A stretch of 64,000 nt of DNA from Methanoregula sp. PtaU1.Bin051 (lineage in GTDB: Archaea; Halobacteriota; Methanomicrobia; Methanomicrobiales; Methanospirillaceae). The position numbers and the translations under genes are program-made. The notes beneath the pieces were generated by a model. It did no database searches. It had not been told where the DNA came from and saw only the letters and a program-made list of their open reading frames with translations. Shown here piece after piece: positions 1 through 64,000 of this stretch (its first letter is position 1; each line of letters opens with the position of its first letter). The stretch is from assembly GCA_002067895.1 (NCBI GenBank), contig MVRE01000013.1:1-64000 (forward strand), written 5' to 3'.

Positions 1-2
1 AG

Positions 3-128
3 AGTAAGGAGGCACTGTACCTTAGATCTTTTGGTCACGGTTTTACTTCTGAGAACGTAGCTTTTCTACAGAGCCAAAGGATCTATGATCTTATAATCAT
101 AGAATATATATCGATAATTAAAAGCTAA
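3..128 (+). CDS. C-terminal end of an unidentified protein (cut by window edge)
   Basis: An open frame enters from the left edge and runs 41 codons to a TAA at 126-128. It ends with residues such as LYLRSFGHGFTSENVAFL. It would be convergent with the next gene, overlapping its stop by a few bases. The codon use is AT-rich like the neighbouring accessory genes. No family is recognised and the stretch is short, so a chance frame is possible. Confidence 0.35.
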   Translation, partial: SKEALYLRSFGHGFTSENVAFLQSQRIYDLIIIEYISIIKS

Positions 129-1258
129 AAGCCAAAGTCCGTAAGTGTTCTTGGGTATCTCTTTTTCGTGATATCTTCAACAGCTTTCTTCTCAGCTTCT
201 TCTCTTGCTCTCATAGTGGACCAATTAGTGATAAATTTGTCTTCCAATGATTTTCTCACAGTATTGATATGTTCACCTCTGCAATTCAATTTAAATGATT
301 GGTCATCAAGTGGGACTAATACATCGAATTTCTTCCCATATTGGATTACAGCATCCATCTTATCCTGAACAATTCTTTTCTTTTTTTCTGGGGGCGCCCC
401 AAGAGAGATATTTCTCATTAATGTCGTCATCAAAGTATTGCGATTAATGATTTTAGGATCTGAGTCACCTGCTGCCCGTTGTTTTGCATAGCAATCTCCG
501 ACAACCGCCATTTGCAAAATCCGATAGGGATGAGATGTAGAACAATACGGTAAATCGAATCGACTTTTCTCATCATCCTGTCCAGCACCGGTCAGTAACA
601 TTTCAGTCAATTGCGAATTTTTATGGGTATGATCAGCATGAATCTGAATAATATCTGTCCTCGGATAGTAAATCCATAAAATTGGTTCGTGAGAATCGGA
701 TTTCGGCATTTTTCTAGTCTTTTTACTTAATATACTATCAATGATTTTTTGAGAATCTTTCTCATGAACGCAAAGCACATATTCAATATCACCAATAGTC
801 AGTTGATCGCCAACGCAGTCCGACACAAGATATCGAATTTTTTCTTCAACCAAATCTCTTGCTTCTTGAATATCACTTAGTACTTTCTTAACATCAGAGA
901 CTGATGATTTGCAGCTGATGAAAATCGCATGGTGAGTTGATTCATTGTAGAGTAATAAATCGAAACTTCTGTTACCGGGCTTTTCATTTCCGAACTCAAT
1001 CAAAGGTTCAGCGAAATAAAACTCATAACCTGTTTTTTTTGCAAGCTCGGTGTCAGCAAAAGATTTTGCACACAATCTTACAATTTCCTGATGTTTTCTA
1101 TCCGTATCGATCTCGTTATTGATTCTCTCGATAAAGGCAGGTACGTTGCGTTTCGTCCATTTATCAACAATCTGAGCATATTGTTCCCTTTCTTCAATCG
1201 ATAATTTCTGAATAAAAGGGGTTGTGCTCTCCATGCTTATACCTATGAAATGTCTCAC
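125..1258 (-). CDS. Unknown protein, possible nuclease-like core
   Basis: 377 aa, not recognised. The start is chosen because its ATG overlaps the stop of the upstream gene (ATGA, 4 bp), the usual sign of translational coupling; a second Met at residue 9 is an alternative. Around residues 95-120 there is a strand-turn-strand with a conserved-looking Asp (FDLLLYN) followed by FISCKSS. This resembles the core of PD-(D/E)XK nucleases, but Ser stands in place of the Asp/Glu before x-Lys, so this is only a hint. The C-terminus is lysine/glutamate-rich. Base composition is clearly more AT-rich than the core genes, which suggests acquisition by transfer. It forms a two-gene unit with the gene at 1255-2337. 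Confidence 0.75.
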   Translation of the reverse strand: MRHFIGISMESTTPFIQKLSIEEREQYAQIVDKWTKRNVPAFIERINNEIDTDRKHQEIVRLCAKSFADTELAKKTGYEFYFAEPLIEFGNEKPGNRSFDLLLYNESTHHAIFISCKSSVSDVKKVLSDIQEARDLVEEKIRYLVSDCVGDQLTIGDIEYVLCVHEKDSQKIIDSILSKKTRKMPKSDSHEPILWIYYPRTDIIQIHADHTHKNSQLTEMLLTGAGQDDEKSRFDLPYCSTSHPYRILQMAVVGDCYAKQRAAGDSDPKIINRNTLMTTLMRNISLGAPPEKKKRIVQDKMDAVIQYGKKFDVLVPLDDQSFKLNCRGEHINTVRKSLEDKFITNWSTMRAREEAEKKAVEDITKKRYPRTLTDFGF

Positions 1259-2337
1259 CCAACCGTTGCCATCGAATCCACAGATTCAAGCACAAATTCA
1301 AAAAATCTCATGTATGAACCAATATCGAGTTTCTCGACAGGAAAAACATGTATTCCTTGACCATGAACAGCGATATCGAATAAAGATCCTGACATATTGT
1401 CAATAATTCTCGCAGAAAATGGAGAGGCATTTGCAATTTCTGAATGCTCCAGAAGTGTAAAATCCCATTCTTCCTGTTCAATATCTTGGCAGATATTTGG
1501 AATAACTACCTCGTTGAAGGAATTAGAAAATGTAACTGACCATGGAGTCTGAATTATCCTCTCAAATTGTTTCTTACCGACTTTAGTGATCGAGTATCGA
1601 GACGTCCCTATTGCATCTTTTATTGGACTGATATGACGTACCATACGGCCAATTATTTCAAAAATACTCGCAATATCCCCTTCTCTTATTGTGATGATAC
1701 CTTTATTATCAATTTTAAAGGAGAGGCCATTAGGAATTCTCATCTCGAGAATTTTAGGAAGTACGCCATAATAGAATTCGAGTTCATCAAGGGCTTGTTT
1801 ACCGTCTATTCCACGATAAATTATGCTTCTTTCGACATTGGGACGATAATGAGAGGAAAATCTTGCATTTGGACTTCTTTTAGCCGAAAAATAGGTTATA
1901 ATAAGATTGTCATGTTGTTTAATCAAGTCATCTTTTATCTCCTTCATCTCAATGGGAGAGATCCAAATGTTTGATAAATCCTTTGATTTTCGAAGATAAT
2001 CGAATAAAATATCAGGTATTTCATCAGTTTTTTTTGCATCTGTTAAAAATAATGGAATTTGATTTTGATCATCAAAAAAAATGTAAAAATGGACAGTATC
2101 TTTACCATGCTGTTTTGACACAAGTAATAACTTCCCCGCTTCTTCGATAATAGAAAAACCATATTCAGTAATGCTTTCAACAAATTGTTTAAACGACCTA
2201 TGATTGGATACTGTCGGGACTAACTGAATATTCCAGAGATCTTTTCCCTCAGATTGAACTTCTTTAAGAAAATCTACAAATTCTGAAATATCTGAAAATT
2301 TTCGGTCCCCTATATTAAGGAACTTCACACACACCAC
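1255..2337 (-). CDS. Unknown protein, first gene of an AT-rich two-gene unit
   Basis: 360 aa, mixed alpha/beta, no signal peptide or membrane segment seen and no family recognised. The longest frame opens with GTG directly against AAGGAG. A GTG three codons later (2326-2328) lies 8 bases after GGAG and is the more likely start. The final codons overlap the ATG of the downstream unknown gene. Low GC relative to the rest of the window and the two-gene coupling fit an accessory, possibly defence-type, cassette; that role is inference only. Confidence 0.75.
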   Translation of the reverse strand: MVCVKFLNIGDRKFSDISEFVDFLKEVQSEGKDLWNIQLVPTVSNHRSFKQFVESITEYGFSIIEEAGKLLLVSKQHGKDTVHFYIFFDDQNQIPLFLTDAKKTDEIPDILFDYLRKSKDLSNIWISPIEMKEIKDDLIKQHDNLIITYFSAKRSPNARFSSHYRPNVERSIIYRGIDGKQALDELEFYYGVLPKILEMRIPNGLSFKIDNKGIITIREGDIASIFEIIGRMVRHISPIKDAIGTSRYSITKVGKKQFERIIQTPWSVTFSNSFNEVVIPNICQDIEQEEWDFTLLEHSEIANASPFSARIIDNMSGSLFDIAVHGQGIHVFPVEKLDIGSYMRFFEFVLESVDSMATVG

Positions 2338-2487
2338 TCCTTATGATAGTGATCTTCTATAATGTTAGTGTAATAAGTAATAGTAGTTTTATTTTTCCTA
2401 ACTTAGATAGATTGCGCGCTCTCATTTTGTTATACTTTAAGCATCTGCTGCATGTATTCATCGGTTATTGTGGTCATGAAATCCCCC

Positions 2488-3078
2488 TCACACCTTCCTC
2501 AGCACGGCCGCCCGGTTCACGAAATACCAGCTTCGCTCAACAACCCGGAACCCCGCAGCCTCCGCCTCTGCGATATGCTCCCTGAACTCCCTGCCGGAGA
2601 CAATGAACGGGGGCTCGGTGTAGAAGAGCGTGCCGCCATGCTTCAGGAGCAGGGCAATCTCTCGGAACAGCTTCTCCGGGTCCGGCACCTCATGGACGAC
2701 GAAGATGGCAAACGCGGTATCGAAAGTCCCGTGCAGCTCTGCAGGCAGGCTGATGGAGTCCGGCTTACACTGGTGCGTCCTGACCCGCGACATCAGCTCT
2801 TCGGGATCCAGCTTTGCCCGGAGGATGGCGAGCATCTCCTCCTGGAGATCGACGGCGTAGACCTGTCCGATCTCTCCCACCCGCTTTGCGAATTCGCGGG
2901 TGAAGAACCCCGGGCCGCAGCCGAAGTCGAGGACGCGGTCGCCATATCTCACGTACCGCTCCGCAAGCCGGTCCGGGCGGTACAGGAACCGGCGCAGCCG
3001 GGTGTCGAGATGGGCGGCCCTCTTTGAGGAGAAGACTTCGTGGGGGTAATGCTTTTTCGGACTTTCACCGCAACTCAT
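2488..3078 (-). CDS. Class I SAM-dependent methyltransferase
   Basis: 196 aa from the ATG at 3078 (MSCGESPKKH). An upstream in-frame ATG at 3222 would overlap the end of the neighbouring methyltransferase and adds a low-complexity leader, so it was not used. Motif I, VLDFGCGPGFF, marks the SAM-binding loop; motif II ends in the acidic AVDLQEEM, and the post-motif region has FVVHEVPDPEKLFREIALLL. Substrate unknown. It is short for a methyltransferase with its own substrate domain. It lies 95 bp downstream of another methyltransferase on the same strand, so the two may be co-transcribed. Confidence 0.85.
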   Translation of the reverse strand: MSCGESPKKHYPHEVFSSKRAAHLDTRLRRFLYRPDRLAERYVRYGDRVLDFGCGPGFFTREFAKRVGEIGQVYAVDLQEEMLAILRAKLDPEELMSRVRTHQCKPDSISLPAELHGTFDTAFAIFVVHEVPDPEKLFREIALLLKHGGTLFYTEPPFIVSGREFREHIAEAEAAGFRVVERSWYFVNRAAVLRKV

Positions 3079-3173
3079 GGAGAGATGTTGGGAAAACGCT
3101 GGGATAACGGTTCCGGCATGGATAATGGGGGAAGCGTAAGGATTATAGGATTCAGGACAAACCCGGGCACGAG

Positions 3174-3992
3174 TTATGCCTTCCTCGCCGCCACTGCAAA
3201 TATCAGCCCGGCGAACGTACACCGGCCCCGCTCATCCGCCGCCTTCAGCTCCGAGAGCCACGCCGCAACCTCATCCTGTGCCAGCACCCCCTTCTCCTGC
3301 GCAGCCGCAAGGAACTGTTCCATGTTCATCAGCGTTGCCACAGCGGTGAAATCGTGCATGACGAGCGGTTCGGGATGAACAGAGACATCACGGAGGCCGC
3401 GTTCCCGGAAGTAGCGGTAGAGTTTCCGGCCGGTGGAGCCGTCGGGGAACTGGTCAGCGCAGAACCGGAAGAAGGTGCGGGCTGTATCCCTGCTGCCGGG
3501 GTCGCAGACATAGGTCTCCCAGTCGGGCTCGATGGCAAGGAGCCTGCCGCCCGGCCGGAGCACGCGGATCATCTCGTCGAGGACCTGGCCGGGATCTTTC
3601 AGGATCTGGAGCGTCAGCTGGATCCTGACCGCATCGAAGCTGGCATCGGGGAAGGGGAGACTGCGGACATCTCCTACGCGGAACGAGATCGGAAGCCCGG
3701 TGCCCTTCGCCTTCTCCTCTGCGATCGCGATGAACCGTTCGCTCAGGTCGATTCCGGTGACGTGGCCGGTCTTTCCGACCATCGCCGCCATCCGGATAGC
3801 ATCGGACCCCAGCCCGCACCCGGCATCGAGCACCGCATCCCCCTCCTTCAGGCCGAGATACCCGTAACTCCGTACCCTGATCTGCCGGATCTCCGGCAGG
3901 GAGTCCGAGAAATCAAGGTATCTCACGAGCCGGTCGGTTGCTGCTGCAGAGTCAGCGTTCTGGAATTCCGAGGAGATGGTCCGTTTTTCCAT
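3174..3992 (-). CDS. Class I SAM-dependent methyltransferase (UbiE-like)
   Basis: 272 aa. The Rossmann core is clear: VLDAGCGLGSDAIRMA (motif I, about residue 54), GIDLSERFI (motif II acidic residue), then GDVRSLPFPDASFDAVRI and VLRPGGRLL, all typical of Methyltransf_11/UbiE-type enzymes. The C-terminal 100 residues are a family-specific cap. The substrate cannot be told from sequence. It is followed by a second, shorter methyltransferase on the same strand. Confidence 0.88.
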   Translation of the reverse strand: MEKRTISSEFQNADSAAATDRLVRYLDFSDSLPEIRQIRVRSYGYLGLKEGDAVLDAGCGLGSDAIRMAAMVGKTGHVTGIDLSERFIAIAEEKAKGTGLPISFRVGDVRSLPFPDASFDAVRIQLTLQILKDPGQVLDEMIRVLRPGGRLLAIEPDWETYVCDPGSRDTARTFFRFCADQFPDGSTGRKLYRYFRERGLRDVSVHPEPLVMHDFTAVATLMNMEQFLAAAQEKGVLAQDEVAAWLSELKAADERGRCTFAGLIFAVAARKA

Positions 3993-4060
3993 GCAGCTAC
4001 GATTGGAGCCGCGACATCATATGTTTCATCCCCGATTTGACTACCGTCGTGATTCCCGGA

Positions 4061-4678
4061 TTAAACCCGTCCCAAGCCAATCATATAGCCGTACCGGGAA
4101 TAGACTTCCTTTACCAGTTCCCCGGCCTTCGGGTTGGCCCAGTCATGCATCCATTCCGAGACAAGCGACTCGACCGTGATAGGGATCACCCCGGCCTGCA
4201 GCATCCGCTCGATCCCGTACCGGTGGGCATCGGGTGTTGAATCGCCTCCCGCATCCATCAGCCCGTACACCTCGTATCCCTCTTTCAGGGCATGCAGCGC
4301 TGTGTAGGCAAAGCACATGCTGGTCCAGAGCCCGGAGATCACTACCTTCTTCCGCCCGGTCTTTTTGAACGCATTCCACGTCTTTTCGTCCTCGAATGCG
4401 TCGAAACTCGGGACGGTCCGGGCGTACGCCTGCTGGCCCGGGAACAGGCTGGTAACTTCAGCGAGGAAATTCCCGTTGTTCTGCGGGTTGATCGTCGACA
4501 GGACGACCGGTACGCCAAGGATGGCTGCAGCCTTTGCAGCGCAGTACGCGGCATTCCGGATTCTCGTCTTGTCCCCGGATGCAACACCGGCAAACATCGT
4601 TGGCTGGTAGTCCACGAGCACGAGTGCACTGTTTTTATCACTGAGCAGTTCCAGTTTTCCATCTTTTGGATTCGCCAT
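4061..4678 (-). CDS. Isochorismatase-family cysteine hydrolase (YcaC-like)
   Basis: 205 aa, full length for the family. The catalytic triad is visible: Asp in LVLVDYQ near the N-terminus, Lys in GRKKVVISG, and Cys in WTSMCF. The motifs ALVLVDYQPTMF and LMDAGGDSTPDAH are typical of YcaC-like members. These enzymes cleave small amides or C-O bonds; the true substrate is unknown. It appears monocistronic, with a 200-bp gap to the next gene in which nothing else was seen. Confidence 0.88.
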   Translation of the reverse strand: MANPKDGKLELLSDKNSALVLVDYQPTMFAGVASGDKTRIRNAAYCAAKAAAILGVPVVLSTINPQNNGNFLAEVTSLFPGQQAYARTVPSFDAFEDEKTWNAFKKTGRKKVVISGLWTSMCFAYTALHALKEGYEVYGLMDAGGDSTPDAHRYGIERMLQAGVIPITVESLVSEWMHDWANPKAGELVKEVYSRYGYMIGLGRV

Positions 4679-4876
4679 CTCTCATCACCTCTGGGTATAC
4701 CACTGGATCCTTCCGTCCGTCCTAAATAGGTATTGGCAGCGGCAGATTTCCGTCGGAAGGCGCCTGAAGCTGGCTGAGAAAATCATTGATCCGGATCTCC
4801 TTTCAGGTCGTTAGCTTGCTGAGGGTTCGCACGAAGGCAACCTATAAACGCTCCCCGTCCCCTCCTCAGTACAGGT

Positions 4877-4999
4877 ATGCCCGCATACCATGACCCTGCA
4901 GTCGAGACGATGGACCGGGCCGACCTTGACGCCCTGATCGATGAGCGGGTGCGGTACACGGTCCGGTACGCGGACGAGCACTCCCCGTTTTACCGGTGG
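4877..4999 (+). pseudogene. 5' fragment of coenzyme F390 synthetase / PaaK-like gene (N-terminal 41 codons)
   Basis: Codons 1-41 encode the typical N-terminus of the F390-synthetase/phenylacetate-CoA ligase family (ETMDRADLDALIDERV, then HSPFYRW). Directly after the TGG at 4997-4999 the frame changes into unrelated sequence. The natural continuation (WFKENGIDPQS...) is found on the opposite strand starting at 6478. Joining 4877-4999 to the reverse complement of 5234-6475 gives one uninterrupted frame of 454 aa, about the normal family length. The gene was split by an inversion. Confidence 0.88.
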
Positions 5000-5190
5000 C
5001 CCGGCACCTTCCCTCAGCATACCGCCTCATCCGGTCCCTGCGGGGGGGTGATGATACAAATGGCGCGAAGATTGTTGTCGGCGGACGCCTGTTCGGCCTT
5101 GCGCCGGCTCTCTGGAAACAGATCGGCGCCGATGCATGGGCGGCAACAGCGGGAGAGGCAGTTGAAACCGCAGAACGGCTTACGTCCTGA
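5000..5190 (+). pseudogene. 3' fragment of a corrinoid (B12)-binding protein gene
   Basis: In the frame of the GTG at 4996 this encodes ARHLPSAYRLIRSL, then AKIVVGGRLFGL and LWKQIGADAWAATAGEAVE, ending at a TGA. That is the C-terminal half of a cobalamin-binding Rossmann domain (the VxxGG and GADxxA signatures). Its N-terminal partner lies on the minus strand at 6476-7358. Rejoined, the two pieces are exactly in frame (883 + 191 nt = 358 codons with stop). Here the fragment is fused out of context to the F390-synthetase N-terminus. Confidence 0.85.
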
Positions 5191-5233
5191 GGTGTATTTC
5201 TGCCCGGGTTTCTGACCGCATACCGTCAGCTGA

Positions 5234-6475
5234 CTATCTGGCCGGCTGCCGGAGTCGCCTGTCGACCAGCCGTTTCGGCCTGCCTTTCATCCCGGAGATG
5301 CCAAGCCCGCCGGGTCTGACGAAGTTGATCTCGATTACGAACTTCCCGGCGGAGACCTGTTCAGCGAAGTTGTTCCGGTATTTCAGGAACCGCTCAGTGA
5401 ACCGGTCCCTGATGCCTTTTTTATCAATGCTTCCGGGGTCTCTGCATTCGAGGTTCACCTGCATTACGACTTCGCCACCGGTTGCACCGTCCCCGACAAT
5501 TGCCTCGTACTCGCCGGTGAGGGACTCCATGTTCCCGTGCTGGAACACCCCGGCCTCGACATCGACGCGGTTGAACGGGCTCCCAAAGAGCCAGACGGTC
5601 TCGGCCTCACGCTGCGGGTTGATGATCCGCATGTGCGTCCTGCCGCAGCTGCATGTCGAACGCGAAAGGACCGTGGTCGTATCCTCGGTGTCGTAGTTGA
5701 GGAGGAGGGTCCCCGCCTTCGTCCCTTCCTCAAGGAGCGTCGTGAGGACTGCCCGCCCGCATTCCCCGTCGTGGACGAACGCCTTCATCTGCGGATCGTA
5801 GATGTCGAGGTGGACGAGGTCCTCGGGGACGTGGAGCCCGGAAAAGGCCGTGCACTCCCCGCACATCGTCCCTTCCGTGCTCCCGTAGGTGTTGAAGACA
5901 GGGCAGCCCCAGACGTCCGCAAGGTAGGCGCGGGACTCCTCGGCAAAGCTCTCGCCCCCGACGACAAGCCGCCGGATCGATGTCTCTTCCGGCCGGATTC
6001 CCTCCTGTTTCAGCTGCCGGGCAAGCCGGAGGAGCTTGAATACACTCCCCACGATGGACGTCGGGCGGTACGATGAGATGACCCGGGGCGGGAAGGTGCA
6101 TTTGCCGAACGGGATGATCGTCATCTTCAGCCGGCGGGCGGCAAGCGTCATCGTGTTTGCGCCCACGTTCATGCCGTACGATGCGCAGACGATGATACGG
6201 TCTTCCCTCCCGAACCCCTGCGAGACGAAACTCCTCGCGTACTTTTCCGCGTACCGCTTCCAGTCGTCCCATGTCAGGAAGAAACTCTTCGGGGTGCCGC
6301 TCGTGCCGCTTGTCTCCTGGATGGTGAAGATATCCCCCATACCTGCTGACAGGAACTGAAAGTCCGGGGTATTGGGGGGCTGGTGTTCGCGGATCGTGCG
6401 CGAGGAGACGATGGGGAGGGATAGCAGATCCTCGTGGATCCGGATCGATTGCGGGTCGATCCCGTTCTCTTTGAA
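5234..6475 (-). pseudogene. 3' part of coenzyme F390 synthetase / PaaK-like gene
   Basis: 413 codons. The frame is open from WFKENGIDPQS (6478 downward) to a stop at 5234. Adenylate-forming enzyme motifs are intact: TSGTSGTPKSFF (phosphate-binding loop), VVGGESF, FNTYGSTEGTMCGEC, and a cysteine-rich CSCGRTHMRI. The family includes F390 synthetase, which adenylylates coenzyme F420 in methanogens, and phenylacetate-CoA ligase; F390 synthetase-like is preferred from the methanogen context. The first 41 codons are at 4877-4999 on the other strand. An internal ATG at 6340 could start a truncated 368-aa protein lacking the N-terminus. Confidence 0.85.
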
Positions 6476-7358
6476 CCAGCATCGTTACGGAGATGATTAC
6501 GGCATCAGCGTGCCGCTTTCCAGCCATCGCGACAATACTTTCAACAGGAGTGTCGGCACCGGTATGAAGGGCTGACCAGCCCGCCAGCCTGAAGATGTCG
6601 GCAACCATCAGGCTCCCGATGTCATGGGTCTCCCCGGCGATGGAGGCCACGATCGCGGTCTTTCTCGCAATTCCGGCCGCAGCGGAGCCTTCCGGGACCC
6701 GGTCATGCAGCCGGTTGATGATGGCCCTGACCGCACCGGTGACAGCATGTTCCTGGGCGACAGAAATCTTTCCTATCTGCCAGAGTCTTCCGGTCTCGTC
6801 CAGCACCTGGCGGAGCACACGGTCGTACAGGTCCTTAATCATGACACCTTCGTCTGCAGCTTTGATGATAACCGATTCCGCCCCGGCTGAATCTCCGGCA
6901 AGCAGGGCTTCAAGGCACGATCCGGCGAGTGCGGAACAGGGATCGCCCTCACGGATGAAGAAAAGGATCTCTTCCTGCGGTGTGGACAGGGAACCGGTCC
7001 CGGAATCAAGGATCCGCCCGGCCTGTTTTCTAAGGTCGGGGGGGAGTTCCGTTTCCGTCACGTCTTTCAGGACTGCAAGGAGGGATGAAACGTAACCCTT
7101 CCGCCGTCCTGCATGGGTAGAATATACCGCCAGCCAGCCGGCATAATCGGCAAGGAATACAGGGTTTTGCGTTGCGAGGGACTCCTGCAGGCAGGTGATG
7201 AAAGCCCGGAACTCGTCCAGCATGGCCGATTTCTGGTGTGCACTCATGTTCCGGATGCCGGCCCGGTGCCGTTTGCTGAAAAGATCGAGAGCTTTTCCTG
7301 CGAGATATTCGCTGTTGAGGCTTACCGCGTGGTATGCAGGCGCATCCGGTTTTTCCAT
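6476..7358 (-). pseudogene. 5' part of a corrinoid (B12)-binding regulatory protein gene
   Basis: About 294 codons of normal sequence before the inversion junction. Residues 1-125 are an unrecognised helical domain. Residues about 130-230 match the helical cap of B12-binding modules (DEGVMIKDLYDRVLR, then KISVAQEHAVT), followed by the first half of the cobalamin Rossmann domain with THDIGSLMVADIF, a version of DxHxxG. After VIISVTML the reading frame runs out of frame into the F390-synthetase gene and stays open by chance to 5730. The repaired protein would be 357 aa and resemble stand-alone corrinoid/CarH-like sensors. Confidence 0.85.
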
Positions 7359-7481
7359 GGATATCCTCTACCTGTTTGCTCCAAGGAGAATCCGGCCGGA
7401 GGGTAATGAGCTTATCGTTAGCAGGCAGGACAGTCAGGAAATTGCTCCCGGTTACACCCCCCCGGATATAAGAAAAGGGTT

Positions 7482-9032
7482 TTATGAATCCCGGGATGTG
7501 TTCTGCCCAGGCAGCTTCGGAGATACGGATTCCGGTGTATCTCTCTCTTCCTTTATCGTCTTCATCTGCGGGAAGAGAATGACTTCCTTGATGGAATCGT
7601 TGTTGGTCAAGAGCATCACGAGCCGGTCGATCCCGATGCCGACCCCGCCGGTCGGGGGCATGCCGTACCCGATGGCGTTGATGAAGTCATAGTCTATCAT
7701 CTGGGCCTCGAGGTCGCCATGCCGGCGTTTCTCGTCCTGCGCCTCGAACCGGATCTTCTGGTCGATCGGGTCGTTCAGTTCCGAGAAGCCGTTTGCGATC
7801 TCCATGCCGTAGATGAAGAGCTCGAACCGCTCGGTGAAGCCGTCCTTGGTCCGGTGCTTCTTGGCGAGAGGCGAGTTCTCGACCGGGAAGTCGTGGATGA
7901 AGGTGGGTTGAATGAGCTTCTTCTCCACGAGTCCTTCGAAGAACAGCACGAGGAACTCCCGCTGGCTCTGCGGCTTCTCCCACTCGTCGATCTGGTGCTG
8001 CTCTGCGAGTTTCCGGAGCTCGTCAACACCCATCGATAAAACGTCAATCCCTCCATACTCCTTCACGGCATCGGCCATCGAGAGTTTCTTCCATGGCCCG
8101 GAAAAGCTGATCTTCGTTCCCGCAAACGTGATCTCGGTACTGCCGCAGATCTCCGTAACAAGGCTCGTTACGAAGTCCTCGGTGAGCGCCATCATGTCCG
8201 AAAAGTCATGGTATGCCCAGTAGATCTCAACCATCGAGAACTCGGGGTTGTGGTTGGTGTCGATGTCCTCGTTCCGGAAGTTCCGGGCGACCTCGAAGAC
8301 CTTCTCGAATCCGCCGACGATCAGCCGCTTGAGGTACAGCTCCGGGGCGATACGGAGGAAGAGCTTCTGGTCGAGGTAGTTATGGTACGAAGTGAACGGG
8401 CGGGCGTTCGCCCCGCCGTAGACCGGCTGGAGGACAGGGGTCTCGAACTCTAAAAACCCCCGCTCGTCGAGATACCTGCGGATGAATGCGAGGATCCTGC
8501 TCCTGGTACGGAAGGTCTGCCGGCTCTCCTCGTTCACGATCAGGTCGAGGTAGCGTTGTCTGTATCGCTTCTCAATGTCCTTGAGCCCATGGAACTTCTC
8601 GGGCAGAGGGCAGACGGCCTTGCACAGGAGAACGATATCGTCGACCCAGATCGTGATCTCGCCCAGCTTCGTGCGGAAGACATGTCCGGTCACCCCGATG
8701 AAATCCCCGCGTTCGATGTAGCTGTTGAAGAAACTGAACTTTGCATCCCCGATATCGTTCTTCCGGATGTAGAGCTGGATCCGCCCGCTCTCGTCCCCGA
8801 GATCGGCGAACAGCGTCTTGCCATGGTTCCGGATGATGTAGAGCCGCCCGGCGGTCGTCACGCTCTCGGTACTCTTATCGTGGGCGATGTCAGCATACTT
8901 CGCCCGGATCTCCGCAATGGTGTGTTTGCGTTCGAACGAGTGGGGATAGAGCGGCACGCCCTGTTCCTGCAGGGCCCGGACCTTGTCGAGCCGGGTCTGG
9001 TCGAAGGCGAGCCGCTCCTGCGGATCGGTCAT
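7482..9032 (-). CDS. lysS: Lysyl-tRNA synthetase, class II
   Basis: 516 aa, usual length. An N-terminal OB-fold anticodon-binding domain (RLYIIRNHGKTLFADLGD) is followed by the class II catalytic core: motif 2 region FRNEDIDTNHNPEF and motif 3 near the end, GYGMPPTGGVGIGIDRLVML. It charges tRNA-Lys. Archaea may use class I (lysK) or class II LysRS; this window shows the class II form. A divergent methyltransferase starts 117 bp upstream, so that gap holds both promoters. Confidence 0.97.
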   Translation of the reverse strand: MTDPQERLAFDQTRLDKVRALQEQGVPLYPHSFERKHTIAEIRAKYADIAHDKSTESVTTAGRLYIIRNHGKTLFADLGDESGRIQLYIRKNDIGDAKFSFFNSYIERGDFIGVTGHVFRTKLGEITIWVDDIVLLCKAVCPLPEKFHGLKDIEKRYRQRYLDLIVNEESRQTFRTRSRILAFIRRYLDERGFLEFETPVLQPVYGGANARPFTSYHNYLDQKLFLRIAPELYLKRLIVGGFEKVFEVARNFRNEDIDTNHNPEFSMVEIYWAYHDFSDMMALTEDFVTSLVTEICGSTEITFAGTKISFSGPWKKLSMADAVKEYGGIDVLSMGVDELRKLAEQHQIDEWEKPQSQREFLVLFFEGLVEKKLIQPTFIHDFPVENSPLAKKHRTKDGFTERFELFIYGMEIANGFSELNDPIDQKIRFEAQDEKRRHGDLEAQMIDYDFINAIGYGMPPTGGVGIGIDRLVMLLTNNDSIKEVILFPQMKTIKEERDTPESVSPKLPGQNTSRDS

Positions 9033-9149
9033 TAAATTTCTGCTCCTGAATGGTTCCGGTTATCTCCTGTAATACTTCACAACGAATGGTAATAATACCT
9101 ACAGCGCTGGATAGCAGAGGTCAGGATAATTATTATACAGGAAACCGGT

Positions 9150-9968
9150 ATGTTTTCTTTGATGGAATGCATCACGTTTGACCGGTATATCGAGGCGTTC
9201 AGGGTCCTTGAGAGATACTCGGAGGAATATCCCTACATGCTCGGCCACCTCCTTGAGATTTCTGCCCGGTATCTCCCGGACGGGTTTTCCATGCTCGATA
9301 TCGGCGCCGGGACCGGACATTTCGCCCGCTCGTTTCTTGAGCGGTGCCAACGGCCGGTCCAGTCCTACACTGCCATCGAACCGTCGCCGGATCACGTGGC
9401 AAAAATACAGGAAAATTTCAGGAGCCTGCCCGTGCAACGGGAGATCATCAACGATTTTTTCACGCCTCAGATGACCTTTTCTGAAAAATTTGATCTCATC
9501 ATTCTGTCGCACTGCACCTACTGCTTTCTGCCGGATCCCGAACCGTACCTGCTCCATGCCCTGTCCCTCCTTTCCGGTACCGGAAGGGTTGTGATCTACC
9601 AAGGGAGCCCGGCAAATTTCTGTTATTTCCTCAACTGCATCCTGCAGGATATCCTCCCGAAGAAAAGGGTAACGGACCCCACCTTTACCAGCTGGGATGT
9701 CAGGAATATCCTTGAGAGGAACAGGATACCCCATTCGGTGTCATACCTTCCGGGGTTCCTCCGGGCCGGCGAGATCTTCAGGCCTGAGAACACGAGCCTG
9801 CTGCACGAACTGATAACGTTCTCGCTGATGGTTGAATCCGAATCCATGGAGCCCGGCATCCTGAAAAGGACGGAAGAGATCCTCAGGGAGATCGCGTACC
9901 CGTCAGCGGAAGGGCCGTTGCTGAACCTTGGCGTCGATGCGATAACCGTCGGACCTTTGAAACGCTGA
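9150..9968 (+). CDS. SAM-dependent methyltransferase
   Basis: 272 aa, from ATG at 9150; the ATG four codons later (MECITF) is also possible. Motif I is MLDIGAGTGHFARSF, followed by the acidic strand end TAIEPSPDHV and LIILSHCTYCFLPDPEPYL, with VVIYQGSPANF as the later strand. The fold is a class I methyltransferase; the substrate is unknown. The stop abuts the stop of the convergent oxidoreductase gene without any spacer, so there is no room for a separate terminator on either side. Confidence 0.85.
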   Translation: MFSLMECITFDRYIEAFRVLERYSEEYPYMLGHLLEISARYLPDGFSMLDIGAGTGHFARSFLERCQRPVQSYTAIEPSPDHVAKIQENFRSLPVQREIINDFFTPQMTFSEKFDLIILSHCTYCFLPDPEPYLLHALSLLSGTGRVVIYQGSPANFCYFLNCILQDILPKKRVTDPTFTSWDVRNILERNRIPHSVSYLPGFLRAGEIFRPENTSLLHELITFSLMVESESMEPGILKRTEEILREIAYPSAEGPLLNLGVDAITVGPLKR

Positions 9969-11300
9969 TTACACGTTTTCCCGCTTTTTCAGCAATGCAG
10001 ATGCGTACTTCAAGAGCCCGTACACCCCATCCGTCGAGGGGTGAACCTCAAGGAACTCCTCGAAGTCGTGGGCCGTGTAACCTTCTTTCATCAGGAACGA
10101 GAGGTAGCCGGCAATCAGTCCCCCGCCCGGCCCGGCGGCGCAGATCCCGGCGATCGCCCCACCGTCCTCAACGCTTACCTTGGCGAGCCCCGTATCTCCG
10201 AACGGCACGTCCCAGAACGTGCCGGGCCCCGCAGGGCCGGGGATCGCGATTGAGCCGGCCGTTTCGCTTCCATTCCCGCAGAACGCCAGTTCATGACCGA
10301 GGCTTATGGACTGAGGGATGAACCTGCGGTCAAACTTCCGGTCAATCCCGAGGATGTTGTCGGCAGCAACCGCCCCCTGCATCCGGGCGACCGGCGTCAG
10401 GTAGGGCGGACCTGTCACATCGCCGGCGGCATACACGCCGGGGACACTGGTCTGCATCCGGTCGTTTACGATCACCTCGCCGATCTGCCCTTTCATCACC
10501 CCTTCGATCGCCTCCGATCTCGGCACGAGGCCGGTAGCGATCAGGACAGCATCGGCAGGGATGGTCGATTCAGCGCCCCCGGTCCCGATCCGGACACCGG
10601 TCACCTCTGAGCACCCCTCAATGGACAGGATTGGGGTGTTCTCTAGGATCGCAACACCATCCAGCTGCTTCACCGCAAGGGATCGGAGATGCCTGTCAAT
10701 GCCTTTTAAAAATGTGCTCCGTGCGACCAGCGTGACTTCATTCCCGAATGCGCGGAAGATGTAGGCGAATTCCGCGGCCATCACTCCGCCTCCGATGATA
10801 ACAATGCTTTCAGGGAGCTTTCTGGCCGACCAGAGCGTGTGGGGTGAAAAGACACCGTGCAGTCCGATACCCTCCACTTTTGGCACATTCGGCCGGGAAC
10901 CGGTTGTAACAAGCACAGCATCACTGTCTACCGGTTCATCACCGATGAACACCTGCCGGCCCGAGAGCCGGCCATGCTTCCCGTAGACGATGGTTACACC
11001 GGCTTCTTTCGTCTCAGAATCGAGAATCCTGGCAATCTTCTGCTGGATTGCCTGCATCTCTTTCAACAGTCGCGGGAACACAACGGAAGGGGTTGAATCA
11101 ATGATGCCGAGATCTTTGAAACGCTCCGCGGAACGGACGAATCGCGCCGCATCGTTAAGAGCACAGACCGGCATGCAGCCGTAGTGGAGGCACTGCCCCC
11201 CGATCCCCCCGGCTTCGACAAGCGTTACATCCTTACCGGCTGCAGCAAGCCGGATCGCCCCGATCCGCCCTGCGGGACCACCGCCGAGAACGAGGATCAT
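9969..11300 (-). CDS. FAD-dependent pyridine nucleotide-disulfide oxidoreductase (dihydrolipoamide dehydrogenase-like)
   Basis: 443 aa. FAD-binding GGGPAG at the N-terminus, then the redox-active pair in GGQCLHYGCMP (CxxxxC as in lipoamide dehydrogenase and mercuric reductase). A second Rossmann motif, IIGGGVMAAEFA, binds NAD(P)H, and GVYAAGDVTG closes the FAD site. The C-terminal dimerisation domain is present, but the usual HxxxxE catalytic pair is replaced by VHPSTDGVYGL, with an Asp where Glu is expected. The exact substrate (lipoamide, CoA disulfide or other) cannot be assigned. No 2-oxoacid dehydrogenase genes are nearby. Confidence 0.88.
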   Translation of the reverse strand: MILVLGGGPAGRIGAIRLAAAGKDVTLVEAGGIGGQCLHYGCMPVCALNDAARFVRSAERFKDLGIIDSTPSVVFPRLLKEMQAIQQKIARILDSETKEAGVTIVYGKHGRLSGRQVFIGDEPVDSDAVLVTTGSRPNVPKVEGIGLHGVFSPHTLWSARKLPESIVIIGGGVMAAEFAYIFRAFGNEVTLVARSTFLKGIDRHLRSLAVKQLDGVAILENTPILSIEGCSEVTGVRIGTGGAESTIPADAVLIATGLVPRSEAIEGVMKGQIGEVIVNDRMQTSVPGVYAAGDVTGPPYLTPVARMQGAVAADNILGIDRKFDRRFIPQSISLGHELAFCGNGSETAGSIAIPGPAGPGTFWDVPFGDTGLAKVSVEDGGAIAGICAAGPGGGLIAGYLSFLMKEGYTAHDFEEFLEVHPSTDGVYGLLKYASALLKKRENV

Positions 11301-11331
11301 AAAAAAGAGAATGATGCTCTGGAATTACCGG

Positions 11332-12300
11332 TCAGAAGACCTCGACGCCTTCGTCCATCGGCTCCGACAGGAGTTCGCCGGTATACGCATTGACTTCGAT
11401 AATTTTCTTGCCCCGGATCTGCCAGACCGGGATATAGACCTGCTTGGACTCAATTGTGATGTTCTTTTTCTCTGGTTTTAGGATCTTCTCCTCGTAGAAG
11501 ATTGCATCTCCCTTCTCCTGCTTGATCCGTACCTTCTGCGTGAGCCTCTCTATCAGCTCGTTCGTGATCCTGTCGGAAGCCTCTTCCTTGGCGATATGCG
11601 GATCGGCAACTTCGGCCCCAGCCGGGATCTCGTCTTCCACGACAGCCTTTCCATCCAGCTCGAGCTTGATGCCGTTGATGGCATTGATCGCCCCCCAGCC
11701 GTCAGCATCGAATGGGATACGGCGGTCCTTGTACACCTGCTCCCCGGTACTCTTGTAGTGGAAGAGGAAATACGGCATGAACCGGAGCTTGGCGGATCCC
11801 TGGATGCCTGCGGTCTTTATTGCTGCCTGTTCGGTGATCTTGATTGGGAAATGGGGAAGCGTTATGCCGGATCCCTGCGGGGGTGCTGCCACCGCTGCAC
11901 CTGCGCCGGCTGCAATCACTGCAGCCTTCTTTGCCCGGGTGCCAGATAGGTCGAGCGCCAGCTCCCGGCTCAGGATGTCGGCGAGCACCGCCTCACCGGC
12001 ATACCGGACGAACTCGTCGATGCCCCACTGGACACAGTTCTCGGTCGATAGGTCCTTTTCGAATGTGAAGAGGAGCTTTTTACAGGTCATCTCGTGGTCG
12101 TTGACCATCAGGCTGTAGTTTGTCTTGTCGAACTGGGAGATTACGTTCTTGTCGTTCGAGCAGAGGACCAGAAGGCAGGTATCATCCCTGACCGCGGACA
12201 GATCGAGCGGCTGATCCACTTCGTCGACCTCGAACCGGGCCGCTTCCAGAATAAGCCTCATCGCATTCCTGGCTTTTTCCCGCATATCGTCTTCCATCAT
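11332..12300 (-). CDS. Conserved-looking archaeal protein of unknown function
   Basis: 322 aa, not recognised. The N-terminal 115 residues look like a soluble alpha/beta domain. It is followed by an Ala/Gly-rich linker (KKAAVIAAGAGAAVAA), which could be a flexible spacer or a very short hydrophobic stretch. The C-terminal part is beta-rich with many Lys/Glu and ends in IEVNAYTGELLSEPMDEG, reminiscent of repeats in secreted PepSY-like domains. There is no signal peptide. The start at 12300 (MMEDDMREKARN) has a second Met at the next codon and another at residue 6. Confidence 0.75.
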   Translation of the reverse strand: MMEDDMREKARNAMRLILEAARFEVDEVDQPLDLSAVRDDTCLLVLCSNDKNVISQFDKTNYSLMVNDHEMTCKKLLFTFEKDLSTENCVQWGIDEFVRYAGEAVLADILSRELALDLSGTRAKKAAVIAAGAGAAVAAPPQGSGITLPHFPIKITEQAAIKTAGIQGSAKLRFMPYFLFHYKSTGEQVYKDRRIPFDADGWGAINAINGIKLELDGKAVVEDEIPAGAEVADPHIAKEEASDRITNELIERLTQKVRIKQEKGDAIFYEEKILKPEKKNITIESKQVYIPVWQIRGKKIIEVNAYTGELLSEPMDEGVEVF

Positions 12301-12361
12301 ATAGAGATTGCCTTATGCTTATAGAACAATTTTTCTATTGATCTGTCGGAGAACTAATAGA

Positions 12362-13108
12362 ATGACCGAGCCGTTGAAATTCGTCACCCATAGCATTGAT
12401 GACTATGCCATGCAGGTCACCTACAACCCGGCCACCAACGAAGGGAACGTAGTCTATAACCTCTCATTTGTAAAGAATGAGGATCTTGAATTCGTCATCG
12501 GCATCTTAAAAGACGCTTACAAAACCGGCCTTGCTGCGAGCGGGCTTGTGAAATTCCTCGGATCCGGGGAAAAGATCAGCGACCTCGTCGTGCCGGAAGG
12601 CCAGACAGCGGTTTGCACAGTCTGCAGCGTAACGCTCGACGGGCTTCTCATCCGGCGGGGCATCCCGATCAATCCTATTGGCGGCGGAGTTGTCGAGATT
12701 GAAAACCGTAACCCGATCCGGTTCATCCACATGATCCTGTATGAGTACACCACGATCGACCCCCTGCAGGTGCTCAACTCCCAGCGGCTTACATCGGTCA
12801 CGAGCGTCATGCGCAGGGGCAGCGGGAAGATCCTCGCCAATATCCGGGAATTCCACATGGAGGCCGAATCTCTTGTCGGGGAGGTGCTTGACGAGCTCTC
12901 AGACAGCAGCTTCATCGGGATCCTGGAAGTCGGGATGCCGAACGTCCCCCTGCTGGGAGTCCCGGTCAGCCCACAGTTCATTGCAGTCGCCTGTGTAGGC
13001 GGCACAAATCCCCTCGCTGCAATCAAGGAGGGTGGCTGCTGGGTGCAGACCAACGCGATGAAGGGACTGATGGACGTCTCTGAAATGAAAGAGATACGGG
13101 ACTACTGA
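12362..13108 (+). CDS. DUF128 (NrpR regulatory domain) protein without DNA-binding domain
   Basis: 248 aa from the ATG at 12362; a longer frame from 12308 has a poor, hydrophobic leader. The C-terminal half carries the hallmark of NrpR effector domains: LLGVPVSPQFIAVACVGG followed by NPLAAI. NrpR is the 2-oxoglutarate-responsive repressor of nitrogen genes in methanogens; it normally has a winged helix and two DUF128 domains in over 500 aa. Here only one domain is present and no HTH, so it may be a partner or a free-standing sensor. It converges with a TrmB gene, overlapping by 7 bp. Confidence 0.8.
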   Translation: MTEPLKFVTHSIDDYAMQVTYNPATNEGNVVYNLSFVKNEDLEFVIGILKDAYKTGLAASGLVKFLGSGEKISDLVVPEGQTAVCTVCSVTLDGLLIRRGIPINPIGGGVVEIENRNPIRFIHMILYEYTTIDPLQVLNSQRLTSVTSVMRRGSGKILANIREFHMEAESLVGEVLDELSDSSFIGILEVGMPNVPLLGVPVSPQFIAVACVGGTNPLAAIKEGGCWVQTNAMKGLMDVSEMKEIRDY

Positions 13109-13884
13109 CCTGCCCTGTCTGCAAGATCCCGTACCAGGCTGTAGTACCGGGAGAAGAACCGGACGAAGCCCTCGGATTCTGAATAAAGGGCGACCGCATC
13201 CTCATCACCCGAGCCGATAACGACAAGAATCTTTTTATCATCGATCACGCAGATGCCCCCTGCCATCATCCCCTTTGCCTTATGGAACCCGGAAAGGAGT
13301 TCCGGCGGTTTTTTAATGGTGACCCGGACTGTCGGTGGAAGATCCGTGTCCCAGTCATGCGTAAAGACTTCTACCAGAGCCTGCTCCGACTTATGGGAAA
13401 GGGCCCGTGTCAGGTCATCGGAGAAGAGCTGGCGGTGGGCCATGATCCGGACGGAGCTCGTTGCCTGCCCGACCAGTTCGACCAGTTTCTTCCGGATCGC
13501 CGCAATTCCATACAGGTTCCAGATTAACTCCTGGCTTGTACGCTCGGTAGTGAGCCGCTCCTGGTAAATGGCAGAAAGGTTCTCCTCTGCTTGTTGTGCG
13601 GCCCGTTCGATCTTGGAAAGGAGGTTCCTGATTCCTTCTTCGGGCGGTCGTGCAGCGAACCGTTTTGGGGAGGATTGGGAGATCGAGACCAGTTCCTTCT
13701 CCTGAAGCTGCGAGAGGACCGGATAGACGGAGGCGCGCGGCACCCCTGAGAGCCCGTGGATCTCAGTAGCGGTCGCATCGGCCACCCTGAGAAGCGCAAT
13801 ATAAACCAGCGACTCATATTTGGTCAGACCAAGCGACCTGAGCTGGTGCACGATTGGCTGGCGATCAAGGTCCGGATTATCCAT
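13102..13884 (-). CDS. TrmB-family transcriptional regulator
   Basis: About 260 aa from ATG at 13884 (MDNPDLDRQ); an ATG three codons upstream (13893) is possible. Residues about 12-80 form the TrmB winged helix (LGLTKYESLVYIALLRV, ATATEIHGLSGVPRASVYPVL). A coiled segment follows, then a C-terminal effector-binding-like domain. TrmB proteins control sugar or envelope genes in archaea. The divergent start of the surface-protein gene 67 bp away and the palindrome at 13918-13930 make that gene, and trmB itself, the likely targets. Confidence 0.88.
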   Translation of the reverse strand: MDNPDLDRQPIVHQLRSLGLTKYESLVYIALLRVADATATEIHGLSGVPRASVYPVLSQLQEKELVSISQSSPKRFAARPPEEGIRNLLSKIERAAQQAEENLSAIYQERLTTERTSQELIWNLYGIAAIRKKLVELVGQATSSVRIMAHRQLFSDDLTRALSHKSEQALVEVFTHDWDTDLPPTVRVTIKKPPELLSGFHKAKGMMAGGICVIDDKKILVVIGSGDEDAVALYSESEGFVRFFSRYYSLVRDLADRAGQ

Positions 13885-13917
13885 TAAAAACATTGCTTTA
13901 TATCCTGTAATAATAAA

Positions 13918-13930
13918 TGTTGTTACAACA
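13918..13930. promoter_or_regulatory. Near-palindromic operator in the trmB / surface protein gap
   Basis: TGTTGT-T-ACAACA: two 6-bp arms around one base, followed by further ACA repeats. It sits between the divergent TrmB gene and the secreted-protein gene, 20 bp before the ATG of the latter. The placement suits a TrmB binding site; no binding data. Confidence 0.45.
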
Positions 13931-13950
13931 ACAACAACAAGGAACCATCC

Positions 13951-15231
13951 ATGGATATCCGCATTGTGGCCGTCATCCTCCTTCTTGCCTGCTGTAGTAT
14001 GCCTGCTCTGGCCGCGGTAAAATATATCGACAGCAGTCCTGAGCTATCCGCACTGATCACCGGTTCAAACGAATTTACGCCCGGGCAGGATGTCACTTTC
14101 AATATCGTCCTCCAGAACAGTGGTCTCAATACATTCAAGTTCGTCAATTCCGGAACGATTGCACGCGATGACCTGCCCAACACTGCAAAACTGGTCACCG
14201 TCCAGCTGCTCCCGGGAACAGCCCCTGTCACCATTAAGACAGATCCCCAGATGGTGGGGGATATTCCGGGTACGGGCAGGGTTCAGCTGGCTATTGACGG
14301 TAAAATTGCCAATAATGCCCCTGCCGGCGAGTACCAGCTCCCTCTCTTTGTACAGTATAAATATCTGGAAACGACGCGGCAGGAAGCAAGCGATAATATG
14401 CAATTCATCTATAAAGAGGTCAATCAGACGCTTCCATTGATTATAAAAGTCAAACCCCTCCTGAAGATCCGGGTGTTGGAAGCTTCAACGGACTCCCTCA
14501 ACGTCGGTTCTGAAGGGTACCTCCGCCTCAGGATTAAAAACGATGGATCCGATGACGGGAGGAAAGCAACGATCATCGTTACAAGGAGCGGGAGCAGCCC
14601 GATCACCCCGACTGACAGCAGCGTTTTTGTCGGGGACTTCCTGCAGGATAGCGAGGTGACGTGCAGTTACAAGGTCGCGGTCTCGAATGATGCCGAAGCG
14701 GGGACCTATCCCATCGATGTTGCGGTCACGTATGAAGATCATGAAGGTTCGGTCGTTACATCTTCAACGGAGACGATCGGTGTGCCGGTCGGCGGGAAAG
14801 CCGGTTTTACAATCCCCCTGCCACCTCCGGAGATCGAGGCCGGAAATCGTGCCGTGATCGCCGTGGAATACAAAAATACCGGCGGGATGACGGTGTACCA
14901 TGCGCAGGCCCGGATCAATATTGTACCCCCGTTTTCGAGTAATGACGATACCGCGTATCTCGGCGATTTAAAGGCCGGCGAATCGGCAACGGCACGGTAT
15001 GAAATCTCCGTGCTTCCGGAGGCCGATCCCAAGGATTATACCCTGGACAGCGAGGTCCGCTACCGGGATGCGCTCGACAACAGCCAGATCGCTGATACGG
15101 TCAAGGTTACTGTCCGCGTCATTGAAAAGGCAGGAGGAAACCCGCTTACAAACCCGGCCATCCTGCTCGCACTTACCGCCTGTTTCATCGGTGCAGGGTA
15201 TTATCTCTTTGTAATGCGTAAGAAATTGTGA
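13951..15231 (+). CDS. Secreted S-layer-type/COG1361 protein with C-terminal membrane anchor
   Basis: 426 aa. Residues 1-22 are a signal peptide (IVAVILLLACCSMPALA). The mature part has several Ig-like beta domains typical of COG1361/NEW3-type proteins (GQDVTFNIVLQNSG, EGYLRLRIKNDGSDDG, NRAVIAVEYKNTGG). It ends with one transmembrane helix (NPAILLALTACFIGAGYYLFVM) and RKKL, so it is displayed outside and anchored at its C-terminus. Its stop overlaps the start of pgi. It is probably regulated by the divergent TrmB. Role unknown, perhaps envelope or adhesion. Confidence 0.85.
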   Translation: MDIRIVAVILLLACCSMPALAAVKYIDSSPELSALITGSNEFTPGQDVTFNIVLQNSGLNTFKFVNSGTIARDDLPNTAKLVTVQLLPGTAPVTIKTDPQMVGDIPGTGRVQLAIDGKIANNAPAGEYQLPLFVQYKYLETTRQEASDNMQFIYKEVNQTLPLIIKVKPLLKIRVLEASTDSLNVGSEGYLRLRIKNDGSDDGRKATIIVTRSGSSPITPTDSSVFVGDFLQDSEVTCSYKVAVSNDAEAGTYPIDVAVTYEDHEGSVVTSSTETIGVPVGGKAGFTIPLPPPEIEAGNRAVIAVEYKNTGGMTVYHAQARINIVPPFSSNDDTAYLGDLKAGESATARYEISVLPEADPKDYTLDSEVRYRDALDNSQIADTVKVTVRVIEKAGGNPLTNPAILLALTACFIGAGYYLFVMRKKL

Positions 15232-15938
15232 TGCTGGGATGGGACGGGGATCTCCCGAAACCATCGGTAAGAACGACTGAGGAGATGCGCCTTGTCCTTG
15301 CCGATCCGTCGTGTGCCTGTAGCGAGCCTCTCTATTTCATGTACCGCGATCTTGCAAAGAACGACGCGGACTGGCGCTGGCTGCACGAGCGGAACCTTCG
15401 CTATGACCTGACCGTAATACCGCCACGGGATCTCTGCGGCGAATGCGTCAAGACCAAAGGGCACTACCACCCGGAGAACCCGCGGGGTGTCGGATATCCC
15501 GAGATCTATGAAGTACTGGAAGGGGAGGCGCACTACCTGCTCCAGACCAGAAAGCCCGATGATGTCGTGCTGCTCTCCGCATCAGCCGGGGACGTCGTGA
15601 TCATACCCCCCGGGTACGGACACGTCTCCATCAACCCGTCGCAGGACGCAACACTCGTCATGGCAAACATAGTATCCACGGCGTTTACAAGCGAATATGG
15701 CGCGTACGAGACTCTGCATGGCGCGGCATATTACGAGATGACGGACGGGGAGCTTGTGAAAAATCCCCGATATGGAAAAGTCCCTCCCGTGCGACGCATT
15801 CCGGCTGCCAGCGGGCACGGGCCGCACCGGTTCTGCAGGGGGCCGATTTACGACCTGGTCGGGAATGGCGATGCCCTGTTGTTCCTCAACGAACCTGAAC
15901 GTTTTCTTCCTGCCCTGTCGATCCTGCTGAAAGGGTAG
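15228..15938 (+). CDS. pgi: Glucose-6-phosphate isomerase, cupin type
   Basis: 236 aa. It opens GTG-ATG; the ATG at 15231 is equally likely as start. The metal-binding cupin motif is plain: TKGHYHPENPRGVGYPEIYE (His, His and Glu ligands) with the second His in PPGYGHVSINPS. This archaeal PGI interconverts glucose- and fructose-6-phosphate and is unrelated to the bacterial enzyme. It is coupled to the surface-protein gene, and its 3' end overlaps nadE on the other strand by 53 bp. Confidence 0.93.
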   Translation: MMLGWDGDLPKPSVRTTEEMRLVLADPSCACSEPLYFMYRDLAKNDADWRWLHERNLRYDLTVIPPRDLCGECVKTKGHYHPENPRGVGYPEIYEVLEGEAHYLLQTRKPDDVVLLSASAGDVVIIPPGYGHVSINPSQDATLVMANIVSTAFTSEYGAYETLHGAAYYEMTDGELVKNPRYGKVPPVRRIPAASGHGPHRFCRGPIYDLVGNGDALLFLNEPERFLPALSILLKG

Positions 15939-16668
15939 GGGCGGGAATCCGTTTGTGGGCGCTCTTTTTCACGAGCGCGAGCACCTTCTCCTCACTTGAA
16001 TTCGATGCCCTCCAGTTGTTCTTTGAAAGCGCGATAAGTGCTGCATCGATTAGGGAATAGGGAAGGCCGATCTCGGCCTCATCGCTCTGCCCGGCCCAGA
16101 GCCCTGCTGAAGGTGCTTTTCTGATGATGGGCTCCGGGATTGCAAGTTCCCGCGCCATTTCATAGACCTCGGTCTTGTACAGGTGCAGGATCGGCTGGAT
16201 GTCGGCAGCATTATCCCCGTACTTTGTGCAGTAGCCGAGGAGATATTCGCTCCTGTTCGAGGTTCCGCAGACGAGACGGTCGTCCCGGTTCGCAAAATAG
16301 TAGAGCACGGACATCCGGATCCTGGCCATCAGGTTGCCCAGCAGGTAGGGGGTTTCGGTAAAGCCTGGCATCGCCCGGTACGCCGCAAGCATAGGCTCGA
16401 TGCAGATCGTCCGGTGCTCCATGCCAAGGGTTGCACACAGATCCTCTGCATCCCGCATATCCTGGGGGTTGCTGACCGATGACGGGAGGATGAGTCCGAG
16501 AACGTTTACCGGACCGACTGCACGGCAGCAGAATGCCGCAGCGACTGCCGAATCGACCCCGCCGCTTATGCCGACCACGATCCCTTTGCGCCCGCTTGAC
16601 CAGCAGGCGAACCGGATCATCTGCTCGACTTTACCCATCCTGCATCCCATATCGTCGTCCATGGACAT
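15886..16668 (-). CDS. nadE: NAD+ synthetase (ammonia-dependent)
   Basis: 260 aa, typical for the glutaminase-free enzyme. The PP-loop VGISGGVDSAVAAAF binds ATP. Further family motifs are GTSNRSEYLLGYCTKYGDNAADI and RKAPSAGLWAGQSDEAEIGLPY. It adenylates nicotinate adenine dinucleotide and amidates it with ammonia to NAD+. The last 53 bp lie antisense to the end of pgi. Confidence 0.95.
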   Translation of the reverse strand: MSMDDDMGCRMGKVEQMIRFACWSSGRKGIVVGISGGVDSAVAAAFCCRAVGPVNVLGLILPSSVSNPQDMRDAEDLCATLGMEHRTICIEPMLAAYRAMPGFTETPYLLGNLMARIRMSVLYYFANRDDRLVCGTSNRSEYLLGYCTKYGDNAADIQPILHLYKTEVYEMARELAIPEPIIRKAPSAGLWAGQSDEAEIGLPYSLIDAALIALSKNNWRASNSSEEKVLALVKKSAHKRIPAPTLSAGSTGQEENVQVR

Positions 16669-16676
16669 CCCCTGTT

Positions 16677-18398
16677 TTAGATCGCGTGGATGAACCGTTT
16701 CAGCTGCATGGCATCGCCAACTGCGACCACGGCATCACCCTCTTTCAGTAATTCATCCGGTTCCGGTGCAACGATGGTCCGGTTCGCTGCTTCAATACCT
16801 AATATCCTTGCCCCGCTCACCCTCTTTATATGCCCGACCGTTGTCCGGACATTTTTTGTCGTGATATGTTTCATCACGACGATATTCCCGTCAGGAAGGT
16901 CGAGCAGGATGGTGACGATGTCCGAGAGCACGATCCTCCCGATAATCTGCCCCCCGATAGTCGGGAGGAGGGCTACGTAGTCGGCCCCGGCGCGGTAGAG
17001 CTTATCAACTGTCTTCGGTTCGTTGGCACGGGCGAGGATGCGGATAGACGGGTTCATGTTCCGGGCCATCAGCGTCGTAAAGATATTTACATCATCGTTA
17101 TTCAGCGCGACAATACAGTACTGCGCGAGATCTATGCGGGCATCCTTGAGTATTGACTCGTCTTCCGCATTGCCGACGACCTGATCATGGATCTCATGCT
17201 TTTTGGAATCGACAACGGTGCAGGATATTCCCGCTGACTGCATTTCGCTGTACGCCGAGGCACCGACATCCCCGAATCCGGCGATCACTGCCCGGGACTC
17301 CATACACCCGTCCGGATCGAACTCGATTTTAATCGCGTTCGCAACGGCATCAGCCGTTCCGAAGAGGAAGAGGGAGGTACTGCCATCGACAATTTCCGAT
17401 TCGCTGGGATCCGGTATGAATGTCCCCGCTTTCCAGATGAAGGGAACTAGAATACCGTATCTTCCCATGAGGCTGAGTTCCATCAGGGTCTTGCCGGCCG
17501 CCATACAACCGGTTACGATTGGTATGTTTATGAGACGGAGTTCCCGCTGCTGGTGATCGGCAGCACTGATGTACAGCCGATCAAGACCCGGGATATCCGG
17601 CATCGCATCGGCAGCCGGGTTAAGCACTGCATGGTTGGCTAAGATCCTGCCGGTCGCATGTTTCGGTGAGAGAACATAATCTGCCCCTGCATACCTCAGG
17701 TAGCGGTCGAACGATAGTTTATCGACAACGGAGATGATCTTTCCGCCGGTGAGCTGACGGATCCCAAGAACGATATTCGCGGTTAACCGTTCGTCCTTGC
17801 AGATCACGATATACTCAGCATCGTCCACATGGGCGGAAGCCCACGTCGCCGTGTCCATATAATCCCCCCATATGACGTATGCACGGTGCCGGAACCGTGC
17901 CCCGATCTCGAGGGCGGATGCCTTGTCCTCCTCGATAATCACGATCTCATGGTCGGAGATCATGAGGCTCTCGATCAGTGACCGGGTGATTTCGTCATAC
18001 CCGATCACCACGATGTGACCTTTGAGAGCATGCGGCGTCCTCCGCGGGGGTGTCGGGGCAAGGAGCGTTGTCAGGAACGGCGCGAGCAGGAGCGGGACAA
18101 CGATAAAGATCATGATTACGCCCGAGAGCATGATCTGGATTGTAAGAAGCCGGGTCAGGTCATTATGGAAGGGGAGCAGCCAGCCGTAACCAACGGTGGC
18201 CATCGATTCGACGACAAAGAGGAGCGCTTCCGACCACTGGATCGGCTTGTTCTCTAGGATTGGGTACAGCGAGTGGAAGATGTAGGTGTACAGGCCGATG
18301 AGCATGGCAAATGCCAGGAAGTAGAGCGAGATCTGGGCACTTGGAGATGTGCGCAGGGTCCGCCATACTGTCCCTCTCCTCTTTCTCTCAAGTGGCAT
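16677..18398 (-). CDS. Ion channel with TrkA-N/RCK domains (putative K+ channel)
   Basis: 573 aa from ATG at 18398 (MPLERKR), which overlaps the end of the upstream PP-loop gene by 11 bp; a start at 18482 would lie deeper in that gene. Two membrane helices flank a pore loop with the selectivity filter ATVGYG. Two nucleotide-binding TrkA-N/RCK modules follow (GHIVVIGYDEITRSLIESL near residue 120, and AVIAGFGDVGASAYSEM near 360), each with acidic IIEED- or VDSKK-type ends, plus a TrkA-C domain at the C-terminus. It is a membrane K+ channel gated by ligand on the cytoplasmic ring. Confidence 0.9.
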   Translation of the reverse strand: MPLERKRRGTVWRTLRTSPSAQISLYFLAFAMLIGLYTYIFHSLYPILENKPIQWSEALLFVVESMATVGYGWLLPFHNDLTRLLTIQIMLSGVIMIFIVVPLLLAPFLTTLLAPTPPRRTPHALKGHIVVIGYDEITRSLIESLMISDHEIVIIEEDKASALEIGARFRHRAYVIWGDYMDTATWASAHVDDAEYIVICKDERLTANIVLGIRQLTGGKIISVVDKLSFDRYLRYAGADYVLSPKHATGRILANHAVLNPAADAMPDIPGLDRLYISAADHQQRELRLINIPIVTGCMAAGKTLMELSLMGRYGILVPFIWKAGTFIPDPSESEIVDGSTSLFLFGTADAVANAIKIEFDPDGCMESRAVIAGFGDVGASAYSEMQSAGISCTVVDSKKHEIHDQVVGNAEDESILKDARIDLAQYCIVALNNDDVNIFTTLMARNMNPSIRILARANEPKTVDKLYRAGADYVALLPTIGGQIIGRIVLSDIVTILLDLPDGNIVVMKHITTKNVRTTVGHIKRVSGARILGIEAANRTIVAPEPDELLKEGDAVVAVGDAMQLKRFIHAI

Positions 18399-19272
18399 GG
18401 CAGCGCACCTCTGCGAGAATCCGGCAGGCCGTGCAGGCATCAAAGTACAGACTGCCGCATGTTTGACACACATGGATAGCATCCTGTACCGGCATGCCGG
18501 GGGCTGCTAGTTGCTCCCTGAGGCTGACGAGCGAGTACGGGGCGGAGGGGTGACTGAGGGAATACTCATGCAGCAGGCCCCTGACATCCGAAGCAAATAC
18601 ATCTCCGGCGGGGAGGTATGGTTCCGGAATGTCCATGCCGGTTGCAAGGCGCGAGTACATGGCGATCTCCTCAGAAAGGGCATACATGAACGGCCGGATC
18701 TCTGACACAGGCCCCGTAGCCTCCTTCGGCACCGGCAGGAGCCTGTCGGGCGTTCCTGAAAGGACCTGCGCAAGAACAGATTCCGCTTCCTCATCGATGC
18801 TGGTTCCCAGTGCAAGTCTGGATATCCCCTGTTTTCTGGCAACCCGGTGCAGGAGCGATCGCCGCAGGATTTCAAGCCCGTAAACGCCGTGTTCCCGCCC
18901 GATATCAGCGGGAGAAATCCCATACTCTTCAGCAAATGATACGGAAATGCAGGACACTCCTGCGGATTCCGCAAACGCTCTGGCCTCTGAAGAGCGCTCA
19001 TTCCCGAGTGACCGGTCCTGAATGATGATTGCCGACAGCGTGATGTCGCGGCGCCGGCCGACCAGCTGTAACAGGAAGTGCAGGAGGGCGGATCCCGCCG
19101 CCCCGCCTGACAGGTCGACAGCGATATGATCGCCGCGGGAGAGCCACCCGTGCGTCCGGATCGCCCGCTTCGCTTTTGCCTCGAAGTCAGCAATAAAATG
19201 ATCCCTGCAGAGGTGCAGCCCGGAGTAAGGCTGGTGGATGACAGATGTTTTCCTGCACTTATCGCACCGCAT
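18388..19272 (-). CDS. Ncs6/Ctu1-like (TtcA family) PP-loop protein with altered ATP loop
   Basis: 294 aa, overall like archaeal tRNA 2-thiolation proteins. Zinc-type cysteines at the N-terminus (MRCDKC and LCRDHF) and C-terminus (CQTCGSLYFDACTAC) are present. However, the PP-loop usually reads SGGxDS and here is LSGGAAGSALLHFL (residues 54-67), one residue longer and lacking the Asp. The second motif, GTSIDEEAESVL, replaces the usual GHNxDD. It could be a diverged thiolase, an inactive paralogue or a new activity. It precedes the ion-channel gene with an 11-bp overlap. Confidence 0.8.
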   Translation of the reverse strand: MRCDKCRKTSVIHQPYSGLHLCRDHFIADFEAKAKRAIRTHGWLSRGDHIAVDLSGGAAGSALLHFLLQLVGRRRDITLSAIIIQDRSLGNERSSEARAFAESAGVSCISVSFAEEYGISPADIGREHGVYGLEILRRSLLHRVARKQGISRLALGTSIDEEAESVLAQVLSGTPDRLLPVPKEATGPVSEIRPFMYALSEEIAMYSRLATGMDIPEPYLPAGDVFASDVRGLLHEYSLSHPSAPYSLVSLREQLAAPGMPVQDAIHVCQTCGSLYFDACTACRILAEVRCHAT

Positions 19273-19370
19273 CTCTTCTCGCTACAAGCTGGAAGAGCAA
19301 AGATGTTTAAGGTTATGCCGGCCGTTTTGTGCCATGTCATTTTATAGTCCCCCGCATAACCTCTGTTCAG

Positions 19371-20228
19371 ATGCCGGTTGCCGCCGAACACATCCGTACG
19401 CTCCACAAGTACGAGCTGCGCATCCTCTCCGCACTCGAACGGTGGATGAAGCGGTACTCGTGGGTGCCGCTGGAGCAGATCCGACAGACCACCGGCCTCT
19501 CCGAATCGGAGACTGACTACCGGCTTGGCCGGCTCATGGCACGGGGGATGGTCCGGTTCAACACCGTTCCCTATGACGGATACGCGCTGGTGTTCGGCGG
19601 GTATGACACGCTCGCCCTGCATGCACTTGTGAAAAAAGGGGCGGTTTCGGCGCTCGGGGCACTCATCGGGGAGGGCAAGGAGTCGGTCGTATACGAGGCG
19701 CTCGGTCTCTGCCCGGTCGCCATCAAGTTCCACCGGGTCGGCCAGCGCTCGTTCTCCGCCGCCCGGAGCAAGCGGGAGTACATGCCGGAGACCGGGCACT
19801 GCCCGTGGATCTTTGCATCCCGCCGGTCGGCAGAGCGGGAGTATGCGGCGCTCACCGCCCTTCACCAGACAACCAGCGTCCCCCTTCCGGTGGCAAACAA
19901 CCGCCACGCGGTTGTCATGTCTCTCATCTCCGGCGTTAACCTTAACCGGTGCCCGCTCGACGATCCCAGACCGGTGCTGGATGCGATCCTTGACAATGTC
20001 CGTTCGGCCTACCGTGCAGGCGTCATCCATGCCGACCTCTCGGAGTTCAATATCATGATGGATGAGGGCAGGCCGGTGATCATCGACTGGCCCCAGTGGG
20101 TGGAGAACACGCACCCGAATGCGGAACAGATTCTTATAAAGGACCTCACAACCATCCTCACCTTTTTCAAACGGAAGTACCATATCCCGTACACACCTGA
20201 GGATGCAATTCAATGCGTGACCGGCTGA
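19371..20228 (+). CDS. rio2: RIO2 atypical serine/threonine kinase
   Basis: 285 aa from ATG at 19371 (MPVAAEHIRTL), preceded by a short AT-rich leader. The N-terminal winged helix specific to Rio2 (residues about 1-90) is followed by the RIO kinase fold: LIGEGKESVVYEA (P-loop), VAIKFHR (Lys), VIHADLSEFNIMM (catalytic Asp) and VIIDWPQWV (metal Asp). Rio2 acts in small-subunit maturation. The stop overlaps the next gene by 16 bp, forming rio2-DUF460-thiL. Confidence 0.95.
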   Translation: MPVAAEHIRTLHKYELRILSALERWMKRYSWVPLEQIRQTTGLSESETDYRLGRLMARGMVRFNTVPYDGYALVFGGYDTLALHALVKKGAVSALGALIGEGKESVVYEALGLCPVAIKFHRVGQRSFSAARSKREYMPETGHCPWIFASRRSAEREYAALTALHQTTSVPLPVANNRHAVVMSLISGVNLNRCPLDDPRPVLDAILDNVRSAYRAGVIHADLSEFNIMMDEGRPVIIDWPQWVENTHPNAEQILIKDLTTILTFFKRKYHIPYTPEDAIQCVTG

Positions 20229-22177
20229 AAGTATTCGGGATCGACATCATCAAGGGCTCGGTGCGCTCGAAATCCCGCAGGCCGATGTACGCCCTCGTCC
20301 GGATGGAAGGCCCGGCAATCGTCAGCGAGGGCGAGGTCTCGATGTTCCGGCTGATCCGGCTCCTTACCGCCGAGCAGCCGGATATCCTCGCGGTCGACAG
20401 CCTGCAGGAGATCGCGGCGGATCAGCGCGAGCTCTTCTTCTTCCTGCAGGCGCTTCCCCCGAAGACGAGCCTCGTGCAGGTGACCGGCGGTGAGCGGAAG
20501 GAGACGCTCTCCAAAGTAGCCGCCCGGTACAATATCAGCTTCGACCGGTTTGACCCCTTTGCTGAGGCCCGTACGACGGCACGGGTCGCGTCTCTCGGTG
20601 CCGGTGCAGAAGTGATCGCATTCGAGAACGAAAGCGAGATCATAATCAGCCGGCACCGGTCGCCGGGCAAGGGCGGGTGGAGCCAGAACCGGTATGCCCG
20701 GAAGATCCACGGGGCAGTCCAGCGCCGGGGACGTGAGATCGAGCAGGAGCTTGTCTCGGCAGGTCTCCGGTACGAGAAGAAGGAGGCGCGGGCTTTCGGG
20801 GGATCTAGCCGGGTCGCATTCCGTGTTTTTGCCGCCCGGGACCGGATCCCCGTCTCCACCTACCGCGGCGCCGATGTGCAGGTGCGGATCAGCGGGAAGC
20901 GCCTTGACCGGATCCGTTTCCGGCCGCTTACCGGCAGGCCCCGTCACCTCATCGTCGGCATAGATCCCGGGACCACGACAGCGATCGCGGCCCTCGATCT
21001 CGACGGCAACCTCCTGCATCTCGCAAGTTCCCGGCAGATGGACATGTCCGCGGTCACAGAGTCCTTATGCAAGGTTGGAAAACCGCTCATCATCGCTTCC
21101 GATGTCTCGGATATGCCATACTCTGTCGAAAAGATCCGCCGGGCATTCTCGGCAATCGCCTTCTCGCCGAAGCAGGATATGAGCGTTGATTCAAAGATGG
21201 AACTGACCGCACCGTTCTCCTATGCAAACGACCACGAGCGCGACGCGCTCTCCGCCGCTCTCGAAGCATACCGGCAGTACCGGAACAAGTTCCAGAACCT
21301 CGCAAAACGAGTGCCGCCCGGCCATGATCTTGATGAAGTCAGGGCACGGGTCATCCGGGGGCAGTCGCTCGAGCAGGTCCTTGGAGAACTGAATGAACGC
21401 GGGGAAGAGAAGGAGATTGCAGCGCCGGTCGTTGCAATGGACGGGAAGCACGACGAACGGGTGAGAGTGCTGGACGGGATGGTCAAGCGCCTCCGTTCCT
21501 ATGTAGCCGAACTGCAGGAAGAGATCAAGGAGAAGGAGTACGAGATACGCCGGCTTCAGGCGCGCCTCCGCCGTGCGGCTGCCGAAAGGGAGGCAGAGCT
21601 GGTCAGGGATACTGAGATCATGAAACGCGACGCAGTTATCCAGAGTATCAAGAAACGACTCCGGAAAGAGGAGCGGCGCAGCAGGACGCTTGGAAAAAGG
21701 CTGGAGCGCCGGAAACAGGCGGAAGAGATCGCTGTTGACGGCGAGGCGGTACCACTCAAGGTTCTTGACGCACTGACTCGCGACGCGCTCCACCGTCTCA
21801 CGGAAGAAGCCGGGGTGGAAGAGGGCGATGTGATCTTTGTCAGCCGCACCGATGGCTGGGGCAGGAGCATAATAAAAGACCTCGCAGATGCCGGTGTCGC
21901 TGCCGTAATTACCGGTTCATCCGTTCCCTCCACAGGCGATCCCCTCCTGCTGCCGGCATTCCGCGAGCTGAAGCTGCCGGTCTTTTCGGAGACCGAGACA
22001 GGCGCTGTCGTAAAGGGGAAGATCGGCAAGGTTCCGGCCGCAACGCTCGCAGCCGCTCTCAAACGGTGGCAGGAGGAGGAGGAAGAGCGCGAGCACGAGA
22101 AGCAGGCGGCAATGGTAGAGCACATCTTCAAGGAGTACAAGAGCGAACGGGGTAAGGAGGTACGGAAAGGTGGATGA
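20213..22177 (+). CDS. DUF460 protein, RNase H-like nuclease (COG2433)
   Basis: 654 aa. It opens with VFGIDIIKGS. The RNase H-like core follows around residue 240 (HLIVGIDPGTTTAIAALDLDG) with further acidic residues, including NDHERDALSAALEA. Residues about 415-510 are a long coiled coil rich in Arg/Lys/Glu, and a C-terminal globular domain follows. The family is nearly restricted to archaea and predicted to act on nucleic acids; no activity is proven from sequence. Coupled with rio2 upstream (16-bp overlap) and thiL downstream (8-bp overlap). Confidence 0.9.
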   Translation: MRDRLKVFGIDIIKGSVRSKSRRPMYALVRMEGPAIVSEGEVSMFRLIRLLTAEQPDILAVDSLQEIAADQRELFFFLQALPPKTSLVQVTGGERKETLSKVAARYNISFDRFDPFAEARTTARVASLGAGAEVIAFENESEIIISRHRSPGKGGWSQNRYARKIHGAVQRRGREIEQELVSAGLRYEKKEARAFGGSSRVAFRVFAARDRIPVSTYRGADVQVRISGKRLDRIRFRPLTGRPRHLIVGIDPGTTTAIAALDLDGNLLHLASSRQMDMSAVTESLCKVGKPLIIASDVSDMPYSVEKIRRAFSAIAFSPKQDMSVDSKMELTAPFSYANDHERDALSAALEAYRQYRNKFQNLAKRVPPGHDLDEVRARVIRGQSLEQVLGELNERGEEKEIAAPVVAMDGKHDERVRVLDGMVKRLRSYVAELQEEIKEKEYEIRRLQARLRRAAAEREAELVRDTEIMKRDAVIQSIKKRLRKEERRSRTLGKRLERRKQAEEIAVDGEAVPLKVLDALTRDALHRLTEEAGVEEGDVIFVSRTDGWGRSIIKDLADAGVAAVITGSSVPSTGDPLLLPAFRELKLPVFSETETGAVVKGKIGKVPAATLAAALKRWQEEEEEREHEKQAAMVEHIFKEYKSERGKEVRKGG

Positions 22178-23033
22178 CCGGGAACTGTTGAAGACCGTGA
22201 TGGGGATCGTCGGGCGCGATCGCTGTCTCGATGACTGCGCCATCATACCATTCGGCGACAAGGTGATGGTTGCGACGACGGATATGCTCCATGCCACTAC
22301 GGATTTTGTCGGTGGCATGTCCGACTGGGAGATTGGGTGGATGAGCGCGGCGGTTTCGCTCTCTGACATCGCGAGTATGGCGGCTGCACCGAAGTACATG
22401 CTGTTTGCCGTCGGCCTTGACCGGTGGGAGCAGCTTGCCGGCGTCATGCAGGGAGCATCTGATTGCTGCAGGAAGTACGGGGCAGAGATCATCGGGGGAG
22501 ACATTGACCGGCATGGCGAACTGACAATCGTGAGCACCGGCCTCGGTATTGTTGAAAAACAGTACCTTGTCCGCAGGACTGGTGCCCGCCCGGGCGATCT
22601 GGTATGCGTGACCGGAACCTGCGGGCAGGCTCAGGCATTCCTTGACGGTTATTCCCAGCACAAGGCCGCACTCTTCACGCCGCAGCCCAGGGTTTCTGAA
22701 GGACAAATTCTCGGAAAAGCAGGGGTCACTGCAATGATGGACGTTTCCGACGGGATCGCACTCTCGCTCCACGATCTCCTTGACGCGAACTCCTGCGGCT
22801 TTTCGATTGAATCCGCAAAGGTTCCTTTACCTGCGGGGATACCGGATCCGCAGGCACGGGAACTTGCCCTTTTTGGCGGAGGCGATTACGAGCTGATCTT
22901 CACCTGCCCTGAAGAGATCCATCCGATCGCCGGCGTCCGGTACACGGTCATCGGAAAAGCCATCCCGGATCGCCGTGTCCTGATTGACGGCAGGCCGCTC
23001 AAGAAACGCGGCTACCAGCACCGGTGGGGCTGA
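22170..23033 (+). CDS. thiL: Thiamine-monophosphate kinase
   Basis: 287 aa, starting at GTG 22170 inside the end of the upstream gene, with GGAGG-type sequence just before. The ThiL/PurM fold is shown by LDDCAIIPFGDKVMVATTDML, VSLSDIASMAAAP, GGDIDRHGELTI and MDVSDGIALSLHDL. The C-terminal LALFGGGDYELIFTCP is also characteristic. It makes thiamine diphosphate from thiamine monophosphate. Confidence 0.94.
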   Translation: MDDRELLKTVMGIVGRDRCLDDCAIIPFGDKVMVATTDMLHATTDFVGGMSDWEIGWMSAAVSLSDIASMAAAPKYMLFAVGLDRWEQLAGVMQGASDCCRKYGAEIIGGDIDRHGELTIVSTGLGIVEKQYLVRRTGARPGDLVCVTGTCGQAQAFLDGYSQHKAALFTPQPRVSEGQILGKAGVTAMMDVSDGIALSLHDLLDANSCGFSIESAKVPLPAGIPDPQARELALFGGGDYELIFTCPEEIHPIAGVRYTVIGKAIPDRRVLIDGRPLKKRGYQHRWG

Positions 23034-23110
23034 TCCGCCTCACGGCTCAGACCGATTTTGCTTAATACTTACCGGACAAGATATTTGGTTACGTTAAGGC
23101 AGAGAATCCC

Positions 23111-23575
23111 ATGGAATCCCTGGAGAGCAAGTTGTGCAGGTTATCGCAGGATCAGCAGCGGGAAGTCGAGGACTTTGTGGATTTTCTTCTCCAGCGGCAG
23201 GAAAAAAAGCCTGTGCCCCTGATCGCTCCCGTGAAATCCTCGGAATTTCCTGTTACCTTTGTCCCGCCGCCCCTTCCTGTTGATAGGCCCCATGATGAAA
23301 CACCCGGGGCACAGTTGAGCGGCCCTGCTAGGGAACAGGATCGGCAACCGGTAACCGTGGATGAATATGCTCCCGATCCGATTATCCGGGAGATCGGTCC
23401 GGATCAAGGGGATGCTCTCGCCTCAGAGTACCTGGACTACGGGAGCTTCGAACATTCTTCTCCTGCTGCCCCCCCTCTGTCCCCTGCTACCGAAGCCGTG
23501 CAGCGGGTAAGGGTCAGGCTTTCTGCGAAGAAGACACAGGATAAGGCAGGGGATAATCTGGACTGGATCGATTAA
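23111..23575 (+). CDS. Small protein with DUF2281-like N-terminus
   Basis: 154 aa. Residues 1-35 (LESKLCRLSQDQQREVEDFV) resemble the helical DUF2281/antitoxin-like segment. The remainder is Pro-, Glu- and Asp-rich and probably disordered. No partner toxin is adjacent, so an antitoxin role is not supported. Convergent with the TIR gene. Confidence 0.65.
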   Translation: MESLESKLCRLSQDQQREVEDFVDFLLQRQEKKPVPLIAPVKSSEFPVTFVPPPLPVDRPHDETPGAQLSGPAREQDRQPVTVDEYAPDPIIREIGPDQGDALASEYLDYGSFEHSSPAAPPLSPATEAVQRVRVRLSAKKTQDKAGDNLDWID

Positions 23576-23608
23576 TCCTTTATATCGTATCTGCAACCGG
23601 AAGATTCA

Positions 23609-24832
23609 TTAAATGTTGCGGGTACGGAAGGGCATCAGCTTGTCCACAATCGCATACCGAGTCCCGCCGCCCATCACAACGACGACCTGGATCCGGTCAG
23701 TCCCCCGCGTCCCCTGAAATTCGACTTCGGAGAGCCTCTCCTTGAAATTTAGTTTTGCCGTTTCCACAGTCCCGTCAGACCGGGTCAGGGTGACGGTATT
23801 GTCCTGCACGACCTTTCCTCCGTCACCGCCATTATAGATGACAGTGATCATTGCGTTTGTCGGATCCTTGCTCACCTCGACATATATTGGGAGATCATCA
23901 GGCAGTTCCTGCGTCGGCTGGACGGTCAGGGTAACGAGGTTGACCGGCGCACTCTCGCTCCGGTAGTCGACCGTTGTCCTGGGTGTTGCGGTCATGCCAT
24001 TGGTCTTTTGCGAATCGTTGCTGAGTACCCCGGCTGGGCCGGAGAGAATAAAAAAGAGCACAGCCAGAACGATGATGGCAGCAACGAATCCTGCAATCAG
24101 CATTATGTTCCTGCCGCCAGCCGTGGCCGCTTTGGTCGGTTCCCGTAAAGGTGAAGGCTCCGGAACGCTTTTCACCTCTAAAGGCTGCGGAGGCGCTGCC
24201 CGCGCAGCTTTCCCTGGAGGTGGCGGAGGGGGAGTATCTTCGGCCAGTGCCTGAGGAGCGGGTGTTTCCGCAGTTGCCGGTGCAACCGGTTCATTACCGG
24301 GCATCTGGGCGCCGCAGGCCTTACAGAATTTCGCATACGGGGAGAGGGGTGTGCCGCAGACCCTGCAGGGGACCTCTTTCCGGTTGGTTTCAAGGATATG
24401 CTCTACCGTGTCTGCCAAGTGCTCGATGTGTTTTTCGAGGGGAGGAGTAATCGCATCGAGCCAGTGTGGGACGCCGATCAGATACTCCATGGATTTTGAC
24501 GGAACGACGTCCTCCACCCGGAACGGGATGATGATCCTCCCTTTGTTCACGGCATTCGTCAGTTCCCTGATCACGTGCGGGGAATTGTTGGCATGGGATG
24601 AAAAGACGAGTACCATAATCTCCGTCCCTTCGATTCCTTCGATGATTGCTGCAGGAAAGTCCTTGGAGGGCTGGACGTCGCGGGGGGCTATCCAGCACCG
24701 GATCCTGCGGGACTCGAGCTTGGCGCAGATAGCATCGGCAGTCGTTTTGTCCAGCTGGGCGTAGCTGATGAATACATCATGGTGGCTGCGGATAAGACCG
24801 CCGGATTTCGGGTTCGGTGAAGGACCGGTCAT
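23609..24832 (-). CDS. Membrane-anchored TIR-domain protein with zinc ribbon and outer domain
   Basis: 407 aa. Residues about 18-150 are a TIR domain (HDVFISYAQLDK, CWIAPRDVQP, MVLVFSSHANNS). Glu90 in HVIRELTNAV sits where NAD-cleaving TIRs have the catalytic Glu. A zinc ribbon follows (Cys156, 159, 170, 173), then a Pro/Ala-rich linker and one transmembrane helix (about 242-264). The C-terminal 110 residues should lie outside the cell and resemble the lipoprotein at 49749-50243 (YNGG, TRSDG, GTRG motifs). The topology is receptor-like: sensor outside, TIR inside. Its neighbour on the same strand has a RyR domain. Confidence 0.88.
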   Translation of the reverse strand: MTGPSPNPKSGGLIRSHHDVFISYAQLDKTTADAICAKLESRRIRCWIAPRDVQPSKDFPAAIIEGIEGTEIMVLVFSSHANNSPHVIRELTNAVNKGRIIIPFRVEDVVPSKSMEYLIGVPHWLDAITPPLEKHIEHLADTVEHILETNRKEVPCRVCGTPLSPYAKFCKACGAQMPGNEPVAPATAETPAPQALAEDTPPPPPPGKAARAAPPQPLEVKSVPEPSPLREPTKAATAGGRNIMLIAGFVAAIIVLAVLFFILSGPAGVLSNDSQKTNGMTATPRTTVDYRSESAPVNLVTLTVQPTQELPDDLPIYVEVSKDPTNAMITVIYNGGDGGKVVQDNTVTLTRSDGTVETAKLNFKERLSEVEFQGTRGTDRIQVVVVMGGGTRYAIVDKLMPFRTRNI

Positions 24833-25055
24833 CTGTCTCCATACCTTTTATACGTCTGTTCCCCGCAGGAACAACCATCACCGGCCATGCGGCAATCCCC
24901 TGTATCTGCGGGAGACGTACAGAATCAACAATACCTGATGGATGGTTGTTCTTTAAAATGCTTCTTTTAACAATAGTTTACGGATCTCTGGTAAAATCCG
25001 AAGGTGTTCTCATCATCCTTGCCGTTATAAGAATGGTCTGCCTTTCTTGCAGGCC

Positions 25056-26135
25056 TTATTGGAACCTGACGATCTTCAGCCGCACTTTTGCGAGAACCGA
25101 TGGGAGTGTGCGGATCGTATTCCGGTCTTTCTCCCTCTGTTCTTCTGTAAGCTCCCGCCAGGGGACAAGGCAGTTATGGGTCCGTTCGCGGACATTTACG
25201 ACTGAGCCGTAGGTCCAGCCGCGCCGGATCTGCTCCTGCATCCAGCGCTCATGCTCGTATGTTGCAAGGAGTTCTATCTCATCGGTACTGAACTCGAATT
25301 GTGCGGGTTTGTTGTCCACCATGAGGGCAATCCCACAGTGGATAAGGTTCAGTTTTTTCCAGATGTCGTCTGCCTGCCTCAGATTGGACTCCTGAAGGCT
25401 CCGGGAAAGTTCGGCCCACGGACGCATCGATGAGTTAGTTTCTGGAGAATGTCCTGCCGCTTTCTGGTGTAAAAGGTACTCCTCGTGGATTGCTCGGGCT
25501 ACGAGTTCATGGGTCCCGCTCACGCCGACATCGTAGTATTTCTTGATGACGTTTCTCACTTTCTCGGACTCGATCCAGCCCTGGTCGATAAGAGTTACGA
25601 TACGATCGATCTCGCGGGCCTGAGCAAGCAGTTTATCAGCGGTTTTCCGGTCTTCCAGCAGGTCGCACAGGCCGGTAATCACGGCAACAGGGTTCCGGAT
25701 ATGATCCCCCAGCGTTGCGAACTGCTCGATGTTCTTCTCGATCTGTTCGAACGCATTCTTTTTTAATCGTTCCAGTTCGCTCTGCTCGGTGATGTCGATA
25801 GCAAACAGGATTACCCATCCGGGCTCTCCTGGCGTATTTGCACAGGGAAGGATATCCATCTTTAGGGTCTTTGTCCCGGCATCCGGGATATCCACGGCTG
25901 TAACGATGCCTTTCTTTGACATCCCTGATTCGAGCACCTCGGTAATGAGGGTCAGAATATCGTCGTGGAGGCCGGGGAAGAACGTTGCGATCCCCTCCCG
26001 GATGGCAGCATTGTCTTTGATACGGAACAGATCCCGAAAAACACGGTTTGCCCACCCGGGCGATCCCCTGCCGTCAACAAATACAACCAGCACCGGCATC
26101 AGATCCAATAGCTGCCTCAGACCTTCGGATCGCAT
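25056..26135 (-). CDS. PAS / H-box / RyR-domain signalling protein
   Basis: 359 aa. Residues 1-118 are a PAS domain (VLVVFVDGRGSPGWANRVF ending in FAIDITEQSEL). Residues about 125-165 look like a histidine-kinase dimerisation helix with an H-box (DHIRNPVAVITG, His145), but no ATPase domain follows. The C-terminal 150 residues are a RyR domain: a helical lead-in (ARAIHEEYLLHQ, SNLRQADDIWKKL), then TYEHERWMQEQIRRGWTYG, HNCLVPWRELTEEQREKDRN and TIRTLP. RyR domains are thought to sense nucleotide-type ligands. It lies 223 bp upstream of the TIR gene on the same strand; nothing else was seen in the gap. Confidence 0.85.
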   Translation of the reverse strand: MRSEGLRQLLDLMPVLVVFVDGRGSPGWANRVFRDLFRIKDNAAIREGIATFFPGLHDDILTLITEVLESGMSKKGIVTAVDIPDAGTKTLKMDILPCANTPGEPGWVILFAIDITEQSELERLKKNAFEQIEKNIEQFATLGDHIRNPVAVITGLCDLLEDRKTADKLLAQAREIDRIVTLIDQGWIESEKVRNVIKKYYDVGVSGTHELVARAIHEEYLLHQKAAGHSPETNSSMRPWAELSRSLQESNLRQADDIWKKLNLIHCGIALMVDNKPAQFEFSTDEIELLATYEHERWMQEQIRRGWTYGSVVNVRERTHNCLVPWRELTEEQREKDRNTIRTLPSVLAKVRLKIVRFQ

Positions 26136-26284
26136 AACTCCTTACCTCCCTCCTTGTATATTGTCATCGTATATACTTCACAACTGGAAAAACAAATGAC
26201 AAAAAGGTATTCATTCATTTTTCTGAAACAGACACGAAAAAACAGATGTTCAGTCCGGATCATAAAAAAGCTGGAAAACGAGGA

Positions 26285-26380
26285 TGGACCCGGCGGGATT
26301 TGAACCCGCCAATTTTTCGAGGGCGCTGCCCTCGCATCCGGGATGACCTTACGGTCATCAAAGGATCTGGATAACGAGGA
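26285..26380 (-). repeat. 96-bp tRNA-Ala-derived repeat, copy 1
   Basis: Read on the minus strand, the unit ends with the T-arm and 3' acceptor strand of tRNA-Ala (GGCGGGTTCAAATCCCGCC then GGGTCCA). The 5' two-thirds of the tRNA is replaced by two hairpins: ATGACC-GTAA-GGTCAT and CGAGGGC-AGC-GCCCTCG. It is followed at exactly 96 bp by copy 2. Confidence 0.85.
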
Positions 26381-26476
26381 TGGACCCGGCGGGATTTGAA
26401 CCCGCCAATTTTTCGAGGGCGCTGCCTTCGCATCCGGGATGACCTTACGGTCATCAAAGGATCTGTAAAACGAGAA
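26381..26476 (-). repeat. 96-bp tRNA-Ala-derived repeat, copy 2
   Basis: Nearly identical to copy 1; the clear change is T for C in the hairpin stem at GCCTTCG. The real tRNA-Ala(UGC) begins exactly 96 bp after the start of this copy, so the tRNA occupies the third slot of the same array. Confidence 0.85.
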
Positions 26477-26548
26477 TGGACTCGACGGGATTCGAACCCG
26501 TGGCCTTCACGTTGCAAACGTGACGATCTACCCCTGATCTACGAGCCC
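26477..26548 (-). tRNA. tRNA-Ala (anticodon UGC)
   Basis: 72 nt. The acceptor GGGCTCG pairs with CGAGTCC, including the G3-U70 pair that marks alanine tRNAs. The anticodon stem TCACG/CGTGA encloses TTTGCAA (anticodon TGC); the T-arm is ACGGG-TTCGAAT-CCCGT. Discriminator A, CCA not encoded. Confidence 0.96.
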
Positions 26549-26647
26549 TTATGAATTGTGGCATACTATTTTTCTGCGGATGCCATATAGTTGTTGCTGA
26601 TCTTTTAACGGAAGGAACATGAAGGAAAAGGCCATACATTTCCTGCA

Positions 26648-26833
26648 ATGGCGCAACTGATTATCGAGCCGAAAAGAGGAAAGGACGGGCAGATCGAGTA
26701 TACCGTGAATTACCATGACAAGAAGAGCGACAACTCGTTTACCATCACGATAACAACGGATCTCAACGAGGCTGTTGACAAGCTGAAGGAAACGCTTGAG
26801 AGCGAAGTGGCCTCGATGCAGCAGAAGAAATAA
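26648..26833 (+). CDS. Small acidic/basic protein of unknown function
   Basis: 61 aa, beginning MAQLIIEPKRGKDGQIEYTV and ending EVASMQQKK. A beta-hairpin-like first half is followed by an amphipathic helix. It is the only plausible plus-strand gene between the two tRNA-Ala clusters, and the composition is coding-like. No family is recognised. Confidence 0.65.
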   Translation: MAQLIIEPKRGKDGQIEYTVNYHDKKSDNSFTITITTDLNEAVDKLKETLESEVASMQQKK

Positions 26834-26852
26834 TAAAAAAGAATCTTTATTA

Positions 26853-26948
26853 TGGACCCGGCGGGATTTGAACCCGCCAATTTTTCGAGGGCGCTGCCCT
26901 CGCACCCGGGATGACCTTACGGTCATCAAAGGATCTGGAAAACGAGAA
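26853..26948 (-). repeat. 96-bp tRNA-Ala-derived repeat, copy 3
   Basis: Same unit as copies 1 and 2 (one visible change, CACCCGGG for CATCCGGG). It again leads at exactly 96 bp into a real tRNA-Ala gene, this time the CGC isoacceptor. Confidence 0.85.
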
Positions 26949-27020
26949 TGGACCCGGCGGGATTTGAACCCGCGGCCTTTACGTTGCGAACGTAACGATC
27001 TACCCCTGATCTACGAGCCC
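26949..27020 (-). tRNA. tRNA-Ala (anticodon CGC)
   Basis: 72 nt. Acceptor GGGCTCG/CGGGTCC with G3-U70. Anticodon stem TTACG/CGTAA around TTCGCAA (anticodon CGC). T-arm GCGGG-TTCAAAT-CCCGC, discriminator A. Its 5' half is very similar to tRNA-Ala(UGC), and its 3' end is identical to the repeat copies. Confidence 0.96.
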
Positions 27021-27082
27021 AGGTGCGGTATACGGATTTTCAACCAAAGGGATATAGTTGTTCCTATATCACAAAAAAAGTA

Positions 27083-28093
27083 TCAGAGGATGATCTCGAT
27101 GTCGAGCTTCTCTGCCAGTTCCTTGTAACGGTTCCGGATCGTGACCTCGGTCACACCGGCAACCTCGGCGACCTCTCGCTGGGTGCGCCGTTCGCCGCCA
27201 AGGATGGAGGAGATATAGATCGCCGCTGCCGCCACACCGGTCGGGCCCCTGCCGCTCGTCAGCTCACGTTCGCCGGCCTGCCGCAGTATCTCGACCGCCC
27301 GGCTCTGGACTTCGCCCTTGAGGGTGAGACCAGAGCAGAATCGTGGAACGTAGTCTATGGGGGAGGTCGGGAGGAGTTTTAATCCAAGCTCGCGGGAGAT
27401 GAACCGGTAGGTACGGCCAATCTCTTTCCGGGAGACACGGGACACTTCTGCGATTTCGTCTAGCGTCCTCGGCACGCTGCACTGCCTGCAGGCCGCGTAG
27501 AGTGCCGCTGCGGCGACGCCCTCGATGCTTCTTCCGCGGATCAGGTTCTTGTCCACTGCATCGCGGTATACGACGGCTGCAGTCTCCCGGACATTCCTCG
27601 GGAGACCTAGTGCCGAAGCCATCCGGTCCAGTTCCGAGAGAGCGAATGCAAGGTTGCGCTCGGTCGCGTTGGAGACACGGATCCGGCGCTGCCACTTCCG
27701 GAGACGGTAGAGTTGGGCGCGGTTCTTGGAGGAGATAGCCCTGCCGTAACTGTCCCGGTTACGCCAGTCGATCATCGTGGAGAGACCCTTATCATGGATC
27801 GTAAAAGTCATCGGCGCTCCGACACGCGACCTTTTCATCCGCTGGTCGTGATCGAATGCCCGCCACTCCGGGCCGCGGTCGATGAAGTCGTCATCGATGA
27901 CAAGCCCGCAGCTCTGGCAGACAAGCTCCGCACGTTCATAGTCATGGACCAGCTGCCGTCCCCCGCATTCGGGACAGACTGTCTCCGTATGGTCTTCCGC
28001 TTTCTTCTCCGTCTCCTTGACACGCTCTTTAGTGCGGGCCTTTAACGCCTCCCTCTCATTCTGGAGGAGTTTGAGTTTCTCAATTTCCGACAT
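27083..28093 (-). CDS. tfb: Transcription initiation factor B (TFB)
   Basis: 336 aa from ATG at 28093 ([10 protein letters not shown]); upstream in-frame sequence to 28186 would overlap gar1 and is not TFB-like. Zinc ribbon (CPECGG ... CQSCGLV), B-finger region ([19 protein letters not shown]), then two cyclin repeats ([17 protein letters not shown] and [15 protein letters not shown]) and a helix-turn-helix for BRE contact. It bridges TBP-bound promoters and RNA polymerase. It lies 22 bp downstream of gar1, a common archaeal pairing. Confidence 0.97.
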
Positions 28094-28115
28094 CACATTC
28101 ACCAGATAGTATGAT

Positions 28116-28388
28116 CTATGCTCGTTTCCTGTACACGCGGCGTTCTCTTCCCGCACCTGCCTGCCCTTTTGAGAACAGTTTCTCATCAGGCCGGATCGTG
28201 CAACGGTCGCGGCAGATCACTGTTGCCAGAGGGGCTTTTACGTTTCCGAAGATGTCCACGATCTTACCGACCGGCTTCATCGTCCTGTCGAGAACATCGG
28301 TGTACAGTCCCGGCAGCTGGGCGGCATCGCACCGGATGATGAGCGTTCTTTTGCCAAAGGTGCTGATCGCTCGACCAACCATGTTCAT
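28116..28388 (-). CDS. gar1: Gar1, H/ACA RNP protein
   Basis: 90 aa; Met at residue 1 or 3. The Gar1/Naf1 beta-barrel is shown by [20 protein letters not shown] and [13 protein letters not shown]. It is part of the pseudouridylation complex with Cbf5, Nop10 and L7Ae. First gene of the gar1-tfb pair; the AT-rich stretch at 28420-28480 upstream is the likely promoter. Confidence 0.92.
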
Positions 28389-28492
28389 GTAAATGACCCC
28401 GGTAAGATTCGGCTGTGCCGGATCAAATTAGCAATCTATATATCAATGCTTTTTTAGTATTTAAATATTTTGTAAAGGTATATATAGAAATA

Positions 28493-29146
28493 TCAGCGGA
28501 AAAGGAGTTGCCGGATATCATAATTCAGGACATCCCTGCTCTCCTTTATGCTGAGTCCGGCACCCTGCGCGACCAGCAATCTTGCGTTTTTGTCAAGAAG
28601 GTCGTGTGGCGCATGCGCGTCCGAGTCCACGACAAGCCGGCACCCGGCCTGCCGCGCTGCCTTCACGACATGGCCGTTTGCCCGGTTATGCCCGCCCCTC
28701 GAGGTGATCTCGAGTGCAATACCGTTCTTTGCGGCGAGATGGGCGTCCTTCTCCGCTATAATGCCCGGGTGTGCGAGGACGTCAACGTCCCTGCAGCTGC
28801 ATGCGGCACGGTTGGTGCCGGCAGCAACGGGTTCGACCGGGGTCTCCCCGTGGACGATTACGATATCTGCCCCTGCCTCCTTGGCACGTTTTGCCAGTTT
28901 CGGGATCTCTTTCGGGGGAACATGGGTAATCTCGACTCCGCAGAGAAGGGTTACGCCGAAGAGTATGGCAGAGTTCCGGACGTCCTGAACCCTTGCTATC
29001 ACGTCATTTATATTTGATGCGTCCACGTGATCCGCAATTGCAACTGTCGAGTATCCCAGCACCGCCATGCGCCGGATCAGCTCGACCGGCAGCATCTCAC
29101 CGTCCGACAGGAGGGTGTGGGTATGCAAGTCGTACATCCCCTTCAT
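28493..29146 (-). CDS. PHP-domain metal-dependent phosphoesterase (histidinol-phosphatase-like)
   Basis: 217 aa from ATG at 29146 (MKGMYDLHTH), which overlaps the srp19 stop (ATGA). PHP metal-binding motifs: YDLHTHTLLSDG, IADHVD, VEITHV, LAHPG and VDSDAHAP. This compact form is common in archaea next to RNA-processing or SRP genes. The substrate is unknown; histidinol phosphatase, nuclease-type or phosphoesterase activity are all possible. Confidence 0.9.
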   Translation of the reverse strand: MKGMYDLHTHTLLSDGEMLPVELIRRMAVLGYSTVAIADHVDASNINDVIARVQDVRNSAILFGVTLLCGVEITHVPPKEIPKLAKRAKEAGADIVIVHGETPVEPVAAGTNRAACSCRDVDVLAHPGIIAEKDAHLAAKNGIALEITSRGGHNRANGHVVKAARQAGCRLVVDSDAHAPHDLLDKNARLLVAQGAGLSIKESRDVLNYDIRQLLFR

Positions 29147-29415
29147 TTCCTGCCTCCCATCTGTCGCGCGACTTTCCTGATGAGTGCCTCTTTTCCAGCT
29201 TTCCATTCGACGACGACCCTTCCCTCATGGCGCATCCAGTGGGCCGGGTGGTGCTTATCCTCGGCCCGGAACCGAAGATTGAGCTTCTTTAACGCCCGCT
29301 CCAGCTCCTGTAACGACGGCCCCTTCGCCCCTTCCTTGCGCGGCACCTTACGCCCCTGCCTGCGGTCCAGCGCGGCATTGAAGTAACATGGATACAGTAT
29401 GCACTCATCAGCCAT
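29143..29415 (-). CDS. srp19: Signal recognition particle 19 kDa protein
   Basis: 90 aa. CILYPCYFNAALDRRQGRKV is the family signature, followed by SLQELERALKKLNL and basic C-terminal KVARQMGGRK. SRP19 binds 7S RNA and primes SRP54 loading. It is coupled with the PHP gene by a 4-bp overlap and divergent from hypB. Confidence 0.95.
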   Translation of the reverse strand: MADECILYPCYFNAALDRRQGRKVPRKEGAKGPSLQELERALKKLNLRFRAEDKHHPAHWMRHEGRVVVEWKAGKEALIRKVARQMGGRK

Positions 29416-29470
29416 TGGAGGAGGGTTTGTGTGTTAAGGTATAAACACTGTACGCTCAAACATATCTGGT

Positions 29471-30118
29471 ATGCATCACATCGACGTCAGGATCGAGAAG
29501 GATGTCTACGACGTCAATAACCATATCGCGGACCATAACGCCGCCCACCTGAAGTCCCATGGGATCAGGGCTTTCGATCTCCTTGGCGCGATCGGTTCTG
29601 GCAAGACCGCGCTCATCGAGCGGCTCGTACCGCTGCTTGTTGCGAAGGGTAAACGTGCCGGGGCGATTGCCGGGGATGTCTACGGGGACGACGACTTTAA
29701 GCGGATAAAAGCCCTCGGCATCCCTGTCTACAATGCCAATACCGGGAAAGAGTGCCATCTCGACGCGCATCTGGTCGAACACGCGATCGAGCACCTCCCG
29801 CTCGACGATATTGACGTTTTATTCATCGAGAACGTCGGCAACATGGTCTGCCCGACCGATTTCCGGCTCGGTGCTGAGAAGAGGATTGTAATCGTCAGTT
29901 CCACGGAAGGTGACGATGTGGTAAACAAGCACCCGATGATGTTCCGCGACTGCACGATTGGTGTCATCAACAAGACCGACCTCGCACCGCTTGTCGGGTG
30001 CAATATCGACCGGATGGAGTCTGACATGCACCGGTACAATCCAGGAATGAAGGTCTTCCGGACGAACCTGAAGACCGGTGATGGAGTTCCTGCCCTCCTT
30101 GAGGAGATCCTTCTCTGA
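29471..30118 (+). CDS. hypB: Hydrogenase nickel-incorporation GTPase HypB
   Basis: 215 aa. P-loop LLGAIGSGKTALIERL, metal-binding CHLDAHLVEHAI, FIENVGNMVCP (Walker B, with the conserved Cys) and VINKTDLAP (guanine specificity). It inserts nickel into [NiFe]-hydrogenases with HypA. There is no N-terminal His-rich nickel-storage stretch, as is usual in archaea. hypA is not adjacent. Confidence 0.95.
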   Translation: MHHIDVRIEKDVYDVNNHIADHNAAHLKSHGIRAFDLLGAIGSGKTALIERLVPLLVAKGKRAGAIAGDVYGDDDFKRIKALGIPVYNANTGKECHLDAHLVEHAIEHLPLDDIDVLFIENVGNMVCPTDFRLGAEKRIVIVSSTEGDDVVNKHPMMFRDCTIGVINKTDLAPLVGCNIDRMESDMHRYNPGMKVFRTNLKTGDGVPALLEEILL

Positions 30119-30210
30119 ACAGAGCTGTTAAATAACGGGAAAGGGAATATATAGAGCACGCTCTTTCGGCATATACTACCGAAGACACAGGAATATAAAG
30201 GGGTTATTTC

Positions 30211-30588
30211 ATGCTCTGGCAAGGAGAATCAGTCAGAAAAGTGACCGGCGGGCGGATCCGGCCGGCAAAAGGAAAGAAGCGGACCGAGATCGGGCTTGCC
30301 CCCGCCGACACGCATATCGGCGAATACAAGCACAAGATCGTGCGTACTTTTGGTAATAACGAAAAGGTGCGGGCGCTCCGTGCAGTCTATGTAAACGTTA
30401 CGAAGAAATCCGATGGCAAGACGACGAAAGCTAAGATCGAGACCGTCGTTGAGAACGGCGCCAACCCGAACTACGTGCGGCGCAATCTCTTAACGAAGGG
30501 GGCGATCATCAATACCGAACTGGGGCGTGCCCGTATCGTCAGCAGGCCCGGACAGGATGGCGTTATTAACGCGATCCTGCTGGAGTAA
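30211..30588 (+). CDS. rps8e: Ribosomal protein S8e
   Basis: 125 aa, archaeal length. It starts MLWQGESVRKVTGGRIRPAK and carries GAIINTELGRARIVSRPGQ and GVINAILLE, as in all S8e proteins. Upstream AT-rich sequence at about 30125-30170 is a suitable promoter. Component of the small subunit. Confidence 0.97.
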   Translation: MLWQGESVRKVTGGRIRPAKGKKRTEIGLAPADTHIGEYKHKIVRTFGNNEKVRALRAVYVNVTKKSDGKTTKAKIETVVENGANPNYVRRNLLTKGAIINTELGRARIVSRPGQDGVINAILLE

Positions 30589-30648
30589 CCCCTTTCATCC
30601 CCGGTTCAACCAGCACCCTTTTTTGTTAAATCCTCCCATATACGAGCT

Positions 30649-31071
30649 ATGCGAAGGATCTATTACCGGTTCCCGCAGAGGATCGATCTTACCTTCACTC
30701 TCGGCCTGCCGTTTCACGAGGCGATCAGGCATATCGTTACTGAACTTGATGGTGCAGAAAAGACAAAAACGACCGGCAAGGAACTCGTGAAAGTGAAAAG
30801 CAAGGTGGAGATCGCGATCGATCGGGCCACCTTCGGAGACGTTACGCCGGACATTCTCAAGCCAGGAGCGATCTCGGAGGCTGCCGATTTCCGCATCTCC
30901 GTACTGGCACTCGCCCTGCGCGGGGGCAGCAAGGTTCCCATAGCAAACGATGTGTTCCTTGTCCGGCTGACGGATCGGATAAAGCATACTGACATCGAGA
31001 TCGCAAAGGAAAGTGGCATTCCCGGCCTCGATGCGCTGGATATCAAGAACCTAATCCTCGGGAAATCGTGA
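30649..31071 (+). CDS. Conserved-looking archaeal protein of unknown function
   Basis: 140 aa, not recognised. It begins MRRIYYRFPQRIDLTFTLGL, has a basic middle (GKELVKVKSKVEIAIDRATF) and a C-terminal helical part. No membrane segment. It is coupled to the DUF2240 gene (stop and GTG overlap) within an rps8e-led group, so a link to translation or RNA is possible but unproven. Confidence 0.75.
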   Translation: MRRIYYRFPQRIDLTFTLGLPFHEAIRHIVTELDGAEKTKTTGKELVKVKSKVEIAIDRATFGDVTPDILKPGAISEAADFRISVLALALRGGSKVPIANDVFLVRLTDRIKHTDIEIAKESGIPGLDALDIKNLILGKS

Positions 31072-31535
31072 CGCTGAAAACGACAATCGCCGCCCCGTTC
31101 CGGCACCTCCGGAAGGCGGCGATGAAGAAGAGCGAGCTCGTTTACTACTACGCGCTCGACCGCAAGTGGATGAGTACCGAGCAGGCCGCAATGCTGCTCC
31201 GGAATGCCGAGGAGGACGGGCTGCTCGCCCGCGAGGGGGATCTTTACAAACCTGCATTCGATGCCGGCACGGTCACGATTCCGATCGGGTTCAAGCCGAC
31301 ATCGGCTATCTTCGACAGGAAGGACGCGTTTGGCGAGGCGGTGACACGGATCGCCCACGTGCTGAAGAAGGAGGATACCGAGGTGGTTGCCGAGATGAAC
31401 AGGCTGATAATTGAAGGGTTCGACCACAACCTGCTGCCCGAGGCCGCAATCGCGATTATCGCCCGCCGGCACAAGGTATGTATCGACGATCTGATCCCGG
31501 TTCTTGAAAAGAATATGAAAAAAGGAGACCGGTAA
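31068..31535 (+). CDS. DUF2240 family protein
   Basis: 155 aa from a GTG overlapping the preceding stop. AAPFRHLRKAAMKKSELVYY followed by LDRKWMSTEQAAMLLRNAEE and a winged-helix-like region matches the DUF2240 family of euryarchaeal proteins. Function unknown. Convergent with rps6e, with a 4-bp gap. Confidence 0.8.
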   Translation: MTLKTTIAAPFRHLRKAAMKKSELVYYYALDRKWMSTEQAAMLLRNAEEDGLLAREGDLYKPAFDAGTVTIPIGFKPTSAIFDRKDAFGEAVTRIAHVLKKEDTEVVAEMNRLIIEGFDHNLLPEAAIAIIARRHKVCIDDLIPVLEKNMKKGDR

Positions 31536-31539
31536 CGGG

Positions 31540-31998
31540 TCACTTCTTCTTTGCAGGGGTCTTTGCAGGGGGTGCTGCCGCTGCGGGCGCCTCGCCCTCT
31601 TTCCCCTCTTTCGCCTGCTTTGCCGGGAATATCTCCTCGAGTTTTTTCTCGCCGTATCCCGTGAGTTTTGCATTTATCTGCACGAAGTCTGCGGTGATCT
31701 CCTTTGACCGGAGCATCTTCCTCCGCCGCTGCCCGTCCATCTTGGGGTGGTAACCTGTTCCGCCTGCGACGAGGAGCTTCTTCCTTCCCGCACCGGGAAG
31801 GCTGCTGTTCGCGGGGGTACCGGTACGGTCTGACCCGCCGGTAATCTGCATTTTGTACCCGGCAAGCCCCAGCGGGCCTGCATCAACTTCCTCCCCGATC
31901 TTTTTTCCGACGAGTGCGCCTGCCGCTCCGCCGCTTGCGTCAACATTGTAGGCGCGTCCTGTCTTCGGGTCTGCTATAACGACCTTGAATTCTGCCAT
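31540..31998 (-). CDS. rps6e: Ribosomal protein S6e
   Basis: 152 aa. FKVVIADPKTGRAYNVD, LAGYKMQITGGSDRTGTP and RRRKMLRSKEITADFVQIN are the S6e core. The C-terminus is a Lys/Ala/Pro tail (PAAAAPPAKTPAKKK), longer than many archaeal S6e. Downstream of infB on the same strand. Confidence 0.97.
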   Translation of the reverse strand: MAEFKVVIADPKTGRAYNVDASGGAAGALVGKKIGEEVDAGPLGLAGYKMQITGGSDRTGTPANSSLPGAGRKKLLVAGGTGYHPKMDGQRRRKMLRSKEITADFVQINAKLTGYGEKKLEEIFPAKQAKEGKEGEAPAAAAPPAKTPAKKK

Positions 31999-32131
31999 TC
32001 TGTGTCTCCTGTATTTTATGCACGCTTCATACGGCGTGCTTGTCTCTGTCTTTTACCAGCGCTTCCGCTTTCGATAAGAGAAGTACCCATGTTATTCGTT
32101 CATGAGGCTATTAAATCCTCGGGTCAGAATG

Positions 32132-33913
32132 TCACTTGCCCCAGAAAGGTTCGGCCTTCCGTCGCATTGTTGTATATTCGAGGAGGACTTCCTGCGCGGC
32201 GGGGTTCAGTGTTTTCATCATCTCCCGCTCAAGCACCTTGACATGCCGTTCGGGAATGTCTACGAGCAGGTCATCGCCCACGTTGATCTGGCGCCCGACC
32301 GTTGCACCCTCGATCGAGATCGCGACCTCGAGACCAGCCTCGGCTTCGCGGATGGTCTCGCTCCGGAGCTGCATGGTCTTCAAGTGTCCGATCTTCTTCC
32401 CGTCAGGCTTGATGAGGTCGACGTCGCTCCTGAGCTTGCCGCCCAGCACCCGCACCCCGACAACTGCAGGGTTGCTCTGCCGGAAGACGCAGTCAGGAAG
32501 GAGCCGGATCTTCGCCGGCATGACGATGTGCTCAAACTTCTTCTGCTCGGCAAGCCGCCTCTGCTCGTCCCGCCATGCTATGTACTGGTCGATTAGCTGG
32601 TAGATGACGTTTCCAGCAAAGACCTTCACCTGCGTGTACAGCGGGTTCTTGATCATCTCGGCTGCATCGGGGAGTATCGGGGTATTGAAGGCAAGCAGGG
32701 CCCGGTAGTACTGGTTCTTGATGGTCTCTGTCTCGATAAGATCATGACGGCTTACCGGGCCGACCTCCGCACGCATCACGCCGATCTCCTTTGCCTCCAG
32801 TTCCTTGCAGAGGGCCTCTAGCGCCCCGATGGTATCGGCCTTGATGACCAGCCCCTCATCGGCAAGCTTGACATGAATCTCCTGCATCTCTTTTTTAATG
32901 CGCTCTTCAACCTCCGCACGGTTGCCCCGGATCACGAAGAGAGGCGAGCCCGCTATCACGCCCTCGAGCTGGGGCGCCGAGACCTTTATCCCCGCAGCCG
33001 CGGCAACGGACTTCACCCGCTCGAACCGGTCCTCGATCAGAATCTCCTTCATGGGCCGGGGCTTGAGGAGCGACCTGACTTTCGTTACCAGTACGCCGTC
33101 CTGCTTTGCGGCCGCGATCTCGTCGCCGACAGAGAGCGTGCCGTCATACAGGATTACATCCAGCGTCGTGCCCAGCCCCCGCTCTTCCTTGACCTCGAGC
33201 ACGGTGCCGGCGCCGGGGCCTTCTACAGAGAGCTTCAGTTCCTGCCCCATGTAACGCTGGGCTAGCCCGATCATGACGAGGAGAAGGTCGGGGATCCCTT
33301 CCCCGGTATGGGCGCTTACAGGGACGATTGCAAGGTTCCGTGCGAAATCGGCCACACGGTCGAACCGGTCCGCGGAGAAGCCGAGCTCCCCGAGTTTTCC
33401 CACGATCTCGTAGGTCTTGTTCTCGACATCGCTCTTCACGCGTTCATTCTGCTTGTTAAATGACGACACGAAGGTCTCGTTCTCGTATACACGCCAGCCG
33501 TGGACCCGGTCGAGCTTGGTTGCGGCGATAACAAACGGCGTCCTGCAGTTCCGGAGGATCTGAAGGGCTTCGATAGTCTGGGGCTGGAAACCCTGCATGA
33601 TGTCAACGACGAGGATCGCCATGTCGGCAAGCGCCCCCCCGCGGGCACGCAGCGTGGTGAAGGCGTGGTGGCCCGGCGTGTCGATGAATAGGAGGCCCGG
33701 GATGTTGATAGGCACCTTCTCCATCGTGCCGCTCATCGTCCGGATCGCCTCGATGGGGACGATGGTCGCGCCGATATGCTGGGTGATTGCGCCGGCCTCG
33801 GATGAGACCACGGACGAACCCCGGATCCGGTCGAGGAGCGAGGTCTTGCCGTGATCCACGTGGCCCATCACGCAGACGATGGGTGTACGGATATTCGGGT
33901 TTTGCTGCGCCAT
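32132..33913 (-). CDS. infB: Translation initiation factor aIF5B (IF-2 homologue)
   Basis: 593 aa from ATG at 33913 (MAQQNPNIRTPIVCVMG); in-frame codons upstream to 33946 are not family-like. GTPase motifs: GHVDHGKTSLLDRI, DTPGHHAF and ATKLDRV, followed by beta-barrel domain II, an alpha/beta domain III and a C-terminal barrel ending in a helix. It promotes subunit joining. The 133-bp gap to rps6e has no other gene. Confidence 0.97.
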   Translation of the reverse strand: MAQQNPNIRTPIVCVMGHVDHGKTSLLDRIRGSSVVSSEAGAITQHIGATIVPIEAIRTMSGTMEKVPINIPGLLFIDTPGHHAFTTLRARGGALADMAILVVDIMQGFQPQTIEALQILRNCRTPFVIAATKLDRVHGWRVYENETFVSSFNKQNERVKSDVENKTYEIVGKLGELGFSADRFDRVADFARNLAIVPVSAHTGEGIPDLLLVMIGLAQRYMGQELKLSVEGPGAGTVLEVKEERGLGTTLDVILYDGTLSVGDEIAAAKQDGVLVTKVRSLLKPRPMKEILIEDRFERVKSVAAAAGIKVSAPQLEGVIAGSPLFVIRGNRAEVEERIKKEMQEIHVKLADEGLVIKADTIGALEALCKELEAKEIGVMRAEVGPVSRHDLIETETIKNQYYRALLAFNTPILPDAAEMIKNPLYTQVKVFAGNVIYQLIDQYIAWRDEQRRLAEQKKFEHIVMPAKIRLLPDCVFRQSNPAVVGVRVLGGKLRSDVDLIKPDGKKIGHLKTMQLRSETIREAEAGLEVAISIEGATVGRQINVGDDLLVDIPERHVKVLEREMMKTLNPAAQEVLLEYTTMRRKAEPFWGK

Positions 33914-34095
33914 TGCCACCACCGGTCCATGCGCGGGGAGACGCACCGGCAGCGGTTTAAACCGGATGAAAACTGCGATACCCCGCTCTGTTATGAACGT
34001 TCGGACGGTTTGTCCATGTCAACCTGATTATTACTGGACAAGTGGGGATATTAATAGTCTTTGAAAATGCGCCGGGGGTTTGGATAATCAATAAA

Positions 34096-34205
34096 GCCGA
34101 TCTGCCCGCCGCGCGACTCGGCAGGTATCAATCGTCTCATCAGCGATGGTTGATTTGAGAAGCCATCAGGCTTCGAGCGTCGCGCTGGGCGGGTGCTATC
34201 GCAGG
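34096..34205. ncRNA. Candidate three-way-junction structured RNA
   Basis: A closing stem pairs 34105-34117 (CCCGCCGCGCGAC) with 34179-34193 (GTCGCGCTGGGCGGG, TG bulge), 13 bp in all. Inside are a stem 34127-34134 with 34144-34154 (ATCAA/TTGAT and TCG/CGA) and a perfect hairpin GAAGCC-ATCA-GGCTTC at 34159-34174. It is GC-rich within AT-richer flanks. Strand and family are not established; an A-run follows at about 34208. Confidence 0.5.
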
Positions 34206-34318
34206 AATCATAAAAAAAAAGCAATTTATCGGAGCAAGCCGTCTCTTTCTCATTGGAATCGATTGAAAATGCAATTCATGGTGTAATCATGACAACCGGC
34301 GACCAAATCGAAATATAT

Positions 34319-34425
34319 GGCCCGACCCCCTACATCACCTCCGGTTACATTCCGGCCTGAGTCGCCATCGCTAAATCAGGCAAATAACCGGCCTGAAAAT
34401 TAAATGGCATGTAGGGGGTCGGACC
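34319..34425. repeat. Nested long hairpin with 17-bp arms
   Basis: Arms 34319-34335 and 34409-34425 pair over 16 of 17 bp (CGACCCCCTACAT against ATGTAGGGGGTCG). Inside, 34341-34347 (CCGGTTA) pairs with 34385-34391, and 34355-34360 (GCCTGA) with 34376-34381. The result is a rod-like nested fold. It may be an RNA, a short inverted-repeat element or a cruciform. Confidence 0.6.
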
Positions 34426-34527
34426 AATATTTACGGACGGAAGCTGAATTCCGGATGCGTTGAAATGATGGAAAATATGACGAAGATTCTCAGCAGCCCC
34501 CGGTTTGCTGCAAGCCTGAAACATATC

Positions 34528-34539
34528 GTCCGACCCCCT
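34528..34539. repeat. Third copy of the hairpin arm core (GTCCGACCCCCT)
   Basis: Same orientation as the left arm of the nested hairpin. It can pair over 12 bp with 34413-34424, in competition with the left arm, so two mutually exclusive folds are possible. Confidence 0.55.
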
Positions 34540-34692
34540 TCAACACCTTGCACATTTTACGGATATATCAGTGGTTGAGGAGCGGTCTAATTGCATTAGT
34601 GGTTGCATCGCCCGTCACGGTCGGCGAAAATTCCCGTATCTTTAATAAAGATACCTTAAAGTGCGAAAAATGCCAATGTAAAAAGGCAATCT

Positions 34693-34765
34693 GCCAGGGT
34701 GGGGTAGTTGGTTATCCTAGAGGACTGTGGATCCTCCGACCCGGGTTCGAATCTCGGCCCTGGCC
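34693..34765 (+). tRNA. tRNA-His (anticodon GUG)
   Basis: 73 nt. Acceptor GCCAGGG/CCCTGGC, discriminator C. Anticodon stem GAGGA/TCCTC around CTGTGGA (anticodon GTG). T-arm loop TTCGAAT. The base before G1 is T, so the histidine-specific G-1 must be added after transcription. Confidence 0.96.
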
Positions 34766-34912
34766 TCATTTCTGCTCGTGTGTCTGCTCTTTTCCGGTTG
34801 GTTCGTACTCGACCTCCGGTAGTTCTCCGGATGCCGTTCTGCTGTCGTGAAAACCGATATCCTAATACCCGGCAGTGATCCAATACCCATTACAACAGGG
34901 AGTGCGTGAGAT

Positions 34913-35743
34913 ATGCTGCCACACAGTGAAATCGCCCGCGCAACCGGAATGAAGTTCAACCCGGTCGCCATCGTATGGACTGACAAAAAACCCGCCGGGG
35001 CTCTCGAACCGAAGGCCGGTGCATGGGGCTGCGTGATGTGGCTCTTTGCGAAGGTCGCAAAAGACGGGAAGACCGCGGTGTTTTCGAGCGAGACGGTCGG
35101 CTGCGCCGGCGGGGCGATGGGGCTCGGGTTCGGGCGGCCTCTGGAGAAGCACGCGGCCCGGAACGAGGAGGGGTTCTGCAGCTTTCTCTCGAACGGCCTT
35201 GAGGGGGCCGTGGATAAGAAAGCATACGAAGCGATCATTGCACAGTCATTCGATGCCCACCACACGAAGATGCTCATCGAGGGCGAACGATTCATGAAGA
35301 ACCCGAAGGCCGTTCACAATTTCTTAAAGAACCTCCCCGTCTACGACGTGAAGGGCCGGTACATCGTGATGAAGCCGATTTCGAAGGTTGAGGACAGCGA
35401 GGAGGTAAAAAGCGTGGTGTTTGTCGCCAACGCGGACCAGATCGCTGCGCTGTCCCTGCTTGCGAATTACGAGACCGGGAATATCCGGGAGGGGATCGTT
35501 GTCGCGGCCGGGGCTGCGGGATGCCAGGCGATGGGCGTCTGTACGTATGTCGAGGGGGAGAGCAAAAAACCACGGGCTGTCGTTGGCCTCACCGACCTCG
35601 CGGCACGGATGCATGTCCGGAATGTGCTGGGAAAAGACGTGCTCACGTTCTCCGTTCCGTTCGCAATTTACCAGAGGATGGAGCGGGATGTCAAAGGGAG
35701 TTTTCTTGAACTGGATCTCTGGAGGGGGCTGCGGGACTCGTAA
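34913..35743 (+). CDS. DUF169 family protein
   Basis: 276 aa. GAWGCVMWLFAKVAKDGK, VGCAGGAMGLGFGRP and GAAGCQAMGVCTY are the cysteine-containing signatures of DUF169, a family frequent in methanogens and other anaerobes. The conserved cysteines suggest a metal or cofactor, but the function is unknown. It appears to stand alone. Confidence 0.88.
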   Translation: MLPHSEIARATGMKFNPVAIVWTDKKPAGALEPKAGAWGCVMWLFAKVAKDGKTAVFSSETVGCAGGAMGLGFGRPLEKHAARNEEGFCSFLSNGLEGAVDKKAYEAIIAQSFDAHHTKMLIEGERFMKNPKAVHNFLKNLPVYDVKGRYIVMKPISKVEDSEEVKSVVFVANADQIAALSLLANYETGNIREGIVVAAGAAGCQAMGVCTYVEGESKKPRAVVGLTDLAARMHVRNVLGKDVLTFSVPFAIYQRMERDVKGSFLELDLWRGLRDS

Positions 35744-35925
35744 AACCACTTTTTTCGGCTCTGTTGAAATCACTTTTTCTATGTTGACAGGGGTAATCCA
35801 TGCGTCACGGATTTCGACAGGTATCATATGGGGGGATGCCGCAGTGGTGGGGGCGAAGCCACCAAGAACGTTATGAAAAATGATGATTTCACAAAAGCTG
35901 TTTTCTTACCTATACCGGATCCTGT

Positions 35926-36960
35926 TCAGCGCCGGGTTTTCTTCGCAGGAACCGCCTGCTCGTGTTCGACGAGGTAGTTGATCACGTTCTCGGAGATGTC
36001 CGATGAGTATTCGCCGGCCCTCCTCACGCTCTCGATAATATAGCCCAGTGCTATCGCATCGGGGGTTTCCAGTTTTATAACAAGGCTGTCGATCTTGTCG
36101 CAGAGGGTCTCAAGCGCCCGCAGGGATTCGATGTTCGCATGGGCTTTCTTCATGTCGTTGTTGAAGAACGAGACGATGCTTCGGTCGAAGATGCCGAGCG
36201 AGAGTTCGCTCGCCTTTACGATCCTGCCAATCGTCTCCGGATCGATCTCGCGGGTAATGATCCCGGTGGCATTGTCCGCGATCCGCTCTGCATGGTCGCC
36301 GATCCGCTCGATGATCCGACTGATCACGGCGTAGTGGACCGCCATGACCGGGGAGACCTCCATCCGTTTCGAAAGCGCAGTATTCGAGAGGATCATGTTG
36401 GTCTGCCGGGCGATCAGCCAGTGGAGCCGGTCGATATCGTTGTCCCGGGCGGAGACATCGGCGGCAAGAGCGGCATCCCGTTTTACGATAGCGGTTATCG
36501 CGTCCTCGTGCATTGCTTTCACGATAACAAACATCCTCTTGATCGTGTTGGCAAACGGCATCTCGGCCGGGTTGAGCAGGTCCTTGAGCATGATGGTATT
36601 CTCATTCTCCTCGATTACCTCCTGCCCGATTGTCATCTGGGTAAAATTACGGACAACTAGCCGGACAAACGGCGGGAACCGTTCTTTTGACCATACAACG
36701 ATTGACGTGTAGCCGGCGATATAGGCGCCAATCAGCAACCGGAACAGGTATGCCGCCTCGATCGTGCCGGTAATCTCGAACTCTTTCACCCGCTGTACCG
36801 GCGCCTGCTCGATCGCGGTGGTGACAAGCAGCGTCCCGTCCGGCTGCACCTCGATCCCGAGCGGGTCGTTCTTCTTGATCTTCTGTGCGTCGACCCACTC
36901 CTTGGGAAGCGTCATCACGTACGATGATCCCCCGGTGAACTGGATCCTGCGGATCTCCAT
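35926..36960 (-). CDS. AbrB-type/PhoU-domain phosphate regulator
   Basis: 344 aa from ATG at 36960 (MEIRRIQFTGG). The N-terminal 45 residues are a SpoVT/AbrB DNA-binding fold (GGSSYVMTLPKEWVDAQKI). The rest contains two PhoU three-helix repeats (IERIGDHAERIADNA, RAGEYSSDISENVINYL). Such fusions regulate Pst operons in archaea. It is divergent from pstS, with a palindrome between the two starts, so it is probably the local phosphate repressor/sensor. Confidence 0.9.
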   Translation of the reverse strand: MEIRRIQFTGGSSYVMTLPKEWVDAQKIKKNDPLGIEVQPDGTLLVTTAIEQAPVQRVKEFEITGTIEAAYLFRLLIGAYIAGYTSIVVWSKERFPPFVRLVVRNFTQMTIGQEVIEENENTIMLKDLLNPAEMPFANTIKRMFVIVKAMHEDAITAIVKRDAALAADVSARDNDIDRLHWLIARQTNMILSNTALSKRMEVSPVMAVHYAVISRIIERIGDHAERIADNATGIITREIDPETIGRIVKASELSLGIFDRSIVSFFNNDMKKAHANIESLRALETLCDKIDSLVIKLETPDAIALGYIIESVRRAGEYSSDISENVINYLVEHEQAVPAKKTRR

Positions 36961-36998
36961 ACTTTTTGATCCTCTTATGTCTCTATCTCTCAATATAG

Positions 36999-37012
36999 GT
37001 TATATATATAAC
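36999..37012. promoter_or_regulatory. Palindrome in the AbrB-PhoU / pstS promoter gap
   Basis: GTTATATATATAAC, a perfect 14-bp palindrome flanked by AATATAG and TATATT. It overlaps the AT-rich core that must serve as TATA element for one or both divergent genes. A likely operator for the neighbouring AbrB-PhoU protein. Confidence 0.5.
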
Positions 37013-37069
37013 TATATTTCATGGCGAAAAAGGGTATATTTCCCGCAGGAGAAGACTTCTGCGAATCAC

Positions 37070-38080
37070 ATGAAACGTCAGAAACCAACATTTTTGTTTG
37101 CCTCTCTTGGCCTTACGGCCCTCCTTGTCCTTGCACTGGTGGCCGCAGGCTGTACAGGCACCGGACAAAAGACTACCCCCCCTGCGGCAACGCAGGCACC
37201 TCAGGCCGTGGCCACGGCTGCTGTCGTACCACAGTCAACTGCCCCTCAGGCCCAGGGGGCCTCAGCCCCGGCCGCGATTGCAGCACCGGTCAGCGGTGAG
37301 AAGCAGAGCATCAGGGTCTCCGGTTCGACGACCGTGCTCCCCATTGCCCAGAAAGCGGCAGAAGCCTATATGGCAGCCCATCCCAATGCCGATATCCAGG
37401 TGACTGGCGGCGGGTCCGGTGTCGGCATCCAGCAGATCGGGGAGAAGACGGTCGATGTCGGCATGTCCTCCCGCGAGCTCTCCTCAACCGAGAAGACCAA
37501 GTATCCCGGTCTCGTCAAATCTGTCGTAGCAAAGGATGGCATTGCCGTCATCGTCAACAGGGCAAACGAGATCAGCGTGATCAGTGCTGACAATATAAAG
37601 AACATCTACACTGGCCGGATCACCAAGTGGTCGCAGGTCTTCGGGGCGAATGTCCCGAACACCAACCAGCAGATCGTTGTCATCGGCCGGGACAGTGCTT
37701 CAGGCACCCGCGAGTTCTTCGACAAGGCCCCCGAGGGAATCCTGAAAGGTGCGGTCCCGGTAAAGTCCATGCTGGAGAAGAACTCCAACGGGGCAGTCAC
37801 GCAGACGGTCGCCCAGACCCCGGGCGCGATCGGGTACGTCTCCATCGGGTTCATCACGGCTGATGTCAAGGCGCTCCCGATCTGGTATAACAATCCCAAC
37901 GATGCCATTGCACCGACAGCCGTGAATGTGAAGTCGAAGAAGTACCCGATCAACCGGGAGCTCTTCATGTTCACGAACGGGGCCCCGGCCGGCCTTGCAA
38001 AGGATTACATCGACTTCATCAGGAGCCCCGAAGGTCAGAAGATCGTGTCTGACGAGGGTTACGTCTCGATTATCGATTAA
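37070..38080 (+). CDS. pstS: Phosphate-binding lipoprotein PstS
   Basis: 336 aa from ATG at 37070 (MKRQKPTFLF). Lipoprotein signal with lipobox-like LALVAAGCTG, then an Ala/Pro/Gln linker (about 60 residues). The binding domain has RVSGSTTVLPIAQKAAEAYM, GGGSGVGIQQI, GRDSASGTREFF and an ABC-binding end. It delivers phosphate to the membrane permease. First gene of pstS-pstCA-pstB-phoU. Confidence 0.95.
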   Translation: MKRQKPTFLFASLGLTALLVLALVAAGCTGTGQKTTPPAATQAPQAVATAAVVPQSTAPQAQGASAPAAIAAPVSGEKQSIRVSGSTTVLPIAQKAAEAYMAAHPNADIQVTGGGSGVGIQQIGEKTVDVGMSSRELSSTEKTKYPGLVKSVVAKDGIAVIVNRANEISVISADNIKNIYTGRITKWSQVFGANVPNTNQQIVVIGRDSASGTREFFDKAPEGILKGAVPVKSMLEKNSNGAVTQTVAQTPGAIGYVSIGFITADVKALPIWYNNPNDAIAPTAVNVKSKKYPINRELFMFTNGAPAGLAKDYIDFIRSPEGQKIVSDEGYVSIID

Positions 38081-38120
38081 TCCGGAAAACAGGGACTGAA
38101 CAGTCCCTATCCTCTCTCAT

Positions 38121-40097
38121 ATGGTGCAGCAGGAGCCTGATAATGAAAAAACCGGGCATTACCGGAACCGGAACGATTCATCCGCAGCTGAAGCCCGCGA
38201 ACTGCGCGAACGTGCGATAAAGGCAGTCTGGTTCTGCACCGCCCTTACGGCCATTCTCGCTATCGTCTTTATCATCCTCTTTCTCGTCCGTGACAGCCTG
38301 CCGGTAGTCCGGGATATCGGGATCGTCCCGTTCCTGACCGGCACTGACTGGTACCCCAGCGGCGATCCGCCGGTGTACGGCATTGCGGTACTGGTCATCG
38401 GCACCGTGCTCGTCACGCTGGGAGCGATGGCACTTGCCGTCCCCCTCTCGATCGGGTGCGCGATCTATATCGCCGAACTCGCCCCGCTCACGGTCAAGAA
38501 CATCGTAAAACCGGCCATCGAGCTCCTTGCCGGCATCCCTTCAGTTGTGTACGGCTTCTTCGGCCTGATCGTGCTGACGGATTTCATCAGGGTGACCTTC
38601 GATGTCCCGTCAGGGGAGACTTGGCTTGCAGGCTCAATCCTGCTTGCAATTATGGCGCTTCCGACAATCATCAGCATCTCGGAAGATGCCATCAGCATGG
38701 TACCGAGTGAGTATAAGGAGGGATCGCTCGCAATCGGGGCCACGAGGTGGCAGACGATCTCGCAGGTGCTGGTTCCGGGGGCGCTCTCCGGCATCACCGC
38801 TGCAATCATCCTCGGGTTCGGGCGTGCGATTGGCGAGACGATGGCGGTCATGATGGTGACGGGAAACGCCGCGATCATCCCGAACCCGGTCTGGAATGTC
38901 CTCTCCCCGGTCCGCACGCTCACCGGCACGCTCGGCATCGAGATGGGAGAAGTCGCGGTGGGGAGCGACCACTACGCCGCCCTCTTCGGGGTTGCTGTCG
39001 TCCTTCTCGCAATCACCCTTCTCGTCAACTCGGCTGCCGTCCTGATCTTAAACAGCATCCGCGAGCGCCAGAGCGGCAGGCATTCCCGGAAGAAGCGGAC
39101 GATTATGACCGGGAAAGTATGGGATCAGATCCGGCGGCCTGCCCTGATCGGGGAGTTCCTGCTCCTTGCCGTTTTCCTGTTCGTTGCCCTGCCGGCGCAT
39201 GCAGCCCTCCTCATCACTGCAGGAATCATCGCAGGATATTGTCTCAGGAACCTGCTGGACGCAAAACAGGCGGAGCGGATCGCCTTTACCCTCATCATCG
39301 CTGCCGCGGCAATCGTGCTTCTTATCCTTGCCGTTATCCTGCAGGACATTATCGTACACGGGCTTTCCGCGATCTCATGGGAATTCCTGACCGAAGGGCC
39401 CAAGGATCTCGGCCGGGCCGGAGGCATCTTCCCGGCGATCATTGGCACCTTCTGTCTCGTCACCGGTGCGATCCTGTTCGCCCTCCCTCTCGGGGTCGGT
39501 GCGGCGATCTACCTCATCGAGTATACGAAGGAGGGCAGGATCACCCGGCTCATCCGGATCACGGTCGACCTCCTGAACGGCACTCCCTCGATTGTCTTCG
39601 GCCTCTTCGGTCTTGCCTTCCTCGTATACTTCCTCAACTTTGGCGTCTCGCTCCTCGCCGGCCAGGTCACGCTCGGCCTGATGGTGCTCCCTACGATCAT
39701 CCGCGCAACGGAAGAAGCACTCAGGACCATCCCCGGGTCGCTGCGGGAGGGAAGCCTTGCGCTGGGTGCGACACGGTGGCAGACAATCTGGCGGGTCGTA
39801 CTGCCCCCGGCAGTCCCGGGCATTGTGACCGGCACAATCCTCTCGATCGGTCGGGCAGCCGGGGAGACGGCACCGATCATGTTCACGGCAGTCGTATTCT
39901 CCCAGCGCTACCTCACGGCATCTGTCTTCGAGCCGGTCATGGCGCTGCCGTACCACCTCTTCATCCTGGCAACGAACGTGCCGGGCTCGTCCACGAACAA
40001 GTACGGCACCGCGCTTGTGCTCTTACTCCTCGTTATAGGAATTTATTCAGTGGCGATTTACGTGCGAAGCCATTTTGCAAAAAAAATGCGGGGCTGA
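38121..40097 (+). CDS. pstCA: Fused phosphate permease PstC-PstA
   Basis: 658 aa, about the sum of PstC and PstA. Residues 1-325 are PstC-like ([37 protein letters not shown] as EAA loop). Residues 340-658 are PstA-like ([37 protein letters not shown]). Each half has about six membrane helices. The hinge [15 protein letters not shown] has a Met that could act as an internal start, but the frame is continuous. PstC and PstA are separate in most organisms. Confidence 0.93.
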
Positions 40098-40101
40098 TAT
40101 C

Positions 40102-40863
40102 ATGACGGACGAATCGATCATCACGACCAGCGACCTGAACCTCTGGTACCATGATACCCATGCCCTCCAGTCGATCTCTATAGCAATCCCCAGAAACCGG
40201 GTCACGGCTCTCATCGGACCTTCCGGCTGCGGCAAGTCAACGCTGCTGCGCTGCTTCAACCGGTTAAACGATCTGATCGATTCCGTCAGAGTCACCGGGA
40301 CGATCATGCTCTCCGGCAATAACATCCATGAACCGGGAACCGACGTCGTCCAGCTCAGGAAGAGGATCGGCATGGTATTCCAGAAGCCGAACCCGTTCCC
40401 CAAATCGGTGTACGAGAACGTCGCGTACGGCCCGCGGGTCCACGGGATTAAGGACAAGGTGGAACTCGACAGGATCGTTGAAAAGAGCCTCTGCGACGCC
40501 GCCCTGTATGATGAGGTACGGGACCGGCTGCACGAGTCGGCGCTCTCCCTTTCCGGAGGGCAGCAGCAGCGCCTCTGCATCGCCCGGACGCTCGCCGTGG
40601 AACCCGAAGTGATCCTGATGGACGAGCCCTGCTCCGCGCTCGACCCGATCGCGACAGGAAAGATCGAGAAACTTATTGACAATCTCAAGCAGGATTATAC
40701 CGTGATCATCGTCACCCACAACATGCAGCAGGCGGCCCGGGTGAGCGATTACACCGGTTTCATGTACTTAGGAAAACTGATCGAATGCGGCAGGACACGG
40801 CAGATCTTCGAGAACCCGAAAGAGGATCTTACCGAGAACTACATCACCGGACGGTTCGGGTAG
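40102..40863 (+). CDS. pstB: Phosphate ABC transporter ATPase PstB
   Basis: 253 aa from ATG at 40102 ([10 protein letters not shown]), 4 bp after the permease stop. Walker [16 protein letters not shown], signature [18 protein letters not shown], Walker [14 protein letters not shown] and H-loop [13 protein letters not shown]. PstB-specific features include [17 protein letters not shown]. Confidence 0.97.
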
Positions 40864-40867
40864 GTGG

Positions 40868-41524
40868 ATGTGTATGTCGGAAAAATTCCATACGGAACTT
40901 GAAAGGCTGAAACAGGATACGGTGGAGATGGCCCGGTTTGCCCGGGACATGCTGTGCGATTCGCTGCAGGCGCTGGCGGTCCAGGACATCGATGGTGCAA
41001 AGGAAATCCTGTCCCGGAAAAAACATATCCGCGAGACAACGATCGAACTCGAAGAGCGGACATACCAGCTGATTGCGCTCTACCAGCCGATGGCAAAGGA
41101 CATGCGGGTAATTGCCTGCACGCTCAAGATCATCACTTCGGCGGAACGGATCGGGAGGTACGGCAAGGACATCGCAAACATGGTCGGGTTCGTAAAAGAC
41201 CAGCCGGAATTTATGCAGCCGCCGCCGATAACGCACATGGCACGGCTGGTGACCGGCATGATCGATGATGTTATCCGCGCTTATGAAACCGAGAACATCA
41301 GGCCGATTGAAAACCTGTCAAAACGAGACGATGCTGTCGATACATTATGGCATTCGGTGTTCAGGGAGATGCTCACCTTCATGATGGAGAATTGCAGGAC
41401 GATTACGCGTGGCACCTACGATATCATGGTGGCCCGGTACCTGGAGCGTTCGGGCGACCATGCCTGCAGGATGGCCGAGAACGTCCACTACATGGTCACT
41501 GGTGAACGGATCGAGATCAGGTAG
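40868..41524 (+). CDS. phoU: PhoU phosphate-uptake regulator
   Basis: 218 aa; ATG at 40868 or 40874. Two PhoU repeats: LYQPMAKDMRVIACTLKI with RIGRYGKDIANM, and YLERSGDHACRMAENVHYM. It links Pst transport to signalling and prevents excess uptake. Last gene of the pst operon, distinct from the AbrB-fused PhoU upstream. Confidence 0.95.
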   Translation: MCMSEKFHTELERLKQDTVEMARFARDMLCDSLQALAVQDIDGAKEILSRKKHIRETTIELEERTYQLIALYQPMAKDMRVIACTLKIITSAERIGRYGKDIANMVGFVKDQPEFMQPPPITHMARLVTGMIDDVIRAYETENIRPIENLSKRDDAVDTLWHSVFREMLTFMMENCRTITRGTYDIMVARYLERSGDHACRMAENVHYMVTGERIEIR

Positions 41525-41568
41525 ACCCGATCCGGCAACCTTTTCTCCCTCCCCGGTAACATTTTTTT

Positions 41569-42453
41569 GTGGACGCGCTCTCCCACGCCCTGATCGCATA
41601 CATCCTCTTCTCCACTCCGGGCCTTTCCCCGCTCATCCCGTTTGTGATCGTCGGTGCAGTGATACCGGATATCGATATCTTCTTCTCACCGGTAGCGGAC
41701 CTGAACCCCTCGCTCTATCTCTTCACCCACGGGGGAGTCTTGCACAGCATTGCCGGTGCACTCGTACTCTCCCTGGTGACGTACGCTGTATCTGTCCTTC
41801 TCGCGGCTGGCGCAATCATCCCGGCCGGCATCGTTTCCGTGACAGGAATATACGGTTTTGCAGCAATCCTCGCCGGCGCCCTGCTCCACCTTGCAATCGA
41901 TCTGCCGGCCACCCCGGGTATCCCGGTGCTCGCCCCGTTCTCCAACCGGCAATATTCGCTTAACATCTTTCCCGGACCGAGTTTTCTCCTCGCCTTTGCT
42001 GCGCTCGGCACTGCCCTCGTAACGCTGCTCCGGCTCCTGCCGTTCTCCTCAGCGCTTCTTCTCTTTGGCAGTACGGTTGTTGCCTATATCGCCGTGCGGG
42101 CCGGTATGTTCCTCGTTGCGGATGCGGCGCTCCCTGGCAGGAAGATCCCGACCATCAACCCGCTGCGCTGGCTGGTGATCCGCGAGAACGAACAATCGTA
42201 TGCGGTGCAGTTCCATACATTCTTCTCCGGACTATCGGAGGAGGCCGTGTTTCCGAAGTATAAGGACACGGATGATGCAGAGGTAACAGGATCCCTGGAG
42301 TATCCGGAAGTCCGCCGCATGGTATTCTCCTCGTACCTCGTCACTGCAGAGAGGATCGGGGACGTCCTCATCCTTGCCGACCCGCTGCGGGAGAAAGGGT
42401 TCCTGTACTACCCGCCGAAGTACAAGCGTGTCGCGGTTCCCGCCGGTAAATAA
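41569..42453 (+). CDS. Membrane-bound metal-dependent hydrolase (YdjM/DUF457 type)
   Basis: 294 aa from GTG at 41569. The N-terminus MDALSHALIAYILF, with GAVIPDIDIFF and FTHGGVLHSI, gives the Asp/His metal motif of YdjM-like proteins. Four to five membrane helices (about residues 7-190) are followed by a cytoplasmic tail. Substrate unknown. Confidence 0.85.
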   Translation: MDALSHALIAYILFSTPGLSPLIPFVIVGAVIPDIDIFFSPVADLNPSLYLFTHGGVLHSIAGALVLSLVTYAVSVLLAAGAIIPAGIVSVTGIYGFAAILAGALLHLAIDLPATPGIPVLAPFSNRQYSLNIFPGPSFLLAFAALGTALVTLLRLLPFSSALLLFGSTVVAYIAVRAGMFLVADAALPGRKIPTINPLRWLVIRENEQSYAVQFHTFFSGLSEEAVFPKYKDTDDAEVTGSLEYPEVRRMVFSSYLVTAERIGDVLILADPLREKGFLYYPPKYKRVAVPAGK

Positions 42454-42487
42454 ATGTGAGCTGTTCCTGCCCGCGGAACGGGCTGTT

Positions 42488-43021
42488 TCAGCCCGGTAGC
42501 GGGACGGTCGTAAGTTTCCACTTCGCCGGGCCGGGCGCGAGATCCTTCTGCATCCAGATGACATCGAAGAGCTCGGAAAACTTTATCCCGACCTCGTACA
42601 TCCGCCCGCACTCGAAGAATCCGTGCTTTTTATGGAACGTAAGGCTCTCGGGGTTCTTTGACGAGATATTAGCAAGCAGCATAACAACCCCTTTCTTCCT
42701 TGCTTCGCGTATCATCGTCTCCATCAGGATGGTTCCGAAGCCCTGGTGCCGGGAAGCAGGGGCGATAAATGTCGAGACCGTTGCCGTGCGGGCGAATGTC
42801 GAAAACGGGAGGAAGGGTTTGAGGATACCAAAGCCTAGGATCTCGCCGCCGCTTTCTATAACAGCGAACGCATGGGCGCCTTCCCGTATGACAGAAAAAA
42901 ACTCCGGGGGTACTGGTTTGTCAGGGTACGCTGCAAAACCCGTGTTGACGTAGTGGTTGAAGATACCTATGACCGCTTCCCTGTCTCCGTCCGTTACCGG
43001 ACGGATTGATGTTTCCGGCAT
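42488..43021 (-). CDS. GNAT N-acetyltransferase
   Basis: 177 aa from ATG at 43021 (MPETSIRPV). Full GNAT fold: IRPVTDGDREAVIGIFNHYV, acetyl-CoA loop APASRHQGFGTILMETMI (RxxGxG region) and LTFHKKHGFFECGRMYEVG. It is closest in appearance to the phosphinothricin acetyltransferase-like branch, which often acts on amino-acid-like amines; the true substrate is unknown. Confidence 0.88.
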   Translation of the reverse strand: MPETSIRPVTDGDREAVIGIFNHYVNTGFAAYPDKPVPPEFFSVIREGAHAFAVIESGGEILGFGILKPFLPFSTFARTATVSTFIAPASRHQGFGTILMETMIREARKKGVVMLLANISSKNPESLTFHKKHGFFECGRMYEVGIKFSELFDVIWMQKDLAPGPAKWKLTTVPLPG

Positions 43022-43170
43022 TAAGATCACCGGAACTGTTGCCCTGTACCCTCATATACCTGTCACGATCTCTCCAATGAGACAGAAGTGCCTCCGCAGG
43101 CAGTACAATGCAACAGATTTTTCCGACGTATCGGCGGGCAGTTTTCCCGGATTGCAAAAAATATTTATAA

Positions 43171-43192
43171 TGTCAACATCCACATGTTGACA
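43171..43192. promoter_or_regulatory. Perfect 9-bp inverted repeat operator before the HTH gene
   Basis: TGTCAACAT (43171-43179) and ATGTTGACA (43184-43192) are separated by 4 bp. The site ends one base before the ATG at 43194 and directly follows a TATA-like TATTTATAA (43161-43169). Binding here would block transcription start, so autoregulation by the encoded HTH protein is likely. Confidence 0.65.
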
Positions 43193-43193
43193 C

Positions 43194-43640
43194 ATGCTCC
43201 TGCCAACGAACGACAAGCAGTTCGGGTTCTGGGCGATGCGGAGAAACGGTGTGCCTAACATCTCCATCGCCAACCAGCTCGGCATCTCCCGGCAGGCGGT
43301 CTCCCGGGCGCTCCTCCTCATGGACGGGAAGATCGAGGCCGCACTGCGCGAGATGGCGCAGGCAAACCAGATCTCCGTTGAGAAGATCAACGCCGAAAAA
43401 GGGATCCTGCTTGGCCGGTCGATCCCGTTCCGGACCGCCGCCATCATCTTCGTCTCGGCAAAACGCGGCGTGCAGGTCTGGTACGAGCATGACGGCGACT
43501 GCGGTGCCTGCCAGCGGTATACCGAGTGCATCGAGCTGCTCTGGGACTATGCGGACGAACTTGACATTAAGATAAAAAAGACTGCAGACCCGACGGAGAT
43601 GGCGGAAGAACTTTTTGAAAAAGTAAAGGCGATGGTCTGA
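43194..43640 (+). CDS. HTH regulator with cysteine cluster, head of the GWCP operon
   Basis: 148 aa. Residues about 5-45 are an HTH (KQFGFWAMRRNGVPNISIAN, LGISRQAVSRALLLMDG). The second half is an alpha/beta domain with DGDCGACQRYTEC (Cys at C-x2-C-x5-C spacing), which may bind metal or sense redox. It ends in an amphipathic helix. The stop overlaps the start of the next gene by one base. The palindrome just upstream suggests it represses its own operon. No named family is claimed. Confidence 0.85.
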   Translation: MLLPTNDKQFGFWAMRRNGVPNISIANQLGISRQAVSRALLLMDGKIEAALREMAQANQISVEKINAEKGILLGRSIPFRTAAIIFVSAKRGVQVWYEHDGDCGACQRYTECIELLWDYADELDIKIKKTADPTEMAEELFEKVKAMV

Positions 43641-44425
43641 TGGCACGTGTATCTGATGAAATCTGGGGCTGGCTGGGCTGGTGCCCGATGCTTGCTGCCC
43701 CCCGGTATCCCCCACGGGGCGCTGCCGGAGTCGCAGGTGACAAGGACACAACAGGCGACGGCGGGCCGGTTGCCCGGCGGTCGGCCCGGTTCATGCGCAT
43801 GGCCTGGGGGGTCGTCGCCCTGTCATGGGTCGTCGCATTCCTTGCACTGCCCTACCTGCCGGAGATCATCCCGGTCCACTGGAATGTCTACGGCGAGGCG
43901 GACGGGTTTTCCGGCCGGATCTTCGGGGCATTCGGGCTTCCGGCAATCATCACCCTTATCATGGCCCTCCTCATGATACTGCCACGGTACGACTCCGTGC
44001 AGGTGTCCCTCGACGCATTCCGGGATATTTATGCCATGATGCTCTTCTCCGTAGTATCCCTGTTCTTCTGCATTGAAGTTGTCGCGCTGGCGAATGCGGC
44101 AGGGAGCGGCCTGCCGGTCAGCGTGATCTTTCCCGTTCTGATCGGGGCACTCTTCATCGTGATGGGGGCCCTGATGCCCCATATCGGCAGGAACACGACC
44201 ATGGGGATCCGCCTGCCGTGGACAGTCCGCGATGACAGGGTCTGGAAGAAGACCCACGAGCATGCCGGTCCGCTCTTTATTGCCGGAGGAGTTCTTATCG
44301 TATTCGGGAGTCTTGTTGGCAGGACCTGGGCAATGGCAGTGATGGCTGTCGTAACCATCGGGCTCGTCCTGTACATATCGGTCTGGTCGTACCGGCTGGC
44401 AAGGGCCCGGCCGCTGGGGGAATGA
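43640..44425 (+). CDS. DUF1648/SdpI-like membrane protein with N-terminal GWCP motif
   Basis: 261 aa. The N-terminus has WGWLGWCPM (residues 9-17), then a Gly/Pro-rich cytoplasmic linker to about residue 50. The DUF1648 motif follows (LPEIIPVHWNVYGEADGFSG), and the SdpI module is recognised by LMPHIGRNTTMGIRLPWTV and VWKKTHEHAGPLFIAGG. About six membrane helices. SdpI is the immunity and signalling protein against the SdpC toxin in Bacillus; no toxin gene is seen here. It is coupled at both ends (TGATG with the regulator, ATGA with the next gene). Confidence 0.85.
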   Translation: MARVSDEIWGWLGWCPMLAAPRYPPRGAAGVAGDKDTTGDGGPVARRSARFMRMAWGVVALSWVVAFLALPYLPEIIPVHWNVYGEADGFSGRIFGAFGLPAIITLIMALLMILPRYDSVQVSLDAFRDIYAMMLFSVVSLFFCIEVVALANAAGSGLPVSVIFPVLIGALFIVMGALMPHIGRNTTMGIRLPWTVRDDRVWKKTHEHAGPLFIAGGVLIVFGSLVGRTWAMAVMAVVTIGLVLYISVWSYRLARARPLGE

Positions 44426-45519
44426 CAGGGATGGTCGTAAAAATGTCAGAGAATTTGCGGGAATATCTCGGCTGGTGCCCGAACGCACCGGTCCTCCGCA
44501 CAGCCCCGGCGGTCCTTATGACGCAGCCTGCAACAGTACACCCGGTTCAGCCTGATGGCGGGGCAGGGGGACCGGGACGGATTGGACGCGGGATTAACCT
44601 TGCTATAGAGAGCGTAAAAACCCTGAACCGGAACCGGCAGCTGCTGTATTTCTCCCTCCTGACCGGTCTCGCAATCGCATTCATGTTCGTGGCACAGTAC
44701 TGCCTCCACCTTCTCGGCACGTATCCGTACTATGCAATCGATCTTCCACGCTGGCTGGTCCTGTCGTTTGCCCTCCAGCTCATGACGGTATTCTGTCTGG
44801 CAATCCTGCTCGCCGGCCTTATCCTGGGCCTCTCAGCGGAAGGAAATGGCAGCCCCGCCTCCTTCCGGGCAGGACTCTCCGGCACAAAGAATTACCTGCG
44901 CCGTCTTGCAGACTGGTCGGTGATCGTATCGCTCTGCGTAACGGCACTCTATGCCCCTCTCCACTACGGAGGATACCTGAGGTTTACCCTGTACGCGGCC
45001 CTCGACCAGTTCCCCTTCAACTTCATCCTCTTCCCGGAGGTCTACAGCACAGGCCCAATCGGGGGTACATATGCCATGCTGTCAGCGATCACCTCCACGC
45101 TCCTCGTATCAGGGATCACGGTATTCCTTTTCATCCTGACCCTCTTTGTTGTCCCGTTGCTGGTGCTGGAAGACAGGAACCTTCACGAAGCGGTCGCAGG
45201 ATCGTTCCCGCTCATGAAGAAAGTATGGAGCGAGGCAGCTGTCTGCTTCCTCCTCTTCGGCGTGATCCTGTTTATGGTTGCCCTAATATCCCTGCTCTTC
45301 CGGGTCGTTTACAGAATTGTCGCGCCTGAAATGCTGCTCTTCTGGTATCCGGGGGATGCATGGATCGCAGCTGCAGTCCTGTTCATGCTCGCATTGTACA
45401 GTCTCGCGGTTATTCTCTCAACAGTGGCGGGAATTGCTGTGATGAACCTGTACACGCGGGCAAAGAGCGGTCTGGATTCAGCAGTTTCCGAACGAAAAGA
45501 GGAGGCAATACCTGCATGA
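44422..45519 (+). CDS. Multi-pass membrane protein with N-terminal GWCPNA motif
   Basis: 365 aa from ATG at 44422 (ATGA overlap); ATGs at 44431 and 44443 are alternatives. YLGWCPNAPVL lies about 15-25 residues in, followed by a low-complexity Gly/Pro/Gln linker to about residue 58. Five to six membrane helices follow in a DUF4013-like arrangement (KTLNRNRQLLYFSLLTGLAI, LVLEDRNLHEAVAGSFPLMK). It ends in a charged cytoplasmic tail. Function unknown. Third gene of the operon. Confidence 0.82.
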   Translation: MTGMVVKMSENLREYLGWCPNAPVLRTAPAVLMTQPATVHPVQPDGGAGGPGRIGRGINLAIESVKTLNRNRQLLYFSLLTGLAIAFMFVAQYCLHLLGTYPYYAIDLPRWLVLSFALQLMTVFCLAILLAGLILGLSAEGNGSPASFRAGLSGTKNYLRRLADWSVIVSLCVTALYAPLHYGGYLRFTLYAALDQFPFNFILFPEVYSTGPIGGTYAMLSAITSTLLVSGITVFLFILTLFVVPLLVLEDRNLHEAVAGSFPLMKKVWSEAAVCFLLFGVILFMVALISLLFRVVYRIVAPEMLLFWYPGDAWIAAAVLFMLALYSLAVILSTVAGIAVMNLYTRAKSGLDSAVSERKEEAIPA

Positions 45520-46130
45520 CAACGACGAATTTATCCGAAGTTATCCACAAATGGACGGGCTGGTGCCCGAATGCGCATATGATGAAGGCAAAGGGCGGCG
45601 ACAACGGCGGACGGATCTTCCGCCCTGCAAACCCGATCGCGAAAAGCTCAGGGCCTGCCGGCTCCGACGGCTCCGGGAAACCGTGGGACTGGTGGTACGA
45701 GCATACCCAGCGAGGCGACCTTATCATCTGGGCGGTCGGTGCAGCCATTCTCGTTATTCTTATCATGACATACCAGTTCGGTTTTGTCTGGATCACGGCC
45801 ATGGTCATTTGTATCCTGGCCTTCGCGCTTTCGATCTTCTCGACCCTGACGGTCTCGGTGTGTGACGATACTCTCAGGATCCGGTTCGGGCCGCTTCCCC
45901 TTATCCGGAAGAGCTGGCCGGTTTCGGAGATCGCTTCCGCTACCACGGTCACCAACCCATGGTACTACGGCTGGGGCATCCGCTGGACGCCCACCGGCCC
46001 GCTCTATAATGTCTCAGGGTACGGTGCGGTGGAAGTGACGCTGACATCCGGCAAAAAGGTAAGGATCGGCACCGACGAGCCGGAAGCGCTCCAGCGGGCA
46101 ATTGAACAAGCGCGGGAGAAGAAGAGATAA
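45516..46130 (+). CDS. Two-helix membrane protein with GWCPNA motif and PH-like domain
   Basis: 204 aa from ATG at 45516 (ATGA overlap). WTGWCPNAHMM at residues about 13-23, a Gly/Ser-rich linker, two adjacent membrane helices (about 70-115), then a beta-rich cytoplasmic domain (DDTLRIRFGPLPLIRKSWPV, GAVEVTLTSGKKVRIGTDEP) that resembles bacterial PH-like domains. Ends in a charged helix. Fourth gene of the operon. Confidence 0.82.
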   Translation: MTTTNLSEVIHKWTGWCPNAHMMKAKGGDNGGRIFRPANPIAKSSGPAGSDGSGKPWDWWYEHTQRGDLIIWAVGAAILVILIMTYQFGFVWITAMVICILAFALSIFSTLTVSVCDDTLRIRFGPLPLIRKSWPVSEIASATTVTNPWYYGWGIRWTPTGPLYNVSGYGAVEVTLTSGKKVRIGTDEPEALQRAIEQAREKKR

Positions 46131-46152
46131 CGTTTTTAAACGGGTATTTTTA

Positions 46153-46572
46153 ATGGCAAACGATTCCGTAATCCTCCGGAAATACCTTGGCTGGTGCCCG
46201 AACGCCCAGCCCTACCCAGCATCGCAGCGGGCCGGGTCGGGGGCGATCGCTATCGCCACCGGAAGTCCGGGGGACATAGCGCATGGCGGGGCAACGGGCT
46301 GGATCGGCCGGAACGGGCAGGTCGCGGTCGCGATCACGACCGGCCTCTGCCTGATGGCGCTGACAGCCGTGCTGAAAAACCTCCTTTATGTCCCGGCCGA
46401 CATCCTGAACCGGGATATCATCCTGTACATCATAATCTATGGCGGATTCATCACCGCTTCTACACCGGTAAAACGGCAGGCATGCCCGGGTCAGCCCGCC
46501 CGCTGGCCGCTCTTCTGGTGTATTGTAATCGTGATTACAACGCTCGCAATTATGGCAGTCTACGCCCTATAA
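46153..46572 (+). CDS. Small membrane protein with GWCPNA motif
   Basis: 139 aa from ATG at 46153 (MANDSVILRK). KYLGWCPNAQPYP at residues 10-22, then an Ala/Gly linker and three membrane helices (about 56-75, 85-100, 117-137). It is 22 bp after the previous stop. Together with the three preceding proteins it shares the N-terminal tag but no obvious membrane-domain homology. Confidence 0.8.
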   Translation: MANDSVILRKYLGWCPNAQPYPASQRAGSGAIAIATGSPGDIAHGGATGWIGRNGQVAVAITTGLCLMALTAVLKNLLYVPADILNRDIILYIIIYGGFITASTPVKRQACPGQPARWPLFWCIVIVITTLAIMAVYAL

Positions 46573-46574
46573 CC

Positions 46575-47402
46575 ATGGTAGAGGGAATGAAACCGGAACG
46601 GAACGGGGGATATGTCCACGGCTACTCGCCCCGCGAGGCAGAGCGGCTCTTAGACCAGGCGCAGACGCTGACGGAGCTGCTGCACCACGACACCCGGTAC
46701 CCGGCAGGAAGCTCCGTACTCGAGGCCGGCTGCGGTGTCGGGGCGCAGACCGTAACACTTGCCGCAAACAGCCCGGGTGCACAGTTCACCTGCATCGACT
46801 GCTCGGAGGCATCGCTTGCTGAGGCAGAGAAGCGGGTGAAAACAGCCGGGCTCAATAACGTCGCATTCAGGAAAGCGGATATATTCAATCTCCCGTTTAC
46901 GCCAGACAGTTTCGACCACGTCTTCGTCTGCTTCGTCCTCGAACACCTGCCGGACCCGGCCGGGGCGCTAAAAAACCTCAGACGAGTGCTGAAACCTGGT
47001 GGAACAATCACCGTTATCGAGGGCGACCACGGCTCCGCGTACTTCCATCCCGACAGCCCGTACGCGAGAAGGGCGATCGACTGCCTCGTTGCCCTCCAGA
47101 AAAAATCGGGGGGAAATGCCATGATCGGGAGAGAGCTCTACCCGCTCCTGACCGGTACCGGTTACAGGAACGTCGCAGTGTCGCCACGGATGGTATACGT
47201 CGACTCGTCCCGCCCCGCGCTCGTTACCGGCTTCACGAAACTGACTTTTACTGCGATGGTCGAAGGCGTCCGGGACGCGGCGATACATGCGGGGATGATG
47301 GGCGAAGCGGACTGGGACCGTGGTATTGCCGACCTTTACCGCACCGCGGAGGCTGACGGCGTCTTCTGTTACACGTTCTTCAAGGGGACCGGCATAAGGT
47401 GA
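46575..47402 (+). CDS. SAM-dependent methyltransferase
   Basis: 275 aa from ATG at 46575, 2 bp after the last GWCPNA gene; a longer in-frame extension upstream lies antiparallel to nothing useful and overlaps that gene in another frame, so it was rejected. Motif I VLEAGCGVGAQTVTLA, acidic CIDCSEASL, KADIFNLPFTPDSFDHVFV and VLKPGGTITVIEGDH. UbiE/Methyltransf_11 type. Its position suggests possible co-transcription with the GWCPNA genes. Substrate unknown. Confidence 0.88.
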   Translation: MVEGMKPERNGGYVHGYSPREAERLLDQAQTLTELLHHDTRYPAGSSVLEAGCGVGAQTVTLAANSPGAQFTCIDCSEASLAEAEKRVKTAGLNNVAFRKADIFNLPFTPDSFDHVFVCFVLEHLPDPAGALKNLRRVLKPGGTITVIEGDHGSAYFHPDSPYARRAIDCLVALQKKSGGNAMIGRELYPLLTGTGYRNVAVSPRMVYVDSSRPALVTGFTKLTFTAMVEGVRDAAIHAGMMGEADWDRGIADLYRTAEADGVFCYTFFKGTGIR

Positions 47403-47409
47403 AACGGCA

Positions 47410-48018
47410 ATGAACGTATCCGTCATCCTCGCCCCCCCGCATGGGGGGAGTTATAACCACGCAATCGCAACAACCGCTGTTGCGGCGCTGGAAGAGAATG
47501 GCCATCATTTCTCATTCCATGACCTGTAAGCGGAGCAGTTCGATCCGGTCCTGCCGTATCCGGAGATCCCCCGCGATGCATCGTTGGATCCGGTCATCAG
47601 CAGGCACTGTGCAGAGATTGCGGGAGCGGACGGGATCGTTATCGTCCACCCCGACTGGTGGGGCCAGCCGCCTGCCCTCCTGAAAGGCTGGATCGACCGG
47701 GTGCTCCGTCCCGGTGTGGCGTACAGGTTCTGCGAAGGCGATCTGGGAGAAGGTGTCCCGCCTGGCCTCCTGAAGGCAAAGGCTGCGCTTGTTTTCAATA
47801 CATCCAACACGCCCCCGGAACGTGAACAGGAGGTATTCGGCGATCCATTAGAGCGGCTCTGGAGGGACTGCATCTTCTCGTTCTGCGGAGTCCCTGTCGT
47901 TCACCGGAGGATGTTTGGGGTTATCGTCACCCGTACCGATGAGGAACGCACAGCATGGCTGGACGAGGTATCCGGCCTTGTAAAACGCACTTTTTCCCCT
48001 GAAATATACCTTCAATAA
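47410..48018 (+). pseudogene. Flavodoxin-fold NAD(P)H oxidoreductase (NQO1/KefF-like) with in-frame stop
   Basis: The frame from ATG 47410 encodes a flavodoxin-like NAD(P)H:quinone oxidoreductase (VSVILAPPHGGSYNHAIA at the FMN loop, then ADGIVIVHPDWWGQPPALLK and GWIDRVLRPGVAYRF). Codon 40 is TAA (47527-47529), in the place where the family usually has Tyr (HDL-Tyr-AE). The frame resumes without shift to 48018, so a single base change explains it. An internal ATG at 47584 could give a 144-aa remnant lacking the N-terminal strand. It could also be a sequencing error. Confidence 0.8.
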
Positions 48019-48053
48019 TGACGCGGATCGCCGTACTTAAGAAAAAGAGAAGG

Positions 48054-48434
48054 TTATCGTGACGCTCTTGCGTCGAGTGCGATCTCGATGACGGCACGGA
48101 GTTCCTCGTCGCGGAACGGCTTGAGGATAAACCCGTACGGGGCGCTTGCAGCGATGCGCTCCAGGGTCTTGTCATCGGTCATTGCCGTGATGTAGATGAC
48201 CGGGATCTTGTAGTCCCTGCCAAGCTTCTCGGCCGTCTCGATCCCGTCCATCTCCCCGTTCAGCTTGATGTCCATCAGGACGATGTCGGGCTTCAGCTCT
48301 TCGGCTACTTTAATCGCCCTCTCGCCGGTGTCCTCATTCCCTACAACCGAAAACCCGAGCCGGTTGACGGTATGCGTCATGATGTATGCGACATCCTTGT
48401 CATCTTCGACAATCAGAACGGTGGCTTTCTTCAT
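48054..48434 (-). CDS. Response regulator (CheY-like receiver only)
   Basis: 126 aa, single receiver domain: acidic pair VEDDKD, phospho-acceptor Asp55 in IVLMDIKLNG, Thr in VIYITAMTDD and Lys in FILKPF. No output domain. Typical of methanogen receivers that pair with PAS-type histidine kinases; no full histidine kinase is in the window, although an H-box protein is at 25-26 kb. Confidence 0.93.
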   Translation of the reverse strand: MKKATVLIVEDDKDVAYIMTHTVNRLGFSVVGNEDTGERAIKVAEELKPDIVLMDIKLNGEMDGIETAEKLGRDYKIPVIYITAMTDDKTLERIAASAPYGFILKPFRDEELRAVIEIALDARASR

Positions 48435-48621
48435 TGTTCCTAAACCCTTTGATATAACCTTAAGTCATTTATTCTTTATTATACGGTATGCGGAGCGGAA
48501 AAAAGATGCCGCTTGCCGGATGAGATTCCGACGTCTTCCTGCACTTTCACCCCCGCCCCGCCACCTTTTTCCCCTGAGCTGTGCCATTCTGGTGCAGCGC
48601 CAACAATACTGGAGATCTTTC

Positions 48622-48876
48622 ATGGACACGATCACGATTACAGGATATATCGCCGGAGCTTTGACCACGATCTCGTTCATCCCGCAGGTTGCACGGGCAT
48701 GGAACCTGAAGGAGACGCGGGATCTCTCTCTTGCCATGCTGGTGCTTTTTGCATTCGGCATCCTGCTCTGGACGCTCTACGGTCTCTGGATGGCCTCTCC
48801 CCCGATTGTCGCTGCAAACGCCATTACGTTCCTGCTGGTCCTCGCGCTGCTTGTAATGAAGGTAAAATACCACTGA
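48622..48876 (+). CDS. SemiSWEET-type sugar transporter
   Basis: 84 aa from ATG at 48622. Three membrane helices with the PQ-loop motif TISFIPQVARAWNLKETRDL and LWTLYGLW on helix 2. SemiSWEETs dimerise to carry small sugars. The length is typical. No sugar-metabolism gene adjoins it. Confidence 0.9.
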   Translation: MDTITITGYIAGALTTISFIPQVARAWNLKETRDLSLAMLVLFAFGILLWTLYGLWMASPPIVAANAITFLLVLALLVMKVKYH

Positions 48877-48933
48877 GCAGAAGGCCGGCCCGGTACTTCC
48901 GTTAATCTTTATTAAAACTTTATTAAAAAAGGG

Positions 48934-49548
48934 TTATTCCGGCAGGAGCACGAGGCATCCTGCAGCCATATCGTGAAGACCCTGGCGCTTCCTTGTAAGC
49001 CCGATCATGATGAACCCGATCAGGATGATTGCCGCCGATATGTACTTGACGAAATGGCGGATCGTGGCGCGGGAGAAGCTGATGCGGTTGCCCTCCTTGT
49101 CGGTGACAACAATGTGCATCACCGTCTTGCCCGGGGTTGCCATGCCGCGCGAGCATTCGAATCCGGCAAAGTAGAGCCACGGGATGATGATGAAGAGGAC
49201 GCCGAGCGCTGCGATGATCGGGGTATACGCGGCCTCGCTGGTGCCTGCAACAGTCAGTTCAGAGACCGGTGCGTGCTGGACGACGATATAGTAGAAATAT
49301 TTCACTCCCGCAACGAGGTTGAAAAAGGTCGCTGCAATCGTGATGAGGATGAGCAGCAGGATCGCATCGATCACGAATGCAAAGAACCGCCGCCCGAGCC
49401 CCGCGTAATCGCCGGTTGAGGGCGCGGACTCCTCCTCATCGACCTTGACAACTGCCTTGGGAGGGGTCTGCACCTCGATATCGGCACCGCACCACTGGCA
49501 GTATTTCCCCGAAGCGTCAGTCTCCTTTCCGCATTTAGGACAGAACAT
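48934..49548 (-). CDS. RDD-family membrane protein with N-terminal zinc ribbon
   Basis: 204 aa from ATG at 49548 (MFCPKCGKET). Double CxxC zinc ribbon (FCPKCG ... YCQWCG), linker, then the RDD domain: GLGRRFFAFVIDAILLLILI (Arg and Asp of RDD), GMATPGKTVMHIVVTD and RKRQGLHDMAAGCLVL (Asp). About four membrane helices. Function unknown, possibly transport. Confidence 0.87.
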   Translation of the reverse strand: MFCPKCGKETDASGKYCQWCGADIEVQTPPKAVVKVDEEESAPSTGDYAGLGRRFFAFVIDAILLLILITIAATFFNLVAGVKYFYYIVVQHAPVSELTVAGTSEAAYTPIIAALGVLFIIIPWLYFAGFECSRGMATPGKTVMHIVVTDKEGNRISFSRATIRHFVKYISAAIILIGFIMIGLTRKRQGLHDMAAGCLVLLPE

Positions 49549-49748
49549 TTCCTCTCTCCTGATAAGTAACATTTCCACCGGTGTCCTTTTTAATTTAACT
49601 GTTCATTGTCCTGGCGCACCTCTGAATTTCAGGTCACCCCCGACGCGGTGTAACCGATAAAGAGCCGAAGACCCGGTTAATGCATGAGAACCTGCCCATA
49701 TACGACCGGGGGCAAATGAGTTAAAGCACAAAAGTGCGATCTCTGTAC

Positions 49749-50243
49749 ATGAAACGCATCATCCTGTTCTGTGCAGCGGCACTCATCGTGCTCTTTCTCG
49801 CAAGCGCCGGGTGCACCGGGGAAAAGCCGGTTGAGCAACCCACTCCGGTGCCCACAACACCAACAGAGGCACCGCCCCCGCCGCCTGCAACAACGGCCAT
49901 GCCGACGCCCACGCCGACTGAACCGGTTGTGACACTCCCCCCCAGACAGAACGTAGATCTGGAACTGACCAAGGACCGGGTGTATTCCAGGATCTACCTG
50001 TTGTATAACGGCGGCGGAGGCGAACTCTTCACCACAAAAATCGAGATGCGGGTTACCCGTTCGGACGGCGAGGTAACCGATTATGTCATGAGCGGCGGGA
50101 AGACGCCGAAACGCGGGGACCAGATCGAAGCGGATGGTACGCGGGGAAGCGACCGGTGCGAGGTATGGGTCACCTCGGCGGGTATCCGGTACAAGGTGAT
50201 CGACCGGTCCCTTATCATTGGCGGGGCCTACGAAGGGAACTAA
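49749..50243 (+). CDS. Lipoprotein with the same outer domain as the TIR protein
   Basis: 164 aa from ATG at 49749 (MKRIILF). Signal with lipobox-like LFLASAGCTG, then a Thr/Pro-rich linker (to about 70). The C-terminal domain reads YLLYNGGGGELFTTKIEMRV, TRSDGEVTDYVM, ADGTRGSDRCEVWV and GIRYKVIDRSL. The same series of motifs closes the TIR protein at 23609-24832 (YNGGDGGK, TRSDGTVETAK, GTRGTDRIQV, TRYAIVDKL). It is anchored outside the cell. Ligand unknown. Confidence 0.85.
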   Translation: MKRIILFCAAALIVLFLASAGCTGEKPVEQPTPVPTTPTEAPPPPPATTAMPTPTPTEPVVTLPPRQNVDLELTKDRVYSRIYLLYNGGGGELFTTKIEMRVTRSDGEVTDYVMSGGKTPKRGDQIEADGTRGSDRCEVWVTSAGIRYKVIDRSLIIGGAYEGN

Positions 50244-50277
50244 AAAAATTGGCGAATCTTCTTTTTTACCCGGCCTG
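50244..50277 (+). terminator. T-rich terminator after the lipoprotein gene
   Basis: A run TTCTTTTTT at about 50261-50269 in the short gap between two convergent genes, preceded by an A-run that can serve the opposite strand. This is the usual archaeal termination signal. Confidence 0.4.
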
Positions 50278-51357
50278 CTATCCCGTGTGGTGCTCCCTCC
50301 CTGTCCTCTCCGCGTACCGGTTAAGGATAACGGATAAGAGCAGGCCTATTGCAATAACGCCCGCGAGCACGAGCCACTGCTCGGCCCCTGCCGTCCCGAC
50401 CGCAAGCCGGGTTACGAGGTTTAGCGGGTTTGCCGGGAGGGCTAAAACGAACATTATGGCGACGACAAGGGTAGTGGAAAAGATGAACTGGGCAGCAGTT
50501 CTCTCCCGGTAATGAAGGGCGAAGATCGCCCCGATCGCGATCGGCAGGAACGAGGCCGCGATCACCTGCAGGAAGATGAGCGGCACGTTAGCTATGGAAA
50601 TCCCGTTAAGGATGAGGAGCAGCAGCCATGCCCCCGCCTGGACCGGGATCAACAGTTCGCAGGCAAGCACCTTTCCCCAGACCATCTCGGAGAACGTGAC
50701 CGGCGTCGAGATAAGGGTCTCGAGGGTCTCGTGCTGGTACTCCTCGGTGATCAGGTCGATGACTAGTGCCGAGGCGATGATCGCCGGCATGAAGACGAGC
50801 AGCGGGATTAAGAGGCCGTACACGAACTCGTAAAAGTCGCCTCCGCTCCCTGATGCCGGCAGGGTAAGGGGGATGGGCTCCTCGGTGATCCGCGCCTTGC
50901 GGACATACCGCAGATCCTTCTCGTATTTCAGGAAGATATCTTTCAGCTTGACATTAACGATCGTGCCCTGGAGGTCGTTCTGGAGCGTATATAGCGTGAT
51001 CTTCACAGGATCCTTGGCATCCGGCGTTATGTCCGGCACGTAGATGACGGCAGCAAGCTTGCGTTCCTGCAGGGCAGCAACCGCCGGGGAGAGATTCATG
51101 CTGTAGACCCGGAAATCCCGGCTCCGGATCAGGTAATCGTTCAGCCCGGAATCGTTGCCTGTATACGCGATATTGTACCGGAACCGGGAGTATGTTGACA
51201 GCGAGGACGGGTCGTACATCGAGGTGAGCCCGACCATGAGGAACGAGGAGAAGAGGGCGATGAAGAGCTGGAGCAGGATGGCAAGCAGGATTGTCCGCTC
51301 GTTAAGCAACCCCCGGAACTCCTTCTTTACGATGATTCCTACATGCTTTGCCTTCAT
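50278..51357 (-). CDS. ABC-2 type transporter permease
   Basis: 359 aa. One N-terminal membrane helix (LLAILLQLFIALFSSFLMV), a large outer domain (to about 170), then five helices with the ABC-2 signature region (LITEEYQHETLETLISTPVTFSEMVWGKVLA). NatB/exporter-like. Its start overlaps the stop of the upstream permease-protease gene (ATGA). The ATPase is encoded divergently at 53355. Confidence 0.9.
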   Translation of the reverse strand: MKAKHVGIIVKKEFRGLLNERTILLAILLQLFIALFSSFLMVGLTSMYDPSSLSTYSRFRYNIAYTGNDSGLNDYLIRSRDFRVYSMNLSPAVAALQERKLAAVIYVPDITPDAKDPVKITLYTLQNDLQGTIVNVKLKDIFLKYEKDLRYVRKARITEEPIPLTLPASGSGGDFYEFVYGLLIPLLVFMPAIIASALVIDLITEEYQHETLETLISTPVTFSEMVWGKVLACELLIPVQAGAWLLLLILNGISIANVPLIFLQVIAASFLPIAIGAIFALHYRERTAAQFIFSTTLVVAIMFVLALPANPLNLVTRLAVGTAGAEQWLVLAGVIAIGLLLSVILNRYAERTGREHHTG

Positions 51358-53165
51358 TTAAGCCACCCCATGATGAAGTAGAGGTTATAGAGGCAGTGGA
51401 CAAGGGTCGCAAAGAGAAGCCCGGCGATCCGCCATCTGACCCTTCCTGCCTTGAGCGTTATCGTAAAGACGACCGTAGCTCCGAAGTGGAGCAGAAGCGG
51501 CATCCAGAGCACGCCGAGCGAGAGGAAGAGGATGCTCCCGAAGACAGATTCGCTGATCTGGGCGAGCGTTACGAAGAGGAGGAGCTTCTCCCCTACAAGA
51601 AAGCCGATTGCTGTTGCCCCGCAGGCGATAACGAGGTTCTTCCATGAAAGGAACTGCGGGTTCTGCATGTACAGCGTGTAGATCCCGGCTGCCTTTGCGA
51701 GCTCCTCAATCCCCGCGCCGAAGATGATGAGGAGGACGAGCGAGAGCGGCATAGGCAGGTTGAAGAAGAGGACGAGGCACATCAGCTGCAGCATGAAGAC
51801 GAAGGGGATTGCAAGGCCGGCAAGCAGGAAGAGCGAGAGGAACGGGTGTTTTTCAGAGATGCTGGCCGCCATAAACTCCCGGATCCGTGTCACGAGCGCA
51901 TGCTCCGAGAAGAGCCGCTCCTCGTTGAAGTTCCTTGCCGCGAAGTAAAAGAGGACTGCGGCGGTCAGCCAGAACAGGGCGGTCGAGAAGAGGTAGTCGG
52001 TAACGGTGTATGCCGTGCCCTGCAGGGTGAGGATGATCAGGGTTAACGGTGAGATCATGGATATGACGTGCACGTTTGCGAAGATGGAGGGGAAGAAGAG
52101 GTACGAGGTGGCGACAGTCGAGAAGAAGATGGAGATGAACGAGAGTTCCTTGAAGCTGCGCGAGACCATGCCGATGACAAGGGCGCTTGCAAGGAAGAAA
52201 AGGATAACCGGTACCAGCGGGAGGATGATTGTGAGCGGGGCTTTGAGGTAGACGGTGAGCGCTGCCGAGATCGCAAGCATCATGATGAGGTAAGGCAGCA
52301 TCTTCCCGACAATGATCGAGGTGGTCGTGACAGGGGCGGAGAGGAGCAGCTCACCCTTCCGCTCGATCCGTTCGTTCATGATGCTCATCATGAAGAACTG
52401 GCTTGAGAAATAGAGCGGGAAGATGAAGACGAAAATTAAGATGATGGAGTCGAACGGGAGCGGGGGTGAGAGCTGGGACGGTGTCTTAAATGTCCCCATC
52501 CCGGAACCGGATGCCGGGGAGAGCATCTCGGTATACCGCGAGATCTGGGAGCTGCCTGCCTCCGTTTGCGTGAGCCCGCTTCTCAGTTCTTCCATGGTGA
52601 ATTCCAGCGTGGGCGACGGTGTCGGGATCTCGGCAACCTCTCCCTCGGGGACAGGGGCTCCTGAGGCAGGACGGGCGGAAAGGTACTGCCCGCTCTGGGT
52701 TGCGGAAAAGTCCAGCTCGGATTTCACGTTCTGGATATCGATCCAGAGCGGGTATGCGGCAAAGAGGTCTTCCTGCTGGTTGTAGACCGATGCGGTGTAC
52801 TTCGCATAGTCCCGTGAAAGCGTCTTGACCGCGGCCTTGCCCTTCTCGCTGTCGATAGCGTACACCTGCCCCCTGACAACGATCAGGTCGAACGCTCGGT
52901 AATTGTTCCAGAGTGTATCCCGGTCGAGCTCATAGACCGCGAACCGGTTATCGGATGCAAGGAGCTGCGCAATCATGGGGTCGTCGACACCTGCACGGTA
53001 CATCCCATCCTGCAGGTGCATGCCGCTCTGTGCTGCAAACCCCATAACGATGACGAGGAGCACGAAGAGTACGACCGCGAGCGGCAGGGTGTCCCTGCTC
53101 ATCTGCGTGAGTGTCCGTTTTACCTCCCATCTCGCGATGGTGGCGATATTCGTTAGCGCTCCCAT
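51354..53165 (-). CDS. ABC-2 permease fused to a PrsW-type intramembrane protease domain
   Basis: 603 aa. Residues 1-400 are an ABC-2 permease: helix near 25-45, a large outer domain with a Pro/Thr linker, then helices with MNERIERKGELLLSAPVTTTS and VGKML. Residues about 430-603 match PrsW proteases: IEELAKAAGIY (Glu487, Glu488), GFLVGEKLL (Glu526), LLHFGATVVF (His560) and HCLYNLYF (His590), spread over several helices. The frame is continuous, and the 4-bp overlap with the next permease supports a genuine fusion. Confidence 0.87.
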   Translation of the reverse strand: MGALTNIATIARWEVKRTLTQMSRDTLPLAVVLFVLLVIVMGFAAQSGMHLQDGMYRAGVDDPMIAQLLASDNRFAVYELDRDTLWNNYRAFDLIVVRGQVYAIDSEKGKAAVKTLSRDYAKYTASVYNQQEDLFAAYPLWIDIQNVKSELDFSATQSGQYLSARPASGAPVPEGEVAEIPTPSPTLEFTMEELRSGLTQTEAGSSQISRYTEMLSPASGSGMGTFKTPSQLSPPLPFDSIILIFVFIFPLYFSSQFFMMSIMNERIERKGELLLSAPVTTTSIIVGKMLPYLIMMLAISAALTVYLKAPLTIILPLVPVILFFLASALVIGMVSRSFKELSFISIFFSTVATSYLFFPSIFANVHVISMISPLTLIILTLQGTAYTVTDYLFSTALFWLTAAVLFYFAARNFNEERLFSEHALVTRIREFMAASISEKHPFLSLFLLAGLAIPFVFMLQLMCLVLFFNLPMPLSLVLLIIFGAGIEELAKAAGIYTLYMQNPQFLSWKNLVIACGATAIGFLVGEKLLLFVTLAQISESVFGSILFLSLGVLWMPLLLHFGATVVFTITLKAGRVRWRIAGLLFATLVHCLYNLYFIMGWLK

Positions 53166-53354
53166 GGAAAAGGCCCGGCTCTGCCCGTATGATACAGTAT
53201 ACTCACGTGGTTCTGTTAAAAAAGGCCTTTCATGCCGGCATCTGCACAGGGCGGGCGGGAAAGAAGGTCATCGGCTTCATGCCTAGCTGACGATCCTGTT
53301 GTCCGGAACCGAAGGATTATGTAACAATTGGGACATCATCTGTAGTACAAAGCC

Positions 53355-54245
53355 ATGATCACCGCTGAAGGCCTCGTCAAGAAGTTCGACGGTTTTACGG
53401 CACTGGACGGAATCTCGTTCTCGTTTGAGGACGGGGAGATCTTCGGTATCATAGGGCACAACGGCGCGGGCAAAACCACGCTTCTCAAGATTATTTCCGG
53501 CCTGCTCGCACCTACTGCCGGATCGCTGCACGTCAACGAGATCGACGTGATAAAAGACCCGGTCGCGTTAAAGAGCATGCTCGGCTACCTGCCGGAGGAG
53601 TCCCGGCTGTACGAGACGATGACGGCCGAGAACTACCTCAAATTCTTCGGCGAGATCTACGGGCTCTCGGAGCAGGAGATCAAGGTCCGCTCGGACCAGC
53701 TCTTCGCCGCCCTTTCCCTTGAGCCCAATGGCAAGAAGCTCGGGGAGTTTTCTAAGGGCATGAAACGCAAGACCGCGATTGCCCGGTCGCTCATCCATGA
53801 CCCCAAGTTTCTCGTGTACGACGAGGCGACGAGCGGGCTCGACCCCATGACCTCCCGGTTCATCGCCGATTACCTGCGGACGCTGAAGGCCGATGGCAAG
53901 ACCATTGTGCTTTCGGCCCACAACCTGTACCAGGTCGAGGCAATCTGCGACAAGGTGATGATCCTCCGGCGCGGGAAAGTGGTCGCGTTCGGGAACATGC
54001 ACGAGCTTCGGGAGCAGTTCGGCTCGATCACGTACACGATCTTCTTCTCGATTACCGACCCCGGAAAACTGGTCGGGCACTCCAAGCCGTACCGGCAGGA
54101 GGAGGGGTTCTACGTCTGCTCGGCCGAGAACATGACGGAGCTGAACGAGTGCACCGGCTTAATCACGGAGGCCGGGGGCCGGGTGGAGAAGATCGAGTCC
54201 CGGTACCCTTCCCTCGAAGAGATGCTGGTGAAGATCGGGAAGTGA
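53355..54245 (+). CDS. ABC transporter ATP-binding protein
   Basis: 296 aa. Walker A IIGHNGAGKTTLLKI, signature EFSKGMKRKTAIARSL (variant of LSGGQ, usual in NatA-like exporters), Walker B FLVYDEATSGLDP and H-loop LSAHNLYQVE. The C-terminal 85 residues form an accessory domain. Divergent from the two permeases, with which it presumably forms an exporter. Confidence 0.93.
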   Translation: MITAEGLVKKFDGFTALDGISFSFEDGEIFGIIGHNGAGKTTLLKIISGLLAPTAGSLHVNEIDVIKDPVALKSMLGYLPEESRLYETMTAENYLKFFGEIYGLSEQEIKVRSDQLFAALSLEPNGKKLGEFSKGMKRKTAIARSLIHDPKFLVYDEATSGLDPMTSRFIADYLRTLKADGKTIVLSAHNLYQVEAICDKVMILRRGKVVAFGNMHELREQFGSITYTIFFSITDPGKLVGHSKPYRQEEGFYVCSAENMTELNECTGLITEAGGRVEKIESRYPSLEEMLVKIGK

Positions 54246-54318
54246 TTTTTCAGGATACGACAGAAGGCCGTGCCCCCCGTCCGTATGAATTATTAAATGA
54301 GCAGGTGCCTATCAGGAC

Positions 54319-54534
54319 ATGATGGCAGCTGCCCTGAAAAAGTACCTGCCTGCAAAGGTCGTGCTTGCAGCGGTCCTGACCGCAATCGCGCTCGGCCTGC
54401 TCTTTGAAGGCGTCATGATAGGTCCGGAGTACCAGCGATACAAACCGCCATACTTGGTGCTGATCGTGCTTGCGATCTTCGCGATTTTTTTTACATGGCT
54501 GTGGTGGCAGGAGAGACGGGAAGAAGCGAAGTAA
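54319..54534 (+). CDS. Small two-helix membrane protein
   Basis: 71 aa. Two hydrophobic helices (about 12-31 and 44-64) joined by GVMIGPEYQRYKPPY, with a charged tail WWQERREEAK. Downstream of the ABC ATPase on the same strand, so it may be an accessory of that transporter. No family recognised. Confidence 0.75.
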   Translation: MMAAALKKYLPAKVVLAAVLTAIALGLLFEGVMIGPEYQRYKPPYLVLIVLAIFAIFFTWLWWQERREEAK

Positions 54535-54615
54535 TACCGGAACAAGATCAATACGTATTGAATAAATTATATCCGGGACCGGCAAGGGTATTACGGAAAT
54601 CTTCAGTCGAAAAAC

Positions 54616-54627
54616 CCCCGGCCGGGG
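54616..54627. terminator. GC palindrome between convergent genes
   Basis: CCCCGGCCGGGG, a perfect 12-bp palindrome preceded by an A-run and followed by a second CCGGGG. It lies in the 265-bp gap between the small membrane protein and groEL, where no coding frame is convincing. Probably terminator or cruciform. Confidence 0.4.
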
Positions 54628-54799
54628 AACGACCGGGGCACTTGAAAAAAATGAATGTTTTCCTGACTGACTGAACGGGGACAGGGCATCTGATTGCGGG
54701 CTCGGGGGTTTTCAGGAGATGGACCTGGCGTTGACACCCCCCTCATCGCCCCATCCTGCCATAATCCGCTCACTCCGGCAATCCCGCCTGCTGACACGA

Positions 54800-56694
<1,895 letters not shown>

Positions 56695-56747
56695 GTTCTG
56701 TTGATACCTCCGAAAATGTTCACTACGCTCTATTCCTGAGCCTGAAA

Positions 56748-56811
56748 AATATTTAAAATTTTTCAATTATGTTGATATCATTTCAACTTTGTGCAAAATG
56801 TTTAAAATAAA
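56748..56811. promoter_or_regulatory. Divergent heat-shock promoter region with TTCAA/TTGA half-sites
   Basis: A TATA-like ATTTAAATA-type element for groES lies near 56748-56757 and another (TTTAAAATAA) for the HTH gene at 56801-56810. Between them is GTTGATATCATTTCAAC (56771-56787) with 5-bp inverted ends, plus further TTCAA or TTGA half-sites near 56762 and 56815. A shared operator for the adjacent HTH protein is likely. Confidence 0.5.
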
Positions 56812-56846
56812 TCGAGTTCAAAGAGATAAGTTGAGGAATCCGGTTC

Positions 56847-57254
56847 ATGATACGGCAGGTCGTCCTGAAGCAGGTTGAGCGCCCGGTTACCGCCACGAGG
56901 AGCGATGACCTCTGCTGGTTCTGCGACAGTCTTGGAATTGACAACGGCCGGGATCTCGATCACGTTGCAACGAAGGTTATCATATCGCTGCTCGAGAACC
57001 TGCCGGACCGGCGGGGCATTCCCGTTGAACAGATCGCTTCCGAGCTTGCCGTCAGCGGCCCGAGGGTGAACCACCATATCCGGAACCTTATCGAAACCGG
57101 GCTCGTATACCGGCACAAGCAGAAGATCTACATCCGGGGCAGCAGCCTCCGCTCCATGATCCGGGAGATCCGGAAAGATACGATGCGGATCCTCGATGAC
57201 CTTGAGCTGGCGGCCGCTCAGCTCGATGAAGCATACGGGATCATCAACCGGTGA
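56847..57254 (+). CDS. Winged-helix regulator beside groES and hsp20
   Basis: 135 aa. N-terminal DDLCWFCDSLGIDNGRDLDH contains a CxxC-type pair. The winged helix is at about 42-100 (VATKVIISLLENL, VEQIASELAVSGPRVNHHI, LIETGLVYRHKQKIYI). The C-terminus is a helix. It is divergent from groES and 48 bp ahead of an hsp20 gene, so it is probably a local heat-shock regulator comparable in role, not clearly in sequence, to archaeal Phr. Confidence 0.83.
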   Translation: MIRQVVLKQVERPVTATRSDDLCWFCDSLGIDNGRDLDHVATKVIISLLENLPDRRGIPVEQIASELAVSGPRVNHHIRNLIETGLVYRHKQKIYIRGSSLRSMIREIRKDTMRILDDLELAAAQLDEAYGIINR

Positions 57255-57302
57255 GATGACAAGGTAACGGGCAGAAATTGAGAGAAGGGGTGGCGGATAT
57301 CC

Positions 57303-57785
57303 ATGCGATCGGTGGATTTTTCCTTTGTTTCCGCATGGCGCGAGATGGTCCGGGAGATGGAACGGATGGGCATGGATCTTGAGCCGTTCCCCTGCCGGAT
57401 GCCGGTTGCCGGCCGGTACTTCTACCCGTTTGGCAATGAGAAACGGCCGCGTCGCCAGGCAAGGAATATCTTCCGTCACGAGATCCAGAATTTCCCGGAC
57501 GAGATTATCCTCGTTATCGAAGTGCATGACTGCAAACGCGAGAGCATTGAGGTCAGTCTTGTAGGAAGCGATTCAGTCGAGATCAGCTGCACCCGCAGGA
57601 ATTCCCATGAGGTGGAGATCGATTCCCATCGTCTGCGCGGGTTATGGTCAGACACGTTCCAGCATATCTTCCCGCTGCCGGAAGAGGTGACGATGAAAGG
57701 CGCGAAATCCACATACCGGAATGGGGTCCTCGAGGTCCGGCTGAAGAAGAGGAAAGGCTCTCAGAATACCATCAGGATCGACTAA
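57303..57785 (+). CDS. Hsp20-like small heat-shock protein (divergent)
   Basis: 160 aa. The N-terminal arm (residues 1-58) is rich in Met, Arg and aromatic residues. The alpha-crystallin domain is at 59-150 (IILVIEVHDCKRESIEVSLV, FQHIFPLPEEVTMKGAKSTY, NGVLEVRLKK). The final LEVRL matches the family signature. Less typical than the second Hsp20 at 58523. Downstream of the HTH gene. Confidence 0.83.
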   Translation: MRSVDFSFVSAWREMVREMERMGMDLEPFPCRMPVAGRYFYPFGNEKRPRRQARNIFRHEIQNFPDEIILVIEVHDCKRESIEVSLVGSDSVEISCTRRNSHEVEIDSHRLRGLWSDTFQHIFPLPEEVTMKGAKSTYRNGVLEVRLKKRKGSQNTIRID

Positions 57786-57848
57786 GGTACAGGTTTCCTT
57801 TCAAAGGCAACTCACGAAAGAATACGCAGACTCAGGGGGTCACCTGGT

Positions 57849-58334
57849 ATGGGTGTGGAGGTTTTGTATACAAGGGTCCATGAAATTTTCCGGCGCGTGC
57901 TGGAGAATGTCCAGGATATCATCATCATCAGCATCTGCGTTGTTCTCTTCCTCCTGATGGTGAGGACGATTGCCGGTCTCCTCTTCGGCCTTTTCCAGTC
58001 GTTTGACTACAGGGTCATTGCCGCTGAACTGATCTACATTCTGGTGCTGATCGAGATTTACCGCCTGCTCATCATCTACCTGCGGGAGCACCGGGTCGCG
58101 GTCGATATCATGATCGAGGTCGGGATCGTCTCGATACTCCGGGAGATCATCCTGCACGGCATCCTGGAGATCGAGCCGCTTAAACTGGTTGCGATCGCCA
58201 TCCTCTTAATCGCACTTTTAAGCCTGTTGCGGTTTGGCGCAATCCGGAAGGAGGAGGTTGAGGCCGGGGTGCGCGACGGAATTTTTGCCGAGATGCGGAA
58301 AACCGTTGAAAAGTACCGCCAGCAGTCCCGGTAA
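57849..58334 (+). CDS. PsiE-family membrane protein (phosphate-starvation-inducible)
   Basis: 161 aa. Four membrane helices (about 23-45, 58-78, 88-108, 115-135) with the PsiE signature LIEIYRLLIIYLREHRVAVD and VGIVSILREIIL. Function is unknown in the family; the name comes from E. coli induction in phosphate starvation. It lies inside the heat-shock group, 64 bp after hsp20. Confidence 0.88.
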   Translation: MGVEVLYTRVHEIFRRVLENVQDIIIISICVVLFLLMVRTIAGLLFGLFQSFDYRVIAAELIYILVLIEIYRLLIIYLREHRVAVDIMIEVGIVSILREIILHGILEIEPLKLVAIAILLIALLSLLRFGAIRKEEVEAGVRDGIFAEMRKTVEKYRQQSR

Positions 58335-58522
58335 GAAGCAGATCGTGCCGGCAGCAAACACACGGAGGCCGCCCCCGCCCCGGTGCAAATCCTGCCCCGG
58401 ATCACCTGATAGCCTGATAGGCCCGTGCACAAACAATATGGCTGACGGCTTTTTTGAGAGCGCGTGCAATGGACCGGCTGCTTCGGATGAAAAAAGAAAA
58501 AAAATGGATGCCGGTAAATACC

Positions 58523-59056
58523 CTACTTAATCTCGATCTTCCGCGGTTTTGCTTCCGGCTTGGGCTCTTTCTTGGGCACCTTGAGCTCAAGGACGCCGTT
58601 GTTCATTTTACCCTCCGCTTTTGCGGGATCGACCTCCTCGGGGAACGAGACAGCCCGCTCGAACGACGAGTAAGCCCGCTCGCGGTAGAGATAATTCTTC
58701 TTCTTGTCCTCTTTCTCAGTTTCCCTCTTTGCCCGTATGCTCATGCCGTCCCGGTTGATCTGGACATCGACATCGTCCTTGGTGAACCCGGGGAGTTCGG
58801 CATGGATCATGTAATGGTCTCCCTCATCGATGAAATCGAGCGGGGCGTACCGCACCGGCATCATGCCGAGCTCCTGCATCCGTGCCTCCAGCGGGAAGTA
58901 CGGGCGCATCATGAGATCGAACGATCTCCGGAAGTCATCGAAGATCGTATCGATGTCGCGTTCGAACAGGCTGGGCCTCCTCCAGGTTGTCAGCCAAGAA
59001 CCCGGAGTACTGGGAACCACTTCGGTTTTCTTTGTCTCGGGTTTTTCACGCACCAT
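58523..59056 (-). CDS. hsp20: Hsp20/alpha-crystallin small heat-shock protein
   Basis: 177 aa. N-terminal region with DIDTIFDDFRRSFDLMMRP; alpha-crystallin domain from about 70 to 160 (YMIHAELPGFTKDDVDVQIN, YSSFERAVSFPEEVD) ending NGVLELKVPKK. The C-terminus IEIK provides the IxI-like anchor. ATP-independent holdase. Convergent with the psiE side of the heat-shock group. Confidence 0.95.
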   Translation of the reverse strand: MVREKPETKKTEVVPSTPGSWLTTWRRPSLFERDIDTIFDDFRRSFDLMMRPYFPLEARMQELGMMPVRYAPLDFIDEGDHYMIHAELPGFTKDDVDVQINRDGMSIRAKRETEKEDKKKNYLYRERAYSSFERAVSFPEEVDPAKAEGKMNNGVLELKVPKKEPKPEAKPRKIEIK

Positions 59057-59213
59057 AGGAATTCCTCCTATGTTTCACTTTTAGTTAGTCTTATCTATAT
59101 TATAAATGTTTCTCAGAATGGTTCTGTTGCGTTCACGGGACTTTTAAGATCATAGACTGTGCTGTTGCATCGCGGGACTTATTTTATTATACGGCAATCA
59201 TTAATTCTAAACT

Positions 59214-59915
59214 ATGCTTACATTGGATGAGATTCTCGTAAAATTACAAGATATTGAAAAAATGGGTTATGTCAAAACTCATCGTGTTAAGGATACAGGC
59301 ATTGGTAAAACTCTTGAAGATCTAATCGGAATTCAGGAGAATAATTTTCCCTCATCAAATGGGCATAAAATCGAATTAAAGTCAGGAAGAAAAGATAAAA
59401 CCAGTATGGTATCTCTTTTTACAAAATCGCCTTTGCCTAGAGGTTCAAATACAAAAATCCTCCAAGAATATGGCTATTTATCCGATAATGGTAGAAATAA
59501 GTTGGAAGTTAATCTCTCCTCTAAAACCTTTAATCTAATAAAAGGGACTCCCCGTATTAAGACAAATGTTACAGAAACCGGGATAGAATTAGTTGATACA
59601 CATGGTAAAGTCAGCGGATCTTGGCCTAATGAAATATTAAAAAGATTTATTGAGAGAAAATTGCCGGAGGTTTTGTATGTTAAAGCCAATTCTAAAGGTA
59701 GTGGAGAAAACGAAATGTTTTGGTACAATGAGGCTTGGGTATTGAGCGGGCTTGATTTTGATACTTTTTTGAGAATGGTTTCTGAAGATAACATTATAGT
59801 CAACATTAGAATTGGTCAATATCCTAACGGAAAAACCCATGATCATGGAACGGGTTTTAGAGTACTTCCTTCAAAATTGGAATTATGTTTTAAAAATAGA
59901 AGGCGCGTTCTCTAA
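59214..59915 (+). CDS. Type II restriction endonuclease, MvaI/BcnI family
   Basis: 233 aa. TGIGKTLEDLIGIQENN and HKIELKSGRKD carry the family core; the Glu-x-Lys in ELKS is the catalytic pair. MvaI recognises CCWGG and BcnI CCSGG, both related to MutH; the site of this enzyme cannot be fixed from sequence. AT-rich codon use, unlike the core genes. Its 3' end overlaps the methyltransferase gene tail to tail by 4 bp. Confidence 0.9.
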   Translation: MLTLDEILVKLQDIEKMGYVKTHRVKDTGIGKTLEDLIGIQENNFPSSNGHKIELKSGRKDKTSMVSLFTKSPLPRGSNTKILQEYGYLSDNGRNKLEVNLSSKTFNLIKGTPRIKTNVTETGIELVDTHGKVSGSWPNEILKRFIERKLPEVLYVKANSKGSGENEMFWYNEAWVLSGLDFDTFLRMVSEDNIIVNIRIGQYPNGKTHDHGTGFRVLPSKLELCFKNRRRVL

Positions 59916-60778
59916 TCCACCGGTCTCCAGAAATCCAAAATATATTCCATCGTCGTTCCTAACGAGATGAAGTTATTAGGCCACCCAAATATTCCAACTT
60001 TATTGACAAGATTTCTCTTATCCCAAATGAAGGTGTTTCTAAATTCAAATCCTGCTTTTGTTAATGCATTGATGACATAAGCGTGAGTTGTATACCGCTT
60101 ATTGTCCTGCCAGAGATCATTGACATTTACGATGCAATGAGCTTTAGGTTTCATGAGAGGTAAGATTCCGCGATAAATTTCCGTCAATGATTTCGCGTAT
60201 TCATCGTGAGCCATTAATCCCAAATCGCGCGGATCATCTGAATATTGCTGAACCGTATGTAAATGGCCGTTGTCTCTCAAATTTCCCCTGATGCTCTTGT
60301 TCTTCCGTTTATGAGTTAGGAATTGAGGATATGGGGGTGATGTGATTGATAAAGCAACAGAATTTTTTTCCAAATATTTTGAAATGTTATGGGCATCGTC
60401 AGCGATAGCAATTTGTTTTGTTTTTCGAGTTAATCGTGATTGGGTTAATCGGGACATCGAAAGATCAACATATTTTTGCTGTAGATCAAACCCAACCGCA
60501 TTTCTTCCAAGATCCTGAGCTGCTACCAGTGTGGATCCGGCACCAACAAATGGATCTAAAACCAACTCCCCCTCATGAGTAAGTAATCGGATGAAGTGCG
60601 CAGGAAGGGCAATTGGATACATTGCTGGATGAATAGTCTTATCCCGAATATCCCGTTTCTCGTAAAAGAACTCTTGAATTGTGACCATGCCCTTCAACCA
60701 CTCTTTAGCAGACAAACAATTGATGTGGTTATCTTCGCAGGAGCACGTCTTTGTATACCCTATATTGAGTTTCTTCAT
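59912..60778 (-). CDS. Type II DNA methyltransferase (TSPPY, probable N4-cytosine)
   Basis: 288 aa. SAM motif ELVLDPFVGAGSTLVAAQDL and catalytic ALSITSPPYPQFL. The TSPPY form is characteristic of N4-cytosine enzymes, which matches the MvaI-type partner. Order of motifs: SAM-binding before catalytic, as in beta-like DNA methyltransferases. It protects host DNA from the convergent endonuclease. Confidence 0.9.
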   Translation of the reverse strand: MKKLNIGYTKTCSCEDNHINCLSAKEWLKGMVTIQEFFYEKRDIRDKTIHPAMYPIALPAHFIRLLTHEGELVLDPFVGAGSTLVAAQDLGRNAVGFDLQQKYVDLSMSRLTQSRLTRKTKQIAIADDAHNISKYLEKNSVALSITSPPYPQFLTHKRKNKSIRGNLRDNGHLHTVQQYSDDPRDLGLMAHDEYAKSLTEIYRGILPLMKPKAHCIVNVNDLWQDNKRYTTHAYVINALTKAGFEFRNTFIWDKRNLVNKVGIFGWPNNFISLGTTMEYILDFWRPVD

Positions 60779-60789
60779 TGTAATCCCGA

Positions 60790-60948
60790 TTATTGCTTAT
60801 TCTGATCAATTGGTTCAATAAGTAAAATCTTGACGGTTTTTCCGATCCAGTCTTTCGGGAGATAAATCCCACCGGAATTTCCCATAGACTTGACGGGCCG
60901 CTCTATTACCTCGTACGCCCGTGTGGTTATTTCCATTGGTTCTGGCAT
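60790..60948 (-). CDS. DUF2080 transposase-associated protein
   Basis: 52 aa, ATG at 60948 to TAA at 60790. ERPVKSMGNSGGIYLPKDWI with GKTVKILLIEP is typical of the small DUF2080 family, an AbrB-like fold found beside archaeal transposases. It is divergent from the transposase gene at 61081. It belongs to the insertion sequence rather than to the methyltransferase 11 bp downstream. Confidence 0.82.
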   Translation of the reverse strand: MPEPMEITTRAYEVIERPVKSMGNSGGIYLPKDWIGKTVKILLIEPIDQNKQ

Positions 60949-61000
60949 GATACTACATTGTATTGTCAGAGTATTTAAAATATTTCACTTTGTCCTGATA

Positions 61001-61043
61001 ATGTCCATACATCGTAAATACTATTAAATAGTCGTATGGACAT
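61001..61043. promoter_or_regulatory. 10-bp inverted repeat between the IS genes
   Basis: ATGTCCATAC (61001-61010) and GTATGGACAT (61034-61043), perfect over 10 bp with 23 bp between, in the divergent promoter gap. It may bind the AbrB-like DUF2080 protein or the transposase. A strong AAGGAGAG ribosome site follows at about 61069-61076. Confidence 0.5.
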
Positions 61044-61080
61044 AGTATATACTATACCAATACACAAGGAGAGAGTAAAG

Positions 61081-62247
61081 ATGGATCAATTCAGCAACCC
61101 AAGAGAATTAAGGGGACTAAAGATCCTGTCAGAACCGGACACGCTCAGACAGATCAACAAGAACCAATGGGAAGTCAAGTCGCAATCAGGGAATGGATTT
61201 TACCAGGTTTCCCGGAAATTTATCAGTAAGGATGTTTATAAGTGGTCGTGCTCCTGTCCTGACCACACTACCCGGAACGTAATCTGTAAACATATCTTCG
61301 CTGTTCAATTTTCCCTGAAGCTTAAAATAGACGTTGAGACAGATTCTATTACCCAAAAAGTCGAAATGGAAAACGCGCCGTCTTGTCCCTTTTGTAAGAG
61401 TGCTAATGTTATCAAGCGCGGAATTAGAAAGACTGGATATGGAGAGATCCAGCGGTATGGTTGCCATGACTGCAACCATAGGTTTGTTATCGACAAGGGA
61501 TTTTCCCGCGTCAAGTATGATCCGAAGGTAATTACCCTTACTCTTGACCTTTATTTCAAGGGAGTATCCCTTCGGAAGATTACAGATCATATCCAGCAAT
61601 TCCATGATAAGAAAGTCTGTCAGACTACACCGATGCGCTGGATTAAAAAATATACCTGTCTCCTTGGAAAATATGCTGAAAAATATCAGGCCGAAGTTGG
61701 AAACATCTGGCACTCTGATGAGACGACGATTTTCATCAAGAAAGAGGGACAGAAGAAGTGCTATGAATGGATCTGGAACGTCATGGATGCTAAGACCCGA
61801 TATCTCCTTGCTTGTCAGATCACAGAGACCCGGTACACCCATGATGCGCGGATACCGCTAAAGCAAGCAAAGAAGACAGCCAACCGGAGACCCGATGCAA
61901 TCGTAACCGATGGGTTACAGGCTTACAAGAAAGCAATCAAAGCTGAGTTCTACGATATTACAGCACAGATCCAGAACCCGCACATCCGGTTAAATGATTT
62001 TGAGACAAAGCCGAACAACAATATCCTTGAACGGTTGAACGGGACATTCAGGGAGAGAACAAAGGTCATGCGCTCCCTTGACAGCTCAGTAGGAGCTCAG
62101 GAGTTTGTAGCAGGGTTGCAAACTTATTACAACTATATCAGACCTCATCAGGGGATCGGCGGTCTAACCCCGGCGCAGGTGGCAAACATCCCAATCAACC
62201 TGATGGGGAACAGATGGGAAACGATGATCGGGTTGGCAGTAAAATAG
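61081..62247 (+). CDS. DDE transposase with SWIM zinc finger (IS6/IS240-like)
   Basis: 388 aa from ATG at 61081, 7-8 bases after AAGGAGAG. SWIM finger YKWSCSCPDHTTRNVICKHI (about 46-75), then a zinc ribbon (CPFCKS ... YGCHDCNHRF). The HTH lead-in YFKGVSLRKITDHI is followed by the DDE core: IWHSDETTIFI, DAIVTDGLQAYKKA and NNILERLNGTFRERTKVMRS (Asp, Asp, Glu). C-terminal YYNYIRPHQGIGGLTPAQVA is integrase-like. It appears intact. Confidence 0.92.
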   Translation: MDQFSNPRELRGLKILSEPDTLRQINKNQWEVKSQSGNGFYQVSRKFISKDVYKWSCSCPDHTTRNVICKHIFAVQFSLKLKIDVETDSITQKVEMENAPSCPFCKSANVIKRGIRKTGYGEIQRYGCHDCNHRFVIDKGFSRVKYDPKVITLTLDLYFKGVSLRKITDHIQQFHDKKVCQTTPMRWIKKYTCLLGKYAEKYQAEVGNIWHSDETTIFIKKEGQKKCYEWIWNVMDAKTRYLLACQITETRYTHDARIPLKQAKKTANRRPDAIVTDGLQAYKKAIKAEFYDITAQIQNPHIRLNDFETKPNNNILERLNGTFRERTKVMRSLDSSVGAQEFVAGLQTYYNYIRPHQGIGGLTPAQVANIPINLMGNRWETMIGLAVK

Positions 62248-62306
62248 AATAAAATAAAAACGTATTTTAATAATTTGAACTAAGTAAATCTACTGGAGAG
62301 AATTCG

Positions 62307-62854
62307 TTGGATCTCTTTGTTGATACCGGCGTCGTATTCGGATATGGGTATATGAATAAAGATCCTTTTTTTTTTATTCATGTCAGATGCTATTTGATGG
62401 CCGTAATTTCAAAGGGAACAATTATTTTACTACGAAAGGGATTGTAAGACGTGAAATAAACAACGTCAAACTAAAAAGATTAGTAAATGCTTCAAGTGGT
62501 ATTATTCGGTTATTTTGCTTGAGAGCAGATACAGTTCTAGAGAGAATTACAGACATCTCTTTTCCCAATCATCCAAAATATAGACAGTTAACTGATACCC
62601 TTGAAGCATTTCTTCTTTCTATAAGAAAAGATGATGATGAAAAACAACATGATGCAATTTTATTATCAAATTCTCATATTTGGGCTGTGACTAATCCGGC
62701 ATTGAATTCGCCATATTTTCTTACAAGTGATAAAAAAGATATTTTCGATCATCATCCCGAAATAACCCAACGAGTAACTTCATGTTTGGCATCGTCATGT
62801 CCACTAAAAATTGATTATCTTCCTTACTTCATTCAGAGAGGGATAGCAAGTTGA
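62307..62854 (+). pseudogene. PIN-domain protein gene with frameshift in a T10 run
   Basis: TTG at 62307, after GGAGAG, opens LDLFVDTGVVFGYGYMNKDP, the N-terminal Asp strand of PIN nucleases. The frame is lost in a run of ten T (62366-62375). In the other frame the protein continues MLFDGRNFKGNNYFTTKGIV and RREINNVKLKRL to 62854, which fits PIN helices and the acidic EI. Adding one base would restore a single frame of about 182 aa. It may be truly broken, phase-variable or a sequencing error. Confidence 0.7.
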
Positions 62855-63821
62855 AAATTTCCAATTTTTTCTCCTGATTCATTTTATTTAATTCGAGTTC
62901 AATTTCTTTGTCAAAATCTTCGATTTTTGGTTTAAGTCCATATTTAGTCATCATTCCTTCAATCTCTGATAATCGCATCTTAGACCAATTTATTTTATTC
63001 TCAATGGTGGTATTGTAACTCTGTTTCTCATATTCAATATCTCCACCAGATAATGTCTCAATATAGGGGTATAGCAGAAAAGAAATGTTTCTTTTATATA
63101 AATCAATGAGATCTCCAAGAATATTTTTACCAATTGTAGCATTGAAATCATGGCATTTGAATGCCAATAACAGATTCTCTAAAAGTTCAGTGAATTTAAA
63201 ATAATATTCAATCTTCTCTTTCTGCACAAAATTTAGACAATTATCAAGATTTGAAATTTTCTCACCGATAGTTTTAGATGATGATACTAACTCATCTTTT
63301 CTCATTTTTGATAATTTGTTTAAGGCTCTTTCAAATTTCTCCCCAGAAGCATACAACTCGACATATTCTTGTGGCACATCAAGTGTATGTGCTTCCTTCA
63401 TGAATCTATTAAATTGACTGAGAAATTTTGAATTCAACTGAATAACAATAGGCGTAACAAAATCAATGAATTCATAATTTAATGTTTGATCTCTTTTAAG
63501 ACCAAACAATGATTGATAGGTGAATTGAGTATTCATTAAATCAAACACGCGAAATGAGAAATGACCATACTTATAGAAACCATGCCCAAGCCGAGTATAT
63601 CCACGTTCCTCAGCCACTTTTAAAACTAGTTTCACAGATTTTGTATGTTTGATATGTTTCCTTTCTGATGAGTATGCCTTATGAGTGGCGGCAAAAACAG
63701 ATTTTACAAATACATCAGGAGGAATTTCATTTATGTTTTTGAATTCCATTTTCAACCCAAATATATTGAAAGCAATTCTCTTTATTGTGTAGATAACCTT
63801 TTTGATATAATTTTGCATCAT
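62829..63821 (-). CDS. Unknown protein, AT-rich accessory gene
   Basis: 330 aa, not recognised. It is mostly helical, with many Lys, Glu and Asn; the N-terminus MMQNYIKKVIYTIKRIAFNI could be an amphipathic helix. No catalytic motif seen. Tail-to-tail overlap of 26 bp with the PIN gene. Low GC like the restriction-modification genes, so probably acquired with the same island. Confidence 0.7.
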   Translation of the reverse strand: MMQNYIKKVIYTIKRIAFNIFGLKMEFKNINEIPPDVFVKSVFAATHKAYSSERKHIKHTKSVKLVLKVAEERGYTRLGHGFYKYGHFSFRVFDLMNTQFTYQSLFGLKRDQTLNYEFIDFVTPIVIQLNSKFLSQFNRFMKEAHTLDVPQEYVELYASGEKFERALNKLSKMRKDELVSSSKTIGEKISNLDNCLNFVQKEKIEYYFKFTELLENLLLAFKCHDFNATIGKNILGDLIDLYKRNISFLLYPYIETLSGGDIEYEKQSYNTTIENKINWSKMRLSEIEGMMTKYGLKPKIEDFDKEIELELNKMNQEKKLEIFNLLSLSE

Positions 63822-63921
63822 GCAATATCCCTATCAAAGTCCCGCCATGCAACACTTGTTTCATTTTTCATTTAAGTCCCTCCAAAGCAACAGAACCCTC
63901 AGAATTGATCCACAGTGCAGA

Positions 63922-64000
63922 TTACGCTACCCTGATCGCGGCCCCTGAATTCTTCGCGGCCGTAACAAGTGTCGTGCCGCCGCACCAGCCGTCCATGAAC
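63922..64000 (-). CDS. C-terminal end of a GC-rich gene running off the window
   Basis: Minus-strand frame from the right edge to a TAA at 63922-63924, encoding MDGWCGGTTLVTAAKNSGAA and a short end. Base composition returns to that of the core genome. Too short to identify; it may mark the right border of the AT-rich island. Confidence 0.4.
   Translation of the reverse strand, partial: FMDGWCGGTTLVTAAKNSGAAIRVA

What the first reader, a model, noticed from the sequence alone, without database searches (positions are those of the whole stretch)
4877..7358. A single 1,476-bp inversion scrambles two genes and can be undone exactly
The plus strand fuses the first 41 codons of an F390-synthetase-like gene to the last 63 codons plus stop of a corrinoid protein. 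The minus strand fuses the rest of the corrinoid gene to the rest of the synthetase. Flipping 5000-6475 restores both genes tail to tail, in frame, with full family lengths (454 and 357 aa). The junctions share just TGG. Because no other damage is seen in either gene, the event is recent, a reversible switch or an assembly artefact. If reversible, it would switch two genes at once.
Basis: partly seen in the sequence, partly recalled or inferred. Interest (0 to 1): 0.85.

Follow-up and report, generated by a model that had tools for sequence, protein, structure and literature searches.

The report
One-off inversion breaking two methanogen genes
In one methanogen genome a 1,479-base piece spanning the ends of two neighbouring genes has been flipped, breaking both; relatives carry the unbroken arrangement and nothing at the ends of the piece looks like a reversible switch, so it is most likely a one-off mutation or an assembly error.

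Summary
The inversion is real in this sequence. Four Methanoregula-type genomes, including M. boonei, carry intact ftsA (coenzyme F390 synthetase) and an intact corrinoid-protein gene directly tail to tail; a fifth has about 0.95 kb between them. No other searched genome of the family (108 with this one) matches across the scrambled left join. Flipping 5000-6478 (1,479 bp) fits both families without gaps (455 and 356 aa), so the 'shared TGG' is not clear microhomology. Both present joins are out of frame: the genes are broken, not fused. The switch reading fails its tests: no inverted repeat above chance at the breakpoints, no serine recombinase in the genome, no tyrosine recombinase on this contig, no relative flipped. 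No decay is visible, so the event is recent relative to the species split. Of about 293 gene places tested, this is the only opposite-strand split. Best reading: a single non-homologous inversion inactivating two dispensable genes. A mis-oriented assembly block would look the same and cannot be excluded without reads.

The parts
5000..6478 (.). inverted segment, 1,479 bp (family-consistent breakpoints 4999/5000 and 6478/6479)
4877..4999 (+). ftsA codons 1-41 (codon 41 = TGG at position X)
5234..6478 (-). ftsA codons 42-455 and stop, inverted; a 368-aa frame from the internal ATG at 6340 remains
6479..7358 (-). corrinoid gene codons 1-293 and the first base of codon 294
5000..5190 (+). corrinoid gene, rest of codon 294 to codon 356 and stop, inverted
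5191..5233 (.). 43-bp intergenic stretch between the two convergent stop codons, carried inside the inverted segment
4877..5215 (+). chimeric 112-aa ORF, out of frame after the join
5730..7358 (-). chimeric 542-aa ORF, out of frame after the join

Best explanation
A single 1,479-bp non-homologous inversion (two double-strand breaks rejoined crosswise, or an equivalent template-switch event) happened in the sequenced lineage after it separated from its known relatives. It cut ftsA after codon 41 and the convergent corrinoid gene inside codon 294, and inactivated both because each join is out of frame. Shown: the ancestral tail-to-tail order, the position of the breakpoints, the out-of-frame joins, the absence of repeats and the absence of visible decay. 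Inferred: the break-and-rejoin mechanism, and that the flipped form exists in living cells. The likely consequence, also inferred, is loss of the enzyme that turns coenzyme F420 into F390 and of a cobalamin-binding protein of unknown role.
For: Intact ftsA(+)/corrinoid(-) tail to tail in L081, L083, L132 and M. boonei L134 (stop-to-stop gaps 1-129 bp), and in L084 with about 0.95 kb between. Flip 5000-6478 leaves no gap column against 52 FtsA and 10 corrinoid sequences, and 22 of 22 corrinoid homologs agree in a separate alignment. The best inverted match at the breakpoints is at chance level, P = 0.44. No family genome matches across the left join. Restored FtsA deviates at 1 of 150 otherwise invariant columns, rank 19 of 52. 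Loss of ftsA is tolerated: several near-complete genomes of the order hold only distant paralogs, and so does this genome apart from the broken gene. Of about 293 gene places tested this is the only opposite-strand split.
Against: No reads, so presence in cells is not shown. Ku was not found, so Ku-dependent end joining is not supported. X41 = W is not seen in about 75 homologs, so either a rare substitution preceded the event or CAC was replaced by TGG during it. A balanced, loss-free join is uncommon for break repair and is also what an in-silico flip would look like.
Confidence: 0.6

Rival explanations
1. Assembly artefact: a 1,479-bp block was placed in the wrong orientation during scaffolding, gap closing or polishing; the real genome has both genes intact.
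For: The genome is a 23-contig draft. The flip is blunt and loss-free under 5000-6478, as a mis-oriented block would be. Both genes look fully maintained.
Against: The breakpoints share no repeat that would confuse a graph assembler and there are no Ns at the joins. About 293 gene places show no second such flip. X41 = W, unseen in homologs, hints at a real change at the join.
Confidence: 0.3
2. Programmed reversible inversion (inverton) that turns two genes on or off together.
For: Both genes are intact after one flip. Seven tyrosine recombinase matches exist elsewhere in the genome.
Against: No inverted repeats at the breakpoints. No shared crossover core once the family-consistent flip is used. 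No integrase hit on contig C13 and no Resolvase-family match. No relative is flipped.
Confidence: 0.06
3. The inverted arrangement is functional as it stands: the corrinoid transcript now runs in sense into the ftsA remnant, which restarts at the internal ATG (6340) to give a 368-aa adenylate-forming enzyme.
For: The 368-aa frame holds the AMP-binding region, which starts near residue 84 of the full protein.
Against: No relative shares the arrangement. The separated 5' and 3' ends show no decay, so there has been little time for a new function. The 368-aa frame lacks the first 87 residues or so of the family.
Confidence: 0.04

Closest known systems
Small gene-disrupting inversions by illegitimate recombination (young pseudogenes)
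   Same: Single event, no repeats at the breakpoints, genes broken, ancestral order kept in relatives
   Different: Two neighbouring genes are broken at once with no net loss or gain of bases
Invertons and intragenic invertons (site-specific phase variation)
   Same: Short segment inside genes, restorable by one flip
   Different: No flanking inverted repeats (10-40 nt in PMC11892184), no invertase beside it, no second orientation seen
Mis-oriented blocks in draft assemblies
   Same: Blunt, balanced flip
   Different: No Ns or repeats at the joins; the only such case among the places tested in this assembly
Coenzyme F390 synthetase (NCBIfam TIGR03335)
   Same: Restored protein matches the model over its full length
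   Different: Split between two strands in this genome

Membership tests
Inverton (site-specific invertible element) | flanking inverted repeats of about 10-40 nt | tested here: not met
   longest shared inverted word within 40 bases of both breakpoints is 6 bp, off register; local score P = 0.44; no suitable pair
Inverton (site-specific invertible element) | cognate recombinase, often beside the element | tested here: inconclusive
   no Resolvase-family match in the genome; seven tyrosine recombinase matches, none on contig C13; one acting from a distance is not excluded
Inverton (site-specific invertible element) | both orientations present in the population | not testable with these tools
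   no reads; the collection holds one genome per species, and relatives show only the uninverted form
Non-homologous disrupting inversion | derived order, ancestral order in relatives, no homology at the joins | tested here: met
Non-homologous disrupting inversion | joins present in the organism's DNA | not testable with these tools
   needs reads or PCR
Coenzyme F390 synthetase, TIGR03335 | score above 458.7 bits over the full model | tested here: met
Corrinoid / B12-binding protein | B12-binding_2 (PF02607) followed by B12-binding (PF02310) | tested here: met
   both above cut-off in the restored protein
CarH, MtaC, MtbC or MtgC | curated NCBIfam cut-off of the named model | tested here: not met
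   all far below cut-off, best CarH 76 of 400 bits, so no specific function is assigned

The most novel reading that the evidence does not exclude
A repeat-independent but recurrent inversion in a methanogen that switches F390 synthesis and a cobalamin-binding protein off and on together.
Probability: 0.04. Interest if true: 0.8.

Novelty: new member of a known kind. Interest (0 to 1): 0.3.

Why it matters
If real in cells, it is a clean natural double knockout. It removes the enzyme said to convert F420 to a redox-inactive form and so stop methanogenesis from H2 and CO2 (PMC3087415), together with a gene that is its convergent neighbour in several relatives. It would also show rejoining of DNA without repeats in an archaeon in which no Ku was found. 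If it is an artefact, two genes of this draft genome are wrongly recorded as broken.

Tried and rejected
Shared TGG as a crossover core: rejected, because the flip built on it misaligns both protein families by one residue. A seven-base inverted word (CCGGCAC) would have existed at both breakpoints if codon 41 had been CAC as in the closest relatives, but the cut lies on opposite sides of it in the two genes, so simple microhomology exchange does not give the observed joins (own reading). Ku-dependent end joining: no Ku found. Paper searches for archaeal microinversions and intragenic inversions gave nothing useful. The original papers on intragenic invertons were seen only as references in reviews.

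Full report
What is there. The window is the first 64 kb of contig C13 of a 2.31-Mb, 23-contig draft genome. Its named relatives place it in the Methanoregulaceae, near Methanoregula (inference). On the + strand 4877-4999 holds the first 41 codons of ftsA; the remaining 414 codons and the stop lie on the - strand at 6478-5234. The corrinoid gene starts at 7358 on the - strand and runs to 6479; its end, with the stop, lies on + at 5000-5190. Inverting the middle restores both genes.

Proof from relatives. In L081, L083, L132 (a complete Methanoregula chromosome) and L134 (M. boonei, recognised by its genome length from my own knowledge) ftsA and the corrinoid gene stand directly tail to tail, both intact, with 1-129 bp between the stop codons. 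In L084 about 0.95 kb lies between them. A close ftsA is found in one piece in most other relatives; one, G016, is split across contig ends. A search of 108 genomes of the family with the left join found matches in 54 others, each on one side of the join or the other, none across it. The corrinoid gene occurs in 21 other family genomes, with no stop inside. The inverted order is therefore derived and, so far, seen only here.

Exact breakpoints. All of about 75 FtsA sequences have one residue X between the R41-equivalent and the W (FYR-X-WF, with minor variants). Flip 5000-6478 gives FYRWWF and TMPRHLP and leaves no gap in either family. X = W is not seen elsewhere and the nearest relatives mostly have CAC, so the left TGG may instead be a small repair scar. 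Sequence alone cannot decide between these.

Frames and effect. In the present order both joins shift the frame: 123 nt of ftsA are followed by the corrinoid end in another frame, and the 880-nt corrinoid start is followed by ftsA in another frame (and arithmetic). No functional fusion is expected. The genome has no other close ftsA, only a 27% paralog on C17, and several near-complete genomes of the order also have only distant paralogs, so loss is tolerated.

Age. Restored FtsA departs from otherwise invariant columns once in 150 (rank 19 of 52 sequences) and the corrinoid protein 4 times in 36 (rank 3 of 10), with no internal stops. The event is recent compared with the split from the nearest relatives, which are about 75% identical in ftsA DNA. 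It cannot be dated more finely.

Switch or not. Around the breakpoints the best inverted match is at chance level (P = 0.44) and the longest shared inverted word is 6 bp, off register. Invertons are described as regions flanked by inverted repeats of 10-40 nt and flipped by an invertase (PMC11892184). The genome has no Resolvase-family match, and its seven tyrosine recombinase matches are on other contigs. The switch reading is therefore unlikely, though only reads can exclude it.

Artefact or not. With reference proteins from a congener and other relatives, about 293 gene places in 1.96 Mb of this genome could be tested, and only this locus is split on opposite strands. Frameshift-like splits are few, 3 of 256. 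The joins hold no Ns or repeats. Against this, a blunt, loss-free flip is exactly what a mis-oriented block would give. I leave about 30% for an artefact; reads would settle it.

Verdict. Most likely this is an isolated non-homologous inversion that broke two dispensable genes, otherwise an assembly error.

Noticed in passing
window 128-1258 and 1258-2337, - strand: Two adjacent genes of 377 and 360 aa near the contig end with no match in Pfam or PADLOC.
   Followed up: partly
L081, L083, L084, L132, L134: ftsA and a 355-360 aa corrinoid protein gene are convergent neighbours in several Methanoregula-type genomes, which hints at a functional link between F390 synthesis and a cobalamin-binding protein; the other held genomes of the window's own genus lack the corrinoid gene.
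   Followed up: partly
G000:C3:53137-54344, G000:C6:105523-106448, G000:C3:181051-181681: Three genes with frameshift-like splits against the congener G004, possibly sequencing errors or young pseudogenes.
   Followed up: no
window 6479-7358 (-) with 5000-5190 (+): The restored corrinoid protein matches CarH, MtgC and MtbC models only far below their cut-offs and has an N-terminal region of about 145 aa without a Pfam match.
   Followed up: no
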